Shown piece by piece: positions 1 to 64,000 of a DNA stretch of 64,000 bases. The stretch spans positions 222,941 through 286,940 of the forward strand of contig CAJNOJ010000118.1 in assembly GCA_905250025.1 (NCBI GenBank). Reading direction: 5' to 3'. Source of the DNA: Adineta ricciae. Taxonomy: Eukaryota; Rotifera; Eurotatoria; Adinetida; Adinetidae. Under the pieces are notes generated by a model. That model made no database searches and was not told the origin of the DNA. It was given only the letters and a program-made list of their open reading frames with translations. Position numbers and translations under genes: made by a program. Position 1 is the stretch's first letter; each line of letters begins with the position of its first letter.

Positions 1-203
1 CGATGACATATGGACACCCTCACCCACACCCATAAGATCGTGATATACATGTGCATCGAACAAGAAAATTCCGAAATAAAACAGAGCAGAACCTAATCAA
101 GTGCTAATTTGAAGTGATTCTTCGAACCTATAACAAATGTTTAGCAAATTGTTCAATTCATCTTCGATCATGCAGCAAGCGCAAGATAATATTGAATTGA
201 AGG

Positions 204-1249
204 CTATTGTTTAGACGCGGTTTGTACTTCCGGTGTTATTTGATTATGAATCATTGTTGGTTGTTTGCATTGATTGAAACAGTATAATTTCGATAAGACA
301 TAAAGAAATTGTCGACGAAAACGCTCAGATGCACACATGTAAATATAAAATGGACTCTGAAAATCAATAGAAAAATAAGCTTTTCGATTTTGAAACAGAA
401 ATGACAACTTACTGCAAAATAAATATAGTAAATAATGATAATTATATTCAAAATCAACTGAAATTGCCGCTGAATACTGGGATCATTCGTGAAACTTGCA
501 TTTGTTGCAAGTGCATTTGCAGTTGTATAAGGTAAAAGGGTAAAAACATTGACAATCACTTGAATCAAAACCATGCTTGTCAATTGTTTGTCCAATTCAC
601 GGCGAACAATTGGTACAGTTCGATAAGCGATTTGTTGGATTTTACGATAAGACAAATAACCAAATGAAGCTGCTACTAGAACTGGAAGATAACCCACCAA
701 CCCAAGAACAAAAAAATATGCACGATAGTTGTTAAACATCAGATTGTCACTTCCACAACTTGTTGTGTTTGTAGATGATTCAATATAATGATAAAAAACA
801 ATATATGGAATTCCGTGACATATCCAAAATAAGATAGTGACGATGACGAGACGATGTGCTACTTTGATGTTACTGAATCGTTGCCAACGAGGTTGAGAAC
901 AAGTAGCAAAGAATTGATCGACTGTTGCCAAGCAAAAACATGTCAGCGATGCGGCAACACACAATTGACTTAGTAAGATTCGAAATTTACAATAAAACAA
1001 CGATGAGGTTGTCCCATCTGTTCCAATTAAAGCAATTATTACGCGCGAAAAGAAAAAGCTAAAGCATAGTTGACCAATATTAAACATTGACATCATTATT
1101 AGATAGAATGCACAGGCATTCTTACGGAAAGTTTCTAAGGACAAGAAGACAATGAGGTTCAGGGCATTTCCAATGATACCAGTGATACAAACAGGTATTC
1201 CACCATAGATAATAATTTGTTTACTTGCCAATGCTAGTGATGCGCCCAT
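204..1249 (-). CDS. Orphan rhodopsin-like GPCR, two exons
   Basis: Seven-transmembrane receptor of the plasma membrane; ligand unknown. Exon 1 is 1249..413 and exon 2 is 356..204. The 56-nt intron (357..412) has GTAAGT..TTTTCAG ends, and splicing keeps frame to give about 329 aa. TM1 carries the IGNALN motif. The TM3 end reads TVDQFF in place of DRY. TM7 runs across the splice junction (YYIYFASPFYIYM) and is followed by a basic ERFRRQ helix-8-like stretch. Reading straight through the intron would replace TM7's end and the tail with an unrelated sequence, so the spliced form is preferred. This subfamily is expanded in bdelloid rotifers (family knowledge). It is transcribed divergently from the F-box gene downstream. 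Confidence 0.8.
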
Positions 1250-1728
1250 TATGAAATGTGAAATAACGAATGAAGACCTTACTGAATTTATATATGTTAA
1301 AAAGCATCGTGTAGTTCTTGGATAAGATTGAATAGCTAATCAAGTATTTATCACATGTAGAGCTTTAGAAAATCAGATAGCATTCCATACTTTGAGAACG
1401 TTTTATAAGCAGTGTTCTCGAAACTCTTGATGTTGAAACCGGAGTGCAATGTAATTAAGTAACTATCATATGATTCACAAGATTCTCGGGTACTCAAAGT
1501 GTCAATTTCACGTCTTATATTTTTCATGCGATTACGAAAATGCTTTCTCTAAAGGAGAAATCCAACGCCGACGGCTTCTGTCAATATTTTCTCTTACGCA
1601 AGCTTTTGAAAAATTTGTTCCAACCATTCATATATATATATATATACATGTATGCGAGTCGCACACTTACGTTTCTGAATTTACTGCGTGTTGATTGATA
1701 CTAAACTGAAATATACACGACTGATAAT
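1250..1728. other. Intergenic region between divergent genes
   Basis: This 479-bp spacer separates two divergently transcribed genes and probably holds both promoters. It contains a short TA/CA microsatellite near 1630-1650. A 74-codon reading frame at 1470..1694 resembles nothing I recognise and is not called. Confidence 0.5.
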
Positions 1729-3429
1729 ATGTCTTTAGAATTAATTCCTGATGAGATACTTTTACTCATATTCTCTTATCTTCATCAATTTCATCTAATT
1801 TACGCATTCAGTAAACTGAATCAGCGATTCCGACGACTCATCGATCCTCATCTACAAGACATTGATTTATCACAAGATCGCGTAGTCAGCTATCCATTAT
1901 TTCGTTTATGGTGTAAACATATCCTTCCGTCCCATTGCCGAAAGGTTCGAACGCTTAGACTAGCTGGCTTCCATCAAGTGCAACTCTTTTCGCGATACAT
2001 TCGTCACTTAACCAACTTGCAAGTCTTAGAGATCACTGATATCGAAGAGGATACATTTCGAAACAAACACGATGACGATCTACATCATGTGCTGGATATC
2101 GGTTTCTTCCTGAACGAAGCTCTAACGTTACCGTGTTTACATACTCTATCGATAGATCTCGCAGCAAATAATATACTGAAAACGATTTCTTCGTCATCTG
2201 CTGGACATAACTTGACTCATCTTAGTCTGATCTATCCTCGTCCCAAAGGTTTATCATGTTCTGTTGGATATATATCACAAATGGACAACATTCAATATTT
2301 TTCGGCAAACTTTGATTCAGTCAACGATCTGAGAATAGTGTTAACTCGGTTGCCCAACTTGCGAGAGTTAAAAGCATCGCTAGTAAATTTTGATGATCCA
2401 GAAGTTGCAACTCGAATAAAAGTGCCCGGTACATTAGAAACCCTCTGGCTCGAATTCGGCTGTTTCCACTGCTGTACAAATTTCAAGTCGCTCAAAATGC
2501 TTCTGGATGTCTTCAAAACTCAAATTCATTCGTTGACTTTGATTTCTGTCAACGTGGACGAAGATCTTTCCCAATATAGGAAATTTCATAAGCTCGTAGC
2601 CGATTTCACTTGTCTCGAAACATTTCGATATCATATTCGCACTCTACATCACTCTGACTCACTGAAACGTTTTACACACATACAAGAAGAACCGGATGGT
2701 AGCTACTCATTTTATACATTTCCACCTCTTAGAAGATTCGACATTGGATCAGAGGCAACACGAGGAGGACAATATATAGACGACAGTCTCACCTCGTCAG
2801 AGCTATTCTTCTGCAACAGATTATGGACTTTAGGCGAGAAAGTACCTTCAACATTCAAGCTCACAAACAATGCAACACTGGCTCACGTACAAAAGATAGA
2901 GATAGGTGCAATTTTTGGAAATGATAGGAACACTTTGTGTGAGTATTTGTCGCAGGTGATATCTCTCTCGCCCAACTTAAAATGGTTGTATATGGATGTA
3001 GGAAAGGATACAAAAGTCTTTATTGATGGCATTCGCAAACTCTTTCGAAATGGAGTGAATAAGGGCATTACTCGCTTGGATCTAAGCTTAGACAGGAATA
3101 AAAATACTCAAGATCATCATCCGACTTTTTGGAATGAGCTAGCAGAAACTGTACCTCGTTTAACAACACTCAAATTAAATATTAAGTATACACGTCGACG
3201 TGAGGACTATTCGCTCATGACCGAAATAATTAATGACTCGAAAAGAAGCTTTTGCAAATTGACTCGTCTGCTCCTCGGATTTTACTCGAGACCGAACACG
3301 AACACGTTAGGTATGTCAGAATATTGCCAGAAGTACATCGATGAAATGCAGAAACCCCATTACAATTCGTTCAGTTTCACATTGAATTACGATAATGAAC
3401 AAGGCCATTGTGTTCACGTTTGGTTATGA
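1729..3429 (+). CDS. F-box protein with LRR-like C-terminal region
   Basis: Probable substrate adaptor of an SCF (Skp1-cullin-F-box) ubiquitin ligase, 566 aa, with no intron. The N-terminal 45 residues are an F-box: LELIPDEILLLIFSYL, then a YAFSKLNQRFRRLI helix. The rest has irregular leucine-rich repeats of the form L..L.L......L. The start is the first ATG, directly before the F-box, which is usual for the family. The protein is distantly similar in plan to the F-box genes at 45333..47072 and 58686..60428 (YAFEQLNPRFYRLV in the same place), so this family is present at least three times in the window. The substrate cannot be inferred. Confidence 0.8.
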   Translation: MSLELIPDEILLLIFSYLHQFHLIYAFSKLNQRFRRLIDPHLQDIDLSQDRVVSYPLFRLWCKHILPSHCRKVRTLRLAGFHQVQLFSRYIRHLTNLQVLEITDIEEDTFRNKHDDDLHHVLDIGFFLNEALTLPCLHTLSIDLAANNILKTISSSSAGHNLTHLSLIYPRPKGLSCSVGYISQMDNIQYFSANFDSVNDLRIVLTRLPNLRELKASLVNFDDPEVATRIKVPGTLETLWLEFGCFHCCTNFKSLKMLLDVFKTQIHSLTLISVNVDEDLSQYRKFHKLVADFTCLETFRYHIRTLHHSDSLKRFTHIQEEPDGSYSFYTFPPLRRFDIGSEATRGGQYIDDSLTSSELFFCNRLWTLGEKVPSTFKLTNNATLAHVQKIEIGAIFGNDRNTLCEYLSQVISLSPNLKWLYMDVGKDTKVFIDGIRKLFRNGVNKGITRLDLSLDRNKNTQDHHPTFWNELAETVPRLTTLKLNIKYTRRREDYSLMTEIINDSKRSFCKLTRLLLGFYSRPNTNTLGMSEYCQKYIDEMQKPHYNSFSFTLNYDNEQGHCVHVWL

Positions 3430-3679
3430 ATGCCGTACTATGGTCGTATTTGGGGTTATAGACTAAGAAACTCGTCGTGAAACATTCTATCAAATGATTG
3501 ATAGTCTCGAAAAAAAACGAACTTTTGCTTTTCAAATGAGCTTTAACAGCGACTAAAAAAATGTTTAATATTTCTGTAATTCATTCTATAATTTTATCTT
3601 TATTAGCCAGTAGCACGGATTATTTGAAGAGCATCCGTCTAGATAGATGGATGAAGAAGAAGAAACGAACCGAAACAAA

Positions 3680-3832
3680 TCGTAATCGTGTTCAAGTTTG
3701 GTAAGAAGGAGATATACTTCCCAGGTGTAATACAATTGGTGAACTGACTTTACCCAAATCTGTCTTTACTATCAGTACCAATGAAATTTTCATCAATCAT
3801 GTTGATACTACTAATCGAGTCATTAGGTGAGC
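3680..3832 (+). pseudogene. NHL-like beta-propeller fragment
   Basis: One frame reads NRNRVQVW, then a TAA at about 3710, then EGDILPRCNTIGELTLPKSV and FTISTNEIFINH. This resembles one blade of the bdelloid NHL-repeat proteins. No continuing coding frame surrounds it. It is called a remnant by similarity of pattern only, and it is the first of a run of decayed fragments reaching to about 6006. Confidence 0.35.
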
Positions 3833-4084
3833 TTTAAATTCTAATAATAGTGCTACAGTAATCAGTATTAGCGGCATCTTTTGTGGTCTCTTTATTGTTC
3901 GATCGAAGTGAACCATACCATAAGTGTACAATCATTCGCAACGACAGTGTAAGTCTTCTATTTACTTGCGCAGTTACTGACTTTTCTGGTTCTGTATCAT
4001 ATATTTCACAGACTGTGAGGGATTTTTGTTTATGTTGTATCCAATATTTGTGTAGCGGACTGATACAATGATGGAACACAATGT

Positions 4085-4480
4085 GAACATTATATTTATC
4101 CTTGCCAGAACAAAGGTGTTTGTAATGAAACATAAACGACCACATTAGTTTGTTTCCCATATAAAGCAAGATGGACAGGTACTCATTGTGAAAACAACAC
4201 ATGTTTGAATAATGGCTTCTACCAACTATTATTACTTAACTATTCATGCTAAAGTCTTGATGCAATTTATTGTGGATGCCATTGTTCTCCAGAGAGTTTC
4301 GAAATTGTTGTCTTTGATTTCCATTATAGTGATGTTAAGTATTGAACTGTTTATTGTTTTTGCATTTATCCAGTCAGTTCAAAAGATAGGAAAAAGACAT
4401 AAACCCATCACCATCATTCACCTTATTTATGTCAATACGCTATCCGCCAGATCGTTAAGCAATAATTAGACTCGAAAATA
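4085..4480 (+). pseudogene. Decayed EGF-transmembrane gene fragment
   Basis: Frame-broken copy of the C-terminal part of an EGF/TM protein like the intact gene ending at 17407. The pieces YPCQNKGVCNET, WTGTHCENNTCLNNG and LLLNYSC match EGF cores. After a frame change, RVSKLLSLISIIVMLSIELF parallels the VSKSVSFVAILILVIFILF transmembrane segment of the intact protein. Stops separate the pieces and no splice pattern rescues them. Confidence 0.55.
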
Positions 4481-4605
4481 TTCACACCAATATCTAACAT
4501 GACATTCGAAGTAACATGAAACAATTCCAGTGAAATAATCACCAATGCAATTATTTGTTTTCTGATGCACTTGTTGATACTCATCTGTGAACTAATACTC
4601 TCGAG

Positions 4606-5180
4606 ATGGATAATCAACCACAAACACTAAATGCTGTATTCCAAAACAATTCAGCAGCGCGTACTAACATTCGTAAGCTGAGTTCTTTTTTATACGGAAT
4701 CGTATCGGCAATGCCGGAATAGATCTTGCTCCTATTATTGAGTATGCTAAGGAACCATTATTGCCTTTGGGACAAGCATGCATTCTATTGTTTCATATTA
4801 TTGAAAAATTGTCGCTCTATGTTTAAACGGCGCTGAATGAAACTCTGTCGAATTCACCTTATGAACTTACAGATGATGAAAGCCCAGCAATTCGTCTCTA
4901 CACTATACTTAACCATACACTTATGGCAGATGATCGCATCAAACTACAACTTTTTTTCAGGTACTTGAAACTATTCTTAACTGCACTGGCTAAATTGCCA
5001 TGTTCTCCACCCTCGATCATATGGAGAGGCATCACGAAAGACGTCATGCAGACTTTCCACCAGGTACTTATATGGAAATTCAATCACAATTGAACCCGGC
5101 GCCTGATCTTTATATCATTCATCTAAAGCAGGTCATGCTAAAGAAAACTCTTCTTGAACCTCCCTTCGAATGTACTTGAC
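4606..5180 (+). pseudogene. ADP-ribosyltransferase (ART) pseudogene
   Basis: Remains of an arginine-specific mono-ADP-ribosyltransferase domain, spread over two or more frames. Recognisable blocks in order are LAPIIEYAKEPLLPLGQAC, a stop, YELTDDESPAIRLYTILN, RYLKLFLTALAKLP, IIWRGITKDV (the conserved Arg region), a frame change at about 5050, and the tail LNPAPDLYIIHLKQV ... LLEPPFECT ending in TGA. The order matches intact bdelloid ART domains. The Ser and ExE catalytic regions are missing or scrambled, so the copy is inactive. The intact ART in this window (25399..28077) is a different subfamily with TPRs. Confidence 0.7.
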
Positions 5181-5299
5181 ATTCTGTTTTTGTAATTAAC
5201 TAGTTCCATGACATTTAGGCGCTGATCTATATCCACAAGTTATGGGTGAGTCTTAGTTGGACAGTACATCGATAGAACTTGGATTACATCAATTTAGAT

Positions 5300-6006
5300 A
5301 TGCTTGCTATGGAAAAAAAGAGATACCTTCTACTGATGTTCTTGATAATCACTATGCTGTTCACACCAAGCATTCTAGGTGTTTTATTTGGTCTTAAATC
5401 CACCAAGAAGACGTCAGGTATGTTCACTCTTTCAACCTCACTTGGAATGTTTTTGCTGTACAGTCCATGTGCAAGGATTTCTCTCAAGATACTTGAAGTT
5501 TTAACATTGGATTATCGCCAGTTTCCATACCACCAATTACCATGGCAATAGTGTAAGTATATTGCTGAATAATAAAGGTGGAACTTTCCAGAATCATACA
5601 GTGCACCAAACAAAGTACACTCCAAAATCTATCATCTCAGTCGACTTCGATCGAGATAATATAACGGATCTTCTGGTGGTAAATCAAGGTAAAAATACGA
5701 TTAGCGTGCTTTTTGGTGACAACAACAACAGTAGGTTGTCATCAAATATCATATACAATGTTAGTATGCGATGATTTCAATGCTAATGGAAAGCTGGACA
5801 AAGCAGCGATTAGTCAGTCTTCTAATACCATGTACATATTATTGGGTACTGACCATAAAATTGCTCCGCTTGAGAAAGTCTATCCAACACGTAAATGGCC
5901 AAGTGCGACGGGAATGGCTGACCTCAATAGCGGCGGAAAAGTAGATCTCGCTGTAATCAACCTGTCAATCTGTATAAGATTTTCGTACATTTCATTTCAC
6001 TCATGA
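5300..6006 (+). pseudogene. VCBS/FG-GAP repeat protein remnant
   Basis: Fragments of a repeat protein of the VCBS/FG-GAP type (calcium-binding beta-propeller blades of the form DFN.DN..DLVV.N.G.NT.SVLFG). Visible blades are IISVDFDRDNITDLLVVNQG with KNTISVLFGDNNN, then after a frame change LVCDDFNANGKLDKAAISQS with NTMYILLGT, and then GMADLNSGGKVDLAVINLS. Frame changes near 5545 and 5740, and the lack of a start, mark it as broken. This is the 3'-most member of the decayed run. Confidence 0.65.
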
Positions 6007-6048
6007 TTCTGCATGAAGTTGAATAAGAATGCATTGGTTCAGGTCTCT

Positions 6049-6321
6049 TTATTGATTACAACATGTTAAACAAATACATAATGTACAATACGCATCAAAA
6101 AGGGGACCACAAGTTACACCACAACATTGTGTGCATTCCGAACAAATTTGACCACAGCAATCACAACAATCCATGTTCTCAGGCGTGTCCGATTTAGTAT
6201 TTGAGTTGTTTTCTGACGATGACAATGACGTCGTAGGTTTCATTTCGATCTCAAATGGATCAATGGTCGAAGCAGATGGCTGATTTGTTAAATAATACTT
6301 CGATGTCGAGTCAGCTTGCAT
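6049..6321 (-). CDS. Small cysteine-rich protein, I-mfa-like tail
   Basis: Protein of 90 aa from an ATG at 6321. The N-terminal half is polar and Ser/Asn-rich. The last 41 residues are dominated by cysteine (MDCCDCCGQICSECTQCC, then GPLFDAYCTLCICLTCCNQ). The CC.CC..C pattern followed by a CL..C..CC end resembles the MyoD-family-inhibitor (I-mfa) domain, which binds transcription factors in animals; this link is tentative. There is no signal peptide, so it is likely cytosolic. An upstream open frame on the same strand (6322..6497) might add an N-terminal exon, but I see no convincing splice pair. Confidence 0.5.
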   Translation of the reverse strand: MQADSTSKYYLTNQPSASTIDPFEIEMKPTTSLSSSENNSNTKSDTPENMDCCDCCGQICSECTQCCGVTCGPLFDAYCTLCICLTCCNQ

Positions 6322-6497
6322 TGTTTATTCTGTTTCTTCATCTGCTGACGAATCGATTCATCTTCCATGTGTTTGTTGAAAAAGGAAAAATAAACTTGAA
6401 CAGTCAGCATAATCGTCCAGTCGAAAATGTTTTTCTTCTTCTTTCTCTTACGCAGAACAATGTCCTCATGAATCATACGTAGTTCTAAGATAGACAT

Positions 6498-6568
6498 GTC
6501 TCAGTAGTCTAATGGGAAGATACACGATTGAAGCTCGTATGATCCAAGTTCGATTCTTGGCTGAGACA
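6498..6568 (+). tRNA. tRNA-like gene, anticodon position GAA (copy 1)
   Basis: This 71-nt sequence folds as a cloverleaf. The acceptor is GTCTCAG/CTGAGAC (7 bp). The D stem is GTCT/AGAT with loop AATGGGA. The anticodon stem has 4 bp (ACGA/TCGT) plus one C-A mismatch, with loop TTGAAGC. The variable loop is 4 nt, and the T arm is CCAAG/CTTGG with loop TTCGATT. Internal pol III boxes are present (A box TAGTCTAATGG, B box AGTTCGATTCT), and a T6 run lies about 10 nt downstream. The anticodon position reads GAA (Phe), but the body does not look like a standard eukaryotic tRNA-Phe. It may be a divergent tRNA gene or the head of a tRNA-derived SINE. An identical copy lies at 12835..12905. Confidence 0.55.
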
Positions 6569-7126
6569 TTTAATTTTTTGGCTATTTCTCATGATCGCAT
6601 GAGAGCGAGATGCGCATTACGTCAGGTCATACACATGAGTCATTCAATTTCATTTCAGACAAGACAGCAAAAGCGTGAACAATACAGTCATTCGTTATCT
6701 CATACAAACGACTTGCTATATGATCTGTGATGTTATTTATTATGTTAACAAGGTCAACGATTGAAACTGAGACCTGAAACGATTTGTTTGAGAGAACTCG
6801 TTGAAATCTAATTGTAAATGGGCAAAGTGACAACTCGGGTCTCTCTTATCGTATGTTCTATACTAGTTGACAGCATTTATCCTTTCTTATTCGTTCTGCT
6901 GTTTTGACACGTGCGCGATATAACACATACTAAAGTTCAGAGAAAAGAAAAATGCACTCATACTTTTTTGCCTCATCATCAGTAAGGTGTATCGCGTTCT
7001 TCTCAGTCGTATTTCGTAGATCTCTACATACATGTCGTTTTTTGTTTTACCATCGACGTTGCAAACATCAACTTCAGGAACTTATCAACCGACCATTCTC
7101 AGTGAGTTCAAAATCGAATCGTCTGA

Positions 7127-8410
7127 AAATATTTGAAAACTAATCCATTTGAAGGAAGAGTGGAATACGGTCTTGGTTCTCTTTCGAAACTAGCTGACGT
7201 TCTGCGTGATCTTTCGATTTCCAAGGCATTTATTATCACGGGTACTTCCTTAGCAACAAAAACCGACGTAATCGAACAAGTGAAGGCTGCTGCTGGATGT
7301 CCAATAACAGCTGTTTTCTCATCAATGAAACAGCATGCACCCATTCACGATATCAACAATGCAATCGAGCAATTAAAACAAACTGGCAGTGACGGTATTC
7401 TTGCTGTTGGTGGTGGTTCGCCAATTGACGCTGCTAAACTCGTAATTCATTTCTACAAGGAACAAACAGGCATCTTATTGAAATTAATCAGCATTCCAAC
7501 AACCTTATCAGCTGCAGAATTGACTATCATTGCTGGTTATACTAGTAATTTACTTCATTTTGTCGAAGGAAATTGAATATTTCAATGCTTTTTTGAAAGA
7601 TGAAGATGGAAATAAGGTAGCGAAGAAAGCTAGTGAAATTGGTTCATCAGCGATAATTCTCGATGCTAACCTATCTTTAAGTACACCCAATCGTTTGTGG
7701 CTTTCAAGTAATATAAATGATTGCTTTTCAACCTGAATTTTTGTAAATTTTCATTTTCAGCTGGTATACGAGCTTTGGATCATTGTGTTGAACAACAGTA
7801 CCGACCCAATGCACCAATCCCTGTCCGAGTTCTCGCTCGAGAAGCAGCTGGTATATTGTTCGAATCTTTACGAGCATGTCATAAGGATGCTAAGGATGTT
7901 GAAGCTCGACAACGAGCACTGATTGGCGCTTGGTTGAGTCTTTGGTCGGACGATCGTATAGGTCCTCTAGGTCCTTCACACTCAATTGGTTATCAACTTG
8001 GAGCACCGTTAGTTTAACCATAAGAAAATATAATTAAAGACATGTTTTTTAATATTTCTGTTTTATTTAGTTATTCGATTCCACATGGCATTTGTTCGTG
8101 TTTAACTCTCGCTGGTACGATAGTAGTTCAGGCGAAGCATTTACCTGAGCAAGAAGTGAAGCAACTCGCTTCACTTTTACCTTTTGTTAATACAAATTCG
8201 TCTTCATCCGACGACGATGCACATGAACAAGCTATGAAAGTTGCTGGAGCAGTCAAAGAACTTATTGCAGATTTGAATTTGACATGTACTTTACGAGAGT
8301 ACAAAGTACCACAATCAGATCTTGACAGTATTGTTGAACGTGCTCTTCCAGACGGAAAATCGGATAAGAGATACCAAGATTTTCTTGAATTTCTTCACAC
8401 TATCTATTGA
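7127..8410 (+). CDS. Iron-containing ADH, maleylacetate reductase-like
   Basis: Group III iron-dependent alcohol dehydrogenase fold, NAD(P)H oxidoreductase, closest in pattern to maleylacetate reductases of aromatic-compound degradation. Exons: ..7544, 7600..7707, 7761..8007, 8071..8410. The three introns are 53-63 nt, and each junction restores a conserved motif: GYT-NEDG, LWLS-TGIRALDH and LGAP-YSIPHG. Visible features are the GGGSPIDAAK nucleotide-binding loop, STTLSAAE-type TTLSAAELT, the metal-site region RALDHCVE, and HSIGYQ...PHGICS. No ATG lies in the first-exon frame; the open frame begins after a TGA at 7124. A 5' exon, or a one-base indel joining the open frame from 6952 (Arg/Ser-rich, presequence-like), is needed. 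A bacterial or fungal origin followed by intron gain is likely. Confidence 0.8.
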
Positions 8411-8839
8411 AAATGGTTTTTACCGGTTAAACAATAAACTACAGAACTTTAAAATAGCCCGTTCGATCGAGGTGTCGATAATAATAGATCAGCGATACGG
8501 CGATCGTTCGTCTCCTTTTCGTTATGTATTCAGTTTATCCTACACAACGTGCTATTGTTTATATACATATTCAGACATAGTAGTCATATGTGACTACAGA
8601 ACAAGCAAAAAAAATGACTTACAGATTCGAACCTTTCTTTTCTCTTCAGTCATACGATGCAAAAGTATATGCACTTACAATACATTCATTATGTCGAGAG
8701 CAGCTTAAACAAAGGACATGATGACGATGCATAAAATGTGAAGAGAAAAGAATCGCAACCGTATGTATATACAAATATATTATAGGTAATCACAAGTGAA
8801 GCAGCACTACGTTATTAAAGCCTGTTTATATAATACATC
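8411..8839. other. Intergenic, OYE upstream region
   Basis: No gene seen. About 150 bp before the OYE start resembles the region before the second OYE (13190-13357): both carry an ACTTACAG stretch, a GAA(A/G)AGAAAAGAATCG(A/C)AAC motif and a TATATAATACATCATGG start context. The duplication therefore includes the promoter. Confidence 0.45.
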
Positions 8840-10066
8840 ATGGTATCGTTTGCAACACCCTTACAACTTGGACCTCTGCTTTTAAAAAACCGTGTGATTA
8901 TGTCATCGTTAACTCGTGACAGAAATCGTGTTCCCGGTCCTCTTCAGGTCGAATACTATACTCAACGAACTGGCGCCGGTCTCATTCTCACCGAAGGTAC
9001 TCTCATCGAACCACTCGGCGCAGAATGGTCCAATGCACGTTAGTATTTACTTCACTCTCGGTTCTATTCGTTTTTTTCTTAAATTCAATTCTATTTGTGC
9101 AGCTGGTATCTATTCTGATGAACAAGTAGCTGGCTGGAAGAAAGTGGTGGATAGTGTTCATAATCACAATGGTCGAATCTTTCTTCAGCTGTGGCATATC
9201 GGACGCGTGGCTCATCCACTTCTGCAAGACGGTCGGCCGAATGTTGCTCCATCAGCAATCGCTGCTAAGGGTGGAAAGTTTCGACAACTGGAAGGTACTC
9301 CTGGTTTTGTAACACCAGTTGCTATTGAAGATCCTGAACATTATGTTGCATTATACAAACGAGCAGCTGAGCGTGCAAAAGAAGCTGGATTTGATGGTGT
9401 TGATTTGCATAAGTATGCGACTTTCTCTCGTGTTATCGATTTTCTTCAAGATTGTCTTTCATTAACTCTAGTGCCAACGGTTACTTGCCACATCAGTTCA
9501 TAGATAATACATCAAATCAACGGACTGATCAGTGGGGTGGTTCAGCCGAGAATCGATGTCGATTTACCTTACGTATTATTGATGAGATTTCAAAAGTTTT
9601 TGGAAATGATCGCGTTGGCATCAAGTTATCACCGAGTGGTGGTTATAATGATATGGGGATGACGGAAAAGGATACTATCGAAACATTTGATTATCTCATC
9701 AAAGAACTCGTTGCTCGTCGTATTGCTTACATTCAAATAACACGTTATTGGCCTGAACGTGATCCAATGAAGCGTGGCACTGCTGTTGATATATTTCGAT
9801 GGAGAAATGTGATCAATGGTGAACACACGAAGTTTTTTGCTAACGCAGAATTTAATGCTGAAGATGGTACAAAAGTGTTAAAAGAAGGTTTAGCTGATGC
9901 CATCGTATTTGGAAGACTTTACATTGCAAATCCAGATTTGGCTCAACGCTTAATCAACAAAGACGAATTGAATTCGAATTTCAATCCGAAAACGTTCTAT
10001 GGCGGTAGTGCAGTAGGATATACTGATTATCCAACATATGAACAACAACACAGCACAATAATATGA
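8840..10066 (+). CDS. Old Yellow Enzyme family FMN ene-reductase (copy 1)
   Basis: FMN-dependent NAD(P)H oxidoreductase of the Old Yellow Enzyme family; reduces activated C=C bonds of enals, enones or nitro compounds; probably cytosolic. Exons 8840..9038, 9103..9412 and 9472..10066 give 367 aa. Family marks: LGPLLLKNRVIMSSLTRDRN (FMN-binding N-terminus), LQLWHIGR, HNANGYLPHQF (the H..NGY catalytic region), QRTDQWGGSAENR (family signature, with Trp where Tyr is usual), and the phosphate-binding ADAIVFGRLYIANPDL. Introns are 64 and 59 nt. It is paired with a second copy at 13358..14577. Such genes in bdelloids are usually regarded as acquired from bacteria or fungi; here that is inference. Confidence 0.9.
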
Positions 10067-10456
10067 CAATCGAGTTTCTCATTTTGATTAAAAATACTAA
10101 AGCGAATGCTTTCAAAACTTCAGTTTAAAGAGAGGTGAAAAGTCATGATGATCATTTTGTTCTTTTCTTTTTTTATTTTAAATATCAATATTCTACTCAT
10201 TCGTATGATACACTTCACATTTTAATTAACTGAATACGTATTTCATTATGTTGTCTATATACAATTGTGTGAAGGCGACACGGCCTGTCAAACGTGTACA
10301 TTTCACTCAATATCAACTTTAGATTGATCATGAAGAAGAAACCGAAATTCTGTGAGAAAACTCTGTAGGTTTGTGTCAAGTTTTCCATAAAAATAATATA
10401 CACTCATCGAAATTCATACAGCAGAGAACTATAAACATTGTGTGAAACTCTGCTAG

Positions 10457-12651
10457 ATGACGACATCGTTGAGATACTTATGGACTCGATGGAGTACATC
10501 TCGCTTGATACCAGTAATCGTTGTATTCATCGCTTTCTTTCTGGACAGTATCCTAAGTACCTGTATCGGTAAGCATCTCTATTAACAATCTACTCATCCC
10601 TCTTTTTGTACTAACCGGAACACATCTGTGCGCTCTATGTAGCTTCAATTCTGCCCGAGATTCTCTATCGAATGGAACATCAATCTGCTGGATTTTTGTT
10701 GAATCAGTCGAAGTCGTTGGGAAATTCTTTCAGCGCTACTCGTCAGCGGTTGTCGTTACAGCTCTTGATCAGCACAACTGCGCAAATGAAGAAAATGAAA
10801 GACAGATATATCCAACATGATCTTTTGAAAGTAAAACAGAATTGAATATATAAACAATTTCATATTTGATTGATTTGCATTAATCAATTGGAAAACTTTG
10901 GTTTAGGACTCATATATGACTCGAAGTCATTTGCGCAAGTATCTTTATATGAAATTAAAAGAAGGATTAGAGCGTTTTCATATGTTTCATTCTAGTTTTT
11001 TTATCAATCCAATTGTTGGTATCGTTACAACACGGTCAGTTCCAATAGGTCTGATTGTATAATTTAATATTCTCGTCCCTTCAGAATAGGATATACATTA
11101 CCGATGTTTTTCGGTTTTGGTACTATGTTTGTATTGATTTTGAGTACGTAATCCAACTTCCAGCTTTCCCAATATATTTTTTTTTGTTCGTTTGTATTCA
11201 ACATTTGGATTCACAAGCACTTATTCAGCTGTCTGCATTGCACGGGTGATACAAAGTGTGGGTACTGCATTCTCGGCTGTAGCAGGTAGTGACGTTTTCA
11301 ATACTCGATACGATATTAATCGATGATTTCAATAGGGATCAGCATGTTGGCTGACCGGTTTTCAGACGATCACGCACGTGGCACAATGCTTGGACATGCT
11401 CTCAGTGGTGTCGGTGTAGGTTTAATGGGTACATAAGATTTCGCGAAATAGTTTTTGTTTACTCTAGTTTTATGGTAATGACTAGTGGGACCTATCTTTG
11501 GAGGTCTTACTTACTTCTACTTTGGTCAAACCGTTCCTTTTCTTATTCTTGCTAGACTCGCTCTGTTCGATGGCTGTAAGTACTTGCGCATTATTACTGA
11601 TGGCTTTCACTATTCATTTTGAAATTTAGTACTTCGCCTAAGTATAATTTTGGTAAAATCGAGTCTCAATTCGAAGACAACAACGGACGAGGGACCGATT
11701 TGTGGCTCGTCTATTCTAATATTTTTTCAAGATCGTTCCATGCTCATTATTCTGGGTAGATCTCACTTCTCTTTTATGTCAATGATATAGTATCAACCAA
11801 CTTTTAGGTGCACATATGATCGCGTTGTTTGGTGTGGCAGTTATTCAAACCACTTTGCCTATTTACATGATGACTATTAGTGTGGCGGCAACTCTCATTG
11901 AGCAAGGCAAAAGCAATCGTATCTCAGTCGATTATTTTTTTTTATACAAAATTCTTTTCATTTAGGCCTCATCGCTATACATTTGTATCGGAGTTATTGT
12001 CAGTTACAATATTTTCGATTGGATTTTGAAATATAAATGAGATGTATTCTCTCAACCTTCAAGATGGTTAGCTGGTCTCATAGGCATGTGTATCACGGGC
12101 CTTGCCTTCGTCGCTGTAAGTAGTGTACACGCACAAAGAAACCCCAATTGACCAGATATGATATTGTTAGATACCCCGGTGTTGTTTGTTAATAGCGCTT
12201 TCTATACCTTTGCTCTTTAATGGCTTTGGAATCGAAATGATTACATCGGCGATGATGCCGCTGATTGACCAAACTGTGGATCAGAACCAATCCACAGCCG
12301 ATTATGGCAGCGCTTATGCTCTGATTGAATCCGCCTACTGTCTTTCATTTATACTCGGTATTGTATAAATCCATAATCGTACATTTTATGTCGTCTAATC
12401 TTTTTTGTAATGCCAAACTTCCTAGGATCTCCATTTATGGGATACATAGTAAGCATCATTGGTTTTCAATGGATGATCATGGTAGTGGCGTCTATCTATC
12501 TGTTTTATGCGCCTCTACTTATATTTCTACGTCAATCTAAACATCCGGCGAACAAATTGTAAGCGAAAACATCAATGACCATGATTCTCTGTCTAATCGA
12601 AATAATCCGTTCTGTTTTAGCCTCTTATGGATCATGATCAATCAAGTTTGA
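10457..12651 (+). pseudogene. SLC18-like MFS transporter gene, probably damaged
   Basis: Many-exon major facilitator gene resembling the vesicular amine/acetylcholine transporters (SLC18), which exchange protons for cationic substrates. Exons include 10457..10568, 10643..10830, 10907..11034 and 11085..11143, then several short ones to 12651. Recognisable parts are TM1 VIVVFIAFFLDSILS, FFINPIVGIVTTRIGYTLPM, CIARVIQSVGTAFSAVAG, GPIFGGLTYFYFGQTVPFL, RWLAGLIGMCITG and SPFMGYIVSIIGFQW. Two faults suggest decay. No AG acceptor is available to keep the expected segment before CIARV at about 11206. An in-frame TGA at 12038..12040 interrupts the loop before RWLAG. Sequencing error or an unrecognised intron could also explain these. 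It lies between the two OYE genes on the same strand. Confidence 0.6.
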
Positions 12652-12834
12652 CAGCTTCGAACCAGAATAGTAATGTTACTCGATAAGATTATGGAAACAA
12701 TATGTTGTATATGTTAGTATTCTTAATGGATAAATTTGTTCTCACCTATTAACAAAGTTGTTCAAAGTCAATATCTCTGTACCTTTGAATTGATCAGTCC
12801 AAAATGACATAATTCTTAGTTCTAAGATAGACAC

Positions 12835-12905
12835 GTCTCAGTAGTCTAATGGGAAGATACACGATTGAAGCTCGTATGATCCAAGTTCGATTCTTGGCTG
12901 AGACA
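12835..12905 (+). tRNA. tRNA-like gene, anticodon position GAA (copy 2)
   Basis: Identical over all 71 nt to the element at 6498..6568, with the same cloverleaf, A box, B box and downstream T run. About 17 of 18 bases upstream and about 20 bases downstream are also shared; beyond that the flanks are only loosely similar. It lies in the same orientation, about 450 bp before the second OYE gene. Confidence 0.55.
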
Positions 12906-13357
12906 TTTAATTTTTTGGTTATTTCTACTAATTGCACTAGAGTAAGATGTACATTGCATCAGATCACATACCCTTCAATAATCGAATCACTTTCATGTAC
13001 ATCTATGTGCATTTTTATTGGGTATAAATTATCAGATGAAATCCATTTTTCCAACTTTACACTCGCGCCTCTGTATTCATTTGAAGATGAGTGTGATAAT
13101 TCAAAGGAATTAATATCTTAACTCATCTGGATGTGACAGTTCATGGTAGTGACAGAACGCAAGAATGCGACAGAAAGAAAGAAAAAACAACTTACAGCTT
13201 CTTTCACTACTACAGTAGTCAGTCACACGTGGTATACACTATGACGAAGCATCACGTATGATGACGGTGCATAAACCGTGAAAAGAAAAGAATCGAAACG
13301 GTATATATATCGGCAATAGTCAACCACAACTTTCTTCACTTGCTTATATAATACATC

Positions 13358-14577
13358 ATGGCATCGTTTGCGACACCTCTACGACTTGGACCTCTGCTTT
13401 TAAAAAATCGCGTCATCATGGCATCGCTAACTCGTGATAGAAATCGTGTTCCCGGTCCTCTTCAGGTCGAATACTATACTCAACGAGCTGGCGCCGGTCT
13501 CATTCTCACTGAAGGTACTTTCATCGAACCAATCGGAGCAGAATGGTCCAATGCACGTTAGTATTTACTTCACTTTCAGTTCTATTCATTTTTTTCTTAA
13601 ATTCAATTCTATTTGTGCAGCTGGTATCTATTCTGATGAACAAGTAGCTGGCTGGAAGAAAGTGGTGGATAGTGTTCATAATCACAATGGTCGAATCTTT
13701 CTTCAGCTGTGGCATATCGGACGCGTGGCTCATCCACTTCTGCAAGACGGTCGACCGAATGTTGCTCCATCAGCAATCGCTGCTAAGGGTGGAAAGTTTC
13801 GACAACTGGAAGGTACTCCTGGCTATGTGACACCAGTTGCTATTGAAGATCCTGAACATTATGTTGCATTATACAAACGAGCAGCTGAGCGTGCAAAAGA
13901 AGCTGGATTCGATGGTGTAGAATTACACGCGTATGAAACCTTTATTCATTAGCTCCTTTTGAAGTCTTTTCCTTTTGAATATTAGTGCCAATGGTTACTT
14001 ACCACATCAATTCATAGATAATACATCAAATCAACGGACTGATCAATGGGGAGGTTCGGCTGAGAATCGATGTCGTTTTCCGTTACGAATCATTGACGAA
14101 ATATCTTCTGTCTATGGAAATGATCGTGTTGGGATTAAATTAGGACCGGGTGGTGGTTATAACGATATGGGCATGACAGAGAAGGACACTGTCGAAACTT
14201 ATGGGTATCTCATAAAAGAACTCAACGCTCGTCGTATTGCTTATATTCAGATAGCACGCTACTGGGCTTTGGGAGATCCCGTTAAGCGTGGAACACCCAT
14301 TGATATATTTCAATGGCGAGGCTTGATTGATTCGAGTCATACGAAATTTTTTGTAAATACCGAATACAACAGCGAGGATGGTACAAAAGCATTACAAGAC
14401 GGGTCAGCTGATGCTATTGTGTTTGGAAGATTTTATATTTCAAATCCTGATCTTGCTGAACGGTTAATTAATAATCAGGAATTGAATACGAACTTTAACA
14501 TGAAGGGATTCTATGGTGGTAGTGCAGAAGGATATACTGATTATCCAACATATGAACAACAACACAAAGCACAATAA
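13358..14577 (+). CDS. Old Yellow Enzyme family FMN ene-reductase (copy 2)
   Basis: Paralogue of the gene at 8840..10066 with the same exon plan: 13358..13556, 13621..13930 and 13986..14577, giving 366 aa. Family motifs are kept: LGPLLLKNRVIMASLTRDRN, LQLWHIGR, HAANGYLPHQF, QRTDQWGGSAENR and ADAIVFGRFYISNPDL. HAANGY is closer to the canonical H.ANGY than copy 1's HNANGY. Exon 1, intron 1 and most of exon 2 are nearly identical to copy 1, while exon 3 and intron 2 are clearly diverged. That mosaic suggests gene conversion of the 5' part. Both genes probably encode active enzymes with somewhat different substrate pockets. Confidence 0.9.
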
Positions 14578-15210
14578 AACAGTCACTTGTCAAAAAAAAG
14601 GAAGAGATAACTACGTATTTCGAAGTAGAATAATCTTAAGATTATTATTTCATAGAAAATGGAATTTGATATTTTTTTGTGTTGTGATATATTTCATAAT
14701 GTGCAGCAAATAGACAAATATATAAAGAGAAACCTGACTTTTTCTTTAACAACACTGCTCGAATCAGTGAAATATTTGCAGAATTTATTTATTGTTATCT
14801 CTTCTGAGCAACAAGAGCAAATAAAAGTATTTCCAAATACATATTCATGATGGGCTGTTCTGATATTACTGTTTTCATGCATTCAATAAATTCCGACGAG
14901 TAGCGCTAGAGCGATGATTTCCGTCGAATTCATTTGTATTCTTGTTGAACTTCTAGTAACTTGAACTGATTCGTCATTCGCACTTAATTGCTTGATGTCC
15001 ACGGCTTATTTAATGAAATAAAATATTCCAATGTTTTACTTCTGCTTTACTATGTGAGTTTGAAGAAAACAATCCAACACTACGTGTTAAACTATCATAT
15101 GGGCTATATCATGAATTCATATAGATAAATATATGTGACGCGCGCTTAGATATTTTCTAACCGTTTATTGTAAAAAAACGGTGTTGTGAAGTTAACAGAA
15201 GTAATTATAG
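14578..15210. other. Intergenic, no gene seen
   Basis: AT-rich spacer with only short chance reading frames in both directions; nothing recognised. Confidence 0.5.
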
Positions 15211-17407
15211 ATGAGATCAACGGGTATTCTCTTGACACAATTGGTGATTAATCTCATTATAACTCATAATATAGGTAAAGGTCTGTTTAATATCCTTTTT
15301 TTGTTTGTCATACTTGATCTTGTTTGATATCTGCTCTTGAAATATGAATTATGTCCATACCATGTACGTTTGATACTGAATGAAATTTCGGGATAATCTA
15401 TGAATGTACGCATATGTATCCGATGATGTCCTTGAAATTGTACTTATTGAGGCGATGATGACTTATTTTGATTGTTATTTTCCAATAGAATCTGTTGATG
15501 TGTGTTCTAATATCAATAGTAGTCGGTCGCTGTGGTTGATTACATTTGGAAATGGTTCAGAGAAGCTTTCTGACAGTGTACCCTCCACTTTCAATTTCAA
15601 AACGACATACGAACAAACGAGAAACGTCAAAAATATAGATGTTGGGCAGTTTATTTTGATAAATACAGTACCGAGCGCTTCCTATACTAGTTGGCATGTT
15701 GGAGCGAAGGACCATACATTAAATGATAGTAACGGGTACATGATGGTAGTCAATGTGGCTTCCTCTGGACCCACCAAGCTACTTGAGATCACTGTGGATC
15801 ACCTCTGTATGGGATTGCAATACGAATTTTCCGCTTATTTGGCAAATGTAAATAAGCAGGGAGCAAAACAAGAGAGGCCAAATGTTTGGTTCGAAGCACA
15901 TGCAGCAACAGCCAATCAGACAATACTTAATAAATCATCGACTGGCGATTTGCCTGAACTGGCGAATTTTACGTGGTCAAAACACACACTTCTGTTTAAA
16001 ACGAATACCAGTTCAGTGATTTTGTCAATGATTCCATATGATCATGGTAGTGATGGGAGGAACCTAGCTATTGATGACATAGAATTACGCGTTTGTTCAA
16101 ATATATCATCCGAATTTGTTCCATTAGGTGAGTGGCGTTTTTTTAATCTTTCATATCTTTGAATATGTAGAAGAAAAAAGAAGCACAAAGATTACAGTCA
16201 TTTCGGGAGTATTTTAATGTTCCTATTCATTTACTGACAAATACATATTTCCGTATGTTAACATAGAAAAAGAGCTAACTACAACAGAACGTCAAGCATC
16301 GTCTACGACAACACAACAGACAAGGACATCTCAACATGATACAACAATAAATAGCCGTACGTAAATTTTTACTGATACGTATAATATTCACTGTTTACAC
16401 CTTTGCAGAAGAAAGTTCAACAATTACCATATCGACAGAGGCGTCAACTACGCAAGGTATGCGATTAGGAAAATATTATAATAAATTAACCGTCATTTTT
16501 TTAAAGGTATAGTCTTTCATTTTAAATACAACTTCGATCGTTCAGTCGACCGATAACTATCTATTTTTTTTTCAAAAGCGCCGATTTCAACAACGCCCCC
16601 AACAACAATGACTCCAGGTTAGTTAACCGACAGTGTATATCTGAATTATCAATTCATTATTTACTTGAGGAAAAGATTCCAAATCAATATTTGTTCCTGA
16701 GCACTGTGGTGATCTGTCGCATATCGGATCGAATTGCGATAAACAGAATAGTCCATGTGACATGAGAGAGCCATGTCAAAATAACAGTACATGTGTGAAC
16801 AATAACACCGCACTGCATGGATACATTTGTTTATGCCCACCTAATATTACTGGTGTGCATTGTGAACATGATCATCGATTCTGTATGTCGCATATTTGTC
16901 TAAATAATGGTAAATACTTTGCAATATAAAAATATGGTAGAACTATACTCTATTTTCTCGTTCATAGGTGTGTGCAATGAAACATCACGGACATGTGTGT
17001 GTTCCGATGGGTGGAGAGGTGCACATTGTGAATGGCTAATCAATCTTTGCGAAAAAGATAGAATAACATGTTCGAAGAATGGTGTTTGCCGACCATTGCT
17101 AGTTAATTACACATGCGAATGTTTCAGTAGTTATTCTGGTCGACATTGTGAACTCATGGTAACGAAAATTCGTATTTTAAAAATTGTTAGCAAATCAGTT
17201 TCATTCGTTGCCATTCTTATTCTTGTAATTTTCATTCTGTTTATCATTATCATGGATGTCTTGAAATATTGTTTTGGTATGGATCTAACGCGTGAAGAAT
17301 TACAACGGTATCGACGTGAAAAACAAGCAAGAAAACAAAAGCGGCCCGTTGTTCAACGATTTACTTATGTGGACAAACCGACAGCGATGAAAGACACATC
17401 AGTTTAA
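15211..17407 (+). CDS. Type I membrane protein: jelly-roll domain, mucin linker, EGF repeats
   Basis: Predicted cell-surface protein of 517 aa from seven exons: 15211..15274, 15489..16127, 16267..16356, 16409..16456, 16579..16617, 16676..16909, 16968..17407. Exon 1 encodes a signal peptide (MRSTGILLTQLVINLIITHN). Exon 2 encodes a beta-rich, galactose-binding/MAM-like domain ending in LAIDDIELRVC. Three tiny exons encode a Thr/Ser-rich mucin-type linker. Exons 6-7 hold EGF-like modules (CQNNSTCVNNN, CVCSDGWRGAHCEW, CECFSSYSGRHCE), then a transmembrane helix (VAILILVIFILFIII) and a basic tail (RYRREKQARKQKR). All six introns are phase 1, which allows modules to be shuffled. A decayed relative of its 3' end lies at 4085..4480. 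Role: adhesion or recognition, by inference. Confidence 0.75.
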
Positions 17408-17649
17408 TCTACAAATATCGATGGAAAAGACTGTACGAGAAGATGAGCGAGGACATTACAGATATTGAGACATCTGACTAGATTCATACACTGCTTTGTT
17501 TGTTATTTACCGAACAATAAGAATCTTATCAATTCGCTTTTATGCTACCCTCTAATTTCTTTATTCAGTAATTTGAAAAGCCATGCGCATGTTTTTTCTC
17601 AATCAATCTTCCCACACAATTCTTCACAGTATAAAGCATCGTTGTTCGT

Positions 17650-19142
17650 TCAAATACTACGACATAACGTTAATTGTCGAGGATTGCTTTGTAGTGCATT
17701 GAAACAACTGTCACCACCAATACTGGGTGCGTCAACAAAAGGTCCTGCTATGTTACACGTGATATTGAATCCGTAACATTGATACGTATCTGCTGTTGTG
17801 ATACAACAGTTGTCTGATATTGTATTTCGATAGTTTTTCCCGATGAATAGGGAACTAATACAATCTAAAATAGCGTTTGTTGCTAAAGTGTAACCAGCTG
17901 CACAATTGCCTGCTGATCCATCGAGGTGATAGCAGTTGTTATTCCATGAAACTTCATAACTTTGACAAGTAGCAACCATCGGTGTTGTTGTTGTACATAC
18001 TGAGTCAACGAGAAGTTTTATTACGAATTCTCGAAAATAAAGACAACTCACGCGTTGCCGCAGTTATGCTGCAGGTGCTTGCTGATGGTATATAACGTGA
18101 ATCGACGGTTGTGGTAGCTAGAAAGATTAGTTTTCAGATTTGACCGGTCGAATATGAAGTGGAGAAGTGCTCAGGTCTCTTTCTCACGCAATTTTATACG
18201 CTTTACTGACGTTTAAGTAAACACTTTCGAATTTATAACTATAAAAATGTTAGGAAGGGTTTTTCACAGCTTGCATATATCTGCAAAATCGAACTAAAAC
18301 TGTTACGCTCATTGTTCAGTTTGATACGTACTGGTTGTAGTAGTTGAAGATGTGGTCGTCGATGTTGTTATTGGTTCTGTTTATACAAAAAAAATTAATA
18401 AATTTGAAAATGATCGAATAATCTTATATTTAAGAGGCAAATAATGACAGTAACTTTTCAAATCTATATACTAATATATGTTAATCATTGTTTTCTTATT
18501 TCGTCTTTCACAACTCAACTTACGCATGATATACCCATTTCCGTTCGTATATATACAAAAAAGAAGTGTGTGAATGATATCCTTCACAAATAGAAGAATT
18601 ATAAACACAGACCTACTCATTTTTAACATAGTCAAGCACCAAATCTAAATGGGCTGAACTGCACGAGATCGAGTCCAACTCAGATCCTGTAGATCAGTTA
18701 AAAATAATCGAGAATAGCAAATCACCCTTTGTCCACTGATATTCTCTGCTATGAAGAATCAAGCCGTGTGAAAAACTTTTGTTTCATTTACGTCAAATTT
18801 ATTATGTTCTTACTTACCAGGCGGTGCTCGTGTTCCATATATCACTATCATCGTAGTAGTTTCTACAGTAACCTTCAAACTTTTGTTTTGGTTTATTGAA
18901 TTATCAAATAATTGACAACTCGAATTCATCTGACGAAAACTAGCAGCCTTGCATTGAGCTTGTCCTAAACAATTCATTTGGCATTGACGAATATTCGAGA
19001 CAGTAACAATAGCATATGGTGAACAAGTTGTTGTAGCACATCGAAACTGCGACTGATTTACAATAGACATTCGAAAGGATCTTACATACTGTGCCACTGA
19101 TTGTTGAAGAATAGTAAGTAAAAGTATTTTTATCCACGTCAT
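17650..19142 (-). CDS. Secreted PAN/apple-like, Thr-rich, Cys-rich protein
   Basis: Predicted secreted protein of 261 aa in four exons: 19142..18818, 18376..18332, 18117..18052, 17999..17650, all joined in phase 1. A signal peptide (MTWIKILLLTILQQSVAQ) is followed by a PAN/apple-like module with C..Q...C..C..A.F......CQLF spacing. Next come a Thr/Ser-rich linker from two mini-exons and a C-terminal Cys-rich domain containing SYEVSWNNNCYHLDG and GKNYRNTISDNCC. That last domain is a pattern I associate with bdelloid secreted proteins; its fold is unknown to me. The gene converges with the EGF protein gene (240 bp between stop codons). Function is probably extracellular binding, by inference. 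Confidence 0.7.
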
Positions 19143-20522
19143 AACTAATAGACGACAGTCTGGTTGATGGAATCGTTTCTATTTATTCTTCTTTTATATA
19201 AATTATTCGATATATACCTTTTTTTACTCGATGGTCACATGAAACAAAATATAATAGTACTTTTCCTCTCAAATACTTTGAAAGAATTCAACTATGAAAA
19301 AAAAATTGTTTCTTAATTCTAATTATAAAAACAAAAAAACTAAGTTGCCTGCTATTCCATATAAATTCTGTTGAATCGAGCACAAGTAAAGGACACTCCT
19401 TTTGAGAAAAACCTAGTTAAGAAGTCTCAGGTATTATGCAATGTCTAAATTATGTATTGTCATATAGTATTGGTGGAATGAAATAATGAGAAAATGTTTT
19501 CTCTGGTTCATATTATAAAATAATCAATATGAGAACCATTACTATTACAATTGAAATTACTCGCTTGAATACAAAGGAAACAATTCCTTTGATGCTCATG
19601 ACTTTGTTCAAATGTCTAAAAGGGAAATCGATATGAGACAAAAGCTTCAACATATGACTATTACTTTTATATTCATCACTGTTTGCTGTTGTGAATTATA
19701 TTATCGATGATATAGTTTCACATGAAAAGAAAAAAACAAACTGTTTTCTGTCTTGAACAAAGACATTAGTAGGATGATATTTGATTTTTCGAAGAACAAT
19801 GCAAGCTTGATAAGAAAACAAAAAATATTTTTGAAATCAATCGTCCACGCCATGCACTTATCTCAACGGTTGAAGTCAAATTATGAAGAGCGCAGTTAAA
19901 CATATCATGCTTTCATTCGTTGACTGTATTTGAAAAAAAAAATTGCTTATAACTCTTTGCGAACGAGTTTTACGGCCGGATATTCATATGAGTACAAATA
20001 TATATTCTGATGATTCTTGAAGGTGAGTATGGCTTTTGGATATAGATCATTTTTGTTTGTGCAAATAAATTCAAACGGAAGCTCTACATTATTTTGTGCA
20101 TTACCAATGTGAGTAAATAATCGAGAGTGACGCACATGTTTATGCCAATGAAATCATGATAAAGAGTACTGTCTTCGCCCTACTTGACGAAGAAAAAATA
20201 TTTTTTCAACAGTGTCGTATTACTTCTCTACCAAGAAAATCTCGTTTTTTCTCTTTCTCTCAATCAGTAACCTTCGACATTGACAAAGCCTTGTGACGCA
20301 CAAAAGAAGAAAAACAGAGTAATGTGCACAACGAATGAAAAAAAATCTATATAAATAAGAAAGCAAATATCGCAGTAGATAGATATGACATTTGACGGGC
20401 GTCATTTCATATTTACCTATAGAAATACAAGAGCTTGTTTGGGTTGAATACTCTATTTTACAAAAAAAGTGACCTATTAATAATGCTTTTTTTCCTCTAA
20501 GATTAGCATTTGACTAGAGACA
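19143..20522. other. Long AT-rich intergenic region
   Basis: About 1.4 kb with no supported gene. Frames of about 60 codons at 19947..20135 and 20220..20405 (both minus) have no recognisable domain. The last 120 bp precede the arrestin-like gene and probably hold its promoter. Confidence 0.45.
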
Positions 20523-21581
20523 ATGGGTTCTAATCACAGTGTTCAAATTAACATTCATCTCGATCGCGCAAATTCATTCTATTTCGCCGGTGAAACAGTT
20601 TCCGGAACAATCAATGTTCGTATCAGTGCAGGACAAATCAAACTTGATGAAATTCTTCTACTATTAGCAGGTGAAAGTGGTTATACAACAACTCATACCG
20701 TAACTGACTCGAATGGTTCGACATCGGTAGTAATCAATTATCTTACAAAGTCATTTTTGAAAACAACAACTATCATAGAAAGTCCTTCTTCAGAGCAAAA
20801 AAAATTGATCTATAATCCAGGAAGCTATTCATGGCATTTTGATATTCCGCTGCCTTCGCAATTGCCACCTTCACTTAATCAACCTCAAAGTTATCCTCAT
20901 GTTCGATATTACTTGAAGTTAGTGATGGATAAACCATGGTACAAGCGAAATGCTACCGAAATTCTCTATTTGACAGTATTTCCACGCATGGATCTATTAC
21001 ACGATGCGCACCTGCTTACTCCAACTTTATTTAGCAATCATAATCGAAATGACGTCACTCTCAAAGGAACCATACACAAACTTGCTTATCTACCAGGTGA
21101 GATAATTACGGGAACACTAGAAATCATCAATCCTCGACGAAGTGTATTGAAACAGATCAAATTATTATTAATTCAACATTACAAAATTGAATGTAACACG
21201 AAGCAAGAAAAATTAGTCGACATCATTCTACCAATAGTAGATCACCGAAATGATGAGTATATCATGGACAAGTTCTCCTTGACTGTACCATCCATTCCAT
21301 TACCTCCATCTTATGATTTCCATGATGGTTACGATCACAAAACACATGTTAATATTCATTACAATCTTGAATTTCAAGTGAAAATCGAAGGAATGTTTAC
21401 TAATTTTGATATTCCAGTACCGATTACAATAGCAAGCATATCTGACATGAATTCGAATAACTACGAACCACATCAAAATATCAACTTTTCACAAAATTCA
21501 TTATCGTATTATCCTGAAATAGACATTGACGATAAGACAAATCCTCCACCAAGCTATAATTCTATCGCATTCCATGATTAA
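20523..21581 (+). CDS. Alpha-arrestin (ARRDC-like) protein
   Basis: Single-exon protein of 352 aa. The N-terminal arrestin lobe (residues about 6-155) opens with INIHLDRANSFYFAGETVSG, the usual first strands with the Y..GE.V.G motif. The C-terminal lobe begins near residue 180 with TLKGTIHKLAYLPGEIITGT. Both lobes match the two-lobed arrestin fold. The tail ends NPPPSYNSI, a PPxY motif that in alpha-arrestins recruits WW domains of NEDD4-type ubiquitin ligases. Likely role: adaptor for ubiquitination and endocytosis of membrane receptors, in the cytosol at membranes. Only one clear PPxY is visible, whereas vertebrate ARRDC proteins usually have two. Confidence 0.85.
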   Translation: MGSNHSVQINIHLDRANSFYFAGETVSGTINVRISAGQIKLDEILLLLAGESGYTTTHTVTDSNGSTSVVINYLTKSFLKTTTIIESPSSEQKKLIYNPGSYSWHFDIPLPSQLPPSLNQPQSYPHVRYYLKLVMDKPWYKRNATEILYLTVFPRMDLLHDAHLLTPTLFSNHNRNDVTLKGTIHKLAYLPGEIITGTLEIINPRRSVLKQIKLLLIQHYKIECNTKQEKLVDIILPIVDHRNDEYIMDKFSLTVPSIPLPPSYDFHDGYDHKTHVNIHYNLEFQVKIEGMFTNFDIPVPITIASISDMNSNNYEPHQNINFSQNSLSYYPEIDIDDKTNPPPSYNSIAFHD

Positions 21582-21639
21582 TCTCATAAACTCGTTAAAT
21601 ACGTAAGACTAAAAGATGAGTAAACTAACAGAACAAAGC

Positions 21640-22215
21640 AAACATCTCATATCGCTAAAATAACTAACTCCAATGCTCCAAGGCAGACCAACGGTATATG
21701 CAGCATACATGATGATCGATGGCAGATCTAATACCCGACAAATAGCTGAGATTGGTAATGATTGTATTGCCAATTTTCTCTAATTTCTTCAGTCTACTCT
21801 ATAGTGAACTTGATAGCGATACGGTATAGAACATGGGTAAGAAGTAATTAGACTGAATATAACAATGACTACTACAGGCATAACATAATGAATTATACTA
21901 TCCGATAAAGAAATGGTTCGATTTGTTGAGATGCATCCGTACCGATTACACAATCTATAGATGTACTCGAAGCCAGCACGAGAGGAATGTGGTGTAAAGA
22001 CGAATGCAGCAAAATAGAAGAATCTACCAATCAATGCAGGATAATTCGTTTTCCTCTGCTTGCGAATATATTCGAATGGAAAATAAGAATATCTCGTTCA
22101 ATCGATGTCCAGGCCATCAAGACAAAGATTGATATAAAACAAACTGAACTTACATACAACCATATCAAACAGATTGTGTACGATTTCGAGAGAGTACTTC
22201 CTTTAAAGTAGAGAC
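21640..22215 (-). pseudogene. Rhodopsin-like GPCR pseudogene
   Basis: Minus-strand remains of a receptor closely related to the intact GPCR at 55151..56200. In order: SSVCFISIFVLMAWTSIERD and ILIFHSKIFA (TM3 and ICL2), RLCNRYGCISTNRTISLSDS (compare RLCNRYSCITRLHWVSLWDS), a TM5 segment, and LPISAICRVLDLPSIIMYAA (compare LPISFVYVVIGLPPMSLYAA). Several stops and frame changes separate the pieces, and the 5' TM1-2 and TM7 are missing. Confidence 0.7.
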
Positions 22216-22704
22216 AGGTGCACCATGCAGTATCATACAGTTAATTCTTAAATAAACTTGCCAGGGCATGATTTCTAATAAAAATTTAATGTTCTTTTTT
22301 CGTCGTTCAACAAGAAATAATTGACATAGTCATGTGCTGCTCAAAATAATCTCTTGCCATCGTTTCTCAATGATATGACGCAAAGAGAATATGTTCAGCA
22401 AAAAAGTAGCTAAAGGCGATTGTGGCCTTTCTCTAAGTGTATTTCGACAATTATTATTTGAGCAAATTCAAACTATTTGACATGATTGAGAAAATATCTC
22501 AGAAACAACGATCAATATTAGTTGAACAGAATGACTAAAGCATAATTCATAGATCTGTTTTCTCACGTCATTCACCATCTCGATTGAGTAACTTTTACTC
22601 ACTCAATGATTTTGAAACGTTTGTCTTGCGTAATGACAAATCCATGTGTATATAGCAATGATAGCGATTGACTTTGTCTCATTATTCGACAAATCACTTT
22701 ACAT
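22216..22704. other. Intergenic, no gene seen
   Basis: AT-rich spacer between the GPCR pseudogene and the small frame-interrupted gene; nothing recognised. Confidence 0.45.
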
Positions 22705-23116
22705 ATGGATATCATGGAAGGAAATAATTCTGATACGTTTTATATCAACGCTACTCGACATCTAGTTCACATACAAGATGGAAGACATGCTGAATGGGTG
22801 TTATTTCGTCAAGGTTCACTTTTCATCCAAAACATACTCAACAACGAAGAAACGCCATTGATTGAATTAGTCAACGAAGCAAAGCAAGGTATTGGCTAAA
22901 GTTGTGATTAAAACTGGAATTGTTTATAAGTTCGGTTATGAAGATAAGACGAATTATTATATTAGTCTATACTCATTTCCTGGAGTAGTATTAGTTCATC
23001 CATCGCAGCAAATTACAGATGTTAGTCAGGCAATTATTTCCGAACGATTAAATATTTTAAATAATCAAGAGAATCCAGCCGTTATTGCAATTGGCAACAC
23101 AAAAAAAAGATATTGA
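22705..23116 (+). CDS. Small uncharacterised protein with an apparent +1 frameshift
   Basis: Not recognised. Two open frames abut. The first (from ATG 22705) reads MDIMEGNNSDTFYINA ... ELVNEAKQ and ends at 22899. The second begins in the overlapping frame at 22892 without an ATG and reads LAKVVIKTGIVYKFGYEDK to a stop at 23116. Removing one G from the GG at about 22888 would join them into about 135 aa. The overlap is too short for an intron. It may be a sequencing error, a recent pseudogene or, less likely, programmed frameshifting. No signal peptide or membrane segment is seen. Confidence 0.4.
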
Positions 23117-23330
23117 GTTGATAATCTCACTTTTTGTTTGTAATTATACAGAAGATCGAGGAAAAAAGTAACTCAATATTCGAGTATCTTGATTCAACAT
23201 CGTTTTTCATATTCAAATAACAAAAATATTTGCTAACATGGATCTTATAAAAGCTTTAAAAATATATGCGATCGAGTAGAATATATTTCGATAATCAACT
23301 CTATACGACGACTTTACCCCAGAATTCAAA

Positions 23331-23591
23331 ATGCGTCTGTTTATTGTTCTCATGCTGCTCTACTTTATCTTAATGTTCCAAAATACGAACGGTAATGGCT
23401 GTTGTACTTGTACTTGCTGCCGTGGTCAAGGCTGTGTACCCAAACAAAAACCGTCTTTTAACGTTGACGGTTGTGATTCAGTTGGCAAATGTAATACTGA
23501 ATGTTGTCAACGTTATACACAAAATTGTTTTCCATTACCAGGACCAGGCTATATCGATTCAGTTTGTAACAGTTCGACAGTTTGTACTTAG
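23331..23591 (+). CDS. Small secreted cysteine-rich protein
   Basis: Protein of 86 aa. A signal peptide (MRLFIVLMLLYFILMFQNTNG) is followed by a compact Cys-rich region of about 65 residues: CCTCTCCRGQGC, GCDSVGKCNTECC, a later QNCFPLPGPGY segment and a final CNSSTVC. The dense CC pairs suggest disulfides and extracellular function. It does not match a family I can name; antimicrobial, structural or signalling roles are all possible. A TATA-like stretch (ATATATTTCGATAA) lies about 50 bp upstream of the ATG. Confidence 0.6.
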   Translation: MRLFIVLMLLYFILMFQNTNGNGCCTCTCCRGQGCVPKQKPSFNVDGCDSVGKCNTECCQRYTQNCFPLPGPGYIDSVCNSSTVCT

Positions 23592-25398
23592 AGAACATAA
23601 ACAAATTTCATTTGAAACTACAGCCAAGGAGACTGGCATCAACATATTATATCCAATCTAAGATGGAGAATTTAATGTACGAAACTTTTATTGAAATAAA
23701 ACAGACGCAAGTAAAACATGTTGAAACTGTCTTATACGAAAAAATAATTTCGATAAGCCAATTTGCTTCTAAAACAAAAATAAATACATAGTGGCAATCT
23801 GGGCTAATACGCTCAGAGTCGAAAGAACATCTACGTGAGAACTTAAAACAACCGATTTTCCCATTAAAAATCTCTGTTCGATCTAAACATGCTGGCGGAT
23901 GATCACGACGGCATTTCAAGTGTGTACAACAAGTTAAACTATCGCAAACTGCGATAGCTGCACGAATGATAATTTCCATGAATGACCTCATATAATGATG
24001 AATAGTTCTCGAGAGAATAGTACAGTTCATATTGACACATCACATAAAGACAGGGATGTCCGATGAATTACAACGTGAAAATTGAACGATAATTCACCCA
24101 AACAATAGGATGAGATTTGTCTAGAGAGACCTACGTGTTCCATGTTAGATGCAAGTCGAAAGCAATTGTACGTCATGCTCATTCGGCCGTTATATATACC
24201 TTCACTTACTTCGTTGGCTGTAAAATACAGGTTGAGGGTGAGGTAACGTAGTGATGCAGCGAGAAAAAAATAAAACAGAAGAAATTTCTTACGAAAAATA
24301 TTTTTTCGAAGGAATAGAATGGGTGAAATGAGTGGTATTTACTGTTGCAGGTAAACAGAACTGTGCGACGCTGGACGAACAATTTTGCAGTAAAAATGTG
24401 CATTTTATCGATCCATCATATCATGTTTTGGCATATAACCGACTGAGTATCGTCAATTATACACTCTTAGAAGTATATTTATTTTCTTTTGTTGCCGTAT
24501 ACAAAATAAATCGTGTGGATGTCGATATGAGTAATATTGTTTTTAAAATGGTTTTCATTGCTTTACAGTAGTCAAGAGAATTATTGATAGAAATCGATAA
24601 TATATAAAGAAATATGTCCGTTTGCTATGCATTCAGTGTCTGTAATGTCTATAACACCATCAAACTTTTGAAGATGTATCCCTTTGGCCAAAGGAGAATG
24701 ACCATATATGTTATTTCGAGAGAAAAAGAATCCTACGCTTGACACAGACAATTTATGAAACTGATGAATAGAATAAAGCATTTCAATAACTAAGTTAAGT
24801 GAAAGCGAGAATGAAGTTGCGAACGAATTTCAATGAACGAAGAAAACTAAATAAATTTGCTCCAGAAATTAGTTAGACGATTCTTTTGTACGAAACGATA
24901 CAAGTGGAATTGTGGTTGTGTGTTGTGACATTTCTGAAAATAAAATGACCACAAATGAAATAATGTGAAACATACTGATATATCCATATGTTCTACAGTG
25001 TTTCAATCCATTATCCCTTCGAAGTGATTGGTTCTAAAGTGTCACCAGATACCTCTACTATGTTGAGCAGTAAGAACGATCAAGATTGAAAGAAATTCCG
25101 TGTGTGATGTCAAACATACCTTAGTTCTGAATGCGCCATTACAAACACCTATAATGCACCACCTTCTCTTCGTACGTACCTTGGAAAATGCCAATTTGCT
25201 TTGAGTGCTTTACTATGCCATTAAAGATTAAAAACAAGAATCAATGCTGAATCCATGATTTTAAACATAAAAGAACAACATTATTCTCTTCTCACGCTAT
25301 CTTGGAAAATGCCAGCTTACCTTTTGTGTACATTGTTATATAAATATGAAACAAAACGTCATTTTCAGTGGAAGTCTATTGTACAGGCAAGTGTTCTA
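23592..25398. other. Intergenic and 5' region of the ART-TPR gene
   Basis: About 1.8 kb. A 127-codon minus-strand frame (23647..24030) has a Cys-rich centre (CDSLTCCTHLKC) but no homology I recognise, so it is left uncalled. A short repeat, CTTGGAAAATGCCA, occurs at about 25190 and about 25302. The frame of the next gene is open back to an ATG at 25255, but those 48 codons look non-conserved. Confidence 0.4.
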
Positions 25399-28077
25399 AT
25401 GGCAACAAATGATGAAGAAGGAGAATGTCGCAGTTACGAACATATCTCTCAAAATGATGAAAATCAAAGTAGAATTTATGGAAATAAAGAAAACATTACA
25501 TTAATATGGTTCGATAAAAGAATTCAAATCAATTCACCGGATATTCAATTGACAAAAGTTAAGTTTAGAGAAATTAATGATTATACTATATTATTCACTG
25601 ATATGAACGAGTGTACGCAATACATCGAATCAATCAAAACAGAAAAAGTCTTGTTGATCGTGTCGGGAGTTGATGCACACGATCTGCTATCAAAAGTACA
25701 CAATCTCCGTCAAATCGACAGCGTCTTTATATTTTGTATGAACAAAGCAAAATATGAGAGCATATTGATGGAAAATGAGGATTATTCGAAAATTGTTGGT
25801 ATTTTTAGTGAGCAGAGTGATTTAATCAAAAATATCGAACATCATATTCATTTGGTAGGAAAACAAATGGACATTTTTAGTTTATACACACAAAATCAGA
25901 AGGCAGCGAGAAATTTAACCAAAGAATCTGCATCCTTTATCTGGCATCAACTATTGAAATCAATCCTGCAGAAAATGCCGAGTGGGGAACATAGTGCGAA
26001 ACGAGAAATGCTCGACAAATGTCGTCTGTATTATCGTGGGAACAAAAAAGAGTTAAGAAATATCGAAAAATTTGATAAAACATATTCGAAGCGCGAAGCA
26101 ATCAAATGGTATACAAAAGATAGTTTTATATTTAAATTAATCAACAAGGCCTTACGAACAGAAGATGTTGAAGCTCTGTATACCTTTCGTTTTTATCTTA
26201 TTGATTTATGTTCGCAATTAGAAGACAATCATCGACTTGTACTGGAATTTTACGACACATTATTGCTCTATCGAGGAGCAAAACATACAGAAGTTGAAAT
26301 TCAACGTTTGAAAGATAGTATTGGTCATTTAATACTAACAAATGGATTTCTCTCAACGAGTAAAAGCGTGCGAGTAGCTGAAATTTATGCAGGAATTGAA
26401 GAAAATTTTGACAGGAATGAGTTCGAGTCGATCATTTATGAAATTAATTATAAAACAAGTGAAAATCCGGAAACCATACTAGGTGACATTTCAGGTGAAA
26501 GTGAATTCTCCGAAGAGGAATATCTATTTGACCTTGGAACAGTCTTTCAAGTAGAAAACGTGATCTTCGATGAAAAAAGAAGGTGTTGGATATGTCAAAT
26601 GAGTCCGTCTAACAAAGGTTCAGAAATTGCTAAAGAATATGTTGAATTTCAGAGAAATGAAATGAACAACAAAAAAACGAATATCTTCGTTTTATTTGGA
26701 AATTTACTTTATGATATGGGAGAATATATCAAATCTCGAAATTATTTTCAGAACTTGTTATCCCAATCATCTATATTTGACTCATCTAGTCTGATTGATA
26801 TTTATCAGGGACTAGCACATGCCTTAATTGGAACTACTCAATTCGATCTATCACAGAAGTATTTGCAAGATGCTTATGATTTATGCGTAACCATTGAACC
26901 TTTCTCGGGAAAATGTGCGCAGATATTGGGCTACATGGGTTATATCAATGTTTGTCAAGGCAAGTTTGATATTGCTTTAGATTTTTATTTCAAAGGATTA
27001 CAAACAATTGAACTCAATGCTCAAAACAGAAAACATATTTTTTATCTCTTTAACAAAATTGGTCTAGCATACTATAGTAAAGGACAAGATGATCTATCTC
27101 TTGAATATCTAAACAAATCGTTTGAATATCTTGAAAATCTAGTACCTGAGGATCATCCTGATACTGGTGAATATTACAATAATATGTGTATGGTTCATTA
27201 CCATAAGGGATCGTATGACCTTGCATTATTTTATCAAAGAAAAGCGTATGAAAGTAGTCAAAGACTTTATCCGGCTGATAATCACATGTATCTTAGTGTT
27301 GATTTGAACAACATTGGCAAATGTTATTATAAAAAATGTGAATATAAACAAGCTATAGAATGCTTTGAGAAAAGCTTGCATATAGCTAGAAGAGTACTAC
27401 AAGAAAGTGACAATTACATGGATATGGGTATATCAATAAGTAATATCGGTAAATGTTTCTATCGGCAAAAGAACTACTCGGAAGCTTTGAAACAGTATGA
27501 AATCACGTTTGCACTCTTGACAAAAGACAATTTACACGATCATATAGATATGGCTTATACACTAAAAAATATTGGAGAAGTTTATTTGGATTTGTTGAAT
27601 TTTGATCTAGCATTGAGTTATTTCAAACGTGCGCTATTTCTATATGAGAAAGCATTTCATGGCGGACAACATCGGGATATTGCGAAATGTTTAAATCTTA
27701 TTGGACAAGTTTATTATTATGAAAATACTGACAATGATGATGAAACATGCTTGAACTATTATAACAAAGCATTAAGTATATGGCAGAATGTTTTACCAAA
27801 TACTCACCCAGATTTAGCATTATGTTATAAAAATATCACACTGTTTTATCTGAATAGAAAATCTGATACAATTCAAGCAGAAAAATATTTTCAAATCGCA
27901 TACATGATTTCGATGTTCACATTAACAAACGATCATCCCTTTGTCATTGAAATGTGCAACATTAAACAAATTATCGTGAAATATCAGAAGAAAACGAGTA
28001 TCAAGATGCAGATTGATACCTCGAAATTAATTTTATTTTTACTGATATATACTGTTGGATTTTGCTTTTTCCTTTAA
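25399..28077 (+). CDS. Mono-ADP-ribosyltransferase with TPR repeats and C-terminal hydrophobic tail
   Basis: Predicted NAD+:protein-arginine ADP-ribosyltransferase fused to tetratricopeptide repeats, 892 aa from ATG 25399 (an upstream in-frame ATG at 25255 is possible). The first 200 residues form an unnamed domain. The ART core follows with R-S-E marks: LLLYRGAK (Arg codon at 26272), NGFLSTSKS, and SEFSEEEYLF (E.E at about 26512-26520). From about 26690 to 27950 there are about ten TPRs such as NNIGKCYYKKCEYKQAIECF and KNIGEVYLDLLNFDLALSYF. The ART-TPR plan is common in bdelloids. The protein ends in KLILFLLIYTVGFCFFL, a hydrophobic segment typical of tail-anchored membrane proteins. There is no N-terminal signal peptide. 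Its target is unknown; host-defence or signalling is inference. Confidence 0.85.
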   Translation: MATNDEEGECRSYEHISQNDENQSRIYGNKENITLIWFDKRIQINSPDIQLTKVKFREINDYTILFTDMNECTQYIESIKTEKVLLIVSGVDAHDLLSKVHNLRQIDSVFIFCMNKAKYESILMENEDYSKIVGIFSEQSDLIKNIEHHIHLVGKQMDIFSLYTQNQKAARNLTKESASFIWHQLLKSILQKMPSGEHSAKREMLDKCRLYYRGNKKELRNIEKFDKTYSKREAIKWYTKDSFIFKLINKALRTEDVEALYTFRFYLIDLCSQLEDNHRLVLEFYDTLLLYRGAKHTEVEIQRLKDSIGHLILTNGFLSTSKSVRVAEIYAGIEENFDRNEFESIIYEINYKTSENPETILGDISGESEFSEEEYLFDLGTVFQVENVIFDEKRRCWICQMSPSNKGSEIAKEYVEFQRNEMNNKKTNIFVLFGNLLYDMGEYIKSRNYFQNLLSQSSIFDSSSLIDIYQGLAHALIGTTQFDLSQKYLQDAYDLCVTIEPFSGKCAQILGYMGYINVCQGKFDIALDFYFKGLQTIELNAQNRKHIFYLFNKIGLAYYSKGQDDLSLEYLNKSFEYLENLVPEDHPDTGEYYNNMCMVHYHKGSYDLALFYQRKAYESSQRLYPADNHMYLSVDLNNIGKCYYKKCEYKQAIECFEKSLHIARRVLQESDNYMDMGISISNIGKCFYRQKNYSEALKQYEITFALLTKDNLHDHIDMAYTLKNIGEVYLDLLNFDLALSYFKRALFLYEKAFHGGQHRDIAKCLNLIGQVYYYENTDNDDETCLNYYNKALSIWQNVLPNTHPDLALCYKNITLFYLNRKSDTIQAEKYFQIAYMISMFTLTNDHPFVIEMCNIKQIIVKYQKKTSIKMQIDTSKLILFLLIYTVGFCFFL

Positions 28078-29425
28078 ATGAGAGTTACTAATAGAAAAAA
28101 AAAACAAGTTCCTTACCAATGATTGCTACAGATTTTCGATCATTAGCTCCTTCGAACGAAAGGAAACTGGTACAAAACTCCGGGAACATACTACTTGCTT
28201 GTTTGTACCAGGTCAAACATAAAAAAACATATCTCTCAACTTCATGAAGTCTTGTTTCAAGTGTAACACAGTAGCTATCGAACATAGTTTCATAACTTAA
28301 AAAATTGAATGTATGAATATAAACTTGCTGCAGAACGAAAATTCCTTACTTCTATTTCTAGAGTTTAAGTGCTTCAACACAACAATATTCAATATCGTCT
28401 TATCAGTGTTTTATGTAACCACTTCAATTATGGTCATATTTGAAGAGAAAAAACTCAATGATTCAGCACGTTTCATAGTCGTAAACATTTTCTCTAGGTA
28501 TTGTATTGTTTCGCTTGTACTATTCACGATAATTTTTGATAACAGTAACATGCTGTAACGTCAACTGTCCTGTTTTTACTGTAATCGATATTTAGTATGA
28601 ATTGATTGTCAATCTAATGGTTTTTCTGTCTTCTGTTTTGAGATTTTTATCAGAAATAGACGATAGACCCGTGTTTGACATGCGTCTTATTTCTTCTGCA
28701 GACAATGTCATCTGTACTTAATTTATTGTTATATATATATATAGTTAAAAATCTTCTTATCTTCCTTTGGTCAACAAATAATAGTGAAACGAGAAAAGTT
28801 TCAAATACGACACATACTTTGCTCGTAAAACCAAATATTTCGGTAAAAATATATTAGTTATTGGTATTTTTTGTGCGTCTTTCCTATTCATCGACTTGAT
28901 CATTGAATAAACTTGTCGGGGAAAATTCCCAGTCGCATCTGCGCGACAAAGTTATATAGAATGGGAAAAAAGTATTTCCATGGAATCAGTCTGTGTTCAG
29001 TGAATACTTTCTTTCAAGAAAATTTTACGAATGTGTGATTCATTTGCAATTTCTTCGCCCGTCACTTCCTCACTAATACTGGTAGACAGCAAATGCTTCG
29101 TATTACATTGCCTGTCGAGATAAAGAGATTGGTTTGTCTTTGTCAAACAGCGTTAGACGCTTGAAAATAAAAGTCATACAAAGTATGAGTAATACATGCG
29201 TAGCTGATCAGATTTTTCGACAATCTGAGTACGATGACACACAAGCAAAAAAGAAGAGAAAGAATTGTTGTTTTTTTGGCGAAGTGATTCAAAACTCTAT
29301 TCAGTATAAAATGCAGCAAGCATCAACCACAATTTTACTCGAGCAGCAAGGAGAACAAAAAAGAACAAGTCGCATTTCAGTTGCCGTTACGCTTGACGAC
29401 ATCAACTTCAATTTGAAAATCTACC
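28078..29425. other. Intergenic with possible GPCR remnant
   Basis: No intact gene. Hydrophobic plus-strand frames at 28313..28558 and 28675..28857 (FIVVNIFSRYCIVSLVLFTI; SSVLNLLLYIYIVKNLLIF) resemble TM6 and TM7 of a GPCR, but no other segment is found, so this is only a possible remnant. A TA microsatellite lies at about 28732-28742. The 29134..29425 stretch is open but lacks an ATG and any domain. Confidence 0.3.
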
Positions 29426-32038
29426 ATGTTTAGAAATAAACATCAACGAGGAGGCGAGGCTGCAGCTTCCAACCAGAACGGAGTTAACTCATCATCACCG
29501 ACGTCCACAGCAACACGACCACCGCCACCAGTTCCATCACAAACTCGTATTTCCGAAGATCTATTTGCAGCCTTCGATTCATCCATCGAAGATTCATTTT
29601 CATCATCATCGACAACAACAAATACAAATCCTTCACCTCCTAATCCACCAAGATCCTATCCACCACCAGCTGGTTCCGATTCGACATTGTCATCATCCGC
29701 ATTGCAAGCTCCGTATGAACGTGCAGCAGACTCTGCTAATACTGCGGCGGATCAAATCATCGATGACAAAAAAGAAGCCGTGTTTATCATTGGAAACTAT
29801 GCTGTTGAACCTTTAGAAATGTTGCATCTCGGTATGTACTGACTATAAACTGGCGGCGTGCATTTTTAATCGATAACACCTTTTGCCCTTGTAGTTGATC
29901 GTTGGATTCAACAACTTCTCAGTGAATTTCGGCAACAACGTGACATATTCAAGCATCGTTTGAGTGACAAATGGCAAAATGAAGAACTATCAAATATTCA
30001 GTATGACAATAACGATCGAATACGCAAAATATATCTTGCGTTCAAACAGTTACAAACAGCACGTGATACAATCTTATCCCGCGAAGCATTTGACGATTTG
30101 AATAATTTTTTGCGCAATGCTGAAGAATTGTCAATGGAAGAGATGAAGGAGAAATTCAATTCACTTGTCAGCGAATATGGAAAAATCTTACGTTGTTTAG
30201 ATTTTATCGATCGAGAAGTCCGAGCTGGTCCCACTCGAAGTGACAACTATCTCAGTGAAATCGATAGAAATCTTTCGAAATTAAAAAAATTAAACAGTAA
30301 AATGTCCAGTACAATTTGTATTATCGGTCTCGAAAAAGCCGGCAAGTCAACATTTATCAATGCATTACTCGGCTATGAGCTTTTACCAGCAGCCAGCGAA
30401 CGTTGTACACAAGTACGTACTGTACTTAAACCATTGGTTGAAGATGGTGAAAAACGATTGTATGCCAAAGTTCAGTTCTACGACGAGCAAGAATTCCGTA
30501 CGTTTCACGAGCAAATGCCGAAGAAAACCGATGAAAATGAAGAACAATTACAGACTCGTAAACGACAAGTGGCTGAAGCACGCGAAAACCTACGAGAGAA
30601 ATTTCCGGAAGAACAATTCTTTATTCAAAATCCGGCCAATTATGACCGGGAACGTATGGCTATTCACCAAGAGTTGCACAGATATATAACCGGTGAGTTA
30701 TATGTGAACATCATCAAAGAAATTGCCATTTATACCGATCGACTTCCTGGCAAGAATTACGAGCTACTCGATGTTCTTGGCTTCGATTCTCCGATCAAAG
30801 AACACCGTGATGCTGGCTTAGAAGCAATAAAAAATGCCGACGCATTTCTGTTCTTAACAAACGGTCAGCAACCAAGTCTTACCCAACCACAAATTCAGCT
30901 ATTGAATGAAATTCGTCAGAATCATTTCGAAGCGATGGAACGTGCTTTTGGTATCATAACTAAATTAGATCTTTGTCAAACGTCAGACACTTTCAAAGAA
31001 CATTATCGAAATTCTCATCGCGAATTGATTGAAAAAGGTTTTAAGCCTGAACATATCTTCTGTACCTGCTCACGTTTACAATTATTGGATCCGAACTGTG
31101 AAGAGTATCGAGTGATCGAATATAAAATGAAGAATTTCGGTGAAGGTCTCAACGACGGTTTCAAGCGAAGCAAAGATGCATTAAATCGATTTATTGAATT
31201 CGAATTGCCGAAAACACATTTAAAACAATTGATCGACCTGGGACGAATGCATTTAACTCGTCCCGTAGCCGAACGTTTGGAGAAGATTAAAGAGAAACAG
31301 CTTTTACCAGTTAATCTCGCCGATATGTCAATCGATGATTACATAAAACAACAAAAAACCGAAAGTTGGGATGGAGTCTACGAGAAAAACATCTTCAATC
31401 CTGCGTTTGCTCAAGCTAATTCTTGGCACACAAAAGTGGTCACCAAAGAACGTGCGAAGTTTGCTAACACAGTTAAACAAAAGTTTCACGATTCATTCAT
31501 CGATCGTACACAGAGTTTCCTCCAAACCACTCATCCAATCGAAGACATCATGTGCGAGCAATTCGAATATTCGAAATTGCAACTGAATGTTCATCCGACT
31601 GACAATACTGAACGCGGTAAATTAAGTGTGGAATTAGAGAAGATTGTCGACGACACATCGAATTACCTTGCCGACTATTTCTATCGAGAGTACATTTGCG
31701 GATTCGAAGTCATCATTAACAATGTATGCCCGTTTTTGAAAGATCTCTTTCGAACTCAATTAACATTAGACAAGTGTTTGAACGAAACTCACGCGTTGAT
31801 TCTGCGTGTCGCTCGTCCAATGATCATGGCCGCACTTCGTTATTCGTATTTAGATCTACCTGTGAAACGTAATGCAATTCAGGATTTGATTTACATTTCA
31901 CCAACAGCAGCAGCCAATATCGTTCGTCACAAGAAGGATAGCAAATCGTCACTTGCGGTGGAGATTGAAAAACAAGTTAAAGATTTAAATAGTCGACCTG
32001 ATTCATCAACACCGGTCATTCAAAAACTTTTCGATTGA
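29426..32038 (+). CDS. Dynamin-like large GTPase
   Basis: Large GTPase of 849 aa in two exons (29426..29831, 29895..32038; 63-nt intron, CTC-G/TT join). Residues 1 to about 110 are Pro/Ser/Thr-rich and probably disordered (RPPPPVPSQTR). The GTPase domain has the P-loop GLEKAGKST at about residue 280, a conserved Thr in CTQVRTV, the switch II motif DVLGFD at about 427, and TKLD at about 491. The remainder is helical with many charges, as in dynamin stalks. Dynamins polymerise on membranes and remodel or sever them using GTP. No PH domain or transmembrane segment is evident, and the subfamily (mitofusin-, Mx- or bacterial-type) is not clear to me. The gene ends 20 bp from the convergent GPCR gene. 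Confidence 0.8.
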
Positions 32039-32058
32039 AAAATGAACTGTGACTTTAG

Positions 32059-33204
32059 TTATTTTTTCTCTATACAAAAATAAAACAAATACTCGAAAAA
32101 AGCCGTCCGTAGTTCTGCTGAAGTAGAAACATAAACGATGATATCGAGTGCCGAATTCGAATAGCCAAGCCAGGTTAAGATGTTGTATAAAACTTCATGA
32201 TGATGATCGTTTTTCAGGCGCACATTGAATGCACCGCTTAAGACAAGATAGAAGAAGTATGGGAACCAACAGAAAAGAAAGGTGCCCATGACAAGACCAA
32301 TGAAACTAGTAGCTTTTTGAGTGTTCGACAAAGTTCGCCAAAATTTTCCTTGACATTTTCGTCTTTTAGCAGGAATCTTCTCAGTTTGCACGTCGACTTT
32401 AGGCTTTTGATAAGTACCACGATGAATACGAAGAATAATTTGATCGTCCACTTGTGAGAGATCTAATTTCGTATTTTCTTCACTTGACGATTCTTTCTGA
32501 TGGAAACTATTTGCTACTGATTTCGAAATTCGAATTCGATGATGCTGATGTTTATAGCCCGAGTACAGTGCGAGTGTCTGATTTCTTGCAGCTAGATAGA
32601 TTTTAACGTAGACATATATCATTAAGAATAAGGGTATATAAAATGATGCCATGGCTGAGAATAGAATATAATATGCATTGTTTGGCATGTCGCATTGTTC
32701 GAGTAAGGAGACTGGAGTGTCGTCTAGTACAGGCTGTTTGGTTCCCCAATAGAGAATTGCTGGAAATGAGATGAGTGCTGAACAGACCCACGTGAAGGAT
32801 AACATGAGATGCCATCGTTTCGATATGAACGAAGTTGGATATTGGATAGGCTTTTTAATAACGACATAGCGATCGATTCCAATGGTGCATAGTCCGAGAA
32901 TGGATGCAGTCGATGCAAAAATATCAATTGCGTGCCAGATATCACAAAGAAATCTGAGATATGGTGAAAACAACCAATATTCGTCATCAGCCAAGATGAA
33001 AATCGAAGAAAAGGGCATAACGATTAAGCCAACAATAAGATCCGCAAATGCCAACGATATGATATAATAGTATTTCGATGTATGTAATGTTCGTTTACGA
33101 ATAATAACATAGATAATAAATAAATTCCCAAGCACGGTAAATGAACATAACATGAACATGCAGAAACCCACGAAATATGCGATCCAGTGTGTAGAAAGAA
33201 TCAT
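32059..33204 (-). CDS. Aminergic-type rhodopsin GPCR
   Basis: Single-exon seven-TM receptor of 381 aa. TM1 has GNL, and TM2 has LAFADLIVGLIVMP as in biogenic-amine receptors. TM3 carries the amine-binding aspartate seven residues after the conserved Cys (CDIWHAID) and the DRY motif (GIDRYVVIKKP). A long third intracellular loop is rich in basic residues. TM6 has the FCWFPYFF toggle motif. TM7 reads WLGYSNSALDIIVY, where NPxxY is replaced by DIIVY. The likely ligand is a monoamine (octopamine, tyramine, serotonin, dopamine or histamine), but the exact amine cannot be assigned. Confidence 0.85.
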   Translation of the reverse strand: MILSTHWIAYFVGFCMFMLCSFTVLGNLFIIYVIIRKRTLHTSKYYYIISLAFADLIVGLIVMPFSSIFILADDEYWLFSPYLRFLCDIWHAIDIFASTASILGLCTIGIDRYVVIKKPIQYPTSFISKRWHLMLSFTWVCSALISFPAILYWGTKQPVLDDTPVSLLEQCDMPNNAYYILFSAMASFYIPLFLMIYVYVKIYLAARNQTLALYSGYKHQHHRIRISKSVANSFHQKESSSEENTKLDLSQVDDQIILRIHRGTYQKPKVDVQTEKIPAKRRKCQGKFWRTLSNTQKATSFIGLVMGTFLFCWFPYFFYLVLSGAFNVRLKNDHHHEVLYNILTWLGYSNSALDIIVYVSTSAELRTAFFEYLFYFCIEKK

Positions 33205-33553
33205 TTTAACTCAGAGAAAAGTACGTTATACTAGATACAGAAAAGAAGAAAAATATATATGTATTGAGAGAAGGATAAACGCTGCGAACGAAAAAAAGTA
33301 CATAATATAATACGAGAATTAATAAGCAACGTAGTACTATGACCAGAACAATCGACCTCATGTGGGAAGTATACGAAGTAGTATAGAACAAGTAGTATAT
33401 CGATATACACACAGAAGGAAAACATTTTGTTGTTTTGACATGTATATATTGCAAACAATCGGATAGAATAAGAAGAAAAGAGAGAATTTGTATGGTCGAG
33501 TAAAAAACGTTTATGGAAATTGTTCTATGAATAGACGAGTTATACGTGGAAAA
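33205..33553. other. Intergenic between GPCR and K+ channel
   Basis: No gene seen. This is upstream of the GPCR on the minus strand and downstream of the channel gene. Confidence 0.45.
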
Positions 33554-34959
33554 TTATAGCCAGCTATGTTGTTGTCGTTCGGGTATGGTTTTTGTTAGAA
33601 TGTTAATCACTGTGTTCAGTTTACTTTCCAAACGAATCAATTTGTCTTCGACGAGACCGATTTGTTGTTTGATTTTGTTGAGCGACTTTTCATTGTTTTT
33701 CTGTTCTTCAGTGACATCAGCAAGTGTTGTCATCAATGATTCATTGCCATTGACTGCGTTTCTTTGTTCTTGCTTAATTTGCCGTGCCTGTCGCATAGCT
33801 GTATGTAATCGATAGAGAGAATTAAAAAGCGCACGATAGTGATGACCATGACGCTTGAGGAACCAAGCTCGAACGGAATATTGAATGATTTCCATTGTTT
33901 TCTTCCGATATTCTCGCGCTCGATTAATTCGAGTGACGAAATCGAGTACGACTTGTTCCGATCGATCCAAAGATATCTTGCTTGTGAATACAGCGATCAA
34001 AACAGCTGACGCGAATACACCGAAGAAAGCAATGACAATAGATACACCTTGTCCGCAATAAGTTTGAGGAACTAAATCACCGTATCCTAAAAGACAAATA
34101 TCGAAATATTTTTTGCAATTTCATTCAAAAGAACTAACCAACAGTAGTAAATGTGACAATGGTAAACCACATCGCATTGTTGAATGTTGCTAGAGATGAT
34201 GGTGTGTCTACCGATGGCGATTTTAACGGCAGCCACATACCTTTTTCGCACGTACGTAATGACCAAGTCGAAATGAATAACATCAATACCATGACAGCCG
34301 ACCAAATACCAGCTGGATAGATTTGCAGGAATGCTCGTAGAATAAATGAGATTGTTACTGGAACTCGATTGAGGTAACCGATTGTACGAGATGAAGCAGC
34401 ATTGACTAGTCGAGAGTGTAATGTTACACTGCGCGCGATTAAGTAGAGACGTGCAAACACTATTAATGAAGAGAAGTAGTTTCAATTGGAGAAAAAGATT
34501 AAGAAATTACTTACTGGGAAATGTGAGAAAGATTTTGAGCCAAGCTGATTCTGTCGACAAAGTTCTGTCATCGAAAGGAAACGGATGAATGGAACAGACG
34601 AGAACTTCACATAAGACAAGAAGAAGAACACGAAAATCAATGGTAACACGCCAATCTGCGATATGATTGTTGATTGTATACAGTTGAATATTAAGTGCAT
34701 GGTAGTACAAAATCAGTCCGACCAATAATAACGTGGAAATACTGATCGAAGGGCGAAGAAAGATCAACAGATTCGACTCGATATCATTCAGTCGTAGTTC
34801 GGTATCGATAATCATCGATAGAAGACCGAAGAGAGCAATAATGCACATAATGTCGTTGACCTGACAACATCGAAAATGAAGTTTTTTCCGTTCGATCAAT
34901 TGATATTTGATTTTAGATACTGTTTCTATTGGAACGGTTGTCTCATCACCAAAGAACAT
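33554..34959 (-). CDS. SK-type (KCNN) calcium-activated K+ channel
   Basis: Small-conductance Ca2+-activated potassium channel subunit, 432 aa, three exons: 34959..34515, 34459..34139, 34086..33554 (introns of 55 and 52 nt, phase 1). S1-S3 lie in exon 1, including NHIADWRVTIDFR. S4-S5 lie in exon 2 (FARLYLIARSVTLHSRLVNAASSRTIG, typical of SK rather than Kv channels, lacking a strong voltage sensor). The pore filter TTVGYGDLVPQTYCG is rebuilt across the exon 2/3 junction. The tail has a helical calmodulin-binding-like region (YSVRAWFLKRHG ... RQARQIKQEQR) and a coiled coil. Channels of this family open when constitutively bound calmodulin senses Ca2+. The N-terminus is short compared with vertebrate SK proteins. 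Confidence 0.85.
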
Positions 34960-35428
34960 TGTTGAAATGAACCGTTCGTATGACACGAACAAAAAGAAAT
35001 AGGACTTCTCCGCTTGACAATCCGAGTACAAGTGTTATAAGTTTCTCGGCTTTGTAACATGCAACGGAGAGAGTAATAGCATCGTTCTACTTGACATGCA
35101 ACGGAGAAGAGATTATATTTTATTCGCACTTCATTAATTATAACAAATCTTGGCAAGAGAACTTTTCTAAAAGATTTCGACACCTAATTGAAATATGAGT
35201 GTTTCGCTGTTGGATATAGTCGAATGTCTTACAAGAAAAGGAATGAAAACATTTTCTTTGTTTTTATAATTATGCACTTCTCCCAGTACAGCATCTAAAG
35301 AGTATTCAACTGTGAAGATAAATGAGTGAAAAAAAAGTGTAACAATTAATTCGAAGGTTGTATTTGTTTTTTAATATGTATGAAAGAAAATCAATTAAAA
35401 TTTTTAAGACACTACTGAAGTTCGTCTC
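34960..35428. other. Intergenic between K+ channel and NHL gene
   Basis: No gene seen. This is likely the promoter region of the channel and the 3' end of the neighbouring gene. A short near-repeat, ACTTGACATGCAACGGAGA with a GTAACATGCAACGGAGAGAG partner, lies at about 35055-35110. Confidence 0.4.
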
Positions 35429-37245
35429 TTAATGTGTGGGCTGTTGAATAGGAAACTTTTGCACTCGATGGTTTGCGTATTCGGTAATATAAAGATTACC
35501 GTGCGGATCGAATGCTAATCCATAGGGAAGACGAATTGAATTCGGTTGACTCGTACTGTCAACAATGATAGTACCCTGTATGGCTCCTCGTGGCCATTTC
35601 ATTATTCGATGATTTCCTGTATCGCTCACGTAGACAGTGCCCAACTGATCGATCACGATTCCTTCAGGATGGCGTAGTTGCGCGAGATCATTCCCTGCTG
35701 ATCCATTACCGGCTACAACGGTACCTTGTCTTGCACCTTTTTCCCATTTCATTACACGATGATTGGCGGTGTCAGATACGTAGAGTGAATGATTCCGATC
35801 AATGAACACGCAAGTGGGAGTGTTAAGTTGACTGTTGCTGCTTCCTTTTTCATGACCGCCTGCTACTATCGTTCCTTCAATATCACCAATTCGATATCGT
35901 CGCACTTCATGTGCTAGACCATGGCTGATATATAAAGTTCCCTCATCGTCCATTGTTCCCCCACGGCCATCGATATTGGTGGCAAGTAACTGTTCGCTAA
36001 TCCCCTTTTGGCGAAACCATCGAACGGCTCTTGCCATATACCCATCAAAAGTGATGACACTGTTTGTTTCTTCGTCGAAAATGACGTCGTACGGATACTG
36101 CAGCTGATGAGTTTTATTTCCACCAACTACGATTTCACCACGATCCGCACCCTTGGCCCAGACAGAAATACGATGATTGTTACGATCAGCAACATAGATC
36201 GTCTCATCACTGTCGACATATAAACCGACGGGAGAATCGAGCTGTTTGACGTCACTGCCGGCATCATACCCTCCAGCAACAATCGATCCGCTTTGACTCC
36301 ATGTAGCATTTGGATGAATGTCAACCCAGCTTGAACGTAACGACGGTACTGAAATGAGATCATTTCAACAGTAGTATCATGTAAATTACGGTAATTACCT
36401 TCCTCCTTCAGACTTTTCACTCGATATCTCAGCAGCTGAAGTGTGTCAGCAGATCGTTTCTCTAGAATTTCCAACTGTTCCAACTTATTATCGTATTGAT
36501 TGATACTACTACGATTCTTAACGGAATAGAATAATAACACTGTGTAGCATAGAAATGAGATGGGAATAATCCAGAACATTCTCTTCCCACTTCTTTCTTT
36601 TAAGTTCGGCTCCGATTTCACCTTCGCTATTGTTTGAAATTCGGACATTTCCGCCTTGTACACAACCATTGATATTTCTTCGATATTTTTAGGATTATTG
36701 TGATGTATACTGTCCAGCTCAACAGTAGCATATTCGTCTTCGGATTCCATTGCACCTAAATAAGATTATCAACAGATATTGATCTCAGTTTTGAACGTTC
36801 CGAAGAACTTACGCTCAGACTTCTTGTTATCAACATCTGGAATGGGCTCATATAGCAAATCTGGAAGCGTCATTAATAAATCGTTCTCGGGTTGATTTAC
36901 ACAACCATTGAGTCGCATCTTTTTTGCGTGTTCTTAGTTGACAAAAAGTACAGTAACACATTAGTTTAAAAAAGTTCAACAACTCAGGTTACCTTTCAAT
37001 AGATTCACTGCATCATAACATTTTATTTCTTTGAGTGCTTGGATTAAAAACGACACACTATTTCCACTAATTTTGTTCTGTTCGAAAAGCGATTCCATCA
37101 GACGAAGATTACCACTAAGAGAAAAATCGTCTCGAACCCGTCTTGGTACAGTCGAACCAAGATAGAAGTGGAGACATTCTCGATCTCTATCGCTAAGGCG
37201 ATCTTGCAGTTTCAATAAAAGACTACGTACTGTCGAATCATCCAT
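35429..37245 (-). CDS. Death-effector-domain / transmembrane / NHL-repeat protein
   Basis: Four exons (37245..36993, 36932..36813, 36755..36399, 36348..35429), all joined in phase 1, give 549 aa. Residues 1-84 look like a death effector domain: LLLKLQDRLSDRDRECLHFY, then LMESLFEQNKI and LIQALKEIKCYDAVNLL, the six-helix pattern of FADD and caspase-8 DEDs. An acidic linker precedes one transmembrane helix at about 184-204 (MFWIIPISFLCYTVLLFYSV) with basic residues on its N side, which suggests a type II protein with the DED in the cytosol. A short coiled coil follows, then about six NHL beta-propeller blades (GLYVDSDETIYVADRNNHRI, LYVSDTANHRVMKWEKGA). This would link an extracellular propeller to DED signalling. 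It is related in its propeller to 53057..54248. Confidence 0.75.
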
Positions 37246-37473
37246 CGATCGTGATATTTTTAACAATAAAAATAAAGATTCCTCTCGAACATTTTAAATA
37301 ACGTTTTCTTTTGTACCTTATCTTCGATAGATAAGGTCATTATTATCTCTCATTCTGATCAGAAGAATGTGCAGATATCATTTTACTAATTTGACTTTCA
37401 CATTAGTTATTCGTTTTTATTTGTTTTATTATGGAAAAAAATCGCGAATAAATGTCCGTTTAGTAGGAAACTA

Positions 37474-40400
37474 TCAGTCAAAGAATTTTTCGGGTAATAT
37501 CAGCAATTGTTTCAAATCTTCTTCGCATTTCTTGGTAATTTCAAATTGCGTGGCATGAAATTCGATCGTTTCACGTATTGGAACTTTCCCATCGACCTTT
37601 TCCGTGCCAATGTATGTGACTTGATAAAATGCTGGTTTCACGTTGCTCAACGTATCGAATCGAAAAAGAGAAGATTTCTGTTGCTCCAAACGACCAAATT
37701 CATAACGAACCATTCGTTTGAACAAGATAATTTGCACTGAAGGACGCAGCAAATCCATTGCAATCGTAAGGCGCGGACTAGTTCCACTAAGAAGATCCGT
37801 TTCTTTCGGGTTTTTAAATATTGAATTTACATATTGAGGGAATAGTTCATGTTTAGAATCGATTTCCATCTCTGTTTCATAAATCTTATACAATCCGTCA
37901 TGACGTTCTTCGCCACCTCGGACAACACGAACCCATTCTGTTGAAACGAACATAAATTTTGTTAATTTCTTCTTGTCATCAAAGATCAACGAAGTTTTAT
38001 TTGGTGCGATGTCATAACAAGCGCAAACAAGCACGTACTTTGCTACTGACTTTTTCGTTGGCTCCTACGAAGGAAATAGCAGCTGGTTCGATACAATGAT
38101 CGATGTACACGACTTACGCGTTCGTTCGTAATCGTTTTCACGTCATTTTCTTCAAAAACATATTCAACATGATTGTTGACGATGAGTTGGTTCAGTTCTT
38201 TGATATTTTTTGCTTTTATATCAGTCATTGTTGGAGAAGGCTTGAGAAAAAGTTGACCCGATGAAATAGTAAGCATTAGTTGTGCATTTGCAGACAGCGA
38301 ATACTTTTTACCGAATTCAGATAACGATGAAACTAATTTGTCGGCAGCATTATTTTCAGAAGAACTGTTTCCATCGAGATCAACAGTGAAGTAGCCATTG
38401 GGTGATAAATTCCATTTCACGCGACTGGCTGTTGTTTTCATACGATTGAAGATAATATTCCAATTGGCGGTGTTGTCAGATAAGGATGACATTGTCGATG
38501 AAGTTAATGAAGTAGCAGCAGGTGCAGCAGTGTTAATCAATTTTATTTGAGGGCTCGATTCTTTTGCTGTTGCATTCGAGTTCTTTTCTTCTGTCACTTT
38601 TGATCTTGAGTCAACAGATGCAGATCTCGAAGCTAGTCTTCGGTGCTTACTGCCGCTGCGTTTTTCTGGTTTAGGTACAGTAGAAGGCTCATGATCCAAA
38701 GACATCGCTGAGGTTTTCGAATCCGCTGAAGATCGTCGCTCGTCCATTGGCACGTCTTTCGGTCTTGATTTTCTAGGTAATTTGGCAACTGGATTGGGCA
38801 ATGCTTCTATAGGTTGAGACCTGACCGGTGGCTTTGCCGTGCCCTTTGGTTTACGTGACGCATCTCTGACAGTGTCGGAGTCTGAAGTAAGTTCCGTAGT
38901 TGTGCATGGCTTTTCTACAGTAGATTTTTCTTGAATACCTTGCGAAGTAAGCCATTGTTCGAATTCTGCATCTTGTGAATTGGTGTTTGCTTTCTGCTGT
39001 TTCGAAGGTGCTGTGCGCGTGGTCGATGATGATCGTGACGTGTGTGATGTACAGCGTCTTGAAAAGAAATGACGTTTCGCTGCTTCGTATAGCTTATTGG
39101 GCGTACTATCTGATGGACGCACTTTTTTATCGAATTTTTTCATAAATAATGGATATTCGTTCGGAAGTTTAGCTTCTATTTCGTAAACTCGATCTAACTT
39201 AATCTGCTCGCCGGTTTTTGGTGCATCAACAGCGCGCGCAAATAGTTCAGCCAAATATTTACATTCATCGGATCTTGTATGCTTTTCATGATAGTCAGCA
39301 CACGCTAAATGCACATCACAGATAATTCCTTGAGATGCCGCGCCAAACGAGTCAACAATATGATCAACGACTATTTGTCGGGTGATATTTGGTATAATCG
39401 CTTTCGTTGCTGCTTCATACGACAATGGCTCATCCATATTTCTAATTTTGAATAATTCACCCCAATAAACCTGCAATAGACAACTCATTGATGAAACTAA
39501 TCGACTTCGAAGATCAGAGTCTCACCCAGTATTGATCACCGTCCAAATCTGATCCTGACATTTCACTTGGATGTGGTCGTGGACCTACTTGCGGAAAAAC
39601 AATACAATCGCGTATGCATTTTCTCAATTCAGGAAGATCAACAGCGGTCAGTCGTCGAAAATCACCTGGATATAAACAAGGCATTTTAGCAACTAAAACA
39701 TCGCCTAGAAAAACAAGAAAAGCAATTATATTTTCGTCATACAATCGACTTACCCGTCACAACCACGTAAGTACTCTCATCAGAAGAATCAAAATCTTTG
39801 TACTGAATAAAAACCTGCCCATACGTTAGCGTTTTCGTTTCATCAACAACCCCGAACATATATCGTGCTTCATTCAATGGCAAAGGTATATTGTTCTTCA
39901 ACAAATCATCGGTTGTATTGGAATAACGGAGTTTTCTCGATTCTTCGTGTTTATTTAATTGGTCAAAATTAGTTAACGCTCGATTTTGATACGACGCGAA
40001 CTTATCATACCGATTACCCAAATCCGACAGTAACATAATCACTTGATTATTCAATTTCAACGGTACTAGAAGAGACCGAAAACAGATATACGAAACAGAA
40101 ACAATGGAAGCAAACATACATGGTTTGCTATATTCACATATTTCCAAAGTCCAATCGGGTGAATCAAATTTTTCCATAGATGGACGTACTTTAATAAAAT
40201 ACTGATCGAATCTGGACCCCGGCTCGATGGCTAACATGCCTTTGCAACCAGCAATTCGAACTTGATAAGCTGACGGAACATCCTCTCTTCTTCTCAATTG
40301 AATATTTAATTTTACTGCAATTAATCCCGCAACACCCCAAGACATTGTGCCAATACCATCAGTGAAACAGTATTTGTTGTCGTTGGTTTTCACGTCTGGA

Positions 40401-42144
40401 ACTCTTGTTGCGACCAACTTTTGATCTGGAGAGAATCTTCTTTCGTCAACGAATTTAAACTCAATCTAAACAGAATGTAATCAAGATTTTCACATGAATT
40501 GTTACTAAACGATTTACTCCTGTTCTCCGTGAACTAGAAAAGTAAAGCCCAATTCGTGCAATGTAATTTGCGACGTTTTTGATTGCCGAGAAATCTCCCA
40601 ATTCTCGCCATCCGTCTTCGATCGTTTTCGTTTCATTGGCAAGAAACCAAAAGGACATTTCCTTCAGTTGGCTTGTTGATGTACCAAACAGACGATAACT
40701 CTTGCCAACAACTTGGATACCGTTCAACATCTTGTCTTTCAATCGACTTTTCATGGCTCGACCGAAGCTTCTTAATTTGCTACCATCTTCGTCACGAATG
40801 TGGACTAATACAAACATATCGGGACCGCCTAGTGATGCCATACGTATTGCACGATTACCCATGGTCGCTTCCATTCGCTCGTAGAGAATTCGCAATGGTG
40901 TGATGAGTATGCAACCAACAGAATAAGGTAATGATTCCACTGGAGAATTCTTTTTTTCTGGACATTTTCCTTTCCAATAAGCAGTAAAATCGGCAAAAAC
41001 TCTTCCTATATGATAACAATGATTTTCGTTGAGTTTATGTTTCAGATAATAACACAAGTTGTTGAATAATTCAGGATCGAATTGGGAAAATTGCTGATGA
41101 AGTTTTTGAGAATATTTGTCACTAAACACGTAACCCATAGAGAAAAGCATGTCCAACGCGTAATGATGTTTATATGACGCAGATGATGTTAAGTGGAACG
41201 GGTTATCCGATTTCTTAAAATTCTTACTTTCGAGCGTCACGAAATTGATGGTAAAGTTGTCATGATATTCATCGGTTTCTGCGGTTAATTCCTCGAGAAA
41301 TGCGTACGTATGCGCAGACTCATTGAACGTTAACAAAATATCCGAACTTTTTCCTAGAATTTTTGTGAAACCATCACTATCGGACGCGCACACTCTAAAA
41401 CGTATGAAATTGTCAAGCTATTTGTGATGAAAATGATTCTTTGCCTACCTTTCAGTGATATCTTTTCCGTTACTCGTAAATTGTCTTTTCATTGTCACTG
41501 CATGTTTTAACATCAAAACAACACTAGGACGTTCTTTGAGATTGACGAGTATAGACTTATGTATCCCTCTCACTGGAATAAACATTTGTCTGGATTTATC
41601 CTTCGACATGATCCGTATGGTTTCCGGTTCATGTTGCCATTTCAAAATGCGAAGTTCTTGTATGGAAGGATGATCTTCGCTGTGAATATTGAATGTACTC
41701 CATGAATACATCGAACCAAAATGGCAAGAGACGGAATAATCGTTGGTTTTCACTTGATTATCATTATTCATTGAACGACGATTGTGAATATAATGAAACG
41801 GATCAGTCTGCATGGAAAACCATATGTGTCGATGCGAGTCCGTTGTTATCGTGACTAATTCATCACGAATTTTATTTGCTTCTTCTCGTGTACATGTAAA
41901 ATCATACGGCAATGGAGATTGAGAAGCCATTTCTCGTGGTTTGAAGTGAGTTATACCCAGAATCTTCTGAATATTACCTCCGACAAGATACGCAGTGTCA
42001 CTAGTAAAAACATTTTGAAATGAACAATGAACGGTGGAATCCCAATCGTCGTAATGGTTCACACTAAAACAAATCGATCGCTGTCGAACGCGTGTTTTTA
42101 TTCAATTGTGTAGAATTTTACCATTTTTCGTGTTTTGGTGGCAT
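37474..42144 (-). CDS. Cellular RNA-dependent RNA polymerase (RDR/QDE-1/EGO-1 family)
   Basis: Eukaryotic RNAi-type RNA-dependent RNA polymerase that copies RNA templates into double-stranded RNA for small-RNA silencing. Eight exons: 42144..42122, 42063..41449, 41394..40518, 40465..40120, 40065..39754, 39704..39526, 39470..38118, 38037..37474; frame continuity gives 1422 aa. The core begins near YCFTDGIGTMS and has CLYPGDFRRLTAVD. The catalytic loop SGSDLDGDQYW places the three metal-binding Asp at about residues 777, 779 and 781. A Ser/Lys/Pro-rich insert (about 925-1105) separates the core from a C-terminal region. Exon 1 is only 23 nt (MPPKHEK plus two bases), chosen because the next exon has no ATG. 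Bdelloids carry many such genes. All catalytic features are intact. Confidence 0.9.
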
Positions 42145-42738
42145 GTGGTTTGTGTCGTTGTGTAGAAAAGAAAGCTGGCGTCAAGCTTCACAGTTGGCGA
42201 ATGCTTGATAGGAAGAAACGGAGGAACGCTATCGTATTATGAAAACGACGTCATTTTTACCCTGTTGCACAATGCACATGCATTGGGGTAATAATAATTT
42301 CTTTTCAGAGCGTAGTGAAACTGGGTTTTTTCCTTCTGACTTTCTTTTTCTTTCTGAATTAAATGATTTCAAGTGTATAGTGCAAAACTCGAGATGTTGA
42401 ATCATGAGTATTTTTTTCAAAAAAGAGTCGTACTGTAGAAACAAGGTTCATATGCAATGAAAACTTTCGTTTGTAACCAACTCAAAGTAGTGTGACTACA
42501 ATTCAAGTATCTCACAATACACAGAAAGTAGTGTCGAAGAACGAGAAAAGAAGCAAGATTAAATTTATGATATGACTCTCTGTTTAAAGTTATCTTCTCG
42601 TATCATACCCTCACCATGCAAAAAGCAACAGAAGTCAAGTGATATTATTTATTTTCGAAGTGATGAAAAGAATAACAACACAGTATAAGAGGATCGTGGA
42701 CACCAATGATGCAGATTTTTGTTTTGAAATATGAATGT
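42145..42738. other. Intergenic, no gene seen
   Basis: Upstream region of the polymerase gene and 3' region of the small secreted-peptide gene; both are on the minus strand. A 71-codon minus frame at 42229..42444 has no recognised features. Confidence 0.4.
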
Positions 42739-42936
42739 TCAGACCCAAATAGGTCCTGAGGGTGGTGGTGGAGGAGGATAATACACACATCGATAGAATT
42801 GACGTTTTTCAACATTTTCCTTCGCATTTTCAGCATTGCGAATCATTCGTTTCACCATTTCACGACGACTTTCCTGTACAGTAGCACCACCAAATACCAA
42901 GATAGAAACTAAGAGTATCAATATGAAATATTTCAT
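42739..42936 (-). CDS. Small secreted peptide with Pro-rich tail
   Basis: Protein of 65 aa from ATG 42936. A signal peptide (MKYFILILLVSILVFGGA) is followed by a charged helix (ESRREMVKRMIRNAENAKEN) with a KR dibasic site and a C-terminal FYRCVYYPPPPPPSGPIWV. The dibasic KR before QFYRCVYY could be a prohormone cleavage site, giving a short Pro-rich peptide, but there is no Gly amidation signal. Function unknown; neuropeptide-like or matrix peptide are the options. Confidence 0.55.
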   Translation of the reverse strand: MKYFILILLVSILVFGGATVQESRREMVKRMIRNAENAKENVEKRQFYRCVYYPPPPPPSGPIWV

Positions 42937-43145
42937 CGTTGTATCAAAGATCAAACTTGTATAGATTGAGTACGAAATGATTCGTGATATTTATATATAC
43001 AGTGGATATTTTGAATTCAATTGTGCAGAAAATCACTCTCAAAGTGTCTCGATTAGCTTGCACTTGAATACACTAAATTTATTCAGGAATTACGTATTTT
43101 ATGTTTACTTCCTTTGATAATGATTGAAATCATTTTTGAGAAACT

Positions 43146-44414
43146 ATGAAGATATTAATTAACTTCCTTTTGATATATGAAATTTTATCGAAATCCTATG
43201 ATGAAGTTAGACTCCCCTTCGATCATGTTCAATATATTGTGGACAATTTACAAGTTAAGTATCAAATGAACTATGACGATGCAAAAAATAGTATCTCACA
43301 ATTACAACATTTCTTCACTGGAATAAAATACCAAATTATCGATAACATCATTCACCACCCACAAGGTACAATTCGAAATGCATGGGAAATATATATCATN
43401 GAAATTTTATCGAAATCCTATGATGAAGTTAGACTCCCCTTCGATCATGTTCAATATATTGTGGACAATTTACAAGTTAAGTATCAAATGAACTATGACG
43501 ATGCAAAAAATAGTATCTCACAATTACAACATTTCTTCACTGGAATAAAATACCAAATTATCGATAACATCATTCACCACCCACAAGGTACAATTCGAAA
43601 TGCATGGGAAATATATATCATTCATACGACAATCTATCATGACTTTTGCCATGCAACATTTGGTAGATATATTCACTATATACCGACGACAGTGGACGAT
43701 AAAGGTCAACTGTGCGTATACAATAAGCTGAAGAACTTTGGAATAAATAACCTGAATGAGACAGTTTGGTTATTGGCAAGTGAACATCACTCATCGTTGA
43801 CAACATGGGACAACTATTACAAAGATTCAAAATCTGTGTTGACCTTTAATTTACATGCGAATAGATTTCTCAAAGCCTTTATAGAAAAATACAATCCGCC
43901 ATCGGATTACTTCAAAGTTTTAGACATAGCTATGGGCCGAGGAAGAAATTCCATTTGGCTGGCACGAAAAGGTTATCAAGTAGTGGGATTTGACGCTTCA
44001 ATCGAAGGAATTCAAATCGTCAAATATCAAGCAGAACGATTCAATCTAACTAATTTACAATCGTATGTGGCATCAATCGAAGAGTTTTCCTTTGGTTTGG
44101 AACAATGGGATCTGGTTGTATGTATGTATTTTCCACTCATAAATCAAACAAGCTATCTGCGAAGAATAGAACAATCACTGAAGAATGAAGGTCTACTGAT
44201 TGTAGAGGGTTTTCATTGGGATAGTTTAAGTGGTGAACATCGAATACCAACTGGTGTTACTTATAGAACAAATGCAATTCCATCATTATTTCCGAATCTA
44301 ACAACGATTGTGAACGAAGAACCAGTTGATTACAGTGATTTTGGAAATGAAATGACAAAACTCGTTCGATATGTAGGACAAAAACACCATTTCTCTGTTT
44401 CTCGTGTCAATTAA
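43146..44414 (+). CDS. Secreted GRDP-like / SAM methyltransferase fusion (assembly-interrupted)
   Basis: A signal-peptide-like N-terminus (MKILINFLLIYEILSKS) leads into a domain like the neighbouring GRDP-like protein: NAWEIYIIHTTIYHDFCHATF parallels AWHAHILNTPMYFSFCQSTF but has lost the WHxH histidines, and FGINNLNETVW parallels LGIVDLNETIW. From about 43905 a class I methyltransferase follows, with motif I VLDIAMGRGRNSIWLARKG, VVGFDAS, and WDLVVCMYFPL; the pattern is closest to TehB-like enzymes. An N at 43400 sits between two identical 221-bp stretches, so the true protein is about 74 residues shorter than the 422-codon frame. The substrate is unknown. It is tail-to-tail with its GRDP-like paralogue, 39 bp apart. 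Confidence 0.7.
   Translation: MKILINFLLIYEILSKSYDEVRLPFDHVQYIVDNLQVKYQMNYDDAKNSISQLQHFFTGIKYQIIDNIIHHPQGTIRNAWEIYIXEILSKSYDEVRLPFDHVQYIVDNLQVKYQMNYDDAKNSISQLQHFFTGIKYQIIDNIIHHPQGTIRNAWEIYIIHTTIYHDFCHATFGRYIHYIPTTVDDKGQLCVYNKLKNFGINNLNETVWLLASEHHSSLTTWDNYYKDSKSVLTFNLHANRFLKAFIEKYNPPSDYFKVLDIAMGRGRNSIWLARKGYQVVGFDASIEGIQIVKYQAERFNLTNLQSYVASIEEFSFGLEQWDLVVCMYFPLINQTSYLRRIEQSLKNEGLLIVEGFHWDSLSGEHRIPTGVTYRTNAIPSLFPNLTTIVNEEPVDYSDFGNEMTKLVRYVGQKHHFSVSRVN
43179..43621. repeat. 221-bp perfect direct repeat around an N
   Basis: 43179..43399 is identical to 43401..43621, separated only by the single N at 43400. This is what results when two overlapping contigs are scaffolded without being merged. A genuine tandem duplication of exactly the contig ends is unlikely. 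Confidence 0.85.
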
Positions 44415-44453
44415 TATATGAAGGAAGGAGTATAAAATCATTTAAAGCAAATT

Positions 44454-44987
44454 TCAAAGTTCAGTTTTTGTTTGGACATTCTCATTGAACATAGCTGCAG
44501 CTGTAGAAGTCCAGATGGTTTCATTTAGATCTACAATTCCCAACTCCTTCAGTTTTGTAAACATCGGTATTTGAAATTCCAGAGAGGAAACGATTACTTG
44601 TGTTTCTTCAGCTTCACTGGCTCTCGTCCAATAGGGAGAATGATGTAGATAAGAACCAAACGTTGATTGACAAAAGCTAAAGTACATGGGTGTGTTTAAG
44701 ATATGTGCATGCCATGCTGTATCGATCATCTCGGATGGTTCCCCGGTTAGACCATTCTTAGCAGCTGTATAATAGTTCTCTAACTCAATGATTGTATTTA
44801 GTGCATCAGTGTCAGTCATATGCTCTGTAGTTCGTAATCGTTCGTATAAATATTGAACATCACCGTCTGGTATTGTGACAATCTCGAAACAAGTGATCGA
44901 TGAAGATAGTATAGCTGTTATTAGCCATAGTTCTATACCAATATAGATCATCTTCAAGTGAACTAAATTAATATATAAAGAAAACAT
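44454..44987 (-). CDS. Secreted GRDP-like domain protein (copy A)
   Basis: Protein of 177 aa from ATG 44987. An ATG at codon 13 is a better start because MIYIGIELWLITAILSSS then forms a clean signal peptide. The body matches the GRDP-like pattern (glycine-rich domain-containing protein-like): MIDTAWHAHILNTPMYFSFC then FGSYLHHSPYW, with conserved Trp, His and Cys that could bind a metal. The rest is helical. It is a paralogue of the N-terminal half of the neighbouring methyltransferase gene, in opposite orientation. Function is unknown; extracellular location is inferred from the signal peptide. Copy B is at 57809..58342. Confidence 0.65.
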   Translation of the reverse strand: MFSLYINLVHLKMIYIGIELWLITAILSSSITCFEIVTIPDGDVQYLYERLRTTEHMTDTDALNTIIELENYYTAAKNGLTGEPSEMIDTAWHAHILNTPMYFSFCQSTFGSYLHHSPYWTRASEAEETQVIVSSLEFQIPMFTKLKELGIVDLNETIWTSTAAAMFNENVQTKTEL

Positions 44988-45332
44988 CTAAAAGTTATTT
45001 AAAATCATGGAATAGTGTTCGTGGATTATACTTTGAATTGAATAAATACGAAGAACAATCTTCATAAGGAGTCAAGTATGCGTTAATAAATGATTCTTAG
45101 CATTTATTTTCTGTTCGATTGACTTCGCAAAACAAGTTCATATATTACGCAGTGCAAAGCGTTGCATACATTCTTTTATTTCTATTTGGATAGTGAGTCC
45201 TGTATTCGTTATCCTCTTTGAGGACCTGCTGTTGGTCTAAGACGTTCGTTCATATCGAAAGCACACTGATATCTTCAAAATTTCTTTTCCTTACTGACTT
45301 TTATTTTTTGAAAAAATAGTTTAGCATTAAAA

Positions 45333-47072
45333 CTACGGATTTACATCGCCACGGCTCACCCAGAAACTGAAAAGTATCACTTTGCAGTCATGTCGAACAC
45401 CCAAAAGTTCTTCATGGAAAAAAATATTTTTCAATTTCGATAATTCGTTTTTCAATTCGTCAAAGCAACCGTCTTCGTCTCTTTGATAAAAAGTAATGCT
45501 CATTCTTGAGAGTCGCGGCAAATTCTTCAGCAAGAATAAACATGGTTCAAACCGTATCATGGAATAAGTTATCTGTTCGAGATTTGGAAAAACTTGACGT
45601 ATTAAACTCATATCACGACGTTTATTGACACATGCATCCGAACTGCTAGAACGTATACAAAAATTTAATTTCGTTATCATTTCGCTTGCGAGTTGATGAA
45701 GTTCTTTGTTTCTTTTCACCAGATTTACGATGCAAAAGAAGGTAGTCAAAGACGATACGTGCGGTGTTTCTCGGAGAATTTTCAATAAAAGTGTTGGCCT
45801 TGCCGTTTCGACACATGCCGGAATTTCTAAATGTTTCACGTTCAGTAAATTCACTACCTGTTTCAGAGAAGAAACAAAGTTTTGCTCATCAATTTGATTC
45901 TTGATTACAGGCAAGGAACCAAACGCCAATGATGTGACATTAGGAAAATACCAACTATGTGATATCAGCTCTGTGTTAAATATATTTAAGCATTTGACCC
46001 TGTTGGATGTCGTTGACTGATTAATTGATTTATTGAAACGACGATTACGCGTGAGCCCAATTAATTTTCTGTAACTTGGCCAAGGCGTTGTAAAAATAGA
46101 TGATTGCGATTCATATATTAAACACTCGGTATACCATTGATGTTCTACAATCCAAAAATCAGTTTGAAAATCATTGTACTTTCGAGCTATTTCATCTTGA
46201 TTACTCGAACTGAAGTTAAATCGAAATACAGTTAAATGTGGCAACGAATGAGTAATCAGTTGTTGCCATCGAGAAGCGTCGATTATGTCGGACTCGCCGC
46301 TCACCAAAATAGTTAAGCTTCGTAAATTAGTCATACATGAAATGACACTCATCAGATCATTAGTATCGATTGTGCAACCAGACACGGCTAGACGCTCTAG
46401 ACAATTGACACGACCATGAAGACGGTTGATCTCAGCAGATGAGAGCGGCTCAAATTGTGAACCCCATAAGACATTCAGATACTGTAAGAATGGCATCTGC
46501 GGTAGTAGCCGAAATATATCAGTTAAACTGCAAAAATATATAGAGAACTTTGTAAGCGGTACGATATTTTGAGAGAATGATGATATTGGAAATATGTTTT
46601 CTCGGCATCTCGGTAGTGCAGAAAGAAGATTAAAAGAAGGCGACTGGGAATTAATTAATCGAAGGCATGTAAGTTTTGTAAGTAGTGGAATTGTCGATGA
46701 TAATTGTTCCATATTGTTTTCTTTAATATCGATCAGTGTTAACGAACGTAGTCGAGTGAACTCTACCAACGAGAAATAAATGAAAAATGCTTGGATTTGA
46801 CCATGTGTTTGTTCGTTGGAAAGTTTTATTGAATAGATCTGCTGTTGAATTTCCGTGTAATCTAACATTTTCTCACAAAATCGATCGAAGATTATTTTGT
46901 CAATATCTTCAAAATTCAAGCGCAATGGAATAGCTCGAACCAATCGGTAAAAGCGAGGATTGAGTTGTTCAAATGCGTAGAATACATCTGGAGCATTGAG
47001 GTATTCGAAACAATCCATTAATACCTCATTAGATAAATCTTCCAACTTCGTGCGAGTTCGTTTATCGCTCAT
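45333..47072 (-). CDS. F-box protein with LRR-like region (copy A)
   Basis: Protein of 579 aa from ATG 47072 (five further codons upstream are open but lack an ATG). The N-terminal F-box is LEDLSNEVLMDCFEYLNAPD followed by YAFEQLNPRFYRLV. The remainder has irregular leucine-rich segments (RLRSLTLIDI, CLERLAVSG, NLRSLTILV, LPRLSRMSITF), as in F-box/LRR substrate receptors of SCF ubiquitin ligases. No introns. Copy B (58686..60428) is highly similar over its full length with one extra codon, so both appear to be under coding constraint. It is the same broad family as the gene at 1729..3429. Confidence 0.8.
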   Translation of the reverse strand: MSDKRTRTKLEDLSNEVLMDCFEYLNAPDVFYAFEQLNPRFYRLVRAIPLRLNFEDIDKIIFDRFCEKMLDYTEIQQQIYSIKLSNEQTHGQIQAFFIYFSLVEFTRLRSLTLIDIKENNMEQLSSTIPLLTKLTCLRLINSQSPSFNLLSALPRCRENIFPISSFSQNIVPLTKFSIYFCSLTDIFRLLPQMPFLQYLNVLWGSQFEPLSSAEINRLHGRVNCLERLAVSGCTIDTNDLMSVISCMTNLRSLTILVSGESDIIDASRWQQLITHSLPHLTVFRFNFSSSNQDEIARKYNDFQTDFWIVEHQWYTECLIYESQSSIFTTPWPSYRKLIGLTRNRRFNKSINQSTTSNRVKCLNIFNTELISHSWYFPNVTSLAFGSLPVIKNQIDEQNFVSSLKQVVNLLNVKHLEIPACVETARPTLLLKILRETPHVSSLTTFFCIVNLVKRNKELHQLASEMITKLNFCIRSSSSDACVNKRRDMSLIRQVFPNLEQITYSMIRFEPCLFLLKNLPRLSRMSITFYQRDEDGCFDELKNELSKLKNIFFHEELLGVRHDCKVILFSFWVSRGDVNP

Positions 47073-47216
47073 GACTTTAGTTTCCAACTTTATTTTCTTT
47101 CGTTTCGTTTATATATATACAAAAAAATGTCCATAGAATACTAATATTCTTATATTATTCTAGCAACCAATGGTATGTCAATAAACGATAGAGTCCGCAA
47201 ACGAGCACGTCTTGTT

Positions 47217-48668
47217 TTAATACAAACTGTGTGTTGTTGTTTTCGAACACCATCGTGATATTTTCAAATAATCCAAGACAATCTTCAATGCTTCGATACT
47301 GCCAATTCGTTCCAATGCTAACAGTGCATTTCCATTCACATAGCGATTCGGATCAAAGTAAAGTGCATTCTTTACAGCATCAGTTGCTTCATTTGCCTTC
47401 GAACCAAGTTTAGCTATTGACAGTGCAGCAGTGAATCTTACATGTGATGCATCTTTCGAATCTTCTTCCTCGTCACTGCGATTACAAACCATTTCAATTA
47501 AACATTGAACAACTGAATGGTGATCATATTCTTCATTAGATTGAACATTTCCTAGTGCTTCACAGCAATACAGTTTAACTAACCGTGACTGATTTGTTTT
47601 TATCACATGTATTAACATTGGTATTGCTTCCAATGCAACAGATCCCATTTCTGAAAAGATGAATGCAATGCATAATGCTTGATTTTCATTTTGCGCTTCT
47701 TTGTCCAGCACGATCTGCAGTTCTTTGATGGCATCCTTACTAAATCGGCAAGCTGTCAGCGCATAAGCTGCTTCGTAACGAACTATTGCTTGGTGATGAT
47801 ACAACTGCTTGATGAGGATGTGATACTGATTGTTCAGAGCAAGGTTGTATGCTGCGTTGAGACGCACCATTCCATCTTTATCATGCAGTTTTGTTTCCCA
47901 ATTAGACGCTTGTTGATCAGTTGCAGATGCTGATGGCGTGTTTATTCCACCCAGTAGCCAATTCCAAATGTGCTTGACAATTGGCTGTAACAGACCAGCA
48001 TCGGCTGCATCATACGATGCATTAGATGGATCATGATTCCACGTTGGTTTTGTTGGTTCTTCTAGCCGATTGAACTGAAATTTAAACATGAAACGATTTG
48101 TCTCTGCTGTTTGATTGGCTGTTCCTTTGTGCACAATATCATAGTGAATGAGAACGACTGTTCCAGCGGAGCAAACCATACGAATATCATTTTGTGGATT
48201 GTTTTCGGATGCTGCGTGATATTTGACAAGATATTGTGTTTGAGGTTTGATCGCAGTTGGACCCATTTCAAGTGTTGTATGTTGAGGATAATACATGGCC
48301 ATGACATATCGTAGCTGATGATGACAAAGCGGTTTCTGATAAGCAAAATAACTATCTTTGTGCCACTGTTGATCACGAGTGTTAGGTTTAGTTAAGTGAG
48401 GATGTCGATGAGGTTGCATAGTATAGTTTGCACCTAATAAACTGATCAGTGCTCCGTGAACAACTGGATCATTGAATACTTGCTGAAGTTGAGGAAGTTT
48501 TGGAAGAAGATTGTTGCCTGGATTACCTTCTCTGGCAAAAATGGATGAAATTTCCGTGTAGATTGATGAGTGGAAGTTATCATCGAGAGAACTCGGCCGG
48601 AGAACTAGATAACCATCGATTAAAAACTGTTGTACCTGTTTGTCTGTCAATAGCAACGGTGAATTCAT
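47217..48668 (-). CDS. Phytanoyl-CoA dioxygenase-like domain with HEAT repeats (copy A)
   Basis: Single-exon protein of 483 aa. Residues about 8-205 form a PhyH-type Fe(II)/2-oxoglutarate dioxygenase: QFLIDGYLVL (N-terminal family motif), WHKDSYF (HxD iron ligands), HYDIVHKGTANQT (distal His) and NRFMFKFQF (Arg for 2-oxoglutarate). Residues about 255-470 are HEAT/PBS-like helical repeats: DGMVRLNAAYNLALNNQY, AIVRYEAAYALTACRF, HVRFTAALSIAKLGSKA and NRYVNGNALLALERIGS. The combination suggests hydroxylation of a small molecule or protein held by the solenoid. No signal peptide. The substrate is unknown; all catalytic residues are present. Confidence 0.8.
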   Translation of the reverse strand: MNSPLLLTDKQVQQFLIDGYLVLRPSSLDDNFHSSIYTEISSIFAREGNPGNNLLPKLPQLQQVFNDPVVHGALISLLGANYTMQPHRHPHLTKPNTRDQQWHKDSYFAYQKPLCHHQLRYVMAMYYPQHTTLEMGPTAIKPQTQYLVKYHAASENNPQNDIRMVCSAGTVVLIHYDIVHKGTANQTAETNRFMFKFQFNRLEEPTKPTWNHDPSNASYDAADAGLLQPIVKHIWNWLLGGINTPSASATDQQASNWETKLHDKDGMVRLNAAYNLALNNQYHILIKQLYHHQAIVRYEAAYALTACRFSKDAIKELQIVLDKEAQNENQALCIAFIFSEMGSVALEAIPMLIHVIKTNQSRLVKLYCCEALGNVQSNEEYDHHSVVQCLIEMVCNRSDEEEDSKDASHVRFTAALSIAKLGSKANEATDAVKNALYFDPNRYVNGNALLALERIGSIEALKIVLDYLKISRWCSKTTTHSLY

Positions 48669-49401
48669 TGTTACACGTGTATTTCGATATCGTGAAATGG
48701 CAGAGCGATGTCAATTGCACAACTTGTTCTTTCACCATTTTTCTCCACGTGGTGATAAAAAAAGAGTTATCGAATTTCGTAATGTAGGATATGTATCATA
48801 ATAGATAAACACAAGAATAGGTCATTGAGCTGTGCATTTTATGATGCATTGTTGTATACGTCGATAGTAGTTTGACAGATAAAATAGATGAGGGACTGCG
48901 CGTGAATGACTCATCGTAATTGCATAATGTTATCGTAACAAAATACAACCCGTTGTTGACTTGTTTTTTCTAATTATCACGGAATTAATATTCAATTTGG
49001 CTGGTAAGATGTCGAAGAGCACGTATTTATTCTAAAAATCAAAAAAGCATGACCAAGTACCGTAACTACATATATGTGTGGTTTGAGATGGCATTTCTTT
49101 CCTTCACGTATGTCACTAGTTTGACATAATGTACATCATTAATATGAAATTGAAATGAAATCATTTTCTGCTTCAAACTAATATAGAAGTAATGGGATGC
49201 ATGTTGAGGATATGCGTGTGTTAAACTACACTAAATACCCAAATCCTCTCTCTTTCTTTATTAACGTATTGTAATTAACTTTAAAAAAAAAAGAAATAAT
49301 ACGCAAACTGCGTATTTTATTGTCTTTCTTTACTCTAAAAACAAATGATAACTACACTAGATAGTTATCATTTTCAAAACACTAAATCGTTTGTAAATTA
49401 T

Positions 49402-50133
49402 CTAACTAGTTGTTACACCGAATCCGATTGGAACTCCTTGTATTCCACCTAATTGACCGCCCATAGGCGAACCGCCCATCGACATTCCTCCCATTGGCAT
49501 ACCACCAGCGTGCATACCACCCATCGACATTCCTCCCATTGGCATACCACCCATCGACATACCACCCATGGGCATTCCACCAACAGGCATACCACCCATA
49601 GCCATGCCACCCGTAGGCATTCCACCGGCATACATACCACCAGTAGGAAATCTGCCCATAGACATACCACCCATGGGTGTTCTACCAATAATTGAACTGC
49701 CTACGGGCATTCCACCAACAGGCATTCCTCCCATAGACATTCCTCCCATGGGCATTCCACCAACAGGCATACCTCCCGTGCCACCATTCATAAACTGTTC
49801 ATAAGCTCTGCTAAATTCTGGCGCCAACGGAACATAGATGTTCATGGTGGCTTGATTATTGAATCCTCCATGAGAGCCGTATCCAAATCCTGAACCAGCT
49901 GCAGGTGCAATGGATCTTGCAAGAGCACCATACTGGGGTCTTGCAGCAGCGCCATATTGGGGTCTGGCGACAGCGCCATATTGGGGTCTCGCGGCAGCGC
50001 CATATTGGGGTCTCGCGGCAGCGCCATATTGAGGTGCTGCAGCAGCACTATATTGTGGTCTTCCGATCACTCCACGACTATCATGGTGAACTTTTCTGTG
50101 TTTTTGAAATTTATTGACAGCAACTGAAGCCAT
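49402..50133 (-). CDS. Gly/Met-rich repeat protein (copy A)
   Basis: Low-complexity protein of 243 aa. After a basic start (MASVAVNKFQKHRK) come about six PQYGAAAR octapeptides, a short unique segment (ATMNIYVPLAPEFSRAYEQF), and then a long tract of GGMPM/GGMSM/GGMPV pentapeptides ending in GGIQGVPIGFGVTTS. The absence of a signal peptide and the repeat style suggest a structural, condensate-forming or stress-related protein, but this is inference. Repeat numbers differ from copy B (62761..63513). Long frames on the opposite strand are by-products of the repeats. Confidence 0.6.
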   Translation of the reverse strand: MASVAVNKFQKHRKVHHDSRGVIGRPQYSAAAAPQYGAAARPQYGAAARPQYGAVARPQYGAAARPQYGALARSIAPAAGSGFGYGSHGGFNNQATMNIYVPLAPEFSRAYEQFMNGGTGGMPVGGMPMGGMSMGGMPVGGMPVGSSIIGRTPMGGMSMGRFPTGGMYAGGMPTGGMAMGGMPVGGMPMGGMSMGGMPMGGMSMGGMHAGGMPMGGMSMGGSPMGGQLGGIQGVPIGFGVTTS

Positions 50134-51567
50134 TTCTTCGTTGTGCGCTTGCTAGTTGACACTTATACAAATAGAAATGATTACTGTATTTGATTTTACC
50201 TATGTATACATATAGGGGACAGAGAGAGAGAGAGAGACAGAGAGCAGAAAAAGAGAATCACGCAGGGTCATGCTTTATCATTTATCCGGAACAGCGAACG
50301 ATGTAATTTTTGGGATACATGTATTGGTTTTATGCGGTTGAGAAATATGTAGAGATACGTAAGCTGTTCGTTTAAATAGATGTTAAAATCGATAAGAAAA
50401 ATAACAAAATATGACATGAATAGAAATCAACGTGTAATTATTCTTGTGATTAAAAAAATATAAAACTGTATCGTATAATGAAACAGAGAGTGACGAAGCG
50501 AGGAAAGGAAAACCAATATATAAAAATGCGTATCATTATTAATATTTTTGAGTGATTTGTACCGACTAGAAAGATATCAAAATGCACACGTGTAGCCTGA
50601 GCTCTGACAGACGATTATTTTATTTGACAGTTAATTTATGTTTTCGACCGTATAAGCACAAATGTCGATAGTCTAAGAAAAAAGAAGATCGAAGCTCATT
50701 AATTTTGTATTATGATCAGAAGTGATAATCGATATCAATCTCGTGGGCATAGACATCGTTACACATAAAAGTCCGTATATACATAAAGTTAACTCTTAAT
50801 CACATTCTGTCGAGTTAGATAGATAAGAAAATGTTCTCACTGGTAACCATACTAAATAAATCGACGAGATATCGAAAATATAAAGAAAATTTAGAATATT
50901 GTGTAGTACGATTTGAAAGAAAACAGCGAGTAGCACAATCATTTGCTTTACTATTATGGACTTTGGTTACGCGCACGATTTTCATACAAATCTAGTTGAC
51001 GCGAAGCAGAATTCAGCATTTTGTTTAATAGTGTTTCGGTTTTTTTTCAGTCATTGTAGAAACTGCTGGTATTCATCACATTCTCGTTTGTCATCAACTT
51101 TGCCAAGTTCGAGAGTCATCCAATGTTGACAAAATGCAAATTGTTTCTGATGCATCAGCCGATGACCCATGCTAGGATAATAATTCTAACATTGAATTTG
51201 TAGTTTTGACATCAAATTGTTCTTTATAGGAATGAAACTTCGTTTCTACCGCTAATCTTCAACGTTTTGTTAGAACTGACTCCCGACAAAGGATATCAAG
51301 TAATTGCGCTTCCACAATTGAATACTTGATTTTGGAAGCGTGTTATAATTTAACGAATGTTGCCTTTGATTGTTGACAACACGATTGACAGGCCATGTTT
51401 GATAACTCTATTTATCTGAAAAAATGTATGTTTTCAAAATCAATCTGTGCATTTAATAAACGCGATAATATATCATTGACATTTATTTAGTTTCATATTA
51501 ATTTATGAATCTGCTCGAGAGAATGTGGTAGTTTATTTTCCTTGATCTTACTTTCTGGAGTCCGACA
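50134..51567. other. Long intergenic region with GA microsatellite
   Basis: About 1.4 kb. A GA-rich simple repeat lies at about 50218-50260 and the same tract, altered, occurs in copy B at about 63598-63632. The first about 490 bp belongs to the duplicated block. At about 51060-51180 a short plus frame reads GIHHILVCHQLCQV, faintly like a copper-monooxygenase strand, but no gene can be built. Nothing else is seen. Confidence 0.4.
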
Positions 51568-52749
51568 ATGTCGTGGCCTTCAACGTGTTATAGTAGCAGT
51601 GATACTATTCTTCTGGTCAAAGATTCAATGAGAAAAGATATACTTGATAAAAATTTTAATCGACTTGCTGATGTGTCTATCGATTATGCATGGATGTGTT
51701 ATCTGGTTTTGACGTTTTTCCATCGTTTTCTTCGAGTACAATTTACTTCGAGTATTCGCCCTTCAGCTCAATTATTCGCTAGAGAACCTAGTTTGATGGC
51801 TACAACGTCGATTAATTATACTTTTTCTAATTATATTCAAACTCAATTAGTTTATGCATGCGACATGATTGAACTGGGAAAATATTCTTTGTGTAATGTC
51901 GACATTTATTATCATCTGCTATCCGGTGAGTTGTTTTGGTTATTCGATCAGAACTATACTCAACTAGGACAAGTTTTGAAGCCAATGCTATACGAAGACA
52001 AAGGTGGTACCAATCAATATCCCACATGTTTCGTTCAGCACGAAACTGATGCGATCGCTTGTAGGGAAAGAGTTTGCTTCGGTCGTCAAATTCTAAACGA
52101 AACTAGCAATACTCTGTTTAACTGTGGAATACCGGCATCACATTCAATTGATCAAGATAAAGACAACTTGAGGGTGATATTCAATATTCGAACGCAATTA
52201 TGCTTGCATGACATGCAATACTCTGAAATATTCTATACATGCAACATAGAGAAATGCAATGGGCAAGATACTCTTGATCAAGTATCAAGGATTACTTCTC
52301 AGTATTACGACATACGTAATTTACAAGCGCCTTTTTATTTAAACCATACTAAATTTTCATCGACCTACTGTCAAACTTCATCCGGAGTGTCAACTAGTTC
52401 AACGACATCAAGCACAACGAGGTAGATATCGAGGAAACGATCAGATAGATCATTTGAAATTGTTTTTGTTTCACAATTCCTGTTTGCTTCTCTTAGTACT
52501 ACAAAATTACGTACAACGACACGAACAAGCACTACTCGTTCACAATCAGCGACTACAGTTGAAAAACGTCAAACAACTACGTTCGACAAGATTACGACAT
52601 CGGTGAGCAGCACTATACAACAATCAAGTGTTATGTCTAGCGCCATACCGTCGACAATGCCTATGACGACAATTCAGCCAGCGAAAAACACGGCTATTCC
52701 TCTTCGAGAACATCTCATTTTTATTTTCCTTACTTCTTTGCTTCTCTGA
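51568..52749 (+). CDS. Cysteine-rich, mucin-tailed probable GPI-anchored protein
   Basis: Two exons (51568..52421, 52497..52749; 75-nt intron) give about 368 aa. The N-terminal 270 residues are Cys-containing with several N-glycosylation sequons (INYTFSN, NETSN, LNHTKF) and spacings such as QLCLHDMQYSEIFYTCNIEKC. A Ser/Thr-rich stretch of about 90 residues follows (TTTRTSTTRSQSATT). The end is a short polar-to-hydrophobic tail, EHLIFIFLTSLLL, that fits a GPI-attachment signal. No signal peptide is visible at this ATG, so an upstream exon may be missing from the model. Family not recognised; likely a surface glycoprotein. Confidence 0.5.
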
Positions 52750-53056
52750 AAGTTTAGCGCTAGAGCAGATATATTTAATCAGTTGATAGTCACATGGATT
52801 GTTTGTCTCCCTGATCATGACCAATAAGCGGAAAACAGTATCTAATAAAAATAACGCGTCGAAATAGTCGTCACGTGTATATGCATATTCGATTTCTTTT
52901 CACTAAAAAGAGGTGTGTGCATCCAAACAGACGTATACAATTAGGTAAGTTGGGCACTATTTCATATTTTATACACAGTCGAACGCCGAATATTTCATAA
53001 ATAGGTGATGTATTGCTACTTACTTCCTTTTTGAAAGAACAAATCCTCGCTGTAGA

Positions 53057-54248
53057 ATGGATGAAAATGATATTCGTGCACTAAGCGAGTCTCAAGTAAC
53101 ACTTCGAAAGGAAGTTGACGAACTCAAAGTGCTCTGTAAGGTGCTTCAGAGCGAGATTCATTCACTCAAAGATCAGTGTGCAGCATTACGCAGCGAAAAT
53201 CAACAATTCCGAGAAAATTTTCAGCAAATTGAAAGTCGAGGTGAATGAGTTTTAGTTTCCTTTTTATTTGTATTATATTTGGCTCAATTTAGTCCCGTTA
53301 CAGAGTATGCTGAGAATATCCGATATAAATGTTGATACAGAATGGGTAGCAAACGGTATTGTTGTAGCTGGAGCAAGCGGACCCGGTAGCGCAATAAATC
53401 AGTTGTGGGAACCGTATAGTGTATGCATTGATGATGACGACCAAACTATTTATATTTCTGATTGTAATAACCATCGCGTTATTGCATGGAATTTGGACAC
53501 ACAGATTGGCCACGTAGTTGCTGGCGGAAATGGAAAAGGCATTGGAGCTAATCAACTAAATTCTCCAAGAAATGCCATTCTCGATAAGAAAACTGACAGT
53601 ATCATAATCTGCGATTATGGGAACAGACGAATCGTACAGTGGCCTCGTCAAAATGGTAAATGTGGGCAAACAATTAAGTCAAACATAGAGTGCTATGGAG
53701 GCTTCGCCATAGATGACGATAGATATCTCTATGCCTCTGATTTTCTAAAGAATAACGTTATACGTTGGAAAGAAGGAGAAAGTGAAGAGACAATCGTAGC
53801 CGGAGGGAATGGAGACGGCAATGCCTTGAATCAGTTGCATAGTCCTACTTTTATATTCGTCGATCAGAATCGTTCGATTTACGTCTCTGATAAAGATAAT
53901 GACCGTATTGTCATGTGGCCAGAAGGTGCAAAAGAAGGCATTATTGTCGCTGGCAGTCACGGTAAAGGAAATGATGCAACCCATTTGAAATATCCATATG
54001 GAATAGTCGTCGATCGACTTGGTACTGTTTACGTGGCAGATTCGTGGAATAATCGAATAATGCGTTGGAAGAAAGGAGCTCAAGAGGGCAGCGTGATGAT
54101 CAGTGCAAATGGCAGGGAAGATCAACTAAATCCACTTGATTACCCCATGCACTTAGCGTTTGACCGAGATGGTTCTGTCTACGTTGTTAATCAGAAAAAT
54201 CATCAAATACTGAAATTTTTAATCGATTCTTCCCATTCATCTTCATAA
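53057..54248 (+). CDS. Coiled-coil NHL-repeat protein
   Basis: Two exons (53057..53240, 53293..54248; 52-nt intron, G/TC join) give 379 aa. Residues 1-61 form a heptad coiled coil (VTLRKEVDELKVLCKVLQSE, IHSLKDQCAALRSENQQF). The rest is an NHL beta-propeller with blades of the form YVSDKDNDRIVMWPEGAKEG, YVADSWNNRIMRWKKGAQEG and YISDCNNHRVIAWN, about six in all, each preceded by VAGG.G.G......L. The propeller resembles the DED-TM-NHL protein at 35429..37245, but there is no DED or membrane segment here, so it is probably a soluble oligomer. Ligand unknown. Confidence 0.8.
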
Positions 54249-55150
54249 ACATCAATATCTACTCTGAGAAACAGTTATTCAGCATCTTATTCATACGTTA
54301 CTTTTCCTAATTTTTTCTTCTTCTTTTTCAGTGTATTAAATATTCTATATATGTCTATCCATTGTCGAACAAAGTATTTTAGACGCAACTATATCTTTCC
54401 GATTGCCAACACAGTAAAAGCTTTGTTTTGCGTATGTCACTGTTGATCATGATCATTCGAATTAGGCACACGAACTGAAAAAGTATAATTTTCTATCATA
54501 GTAACTTCATAATAAATTGTAATACTTTCAATTAAATCAAGAATTAGAAAAGTGTCACCTGTCAGCAAACAATGTGCTTGTAACTGACCTGCAATGAGCA
54601 ACTGTTGTTTTTAACTACTAAGACGAAGTCTTGACAAATGTTCAAGAAATATTGCCTGTTTCAATCCGTTCTTTCACCGTACTTCAACCACCAAAATGCA
54701 TAGGAATGTATTTATTGGAACAAGTGTTAAAAAAAAGCATTTCCTTTTTCTTCCGATATTTTTCTATTTTAGTTGTATCTGCGTACATGAAGAAGGAAAA
54801 CAAGAGGCGCGAGATCCGACTGGCTGATGTTGTAAGTGTGCTGCGTTACAGAAGATTTCACTCTAGTCATTATAACTTAGCAAGATTAATACGGATTAGT
54901 TTTTAATTGATAAGCAAGAATAGTTTCTTGAAGCATGTTTGTCTTTGACGTCGACATTGATGATGGAGCAATTTTTTGAAGCATCATCATATTTTCTAGT
55001 GCATTTTATTGCGATGAAATGTTCTTAGATGTTAATATATCTATAGAAATTTTACCCAGGATCTTTCTGACTGGAAATATTATTAGCAGTTGAAAAGTTT
55101 TATATAAATCTTAGGTCGTTTTTCGAATATTTCATGAGAAATCGTGTCTA
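54249..55150. other. Intergenic, no gene seen
   Basis: AT-rich. A 91-codon frame at 54631..54906 lacks an ATG and any recognisable domain. The 3' part is the upstream region of the next GPCR gene. Confidence 0.4.
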
Positions 55151-56200
55151 ATGGTCATACCTGCTGGTACTCGAGCATGGCTGCTGGTAATCCCATTGAT
55201 TCCATCAATCATAGTGACTATATTCAATCTTTATCATCTATTGAAAGATCAAGCACTGCGCACGGGTGTCAATAATCATTTTATTATCTGTCTATTACTT
55301 TGCATACTTATCGAAGAATTGACCGACGTCGTCTGGAATATTTATTTCAATTTTACACAAATGACAATGATAGCCACACCTATGTTTTGTACCATTTGGA
55401 TATTCACTAGTTCAGTGCTCATTGTCTCAATTTATCTGTTGATGATGTGGGGAGCAGTGGAACGATATATTTTCATATTTCATTCAGCTCAGTTTGCAAC
55501 AAAAATGAAACGTTTTTACTTTCATTATTTGCCTTTGATCTTATGTTTTCTCTGGCCTCTTCTTTACTACACAGTTCTATTCCTTATCGCATCTTGTACC
55601 GTTCAATTCGATTATCGTATCAGACTCTGTAATCGTTATTCGTGTATAACTCGTCTTCATTGGGTATCGTTATGGGATAGTTTCATTCATTTTCTATTGC
55701 CGCCATTCGTTGTTGTTAATTTCAGTATAATACTTCTCATTCGTGTGTTCTACCAGCGATATCGTATTCGTCAACAAATAGATTGGAGAAACTACAAAAA
55801 ATTAGTAGGACAATTATTACCAATCTCGTTTGTTTATGTTGTAATAGGCCTTCCACCAATGAGTCTATACGCTGCTTATGCCATTGGCCTATCACGAAGT
55901 ATAGCAATAGGCTATTATAGCGATAGTATGTTTTTCGCTTATTGGATTGTATTGTTTACTCCGTTTGCAACGGTTGTGTCACTACCAGATTTGCAGACCA
56001 AATGCAAAAATGCGATTCTGTTCTGGCGAAGACGACGTATTGTGTTTCCTGAAATAATGACAATTACTCGGTTACGACATCAACGTCGGACTGCATTACC
56101 AGCAGTGTGCTATAAGATAACTTACATCTCGTTTTCGCCTTTTCAAATCAGTTTTGTAAAACTAATATCTATTGACTCTTTTCTTATGTATTATATATAA
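55151..56200 (+). CDS. Orphan rhodopsin-like GPCR
   Basis: Seven-TM receptor of about 349 aa, intronless as drawn. TM3 ends with MMWGAVERYIFIFH (ERY in the DRY position). ECL2 has the Cys pair CNRYSC. TM5 (LLPPFVVVNFSIILLI) is followed by a short basic ICL3, and TM6 has QLLPISFVYVVIGLPPM. TM7 (FFAYWIVLFTPFATVVSLPD) has no NPxxY. The last about 40 residues look less constrained, so a 3' intron may be missed. This bdelloid-type subfamily also supplied the pseudogene at 21640..22215. Ligand unknown. Confidence 0.75.
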   Translation: MVIPAGTRAWLLVIPLIPSIIVTIFNLYHLLKDQALRTGVNNHFIICLLLCILIEELTDVVWNIYFNFTQMTMIATPMFCTIWIFTSSVLIVSIYLLMMWGAVERYIFIFHSAQFATKMKRFYFHYLPLILCFLWPLLYYTVLFLIASCTVQFDYRIRLCNRYSCITRLHWVSLWDSFIHFLLPPFVVVNFSIILLIRVFYQRYRIRQQIDWRNYKKLVGQLLPISFVYVVIGLPPMSLYAAYAIGLSRSIAIGYYSDSMFFAYWIVLFTPFATVVSLPDLQTKCKNAILFWRRRRIVFPEIMTITRLRHQRRTALPAVCYKITYISFSPFQISFVKLISIDSFLMYYI

Positions 56201-56832
56201 AGATCTACCAGAAAACTTGTCATTTCATTGCATAATACAGAAATATACGTATCTAATAAAGCCATTGAAACAGAACCTCCTAAAATTATAGTCCATCCAA
56301 TTCTGTTCATCTTATCAAGCCTTCCTTTGGCATGTTTTGTATCATTGAAATGATGAAACGATTATGGAGTGTACCCGTCTAAATCAATTTTCAGAATAGT
56401 GAATGTATCGCTCTTGGTACAGCAATCCGATAGAGTGTGTTTTGCTATGGTATAGCTTTTAATTAGAATGAAAGTGTTCAAGGAAGTATAAGTTCAAGTG
56501 AAAATCGAAAAGTTAAACAGGTAGATTAAATACTACGTAATCTGTTCAAATAGCTATTGCTCGAACATCAATTCGACAATCAAAGAATCTCTTCTTTGAT
56601 GAAGGTATAAAAGTGATTTTAAATAGAAAACAATTGTAAAAGAAGTATTAAATAGAGCTCAATAAAATCGACGAACATTAATCACAATTGCACATCGTTT
56701 ATAAACAATACAAAATACTGATGTTTTATGTGTATTACATACAGGAAATAGTGTTGAAAAAGGTACATATAAAGAATTACTCGCAATAAATGGATGTTAT
56801 CAAGGACTAGATCATTAGAAATTAAAATGAAT
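56201..56832. other. Intergenic, very AT-rich
   Basis: No gene seen. This is the 3' flank of both convergent neighbours. Confidence 0.4.
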
Positions 56833-57655
56833 CTATGTAATAATAATAGGATAATCATCCGTTGAAATAGAATCAAAACCACCACCCTTAAAAATAGGGA
56901 ACATCTTTGCTAGTGGACCATTTTTAATCCGTATTATTGTTAATATTTGTCTTGTTTGAAAATTTTTACTATTAAAATACAATTGCTCAGGTATCCATTT
57001 AAAACAAGTTTTACATTGTGTAGCTTTCCATCGAATTCGAACAGTATCATTTCCATTAATTCGATGTGGAGGAGCAGTAAGAGAAATATGAATTTCTGAA
57101 CTTCGATTAAAATATATTGTAACTGCTTCGGGATTATATATAATTCCAAGGTTCGCATCTTGGCATACAGCAGACCAATTTTTTGGTATTAAACCAAAAT
57201 ATTTCTCGTCTGGTTTTCCTATTGATATTATTTTATAATTTGTTATTTCTTGAATAACTTGCATTCCATGACGAACAACTGCAGTAGATCGAAGTGGAAT
57301 TTCTGTATTCTTTTTAAAATAAATTTCTTCACATGGTAAAATTTCTTTATCTTCCAGCATACATGTTTCATTTGAATACCAGTAATCTTCATCTATAGAC
57401 GAAGCATTCTTCGAATGTATCATTCCAGAATTGAAGTTTATATAATTTTTTATTTCAAATGAACTTTCATTAACCCACCAATGCACTGGAAAATCATTAA
57501 AATTTTGTTCACCGTATTTCCAATATGTTCCATATTGACAACCAAGTGATGGAGGAGTTTGTAATAATAATTGAACGTAATATTTTGATTGTGGTGAATC
57601 GGGAACTGCATATGGAAAATGTTGCATTACAAAAGATGTATGCTGTTCTGTTGAA
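56833..57655 (-). CDS. Uncharacterised protein, 5' end cut by contig gap
   Basis: An open frame of about 270 codons runs from the N at 57656 to a stop at 56833; the first ATG inside is at 57627, but the frame is open upstream to the gap, so the start is probably missing. Features are WKYGEQNFNDFPVHWWVNES, several NxS/T sequons, paired Cys (TQCKTCFKWIP), and a beta-strand-like SSEIHISLTAPP. It looks like an extracellular beta-rich domain, but I do not recognise the family. Base composition is more AT-rich than its neighbours. No equivalent exists in the duplicated block. Confidence 0.5.
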
Positions 57656-57656
57656 N
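57656..57656. other. Assembly gap (single N)
   Basis: A lone N joins the unknown minus-strand gene to a stretch that begins mid-gene in the second copy of the methyltransferase. It marks a contig join, not a biological junction. Confidence 0.9.
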
Positions 57657-57769
57657 CAACGATTGTGAACGAAGAACCAGTTGATTACAGTGATTTTGGA
57701 AATGAAATGACAAAACTCGTTCGATATGTAGGACAAAAACACCATTTCTCTGTTTCGCGTGTTAATTAA
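57657..57769 (+). CDS. Partial methyltransferase 3' end (copy B)
   Basis: The last 37 codons of the GRDP/methyltransferase fusion (VDYSDFGNEMTKLVRYVGQK up to FSVSRVN and TAA), nearly identical to 44302..44414. The rest of this copy is not in the contig; it is cut by the N. Confidence 0.8.
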
Positions 57770-57808
57770 TATATGAAGGAAGGAGTATAAAATCATTTAA
57801 AGCAAATT

Positions 57809-58342
57809 TCAAAGTTCAGTTTTTGTTTGGACAGCCTCATTGAATATAACTGCAGCTGTAGAAGTCCAGATGGTTTCATTTAGATCTACAATTCCCAACT
57901 CCTTCAGTTTTGTAAACATCGGTATTTGAAATTCCAGAGAGGAAACGATTACTTGTGTTTCTTCAGCCTCACTGGCTCTCATCCAATAGGGAGAATGATG
58001 TAGATAAGAACCAAATGTTGATTGACAAAAGCTAAAGTACATGGGTGTGTTTAAGATATGTGCATGCCATGCTGTATCAATAATTTCGGATGGTTCACCG
58101 GTTAGACCATTCTTAGCAGCTGTATAATAGTTCTCTAACTCAATGATTGTATTTAGTGCATCAGTGTCAGTCATATGCTCTGTAGTTCGTAATCGTTCGT
58201 ATAAATATTGAATATCACCGTCTGGTATTGTGACAATCTCGAAACAAGTGATCGATGAAGATAGTATAATTGTTATTAGCCATAGTTCTATACCAATATA
58301 GACCATCTTCAAGTGAACTGAATTAATATATAAAGAAAACAT
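57809..58342 (-). CDS. Secreted GRDP-like domain protein (copy B)
   Basis: 177 aa, differing from copy A (44454..44987) at only about ten positions, for example ITIILSSS for ITAILSSS and YWMRAS for YWTRAS. The motif IIDTAWHAHILNTPMYFSFC and the signal peptide are kept. Same tail-to-tail position relative to the methyltransferase end. Confidence 0.65.
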   Translation of the reverse strand: MFSLYINSVHLKMVYIGIELWLITIILSSSITCFEIVTIPDGDIQYLYERLRTTEHMTDTDALNTIIELENYYTAAKNGLTGEPSEIIDTAWHAHILNTPMYFSFCQSTFGSYLHHSPYWMRASEAEETQVIVSSLEFQIPMFTKLKELGIVDLNETIWTSTAAVIFNEAVQTKTEL

Positions 58343-58685
58343 TTAAAATTTATTTAAGATCATGGAATAGTGTTCGTGGATTATACTTTGAATTGAATAA
58401 ATACGAAGAAAAATCTTCATAAGGAGTCAAGTATGCGTTAATAAATGAATCTTAGCATTTAGTGTCTGTTCGACTGACTTCGAAAAACAAGTTCATATAT
58501 TACGCAGTGCAAAGCGTTGCATACATTCTTTTATTTCTATTTGGATAGTGATTCCTGTGTTCGTTATCCTCTTTGAAGTCTTGCTTTTGATCTAACACGT
58601 TCGTTCATATCGAAAGTACACTGATATCTTCACAATTTCTTTTCCTTACTGTCTTTTATTTGAAGAAAATAGTTTAGCATTAAAA

Positions 58686-60428
58686 CTACGGATTTACATC
58701 GCCACGGCTCACCCAGAAACTGAACTGTATCACTTTGTAGTCATGTCGAACACCCAAGAGTTCTTCGTAGAAAAAAATATTTTTCAATTTCGATAATTTG
58801 TTTTTCAATTCGTCAAAGCAGCCGTCTTCGTCTCTTTGATAAAAAGTAATGCTCATTCTTGAGAGTCGCGGCAAATTCTTCAGCAAGAATAAACATGGTT
58901 CAAACCGTATCATGGAATAAGTTATCTGCTCGAGATTTGGAAAGACTTGATGTATTAAACTCATATCACGGCGTTTATTGACGCACGCATCCGAACTGCT
59001 AGAACGTATACAAAAATTTAATTTCGTTATCATTTCGCTTGCGAGTTGATGAAGTTCTTTGTTTCTTTTCACCAGATTTACGATGCAAGAGAGGGTAGTC
59101 AAAGACGATACATGCGGTGTTTCTTGGAGAATTTTCAATAAAAGTGTTGGCCTTGTCGTTTCGACACATGCCGGAATTTCTAAATGTTTCACATTCAGTA
59201 AATTCACTACCTGTTTCAGAGAAGAAACAAAGTTTTGCTCATCAATTTGATTCTTGATTACAGGCAAGGAATCAAACGCCAATGATGTGACATTAGGACA
59301 ATAAGAACTGTGTGATGTTATCAGCTCTGTGTTAAATATATTTAAGCGTTTGACTCTATCAGATGTCGTTGACTGATTAATTGATTTATTGAAACGACGA
59401 TTATGTGTGAGCCCAATTAGTTTTCTGTCACTTGGCCAAGGCGTTGTAAAAATAGATGATTGCGGTCCATATATTAAACACTCGGTATACCATTGATGTT
59501 CTACAATCCAAAAATCAGTTTGAAAATCATTGTACTTTCGAGCTATTTCATCTTGATTACTTGAACTAAAGTTAAATCGAAATACAGTCAAATGTGGCAA
59601 CGAATGAGTAATCAGCTGTTGCCATCGAGAAGCGTCGATTATGTCGGAATTTTCGTCCACCAAAATAGTTAAGCTTCGTAAATTAGTCATACATGAAATG
59701 ACACTCATCAGATTATCAGTATCGATTGAGTAACCAGACACGGCTAGACGCTCTAGACAATTGACACGACCATGAAGACGGTTGATTTCGGCAGAGGAGA
59801 TCGACTCAAATTGTGAACCGCATAAAACATTCAGATACCGTAAGAATGGCATCTGCGGCAGTAGTCGAAATATATCAGTTAAACTGCAAAAATATATAGA
59901 GAACTTTGTAAGCGGTACGATATTTTGAGAGAATGATGATATTGGAAATATGTTTTCTTGGCATCTCGGTAGTACAGAAAGAAGATTAAAAGAAGACGAA
60001 TGGGAATTAATTAATCGAAGGCGTGTAAGTTTTGTAAGTAGTGGAATTGTCGATGATAATTGTTCCATATTGTTTTCTTTAATTTCAATCAGTGTTAACG
60101 AACGCAGTCGAGTGAACTCTACTAACGAGAAATAAGTGAAAAATGCTTGAATTTGACCATGTGTTTGTTCGTTGGAAAGTTTTATTGAATAGATCTGCTG
60201 TTGAATTTCCGTGTAATCTAACATTTTCTCACAAAATCGATCGAAGATTATTTTGTCAATATCTTCAAAATTCAAGCGCAATGGAATAGCTCGAACCAAT
60301 CGGTAAAATCGAGGATTGAGTTGTTCAAATGCGTAGAATACATCTGGAGCATTGAGGTATTCGAAACAATCCATTAATACCTCATTAGATAAATGTTCGA
60401 ACTTCGTGCGAGTTCGTTTATCGCTCAT
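58686..60428 (-). CDS. F-box protein with LRR-like region (copy B)
   Basis: 580 aa from ATG 60428. Near-identical partner of 45333..47072. The F-box starts FEHLSNEVLMDCFEYLNAPD, and one extra codon appears in TELITSHSSY compared with TELISHSWY. Substitutions are scattered and conservative, with no stop or frameshift, so both copies look functional. Confidence 0.8.
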   Translation of the reverse strand: MSDKRTRTKFEHLSNEVLMDCFEYLNAPDVFYAFEQLNPRFYRLVRAIPLRLNFEDIDKIIFDRFCEKMLDYTEIQQQIYSIKLSNEQTHGQIQAFFTYFSLVEFTRLRSLTLIEIKENNMEQLSSTIPLLTKLTRLRLINSHSSSFNLLSVLPRCQENIFPISSFSQNIVPLTKFSIYFCSLTDIFRLLPQMPFLRYLNVLCGSQFESISSAEINRLHGRVNCLERLAVSGYSIDTDNLMSVISCMTNLRSLTILVDENSDIIDASRWQQLITHSLPHLTVFRFNFSSSNQDEIARKYNDFQTDFWIVEHQWYTECLIYGPQSSIFTTPWPSDRKLIGLTHNRRFNKSINQSTTSDRVKRLNIFNTELITSHSSYCPNVTSLAFDSLPVIKNQIDEQNFVSSLKQVVNLLNVKHLEIPACVETTRPTLLLKILQETPHVSSLTTLSCIVNLVKRNKELHQLASEMITKLNFCIRSSSSDACVNKRRDMSLIHQVFPNLEQITYSMIRFEPCLFLLKNLPRLSRMSITFYQRDEDGCFDELKNKLSKLKNIFFYEELLGVRHDYKVIQFSFWVSRGDVNP

Positions 60429-60571
60429 GGCTTTAGTTTCCAACTTTATTTTCTTTCAATTCGTTTTTATATACAAAAAAAATGTCCATAGAATGCTGAT
60501 ATTCTTATATTATTCTAGCAACCAATGGCATGTCAATAAACGATAGAGTCCGCAAGCGAGCACGTCTTGTT

Positions 60572-62020
60572 TTAATACAAACTGTCCGTTGTTGTTTTCG
60601 AACACCATCGTGATATTTTCAAATAATCTAAGACAATCTTCAATGCTTCGTTACTGCCAATTCGTTCCAATGCTAACAGTGCATTTCCATTCACATAGCG
60701 ATTCGGATCAAAGTGAAGTGCATTCTTTAGAGCATTAGTTGCTTCATTTGCCTTCGAACCAAGTTTAGCTAATGACAGTGCAGCAGTGAATCTTACATGT
60801 GATGCATCTTTTGAATCTTCTTCTTCACTGCGATTACTAACCATCTCAATTAAGCATCGAACAACTGAATGGTGATCATATTCTTCATTAGATTGAATAT
60901 TTCCCAGTGCTTCACAGCAATACAGTTTAACTAACTGTGATTGACTTGTTTTCATCACATGTATTAACATTGGTATTGCTTCCAATGCAACAGATCCCAT
61001 TTCTGAAAAGATGAATGCAACGCACAATGCTTGATTTTCATTTTGCGCTTCTTTGTCCAGCATGATCTGCAGTTCTTTAATGGCATCCTTACTAAATCGG
61101 CAAGCTGTCAGTGCATAAGCTGCTTCGTAACGAACTATTGCTTCGTGATGATGCAACTGTTTGATGAGGGTACGATACTGATTGTTCAGAGCAAGATTGT
61201 ATGCTGCGTTGAGACGCACCATTCCATCTTTATCATGCAGTTTTGTTTCCCATTTAGACGTTTGTTGATCAGTTCTAGATGCTGATGGCGTGTTTGTTCC
61301 ACCCAATAGCCAATTCCAAATGTGCTTGACAATTGGCTGTAACAGACCAGCATCGGCTGCATCATACGATGCATTAGATGGATCATGATTCCACGTTGGT
61401 TTTGTTGGTTCGTCTAGCCGATTGAACTGAAATTTAAACATGAAACGATTTGTATGTGCTGTTTGATTGGCTGTTCCTTTGTGTACAATATCATAATGAA
61501 TGAGAACGACTGTTCCAGCGGAGCAAACCATACGAACATCGTTTTGTGGATTGTTTTCGGATGCTTCGTGATGTTTGACAAGATATTGTGTTTGAGGTTT
61601 GATAGCAGTTGGGCCCGTTTCAAGTGTTGTATGTTGGGGATAATACATGGCCATGACATATCGTAGCTGGTGATGACGAAGCGGTTTCTGATAACCAAAA
61701 TAACTATCTTTGTGCCACTGTTGATCGCGAGTGTTAGGTTTAGTTAAGTGAGGATGTCGATGAGGTTGCATAGTATAATTTGCACCTAATAAACTGATCA
61801 ATGCTCCGTGAACAAGTGGATCATTGAATACTTGCTGAAGTTGAGGAAGTTTTGGAAGAAGATTGTTGCCTGGATTACCTCCTCTGGCAAAAATGGATGA
61901 AATTTCCGCGTAGATTGATGAGTGGAAGTTATCATCGAGAGACATTGGCTGGAGAACTAAATATCCATCGATTAAAAACTGTTGTAGCTGTTTGTCTGTC
62001 AATAACAACGGTGAATTCAT
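60572..62020 (-). CDS. PhyH-like dioxygenase with HEAT repeats (copy B)
   Basis: 482 aa from ATG 62020 (the frame is open further upstream but without ATG). The iron and 2-oxoglutarate residues WHKDSYF, HYDIVHKG and NRFMFKFQF are unchanged from copy A, and the HEAT-like repeats are intact. One codon is deleted in the acidic run (RSEEEDSKD against RSDEEEDSKD). Confidence 0.8.
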   Translation of the reverse strand: MNSPLLLTDKQLQQFLIDGYLVLQPMSLDDNFHSSIYAEISSIFARGGNPGNNLLPKLPQLQQVFNDPLVHGALISLLGANYTMQPHRHPHLTKPNTRDQQWHKDSYFGYQKPLRHHQLRYVMAMYYPQHTTLETGPTAIKPQTQYLVKHHEASENNPQNDVRMVCSAGTVVLIHYDIVHKGTANQTAHTNRFMFKFQFNRLDEPTKPTWNHDPSNASYDAADAGLLQPIVKHIWNWLLGGTNTPSASRTDQQTSKWETKLHDKDGMVRLNAAYNLALNNQYRTLIKQLHHHEAIVRYEAAYALTACRFSKDAIKELQIMLDKEAQNENQALCVAFIFSEMGSVALEAIPMLIHVMKTSQSQLVKLYCCEALGNIQSNEEYDHHSVVRCLIEMVSNRSEEEDSKDASHVRFTAALSLAKLGSKANEATNALKNALHFDPNRYVNGNALLALERIGSNEALKIVLDYLKISRWCSKTTTDSLY

Positions 62021-62760
62021 TGTTGCGCTTGTATTACGATATTGTGAAATGGTGGAGCAATGACAACTGCGCAACTTGTTCTTTCACCATTTTCTACACG
62101 TGGCGATAAAAAAAAATTTATCGAATTTTCGTAATGTAAGACATGTGTCATGATAGATAAACACAAGAATAGGCCATTGAACTGTGCATTTTACGATGCA
62201 GTGTTGTACTCGTCGATATAGTAGTTTGACAGATAAAATAGATGAGGAACACAGTGTAAATGACTCATCGTAATTGCATGATGTTATCGTAACAAAATAC
62301 GGCCAACCGTTGACTTGTTCTTTTTTTTCTAATTATCACGGAGTTAATATTCAAATTAGCTGGTAAGATGTCGAAGAACACATACTTATTCCAAAAATCA
62401 AAAAGCATGACCAAGTACCGTAACCACATATATGTGTGGTTTGAGGTGGCATTTCTTTCCTCTACGCATATGTCGCTAGTTTGACATAATGTGCATCATT
62501 AATATCAAATTGAAATGAAATCATTTTCTGCTTGCAACTAATATAGAAGTAATGGAATCCATGTTGAGGATATGCGTGTGTTAAACTACACTAAATACCC
62601 ATATCCTCTCTCTTTCTTTATTAACGTATTGTAATTAACTTTAAAAAAAAAGAAATAATACGCAGACTGCGCATTTTAGTGTCTTTCTTTATTCTAAAAA
62701 CAAATGATAACTATACTGGATAGTTATCATTTTCAAAACAGGAAATTGTTTGTAAATTAT
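62021..62760. other. Intergenic, copy B counterpart of 48669..49401
   Basis: No gene seen. It aligns along its length with the copy A spacer, including a shared stretch near 62430 with ACCACATATATGTGTGGTTTGA, an imperfect hairpin-forming palindrome also present at about 49065 in copy A. Confidence 0.4.
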
Positions 62761-63513
62761 CTAACTAGTTGTTACACCGAATCCGATTGGGACTCCTTGT
62801 ATTCCACCTAATTGACCACCCATAGGCGAACCACCCATCGACATTCCTCCCATTGGCATACCACCCATAGACATGCCACCCATAGGCATTCCACCGGCAG
62901 GTATACCACCCATAGCCATGCCACCCATAGGCATTCCACCGGTATACATACCACCAGCAGGAAATCTGCCCATAGGTATTCCACCGGCAGACATACCACC
63001 GCTAGGAAATCTTCCCATAGACATACCACCCATGGGCATTCTACCAATAATTGAGCTGCCTACGGGCGTTCCACCAACAGGCATTCCTCCCATAGACATT
63101 CCTCCCATGGGCATTCCACCAACAGGGATACCTCCCGTACCACCATTCATAAACTGTTCATAAGCTCTGCTAAATTCTGGCGCCAACGGAACATAGATGT
63201 TCATGGTGGCTTGATTATCGAATCCTCTATGAGAGCCGTATCCAAATCCTGAACCAGCTGCAGGCGCAATAGATCTTGCAAGAGCACCATACTGGGATCT
63301 TGCAGCGGCGCCATATTGAGGTCTTGCTACAGCGCCGTATTGAGGTCTTGCTGCAGCGCCATATTGAGGTGCTGCAACAGCACCATATTGAGGTCTTGCT
63401 ACAGCGCCATATTGAGGTGCTGCAGCGCCATATTGTGGCCTTGCGATCACTCCACGACTATCATGGTGAAGTTTTCTGTGTTTTTGAAATTTATTGACAG
63501 CAACTGAAGCCAT
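62761..63513 (-). CDS. Gly/Met-rich repeat protein (copy B)
   Basis: 250 aa. Same plan as copy A: MASVAVNKFQKHRK start, about seven PQYGA.AR octapeptides, the unique YVPLAPEFSRAYEQF segment and GGMPM-type pentapeptides. Relative to copy A it has one more octapeptide and a rearranged pentapeptide tract (for example GRFPSGGMSAGGIPMGRFPA), which indicates repeat slippage since the copies separated. Confidence 0.6.
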   Translation of the reverse strand: MASVAVNKFQKHRKLHHDSRGVIARPQYGAAAPQYGAVARPQYGAVAAPQYGAAARPQYGAVARPQYGAAARSQYGALARSIAPAAGSGFGYGSHRGFDNQATMNIYVPLAPEFSRAYEQFMNGGTGGIPVGGMPMGGMSMGGMPVGGTPVGSSIIGRMPMGGMSMGRFPSGGMSAGGIPMGRFPAGGMYTGGMPMGGMAMGGIPAGGMPMGGMSMGGMPMGGMSMGGSPMGGQLGGIQGVPIGFGVTTS

Positions 63514-64000
63514 TTCTTCGTTGTGCGATTGCTAGTTGACACTTATACAAATAGAAATGATTACTGTATTTGATTTTACCTATGTATACATATAGGAGGC
63601 AGAGACAGAAAGAGAGAGAGAGCAGAAAAAGAGAGTCACGCAAGGTCACGCTTTATCATTTATCTGGAACAGCGGGGTATGTAATTTTTGGCATACAGGT
63701 ATTGGTTTTATGTGGTTGAGAAATATGTAGAGATAGGTAAGCTGTTCGTTTAAATAGATTTCAAAATCGATAAGAAAAATATCAAAATATGAAATGAATA
63801 GAAATCAAAGTGTAATTATTCTCGTGATTAAAAAAATATAAAACTGTATCGTATAATAAAATAGAAAGTGACGAAGCGAAGAAAGAAAAACCAATATATA
63901 AAAATGCGTATCATTATTAATATTTTTGAGTGATTTGCACTGACTAGAAAAATATCAAAATGCACATGTGTAGTCTGAGCTGTGGCAGACGATTATTTTA
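63514..64000. other. Upstream flank of Gly/Met-rich gene, copy B
   Basis: No gene seen. It aligns with 50134..50622 and includes the GA-rich microsatellite; the window ends inside the duplicated block. Confidence 0.5.

Follow-up and report, generated by a model that had tools for sequence, protein, structure and literature searches.

The question raised by this locus is whether a death effector domain (DED), a membrane helix and an NHL beta-propeller are carried by one protein, as the initial annotation proposed, and, if so, whether such an architecture stands alone. The window, i.e. the whole stretch of 64,000 nucleotides of Adineta ricciae DNA that was analysed, holds the gene in question on its reverse strand.

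A four-exon gene joins a DED to an NHL propeller

The sequence confirms a gene model in which four exons lead from the DED to the NHL propeller within one gene (Table 1). The splicing of phase-1 exons that was originally described is borne out, as all joins are in frame with GT-AG ends, and the predicted protein contains, in order, the DED, a linker, a single membrane helix, a coiled-coil-like stalk and the propeller. Without splicing, the exon 1 frame would end at a stop codon only four codons beyond the donor. The heptad a/d score of the stalk is equalled by 92 of 5000 shuffled sequences, which is a weak indicator of a coiled coil.

Table 1. Features of the predicted DED-TM-NHL gene (window positions)
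Feature	Position	Strand	Description
Whole coding region	35429..37245	-	549 aa; predicted splicing in frame
Exon 1	36993..37245	-	DED exon of 253 nt with a phase-1 end; one of 58 loci with such an exon
Intron 1	36933..36992	-	60 bp, phase 1, GT-AG
Exon 2	36813..36932	-	120 nt; putative cytoplasmic linker without known domain; kept in copy L010
Intron 2	36756..36812	-	57 bp, phase 1, GT-AG
Exon 3	36399..36755	-	357 nt; linker, predicted membrane helix, start of stalk
Intron 3	36349..36398	-	50 bp, phase 1, GT-AG
Exon 4	35429..36348	-	920 nt including stop; NHL beta-propeller
DED core, residues 7–78	37012..37227	-	Pfam DED and family profile
Predicted membrane helix, residues 185–203	36520..36576	-	Kyte-Doolittle mean 1.94
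Coiled-coil-like stalk, residues 204–243	36400..36519	-	heptad periodicity, weak evidence

A copy of the gene (L010, C118:186446) lies 73 kb away on the same contig, is ∼95% identical at the DNA level, and retains four exons and three introns with all splice ends kept (exon 4 being readable only to the end of the locus). It is also the only place in the genome with similarity to exon 3 at E <= 0.01. The overall substitution values (dN 0.051, dS 0.087) indicate mild constraint only and, as the copy is recent, with introns as similar as exons, it is weak evidence by itself. The in-frame ATG at the start of exon 3 of the window gene is a GTG in the copy, and a later in-frame ATG is common to both.

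The exon 1 domain is a DED with an altered charge triad

Exon 1 alone matches the Pfam DED profile (PF01335) over residues 7–78 with an E-value of 3.4e-7 and 30.9 bits, short of the curated cut-off of 35.9. The assignment gains from the relatives of this exon in the same genome: 30 of 31 aligned DED exons match PF01335 at E <= 0.001, and a profile built from these 31 exons finds 21 sequences in the PDB at E <= 0.1. Caspase-8, FADD and cFLIP account for 20 of them (a caspase-8 chimera included), and the remaining one is the CARD caspase Dronc. The best values are 3.2e-7 for caspase-8 DED1, 0.0039 for FADD and 0.039 for cFLIP. The single exon 1 sequence gave no match to the PDB in phmmer. Of the two checks that the initial annotation had proposed for this domain, the profile search thus came out in favour of a DED, whereas the structure prediction was divided: the model of exon 1 alone does contain six helices, but at low confidence (pLDDT 57.6), and a Foldseek search with this model returned nothing significant, death-fold chains being among the weak matches. 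Since the model is poor and the fold search not significant, the DED claim rests on the profiles. By profile comparison the exon 1 domain is a true DED, an assignment that is moderate for the single sequence and firm once its relatives are included.

An E/D-RxDL charge triad is given as a DED feature in a published account (PMC4558505). In the window DED the RxDL motif is changed to CYDA, so that the triad is not intact. Among the 31 aligned DEDs, R is replaced by C in 26 and L by A in 24, with D kept in 27. RxDL is retained in L039, beside a helicase, and in L041, a DED-only frame, neither of which is membrane-linked as far as can be read. As most receptor DEDs have CxDA or a close variant in place of RxDL, their DED-DED binding may differ. 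The C-terminal domain is an NHL propeller: the whole window protein scores 103.9 bits for NHL against a Pfam cut-off of 20, in four stretches, and the PDB relatives of this part are designed Pizza propellers and the NHL domains of Drosophila Thin, PknD and TRIM71.

The window gene belongs to a large family with exchanged C-terminal domains

Comparison of the exon 1 protein with the genome gave 66 places at E <= 1, whereas the PF01335 profile gave 61, of which 13 lie above the curated cut-off. Merged by hand, the two sets amount to 69 DED places, and 58 of these were used as anchors and taken as separate loci (C210:26700 is the second DED of L039). Left out were two partial second DEDs, C100:290777 (L016) and C496:50792 (L017), as well as C100:292808, C216:4530, C496:54817, C294:94556 and the places on C280, C14, C198 and C49. 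The weak places on C198 and C49 were considered as receptors and rejected, their frames (L093, L094) being unlike receptors by eye, and were not counted.

The Pfam scan covered 51 of the 58 loci, with one frame per locus taken downstream on the strand of the DED (all except L011, L014, L023, L042, L051, L057 and L058). Above the Pfam cut-off, the partner is an NHL domain in 12 loci (window included), a jacalin-like lectin in 11, TPR in 9, DM9 in 4, GH18 in 2 and a DEAD-type helicase in 1 (L045); 19 loci have no assigned partner, among them L039, whose helicase frame falls below the cut-off. L012 and L033 are NHL-like by eye or tblastn and stand outside the 12 Pfam-supported NHL loci. In 10 further NHL loci the DED is 29–57% identical to that of the window, and the NHL frame lies within 1.5–1.8 kb downstream on the same strand. 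Such linkage far exceeds chance, with at most 0.93 loci expected versus the 12 observed (P 3.5e-10), where the expectation treats all 2777 first-look NHL candidates as independent across the 58 loci. The genome as a whole has 18 jacalin matches, and 10 of these have a DED match no more than 2 kb away. The aligned DED frames are free of stops in 57 of the 58 loci. The window gene, which the initial annotation had singled out as the most unusual architecture in the window, is therefore not alone, and is a member of a family of several dozen genes in which the sensor part is exchanged.

Two smaller classes may be described here. At two loci on C124 (L043, L044) one gene combines a DED and a membrane helix with the first part of a GH18 chitinase-like domain, and the TPR class (L054–L056, L075, L076, L079, L081, L082 and L084) has TPR arrays in addition to a DED and a membrane helix.

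The manner of exchange was followed on a tree built from 57 DEDs (85 columns), which has few supported forks; L085 (57 aa, with a stop inside) was dropped, and L012 and L033 carry an NHL label there without confirmation by Pfam. The distribution of partners requires 8 changes for NHL (3 forced by starred branches) and 5 for jacalin (2 forced), and a single change for TPR, which forms one clade. In the AU test a single clade is rejected for NHL (p 9.7e-5) and for jacalin (p 0.016). As the DED tree rejects a single origin of the NHL type, the sensors have been swapped. A GT in phase 1 at the position of intron 1, a putative donor, is found in 47 of the 58 DED exons (a mechanical count, with L080 taken at a shortened alignment), as would be expected for the exchange of phase-1 exons.

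The membrane helix and its proposed orientation

In an open frame 150–650 nt after the DED, a 19-residue segment with a mean hydropathy of at least 2.2 is present in 40 of the 58 loci, compared with 3/58 on the antisense strand and 10/46 upstream. At a threshold of 2.5 the separation is sharper (35/58 downstream, 0/58 antisense, 3/46 upstream), and at 1.7 it weakens (44/58, 14/58 and 22/46, respectively). The predicted helix of the window protein, below the 2.2 cut, is modest for the family, and is argued for by its position and its presence in the copy L010. It is the only hydrophobic segment between the two domains. The DED starts at residue 7 and, judged by eye, no signal peptide precedes it in the window protein, so that the helix would be a signal anchor.

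The orientation of this anchor was approached from charges and from N-glycosylation sequons. The window helix has 5 K/R in the preceding 15 residues and 3 after it; over 45 loci, the positive-inside count places the DED inside in 19 and outside in 12, with 14 ties (p 0.28), and the jacalin class leans the opposite way (2 for DED inside, 3 against). Sequons number 34 in the NHL frames versus a shuffled expectation of 24.5 (10 of 300 shuffles as high) and 26 in the jacalin frames versus 18.3 (17 of 300 as high), whereas the DEDs are close to expectation (24 versus 22.2) and the TPR frames are depleted (11 versus 23.8). The excess in NHL and jacalin and the depletion in TPR favour an outside location for the NHL and jacalin parts and do not favour one for TPR. 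TPR arrays are usually cytosolic, and the topology of the TPR class, which forms one clade and is sequon-depleted, may differ from that of the other classes. The extracellular placement of the propeller, which the initial annotation had called extracellular-type, is thus plausible only, the charge count not being significant and TPR occupying the same place in 9 loci.

Candidate signalling partners in the genome

If the receptor DEDs signal by homotypic contact, other DED proteins would be sought as partners. Two small DED-only frames of about 126 aa that keep RxDL (L041 on C173, L042 on C128) could be adaptors for the receptors. Further candidate partners are the DED-helicase genes on C210: in L045 a DED frame adjoins a helicase that finds RIG-I as its best match in the PDB (E 1.6e-33), with a Helicase_C match downstream; and in L039 helicase-like frames are preceded by two DED exons. 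On the same contig, L086 has a DED exon beside a RIG-I-like helicase frame. The pairing of a DED with a RIG-I-like helicase in L045 would tie DEDs to immunity. Near the end of the L045 gene, a cysteine-rich frame resembles a RIG-I regulatory domain by eye and gave no Pfam match.

Caspase-like proteases are abundant, with 84 Peptidase_C14 matches in the genome. The nearest of these to any of the 69 DED places lies at 11.9 kb, and the DED caspases whose search the initial annotation had recommended were not found in the window's genome, nor was a FADD-like gene, the domains being sought exon by exon so that split or diverged ones could escape. There are 27 Death matches, none within 60 kb of a DED place, and the CARD profile gave no match to the genome. 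As 38 TIR matches are present, DEDs are not the sole domains of such kind here.

A portion of the caspase-like genes is associated with NHL propellers. Among the 150 best NHL matches, at least 22 are paired with a C14 match at a distance of no more than 4 kb. In eight such loci (L069, L088–L092, L072 and L073, on C409, C453, C561, C364, C329, C263, C818 and C188) the caspase-like domain is followed by the propeller with no strongly hydrophobic helix between the two, and L069 has them in a single open frame; in three other C14 loci (L068, L070, L071) no NHL was seen by eye. These genes likely form a soluble sensor-protease family, judging from their sequence. Together with the DED-TM-NHL loci, they show that NHL propellers sit on both DED-membrane proteins and caspase-like proteases.

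Proposed mechanism and alternative readings

To the computed gene model, DED, NHL propeller, family and sensor exchange, we add an inferred membrane orientation, ligand, clustering and immune role, and arrive at single-pass type II receptors with exchangeable sensors that would trigger a defence or cell-death response by DED clustering; we give this reading a probability of roughly 0.6. The N-terminal DED would lie inside the cell and the internal helix would act as signal anchor, with a stalk, possibly a coiled coil, presenting the NHL propeller outside as a putative ligand sensor. Across the family the DED and membrane helix would be kept, and the C-terminal sensor (NHL, jacalin-like lectin, DM9, GH18, TPR) exchanged. 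On ligand binding or clustering of the sensor, the DEDs would come into proximity, and through homotypic contacts their cluster would attract further DED proteins and set off the response. The proteins are probably receptors that signal by DED clustering, and their role is probably immune. For a broader scheme we see even odds: one DED-helix chassis would have been coupled repeatedly by phase-1 exon exchange to propeller, lectins, chitinase-like, DM9 and TPR domains, the DEDs would be the common inner signal of membrane and RIG-I-like RNA sensors, and the NHL-caspase-like fusions would form a second arm.

The orientation could be otherwise. On an internal membrane (ER or mitochondrion) the protein might be a scaffold, with propeller and DED both cytosolic or both on the lumen side. 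Such a reading would accommodate the sequon-depleted TPR arrays at the sensor position and the non-significant positive-inside count, as well as the in-frame fusion of NHL to a caspase-like domain without a membrane helix, from which it follows that NHL can work in the cytosol. It is nonetheless unlikely, because a single helix must set its two ends on opposite sides, and because an outside location is favoured by partners such as jacalin, DM9 and GH18 and by the excess of sequons in NHL and jacalin frames. It is also conceivable that DED clusters kill directly by recruiting a DED-bearing caspase without an adaptor, in the manner of the receptor-to-death route first suggested for this protein. 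That the DED is nearest to caspase-8 DED1 among solved structures, in a genome rich in caspase-like matches, speaks for this. Against it stand the absence of C14 matches within 11 kb of any DED place, six C14 loci without a DED (where intron-split or diverged DEDs could be missed) and the altered RxDL motif; with DED-only frames that could serve as adaptors, the adaptor-free route is only a guess, and a rather improbable one.

Two further readings would dissolve the receptor itself. Exon 1 might be a separate DED gene, exons 3 and 4 forming a TM-NHL gene that starts at the exon 3 ATG or later. The in-frame ATG in the window gene would allow it, but its replacement by GTG in L010 (the later ATG is shared), the joining of every exon in frame and phase, and the recurrence of DED followed by NHL at 11 other loci and by jacalin at 11 more make this very improbable. 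We give hardly any credence to the DED exon as a fast-spreading exon that comes to lie beside unrelated genes without receptor function: DED exons are indeed numerous and several genes are near-copies, but nearly all DED frames are stop-free in their aligned part, the phase-1 GT recurs at the same place in most, and order and spacing are consistent.

Comparison with known systems

Caspase-8, FADD and cFLIP are soluble adaptors, proteases or inhibitors. They share the domain by profile, whereas here the DED sits on a membrane protein and has CYDA in place of RxDL. TNF-receptor-type death receptors, such as Fas and the TRAIL receptors, are membrane receptors with a death-fold domain inside. They are type I proteins whose death domain is C-terminal and is connected to a DED through FADD; in the window gene, by contrast, the DED would be on the receptor itself and N-terminal, with an NHL propeller as the sensor, and the domain of the window protein is a DED and not the TNFR-type death domain (PF00531). 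Insect PGRP-LC is an immune receptor of type II: its signalling motif, which is RHIM-like, is N-terminal, and its sensor, a peptidoglycan-binding domain, is C-terminal. The proposed receptors would resemble it in the type II plan, the N-terminal signal part and the C-terminal sensor, and differ from it in motif and sensor domains. The propellers of Thin, TRIM71, Brat and PknD belong to the same family as that of exon 4; their partners are RING/B-box or kinase domains, and of these proteins only PknD is a membrane-bound kinase, its propeller being on the outside.

The link of death receptors to FADD is described in PMC4558505, and on this source, together with general background, vertebrates have the DED on FADD and caspase-8, one level downstream of the receptor. 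If our reading is true, receptors that carry the DED themselves would mean that death and immune signalling is wired differently here, and the swapping of sensors on an unchanged signalling part would illustrate the way in which a repertoire of receptors arises in an animal lineage. DED-bearing RIG-I-like receptors are reported for lophotrochozoans, with one in the brachiopod Lingula (PMC8998645). There, as would be the case in the receptors here, an N-terminal DED is grafted on an immune sensor, but those proteins are cytosolic RNA sensors and not membrane proteins. Ctenophores are credited with one or very few DED genes (PMC11797021).

In bdelloids, an expansion of C14 proteins has been documented, with 101 in A. 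vaga and 69 in A. ricciae (PMC11258130), which compares with our 84 C14 matches, a number of them adjoining NHL propellers; unlike the DED receptors, the eight C14-NHL loci showed no DED and no membrane helix. The term 'NHL' is absent from the main text of that paper, and the authors of this 2024 study of the bdelloid anti-fungal response state that metazoan genes were not closely explored (PMC11258130). A survey of rotifer lectins was restricted to proteins that lack membrane regions (PMC8878817).

Our literature searches for bdelloids with death effector domain, or with NHL repeat, found none, and those for rotifer, death effector and caspase gave unrelated papers only. The combination of DED, NHL and transmembrane returned, by title, cancer and cell-death papers in which NHL presumably mostly stands for lymphoma, and DED with jacalin gave only mussel proteomics (by listing). 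Wider searches, judged by title and abstract start, showed no such family, and public protein databases may hold such models. In the papers searched, the initial statement that no named family has the DED-TM-NHL order therefore holds. The family with exchanged sensors, rather than a single protein, is the main new point; it looks like an innate-immune receptor family not found in print, and would give concrete candidates for innate immune sensors of an asexual lineage.

Genomic surroundings

Promoter and repeat scans of the gene region gave nothing informative. The neighbouring genes, as the initial annotation had recorded, encode an SK potassium channel and an RNA-dependent RNA polymerase of the eukaryotic type. 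The polymerase (PF05183, window 38046–39521) adjoins the DED-TM-NHL gene and is of a family tied to small-RNA pathways. Elsewhere in the window, two tRNA-Phe (GAA) genes are found ∼6 kb apart, at 6497–6569 and 12835–12905.
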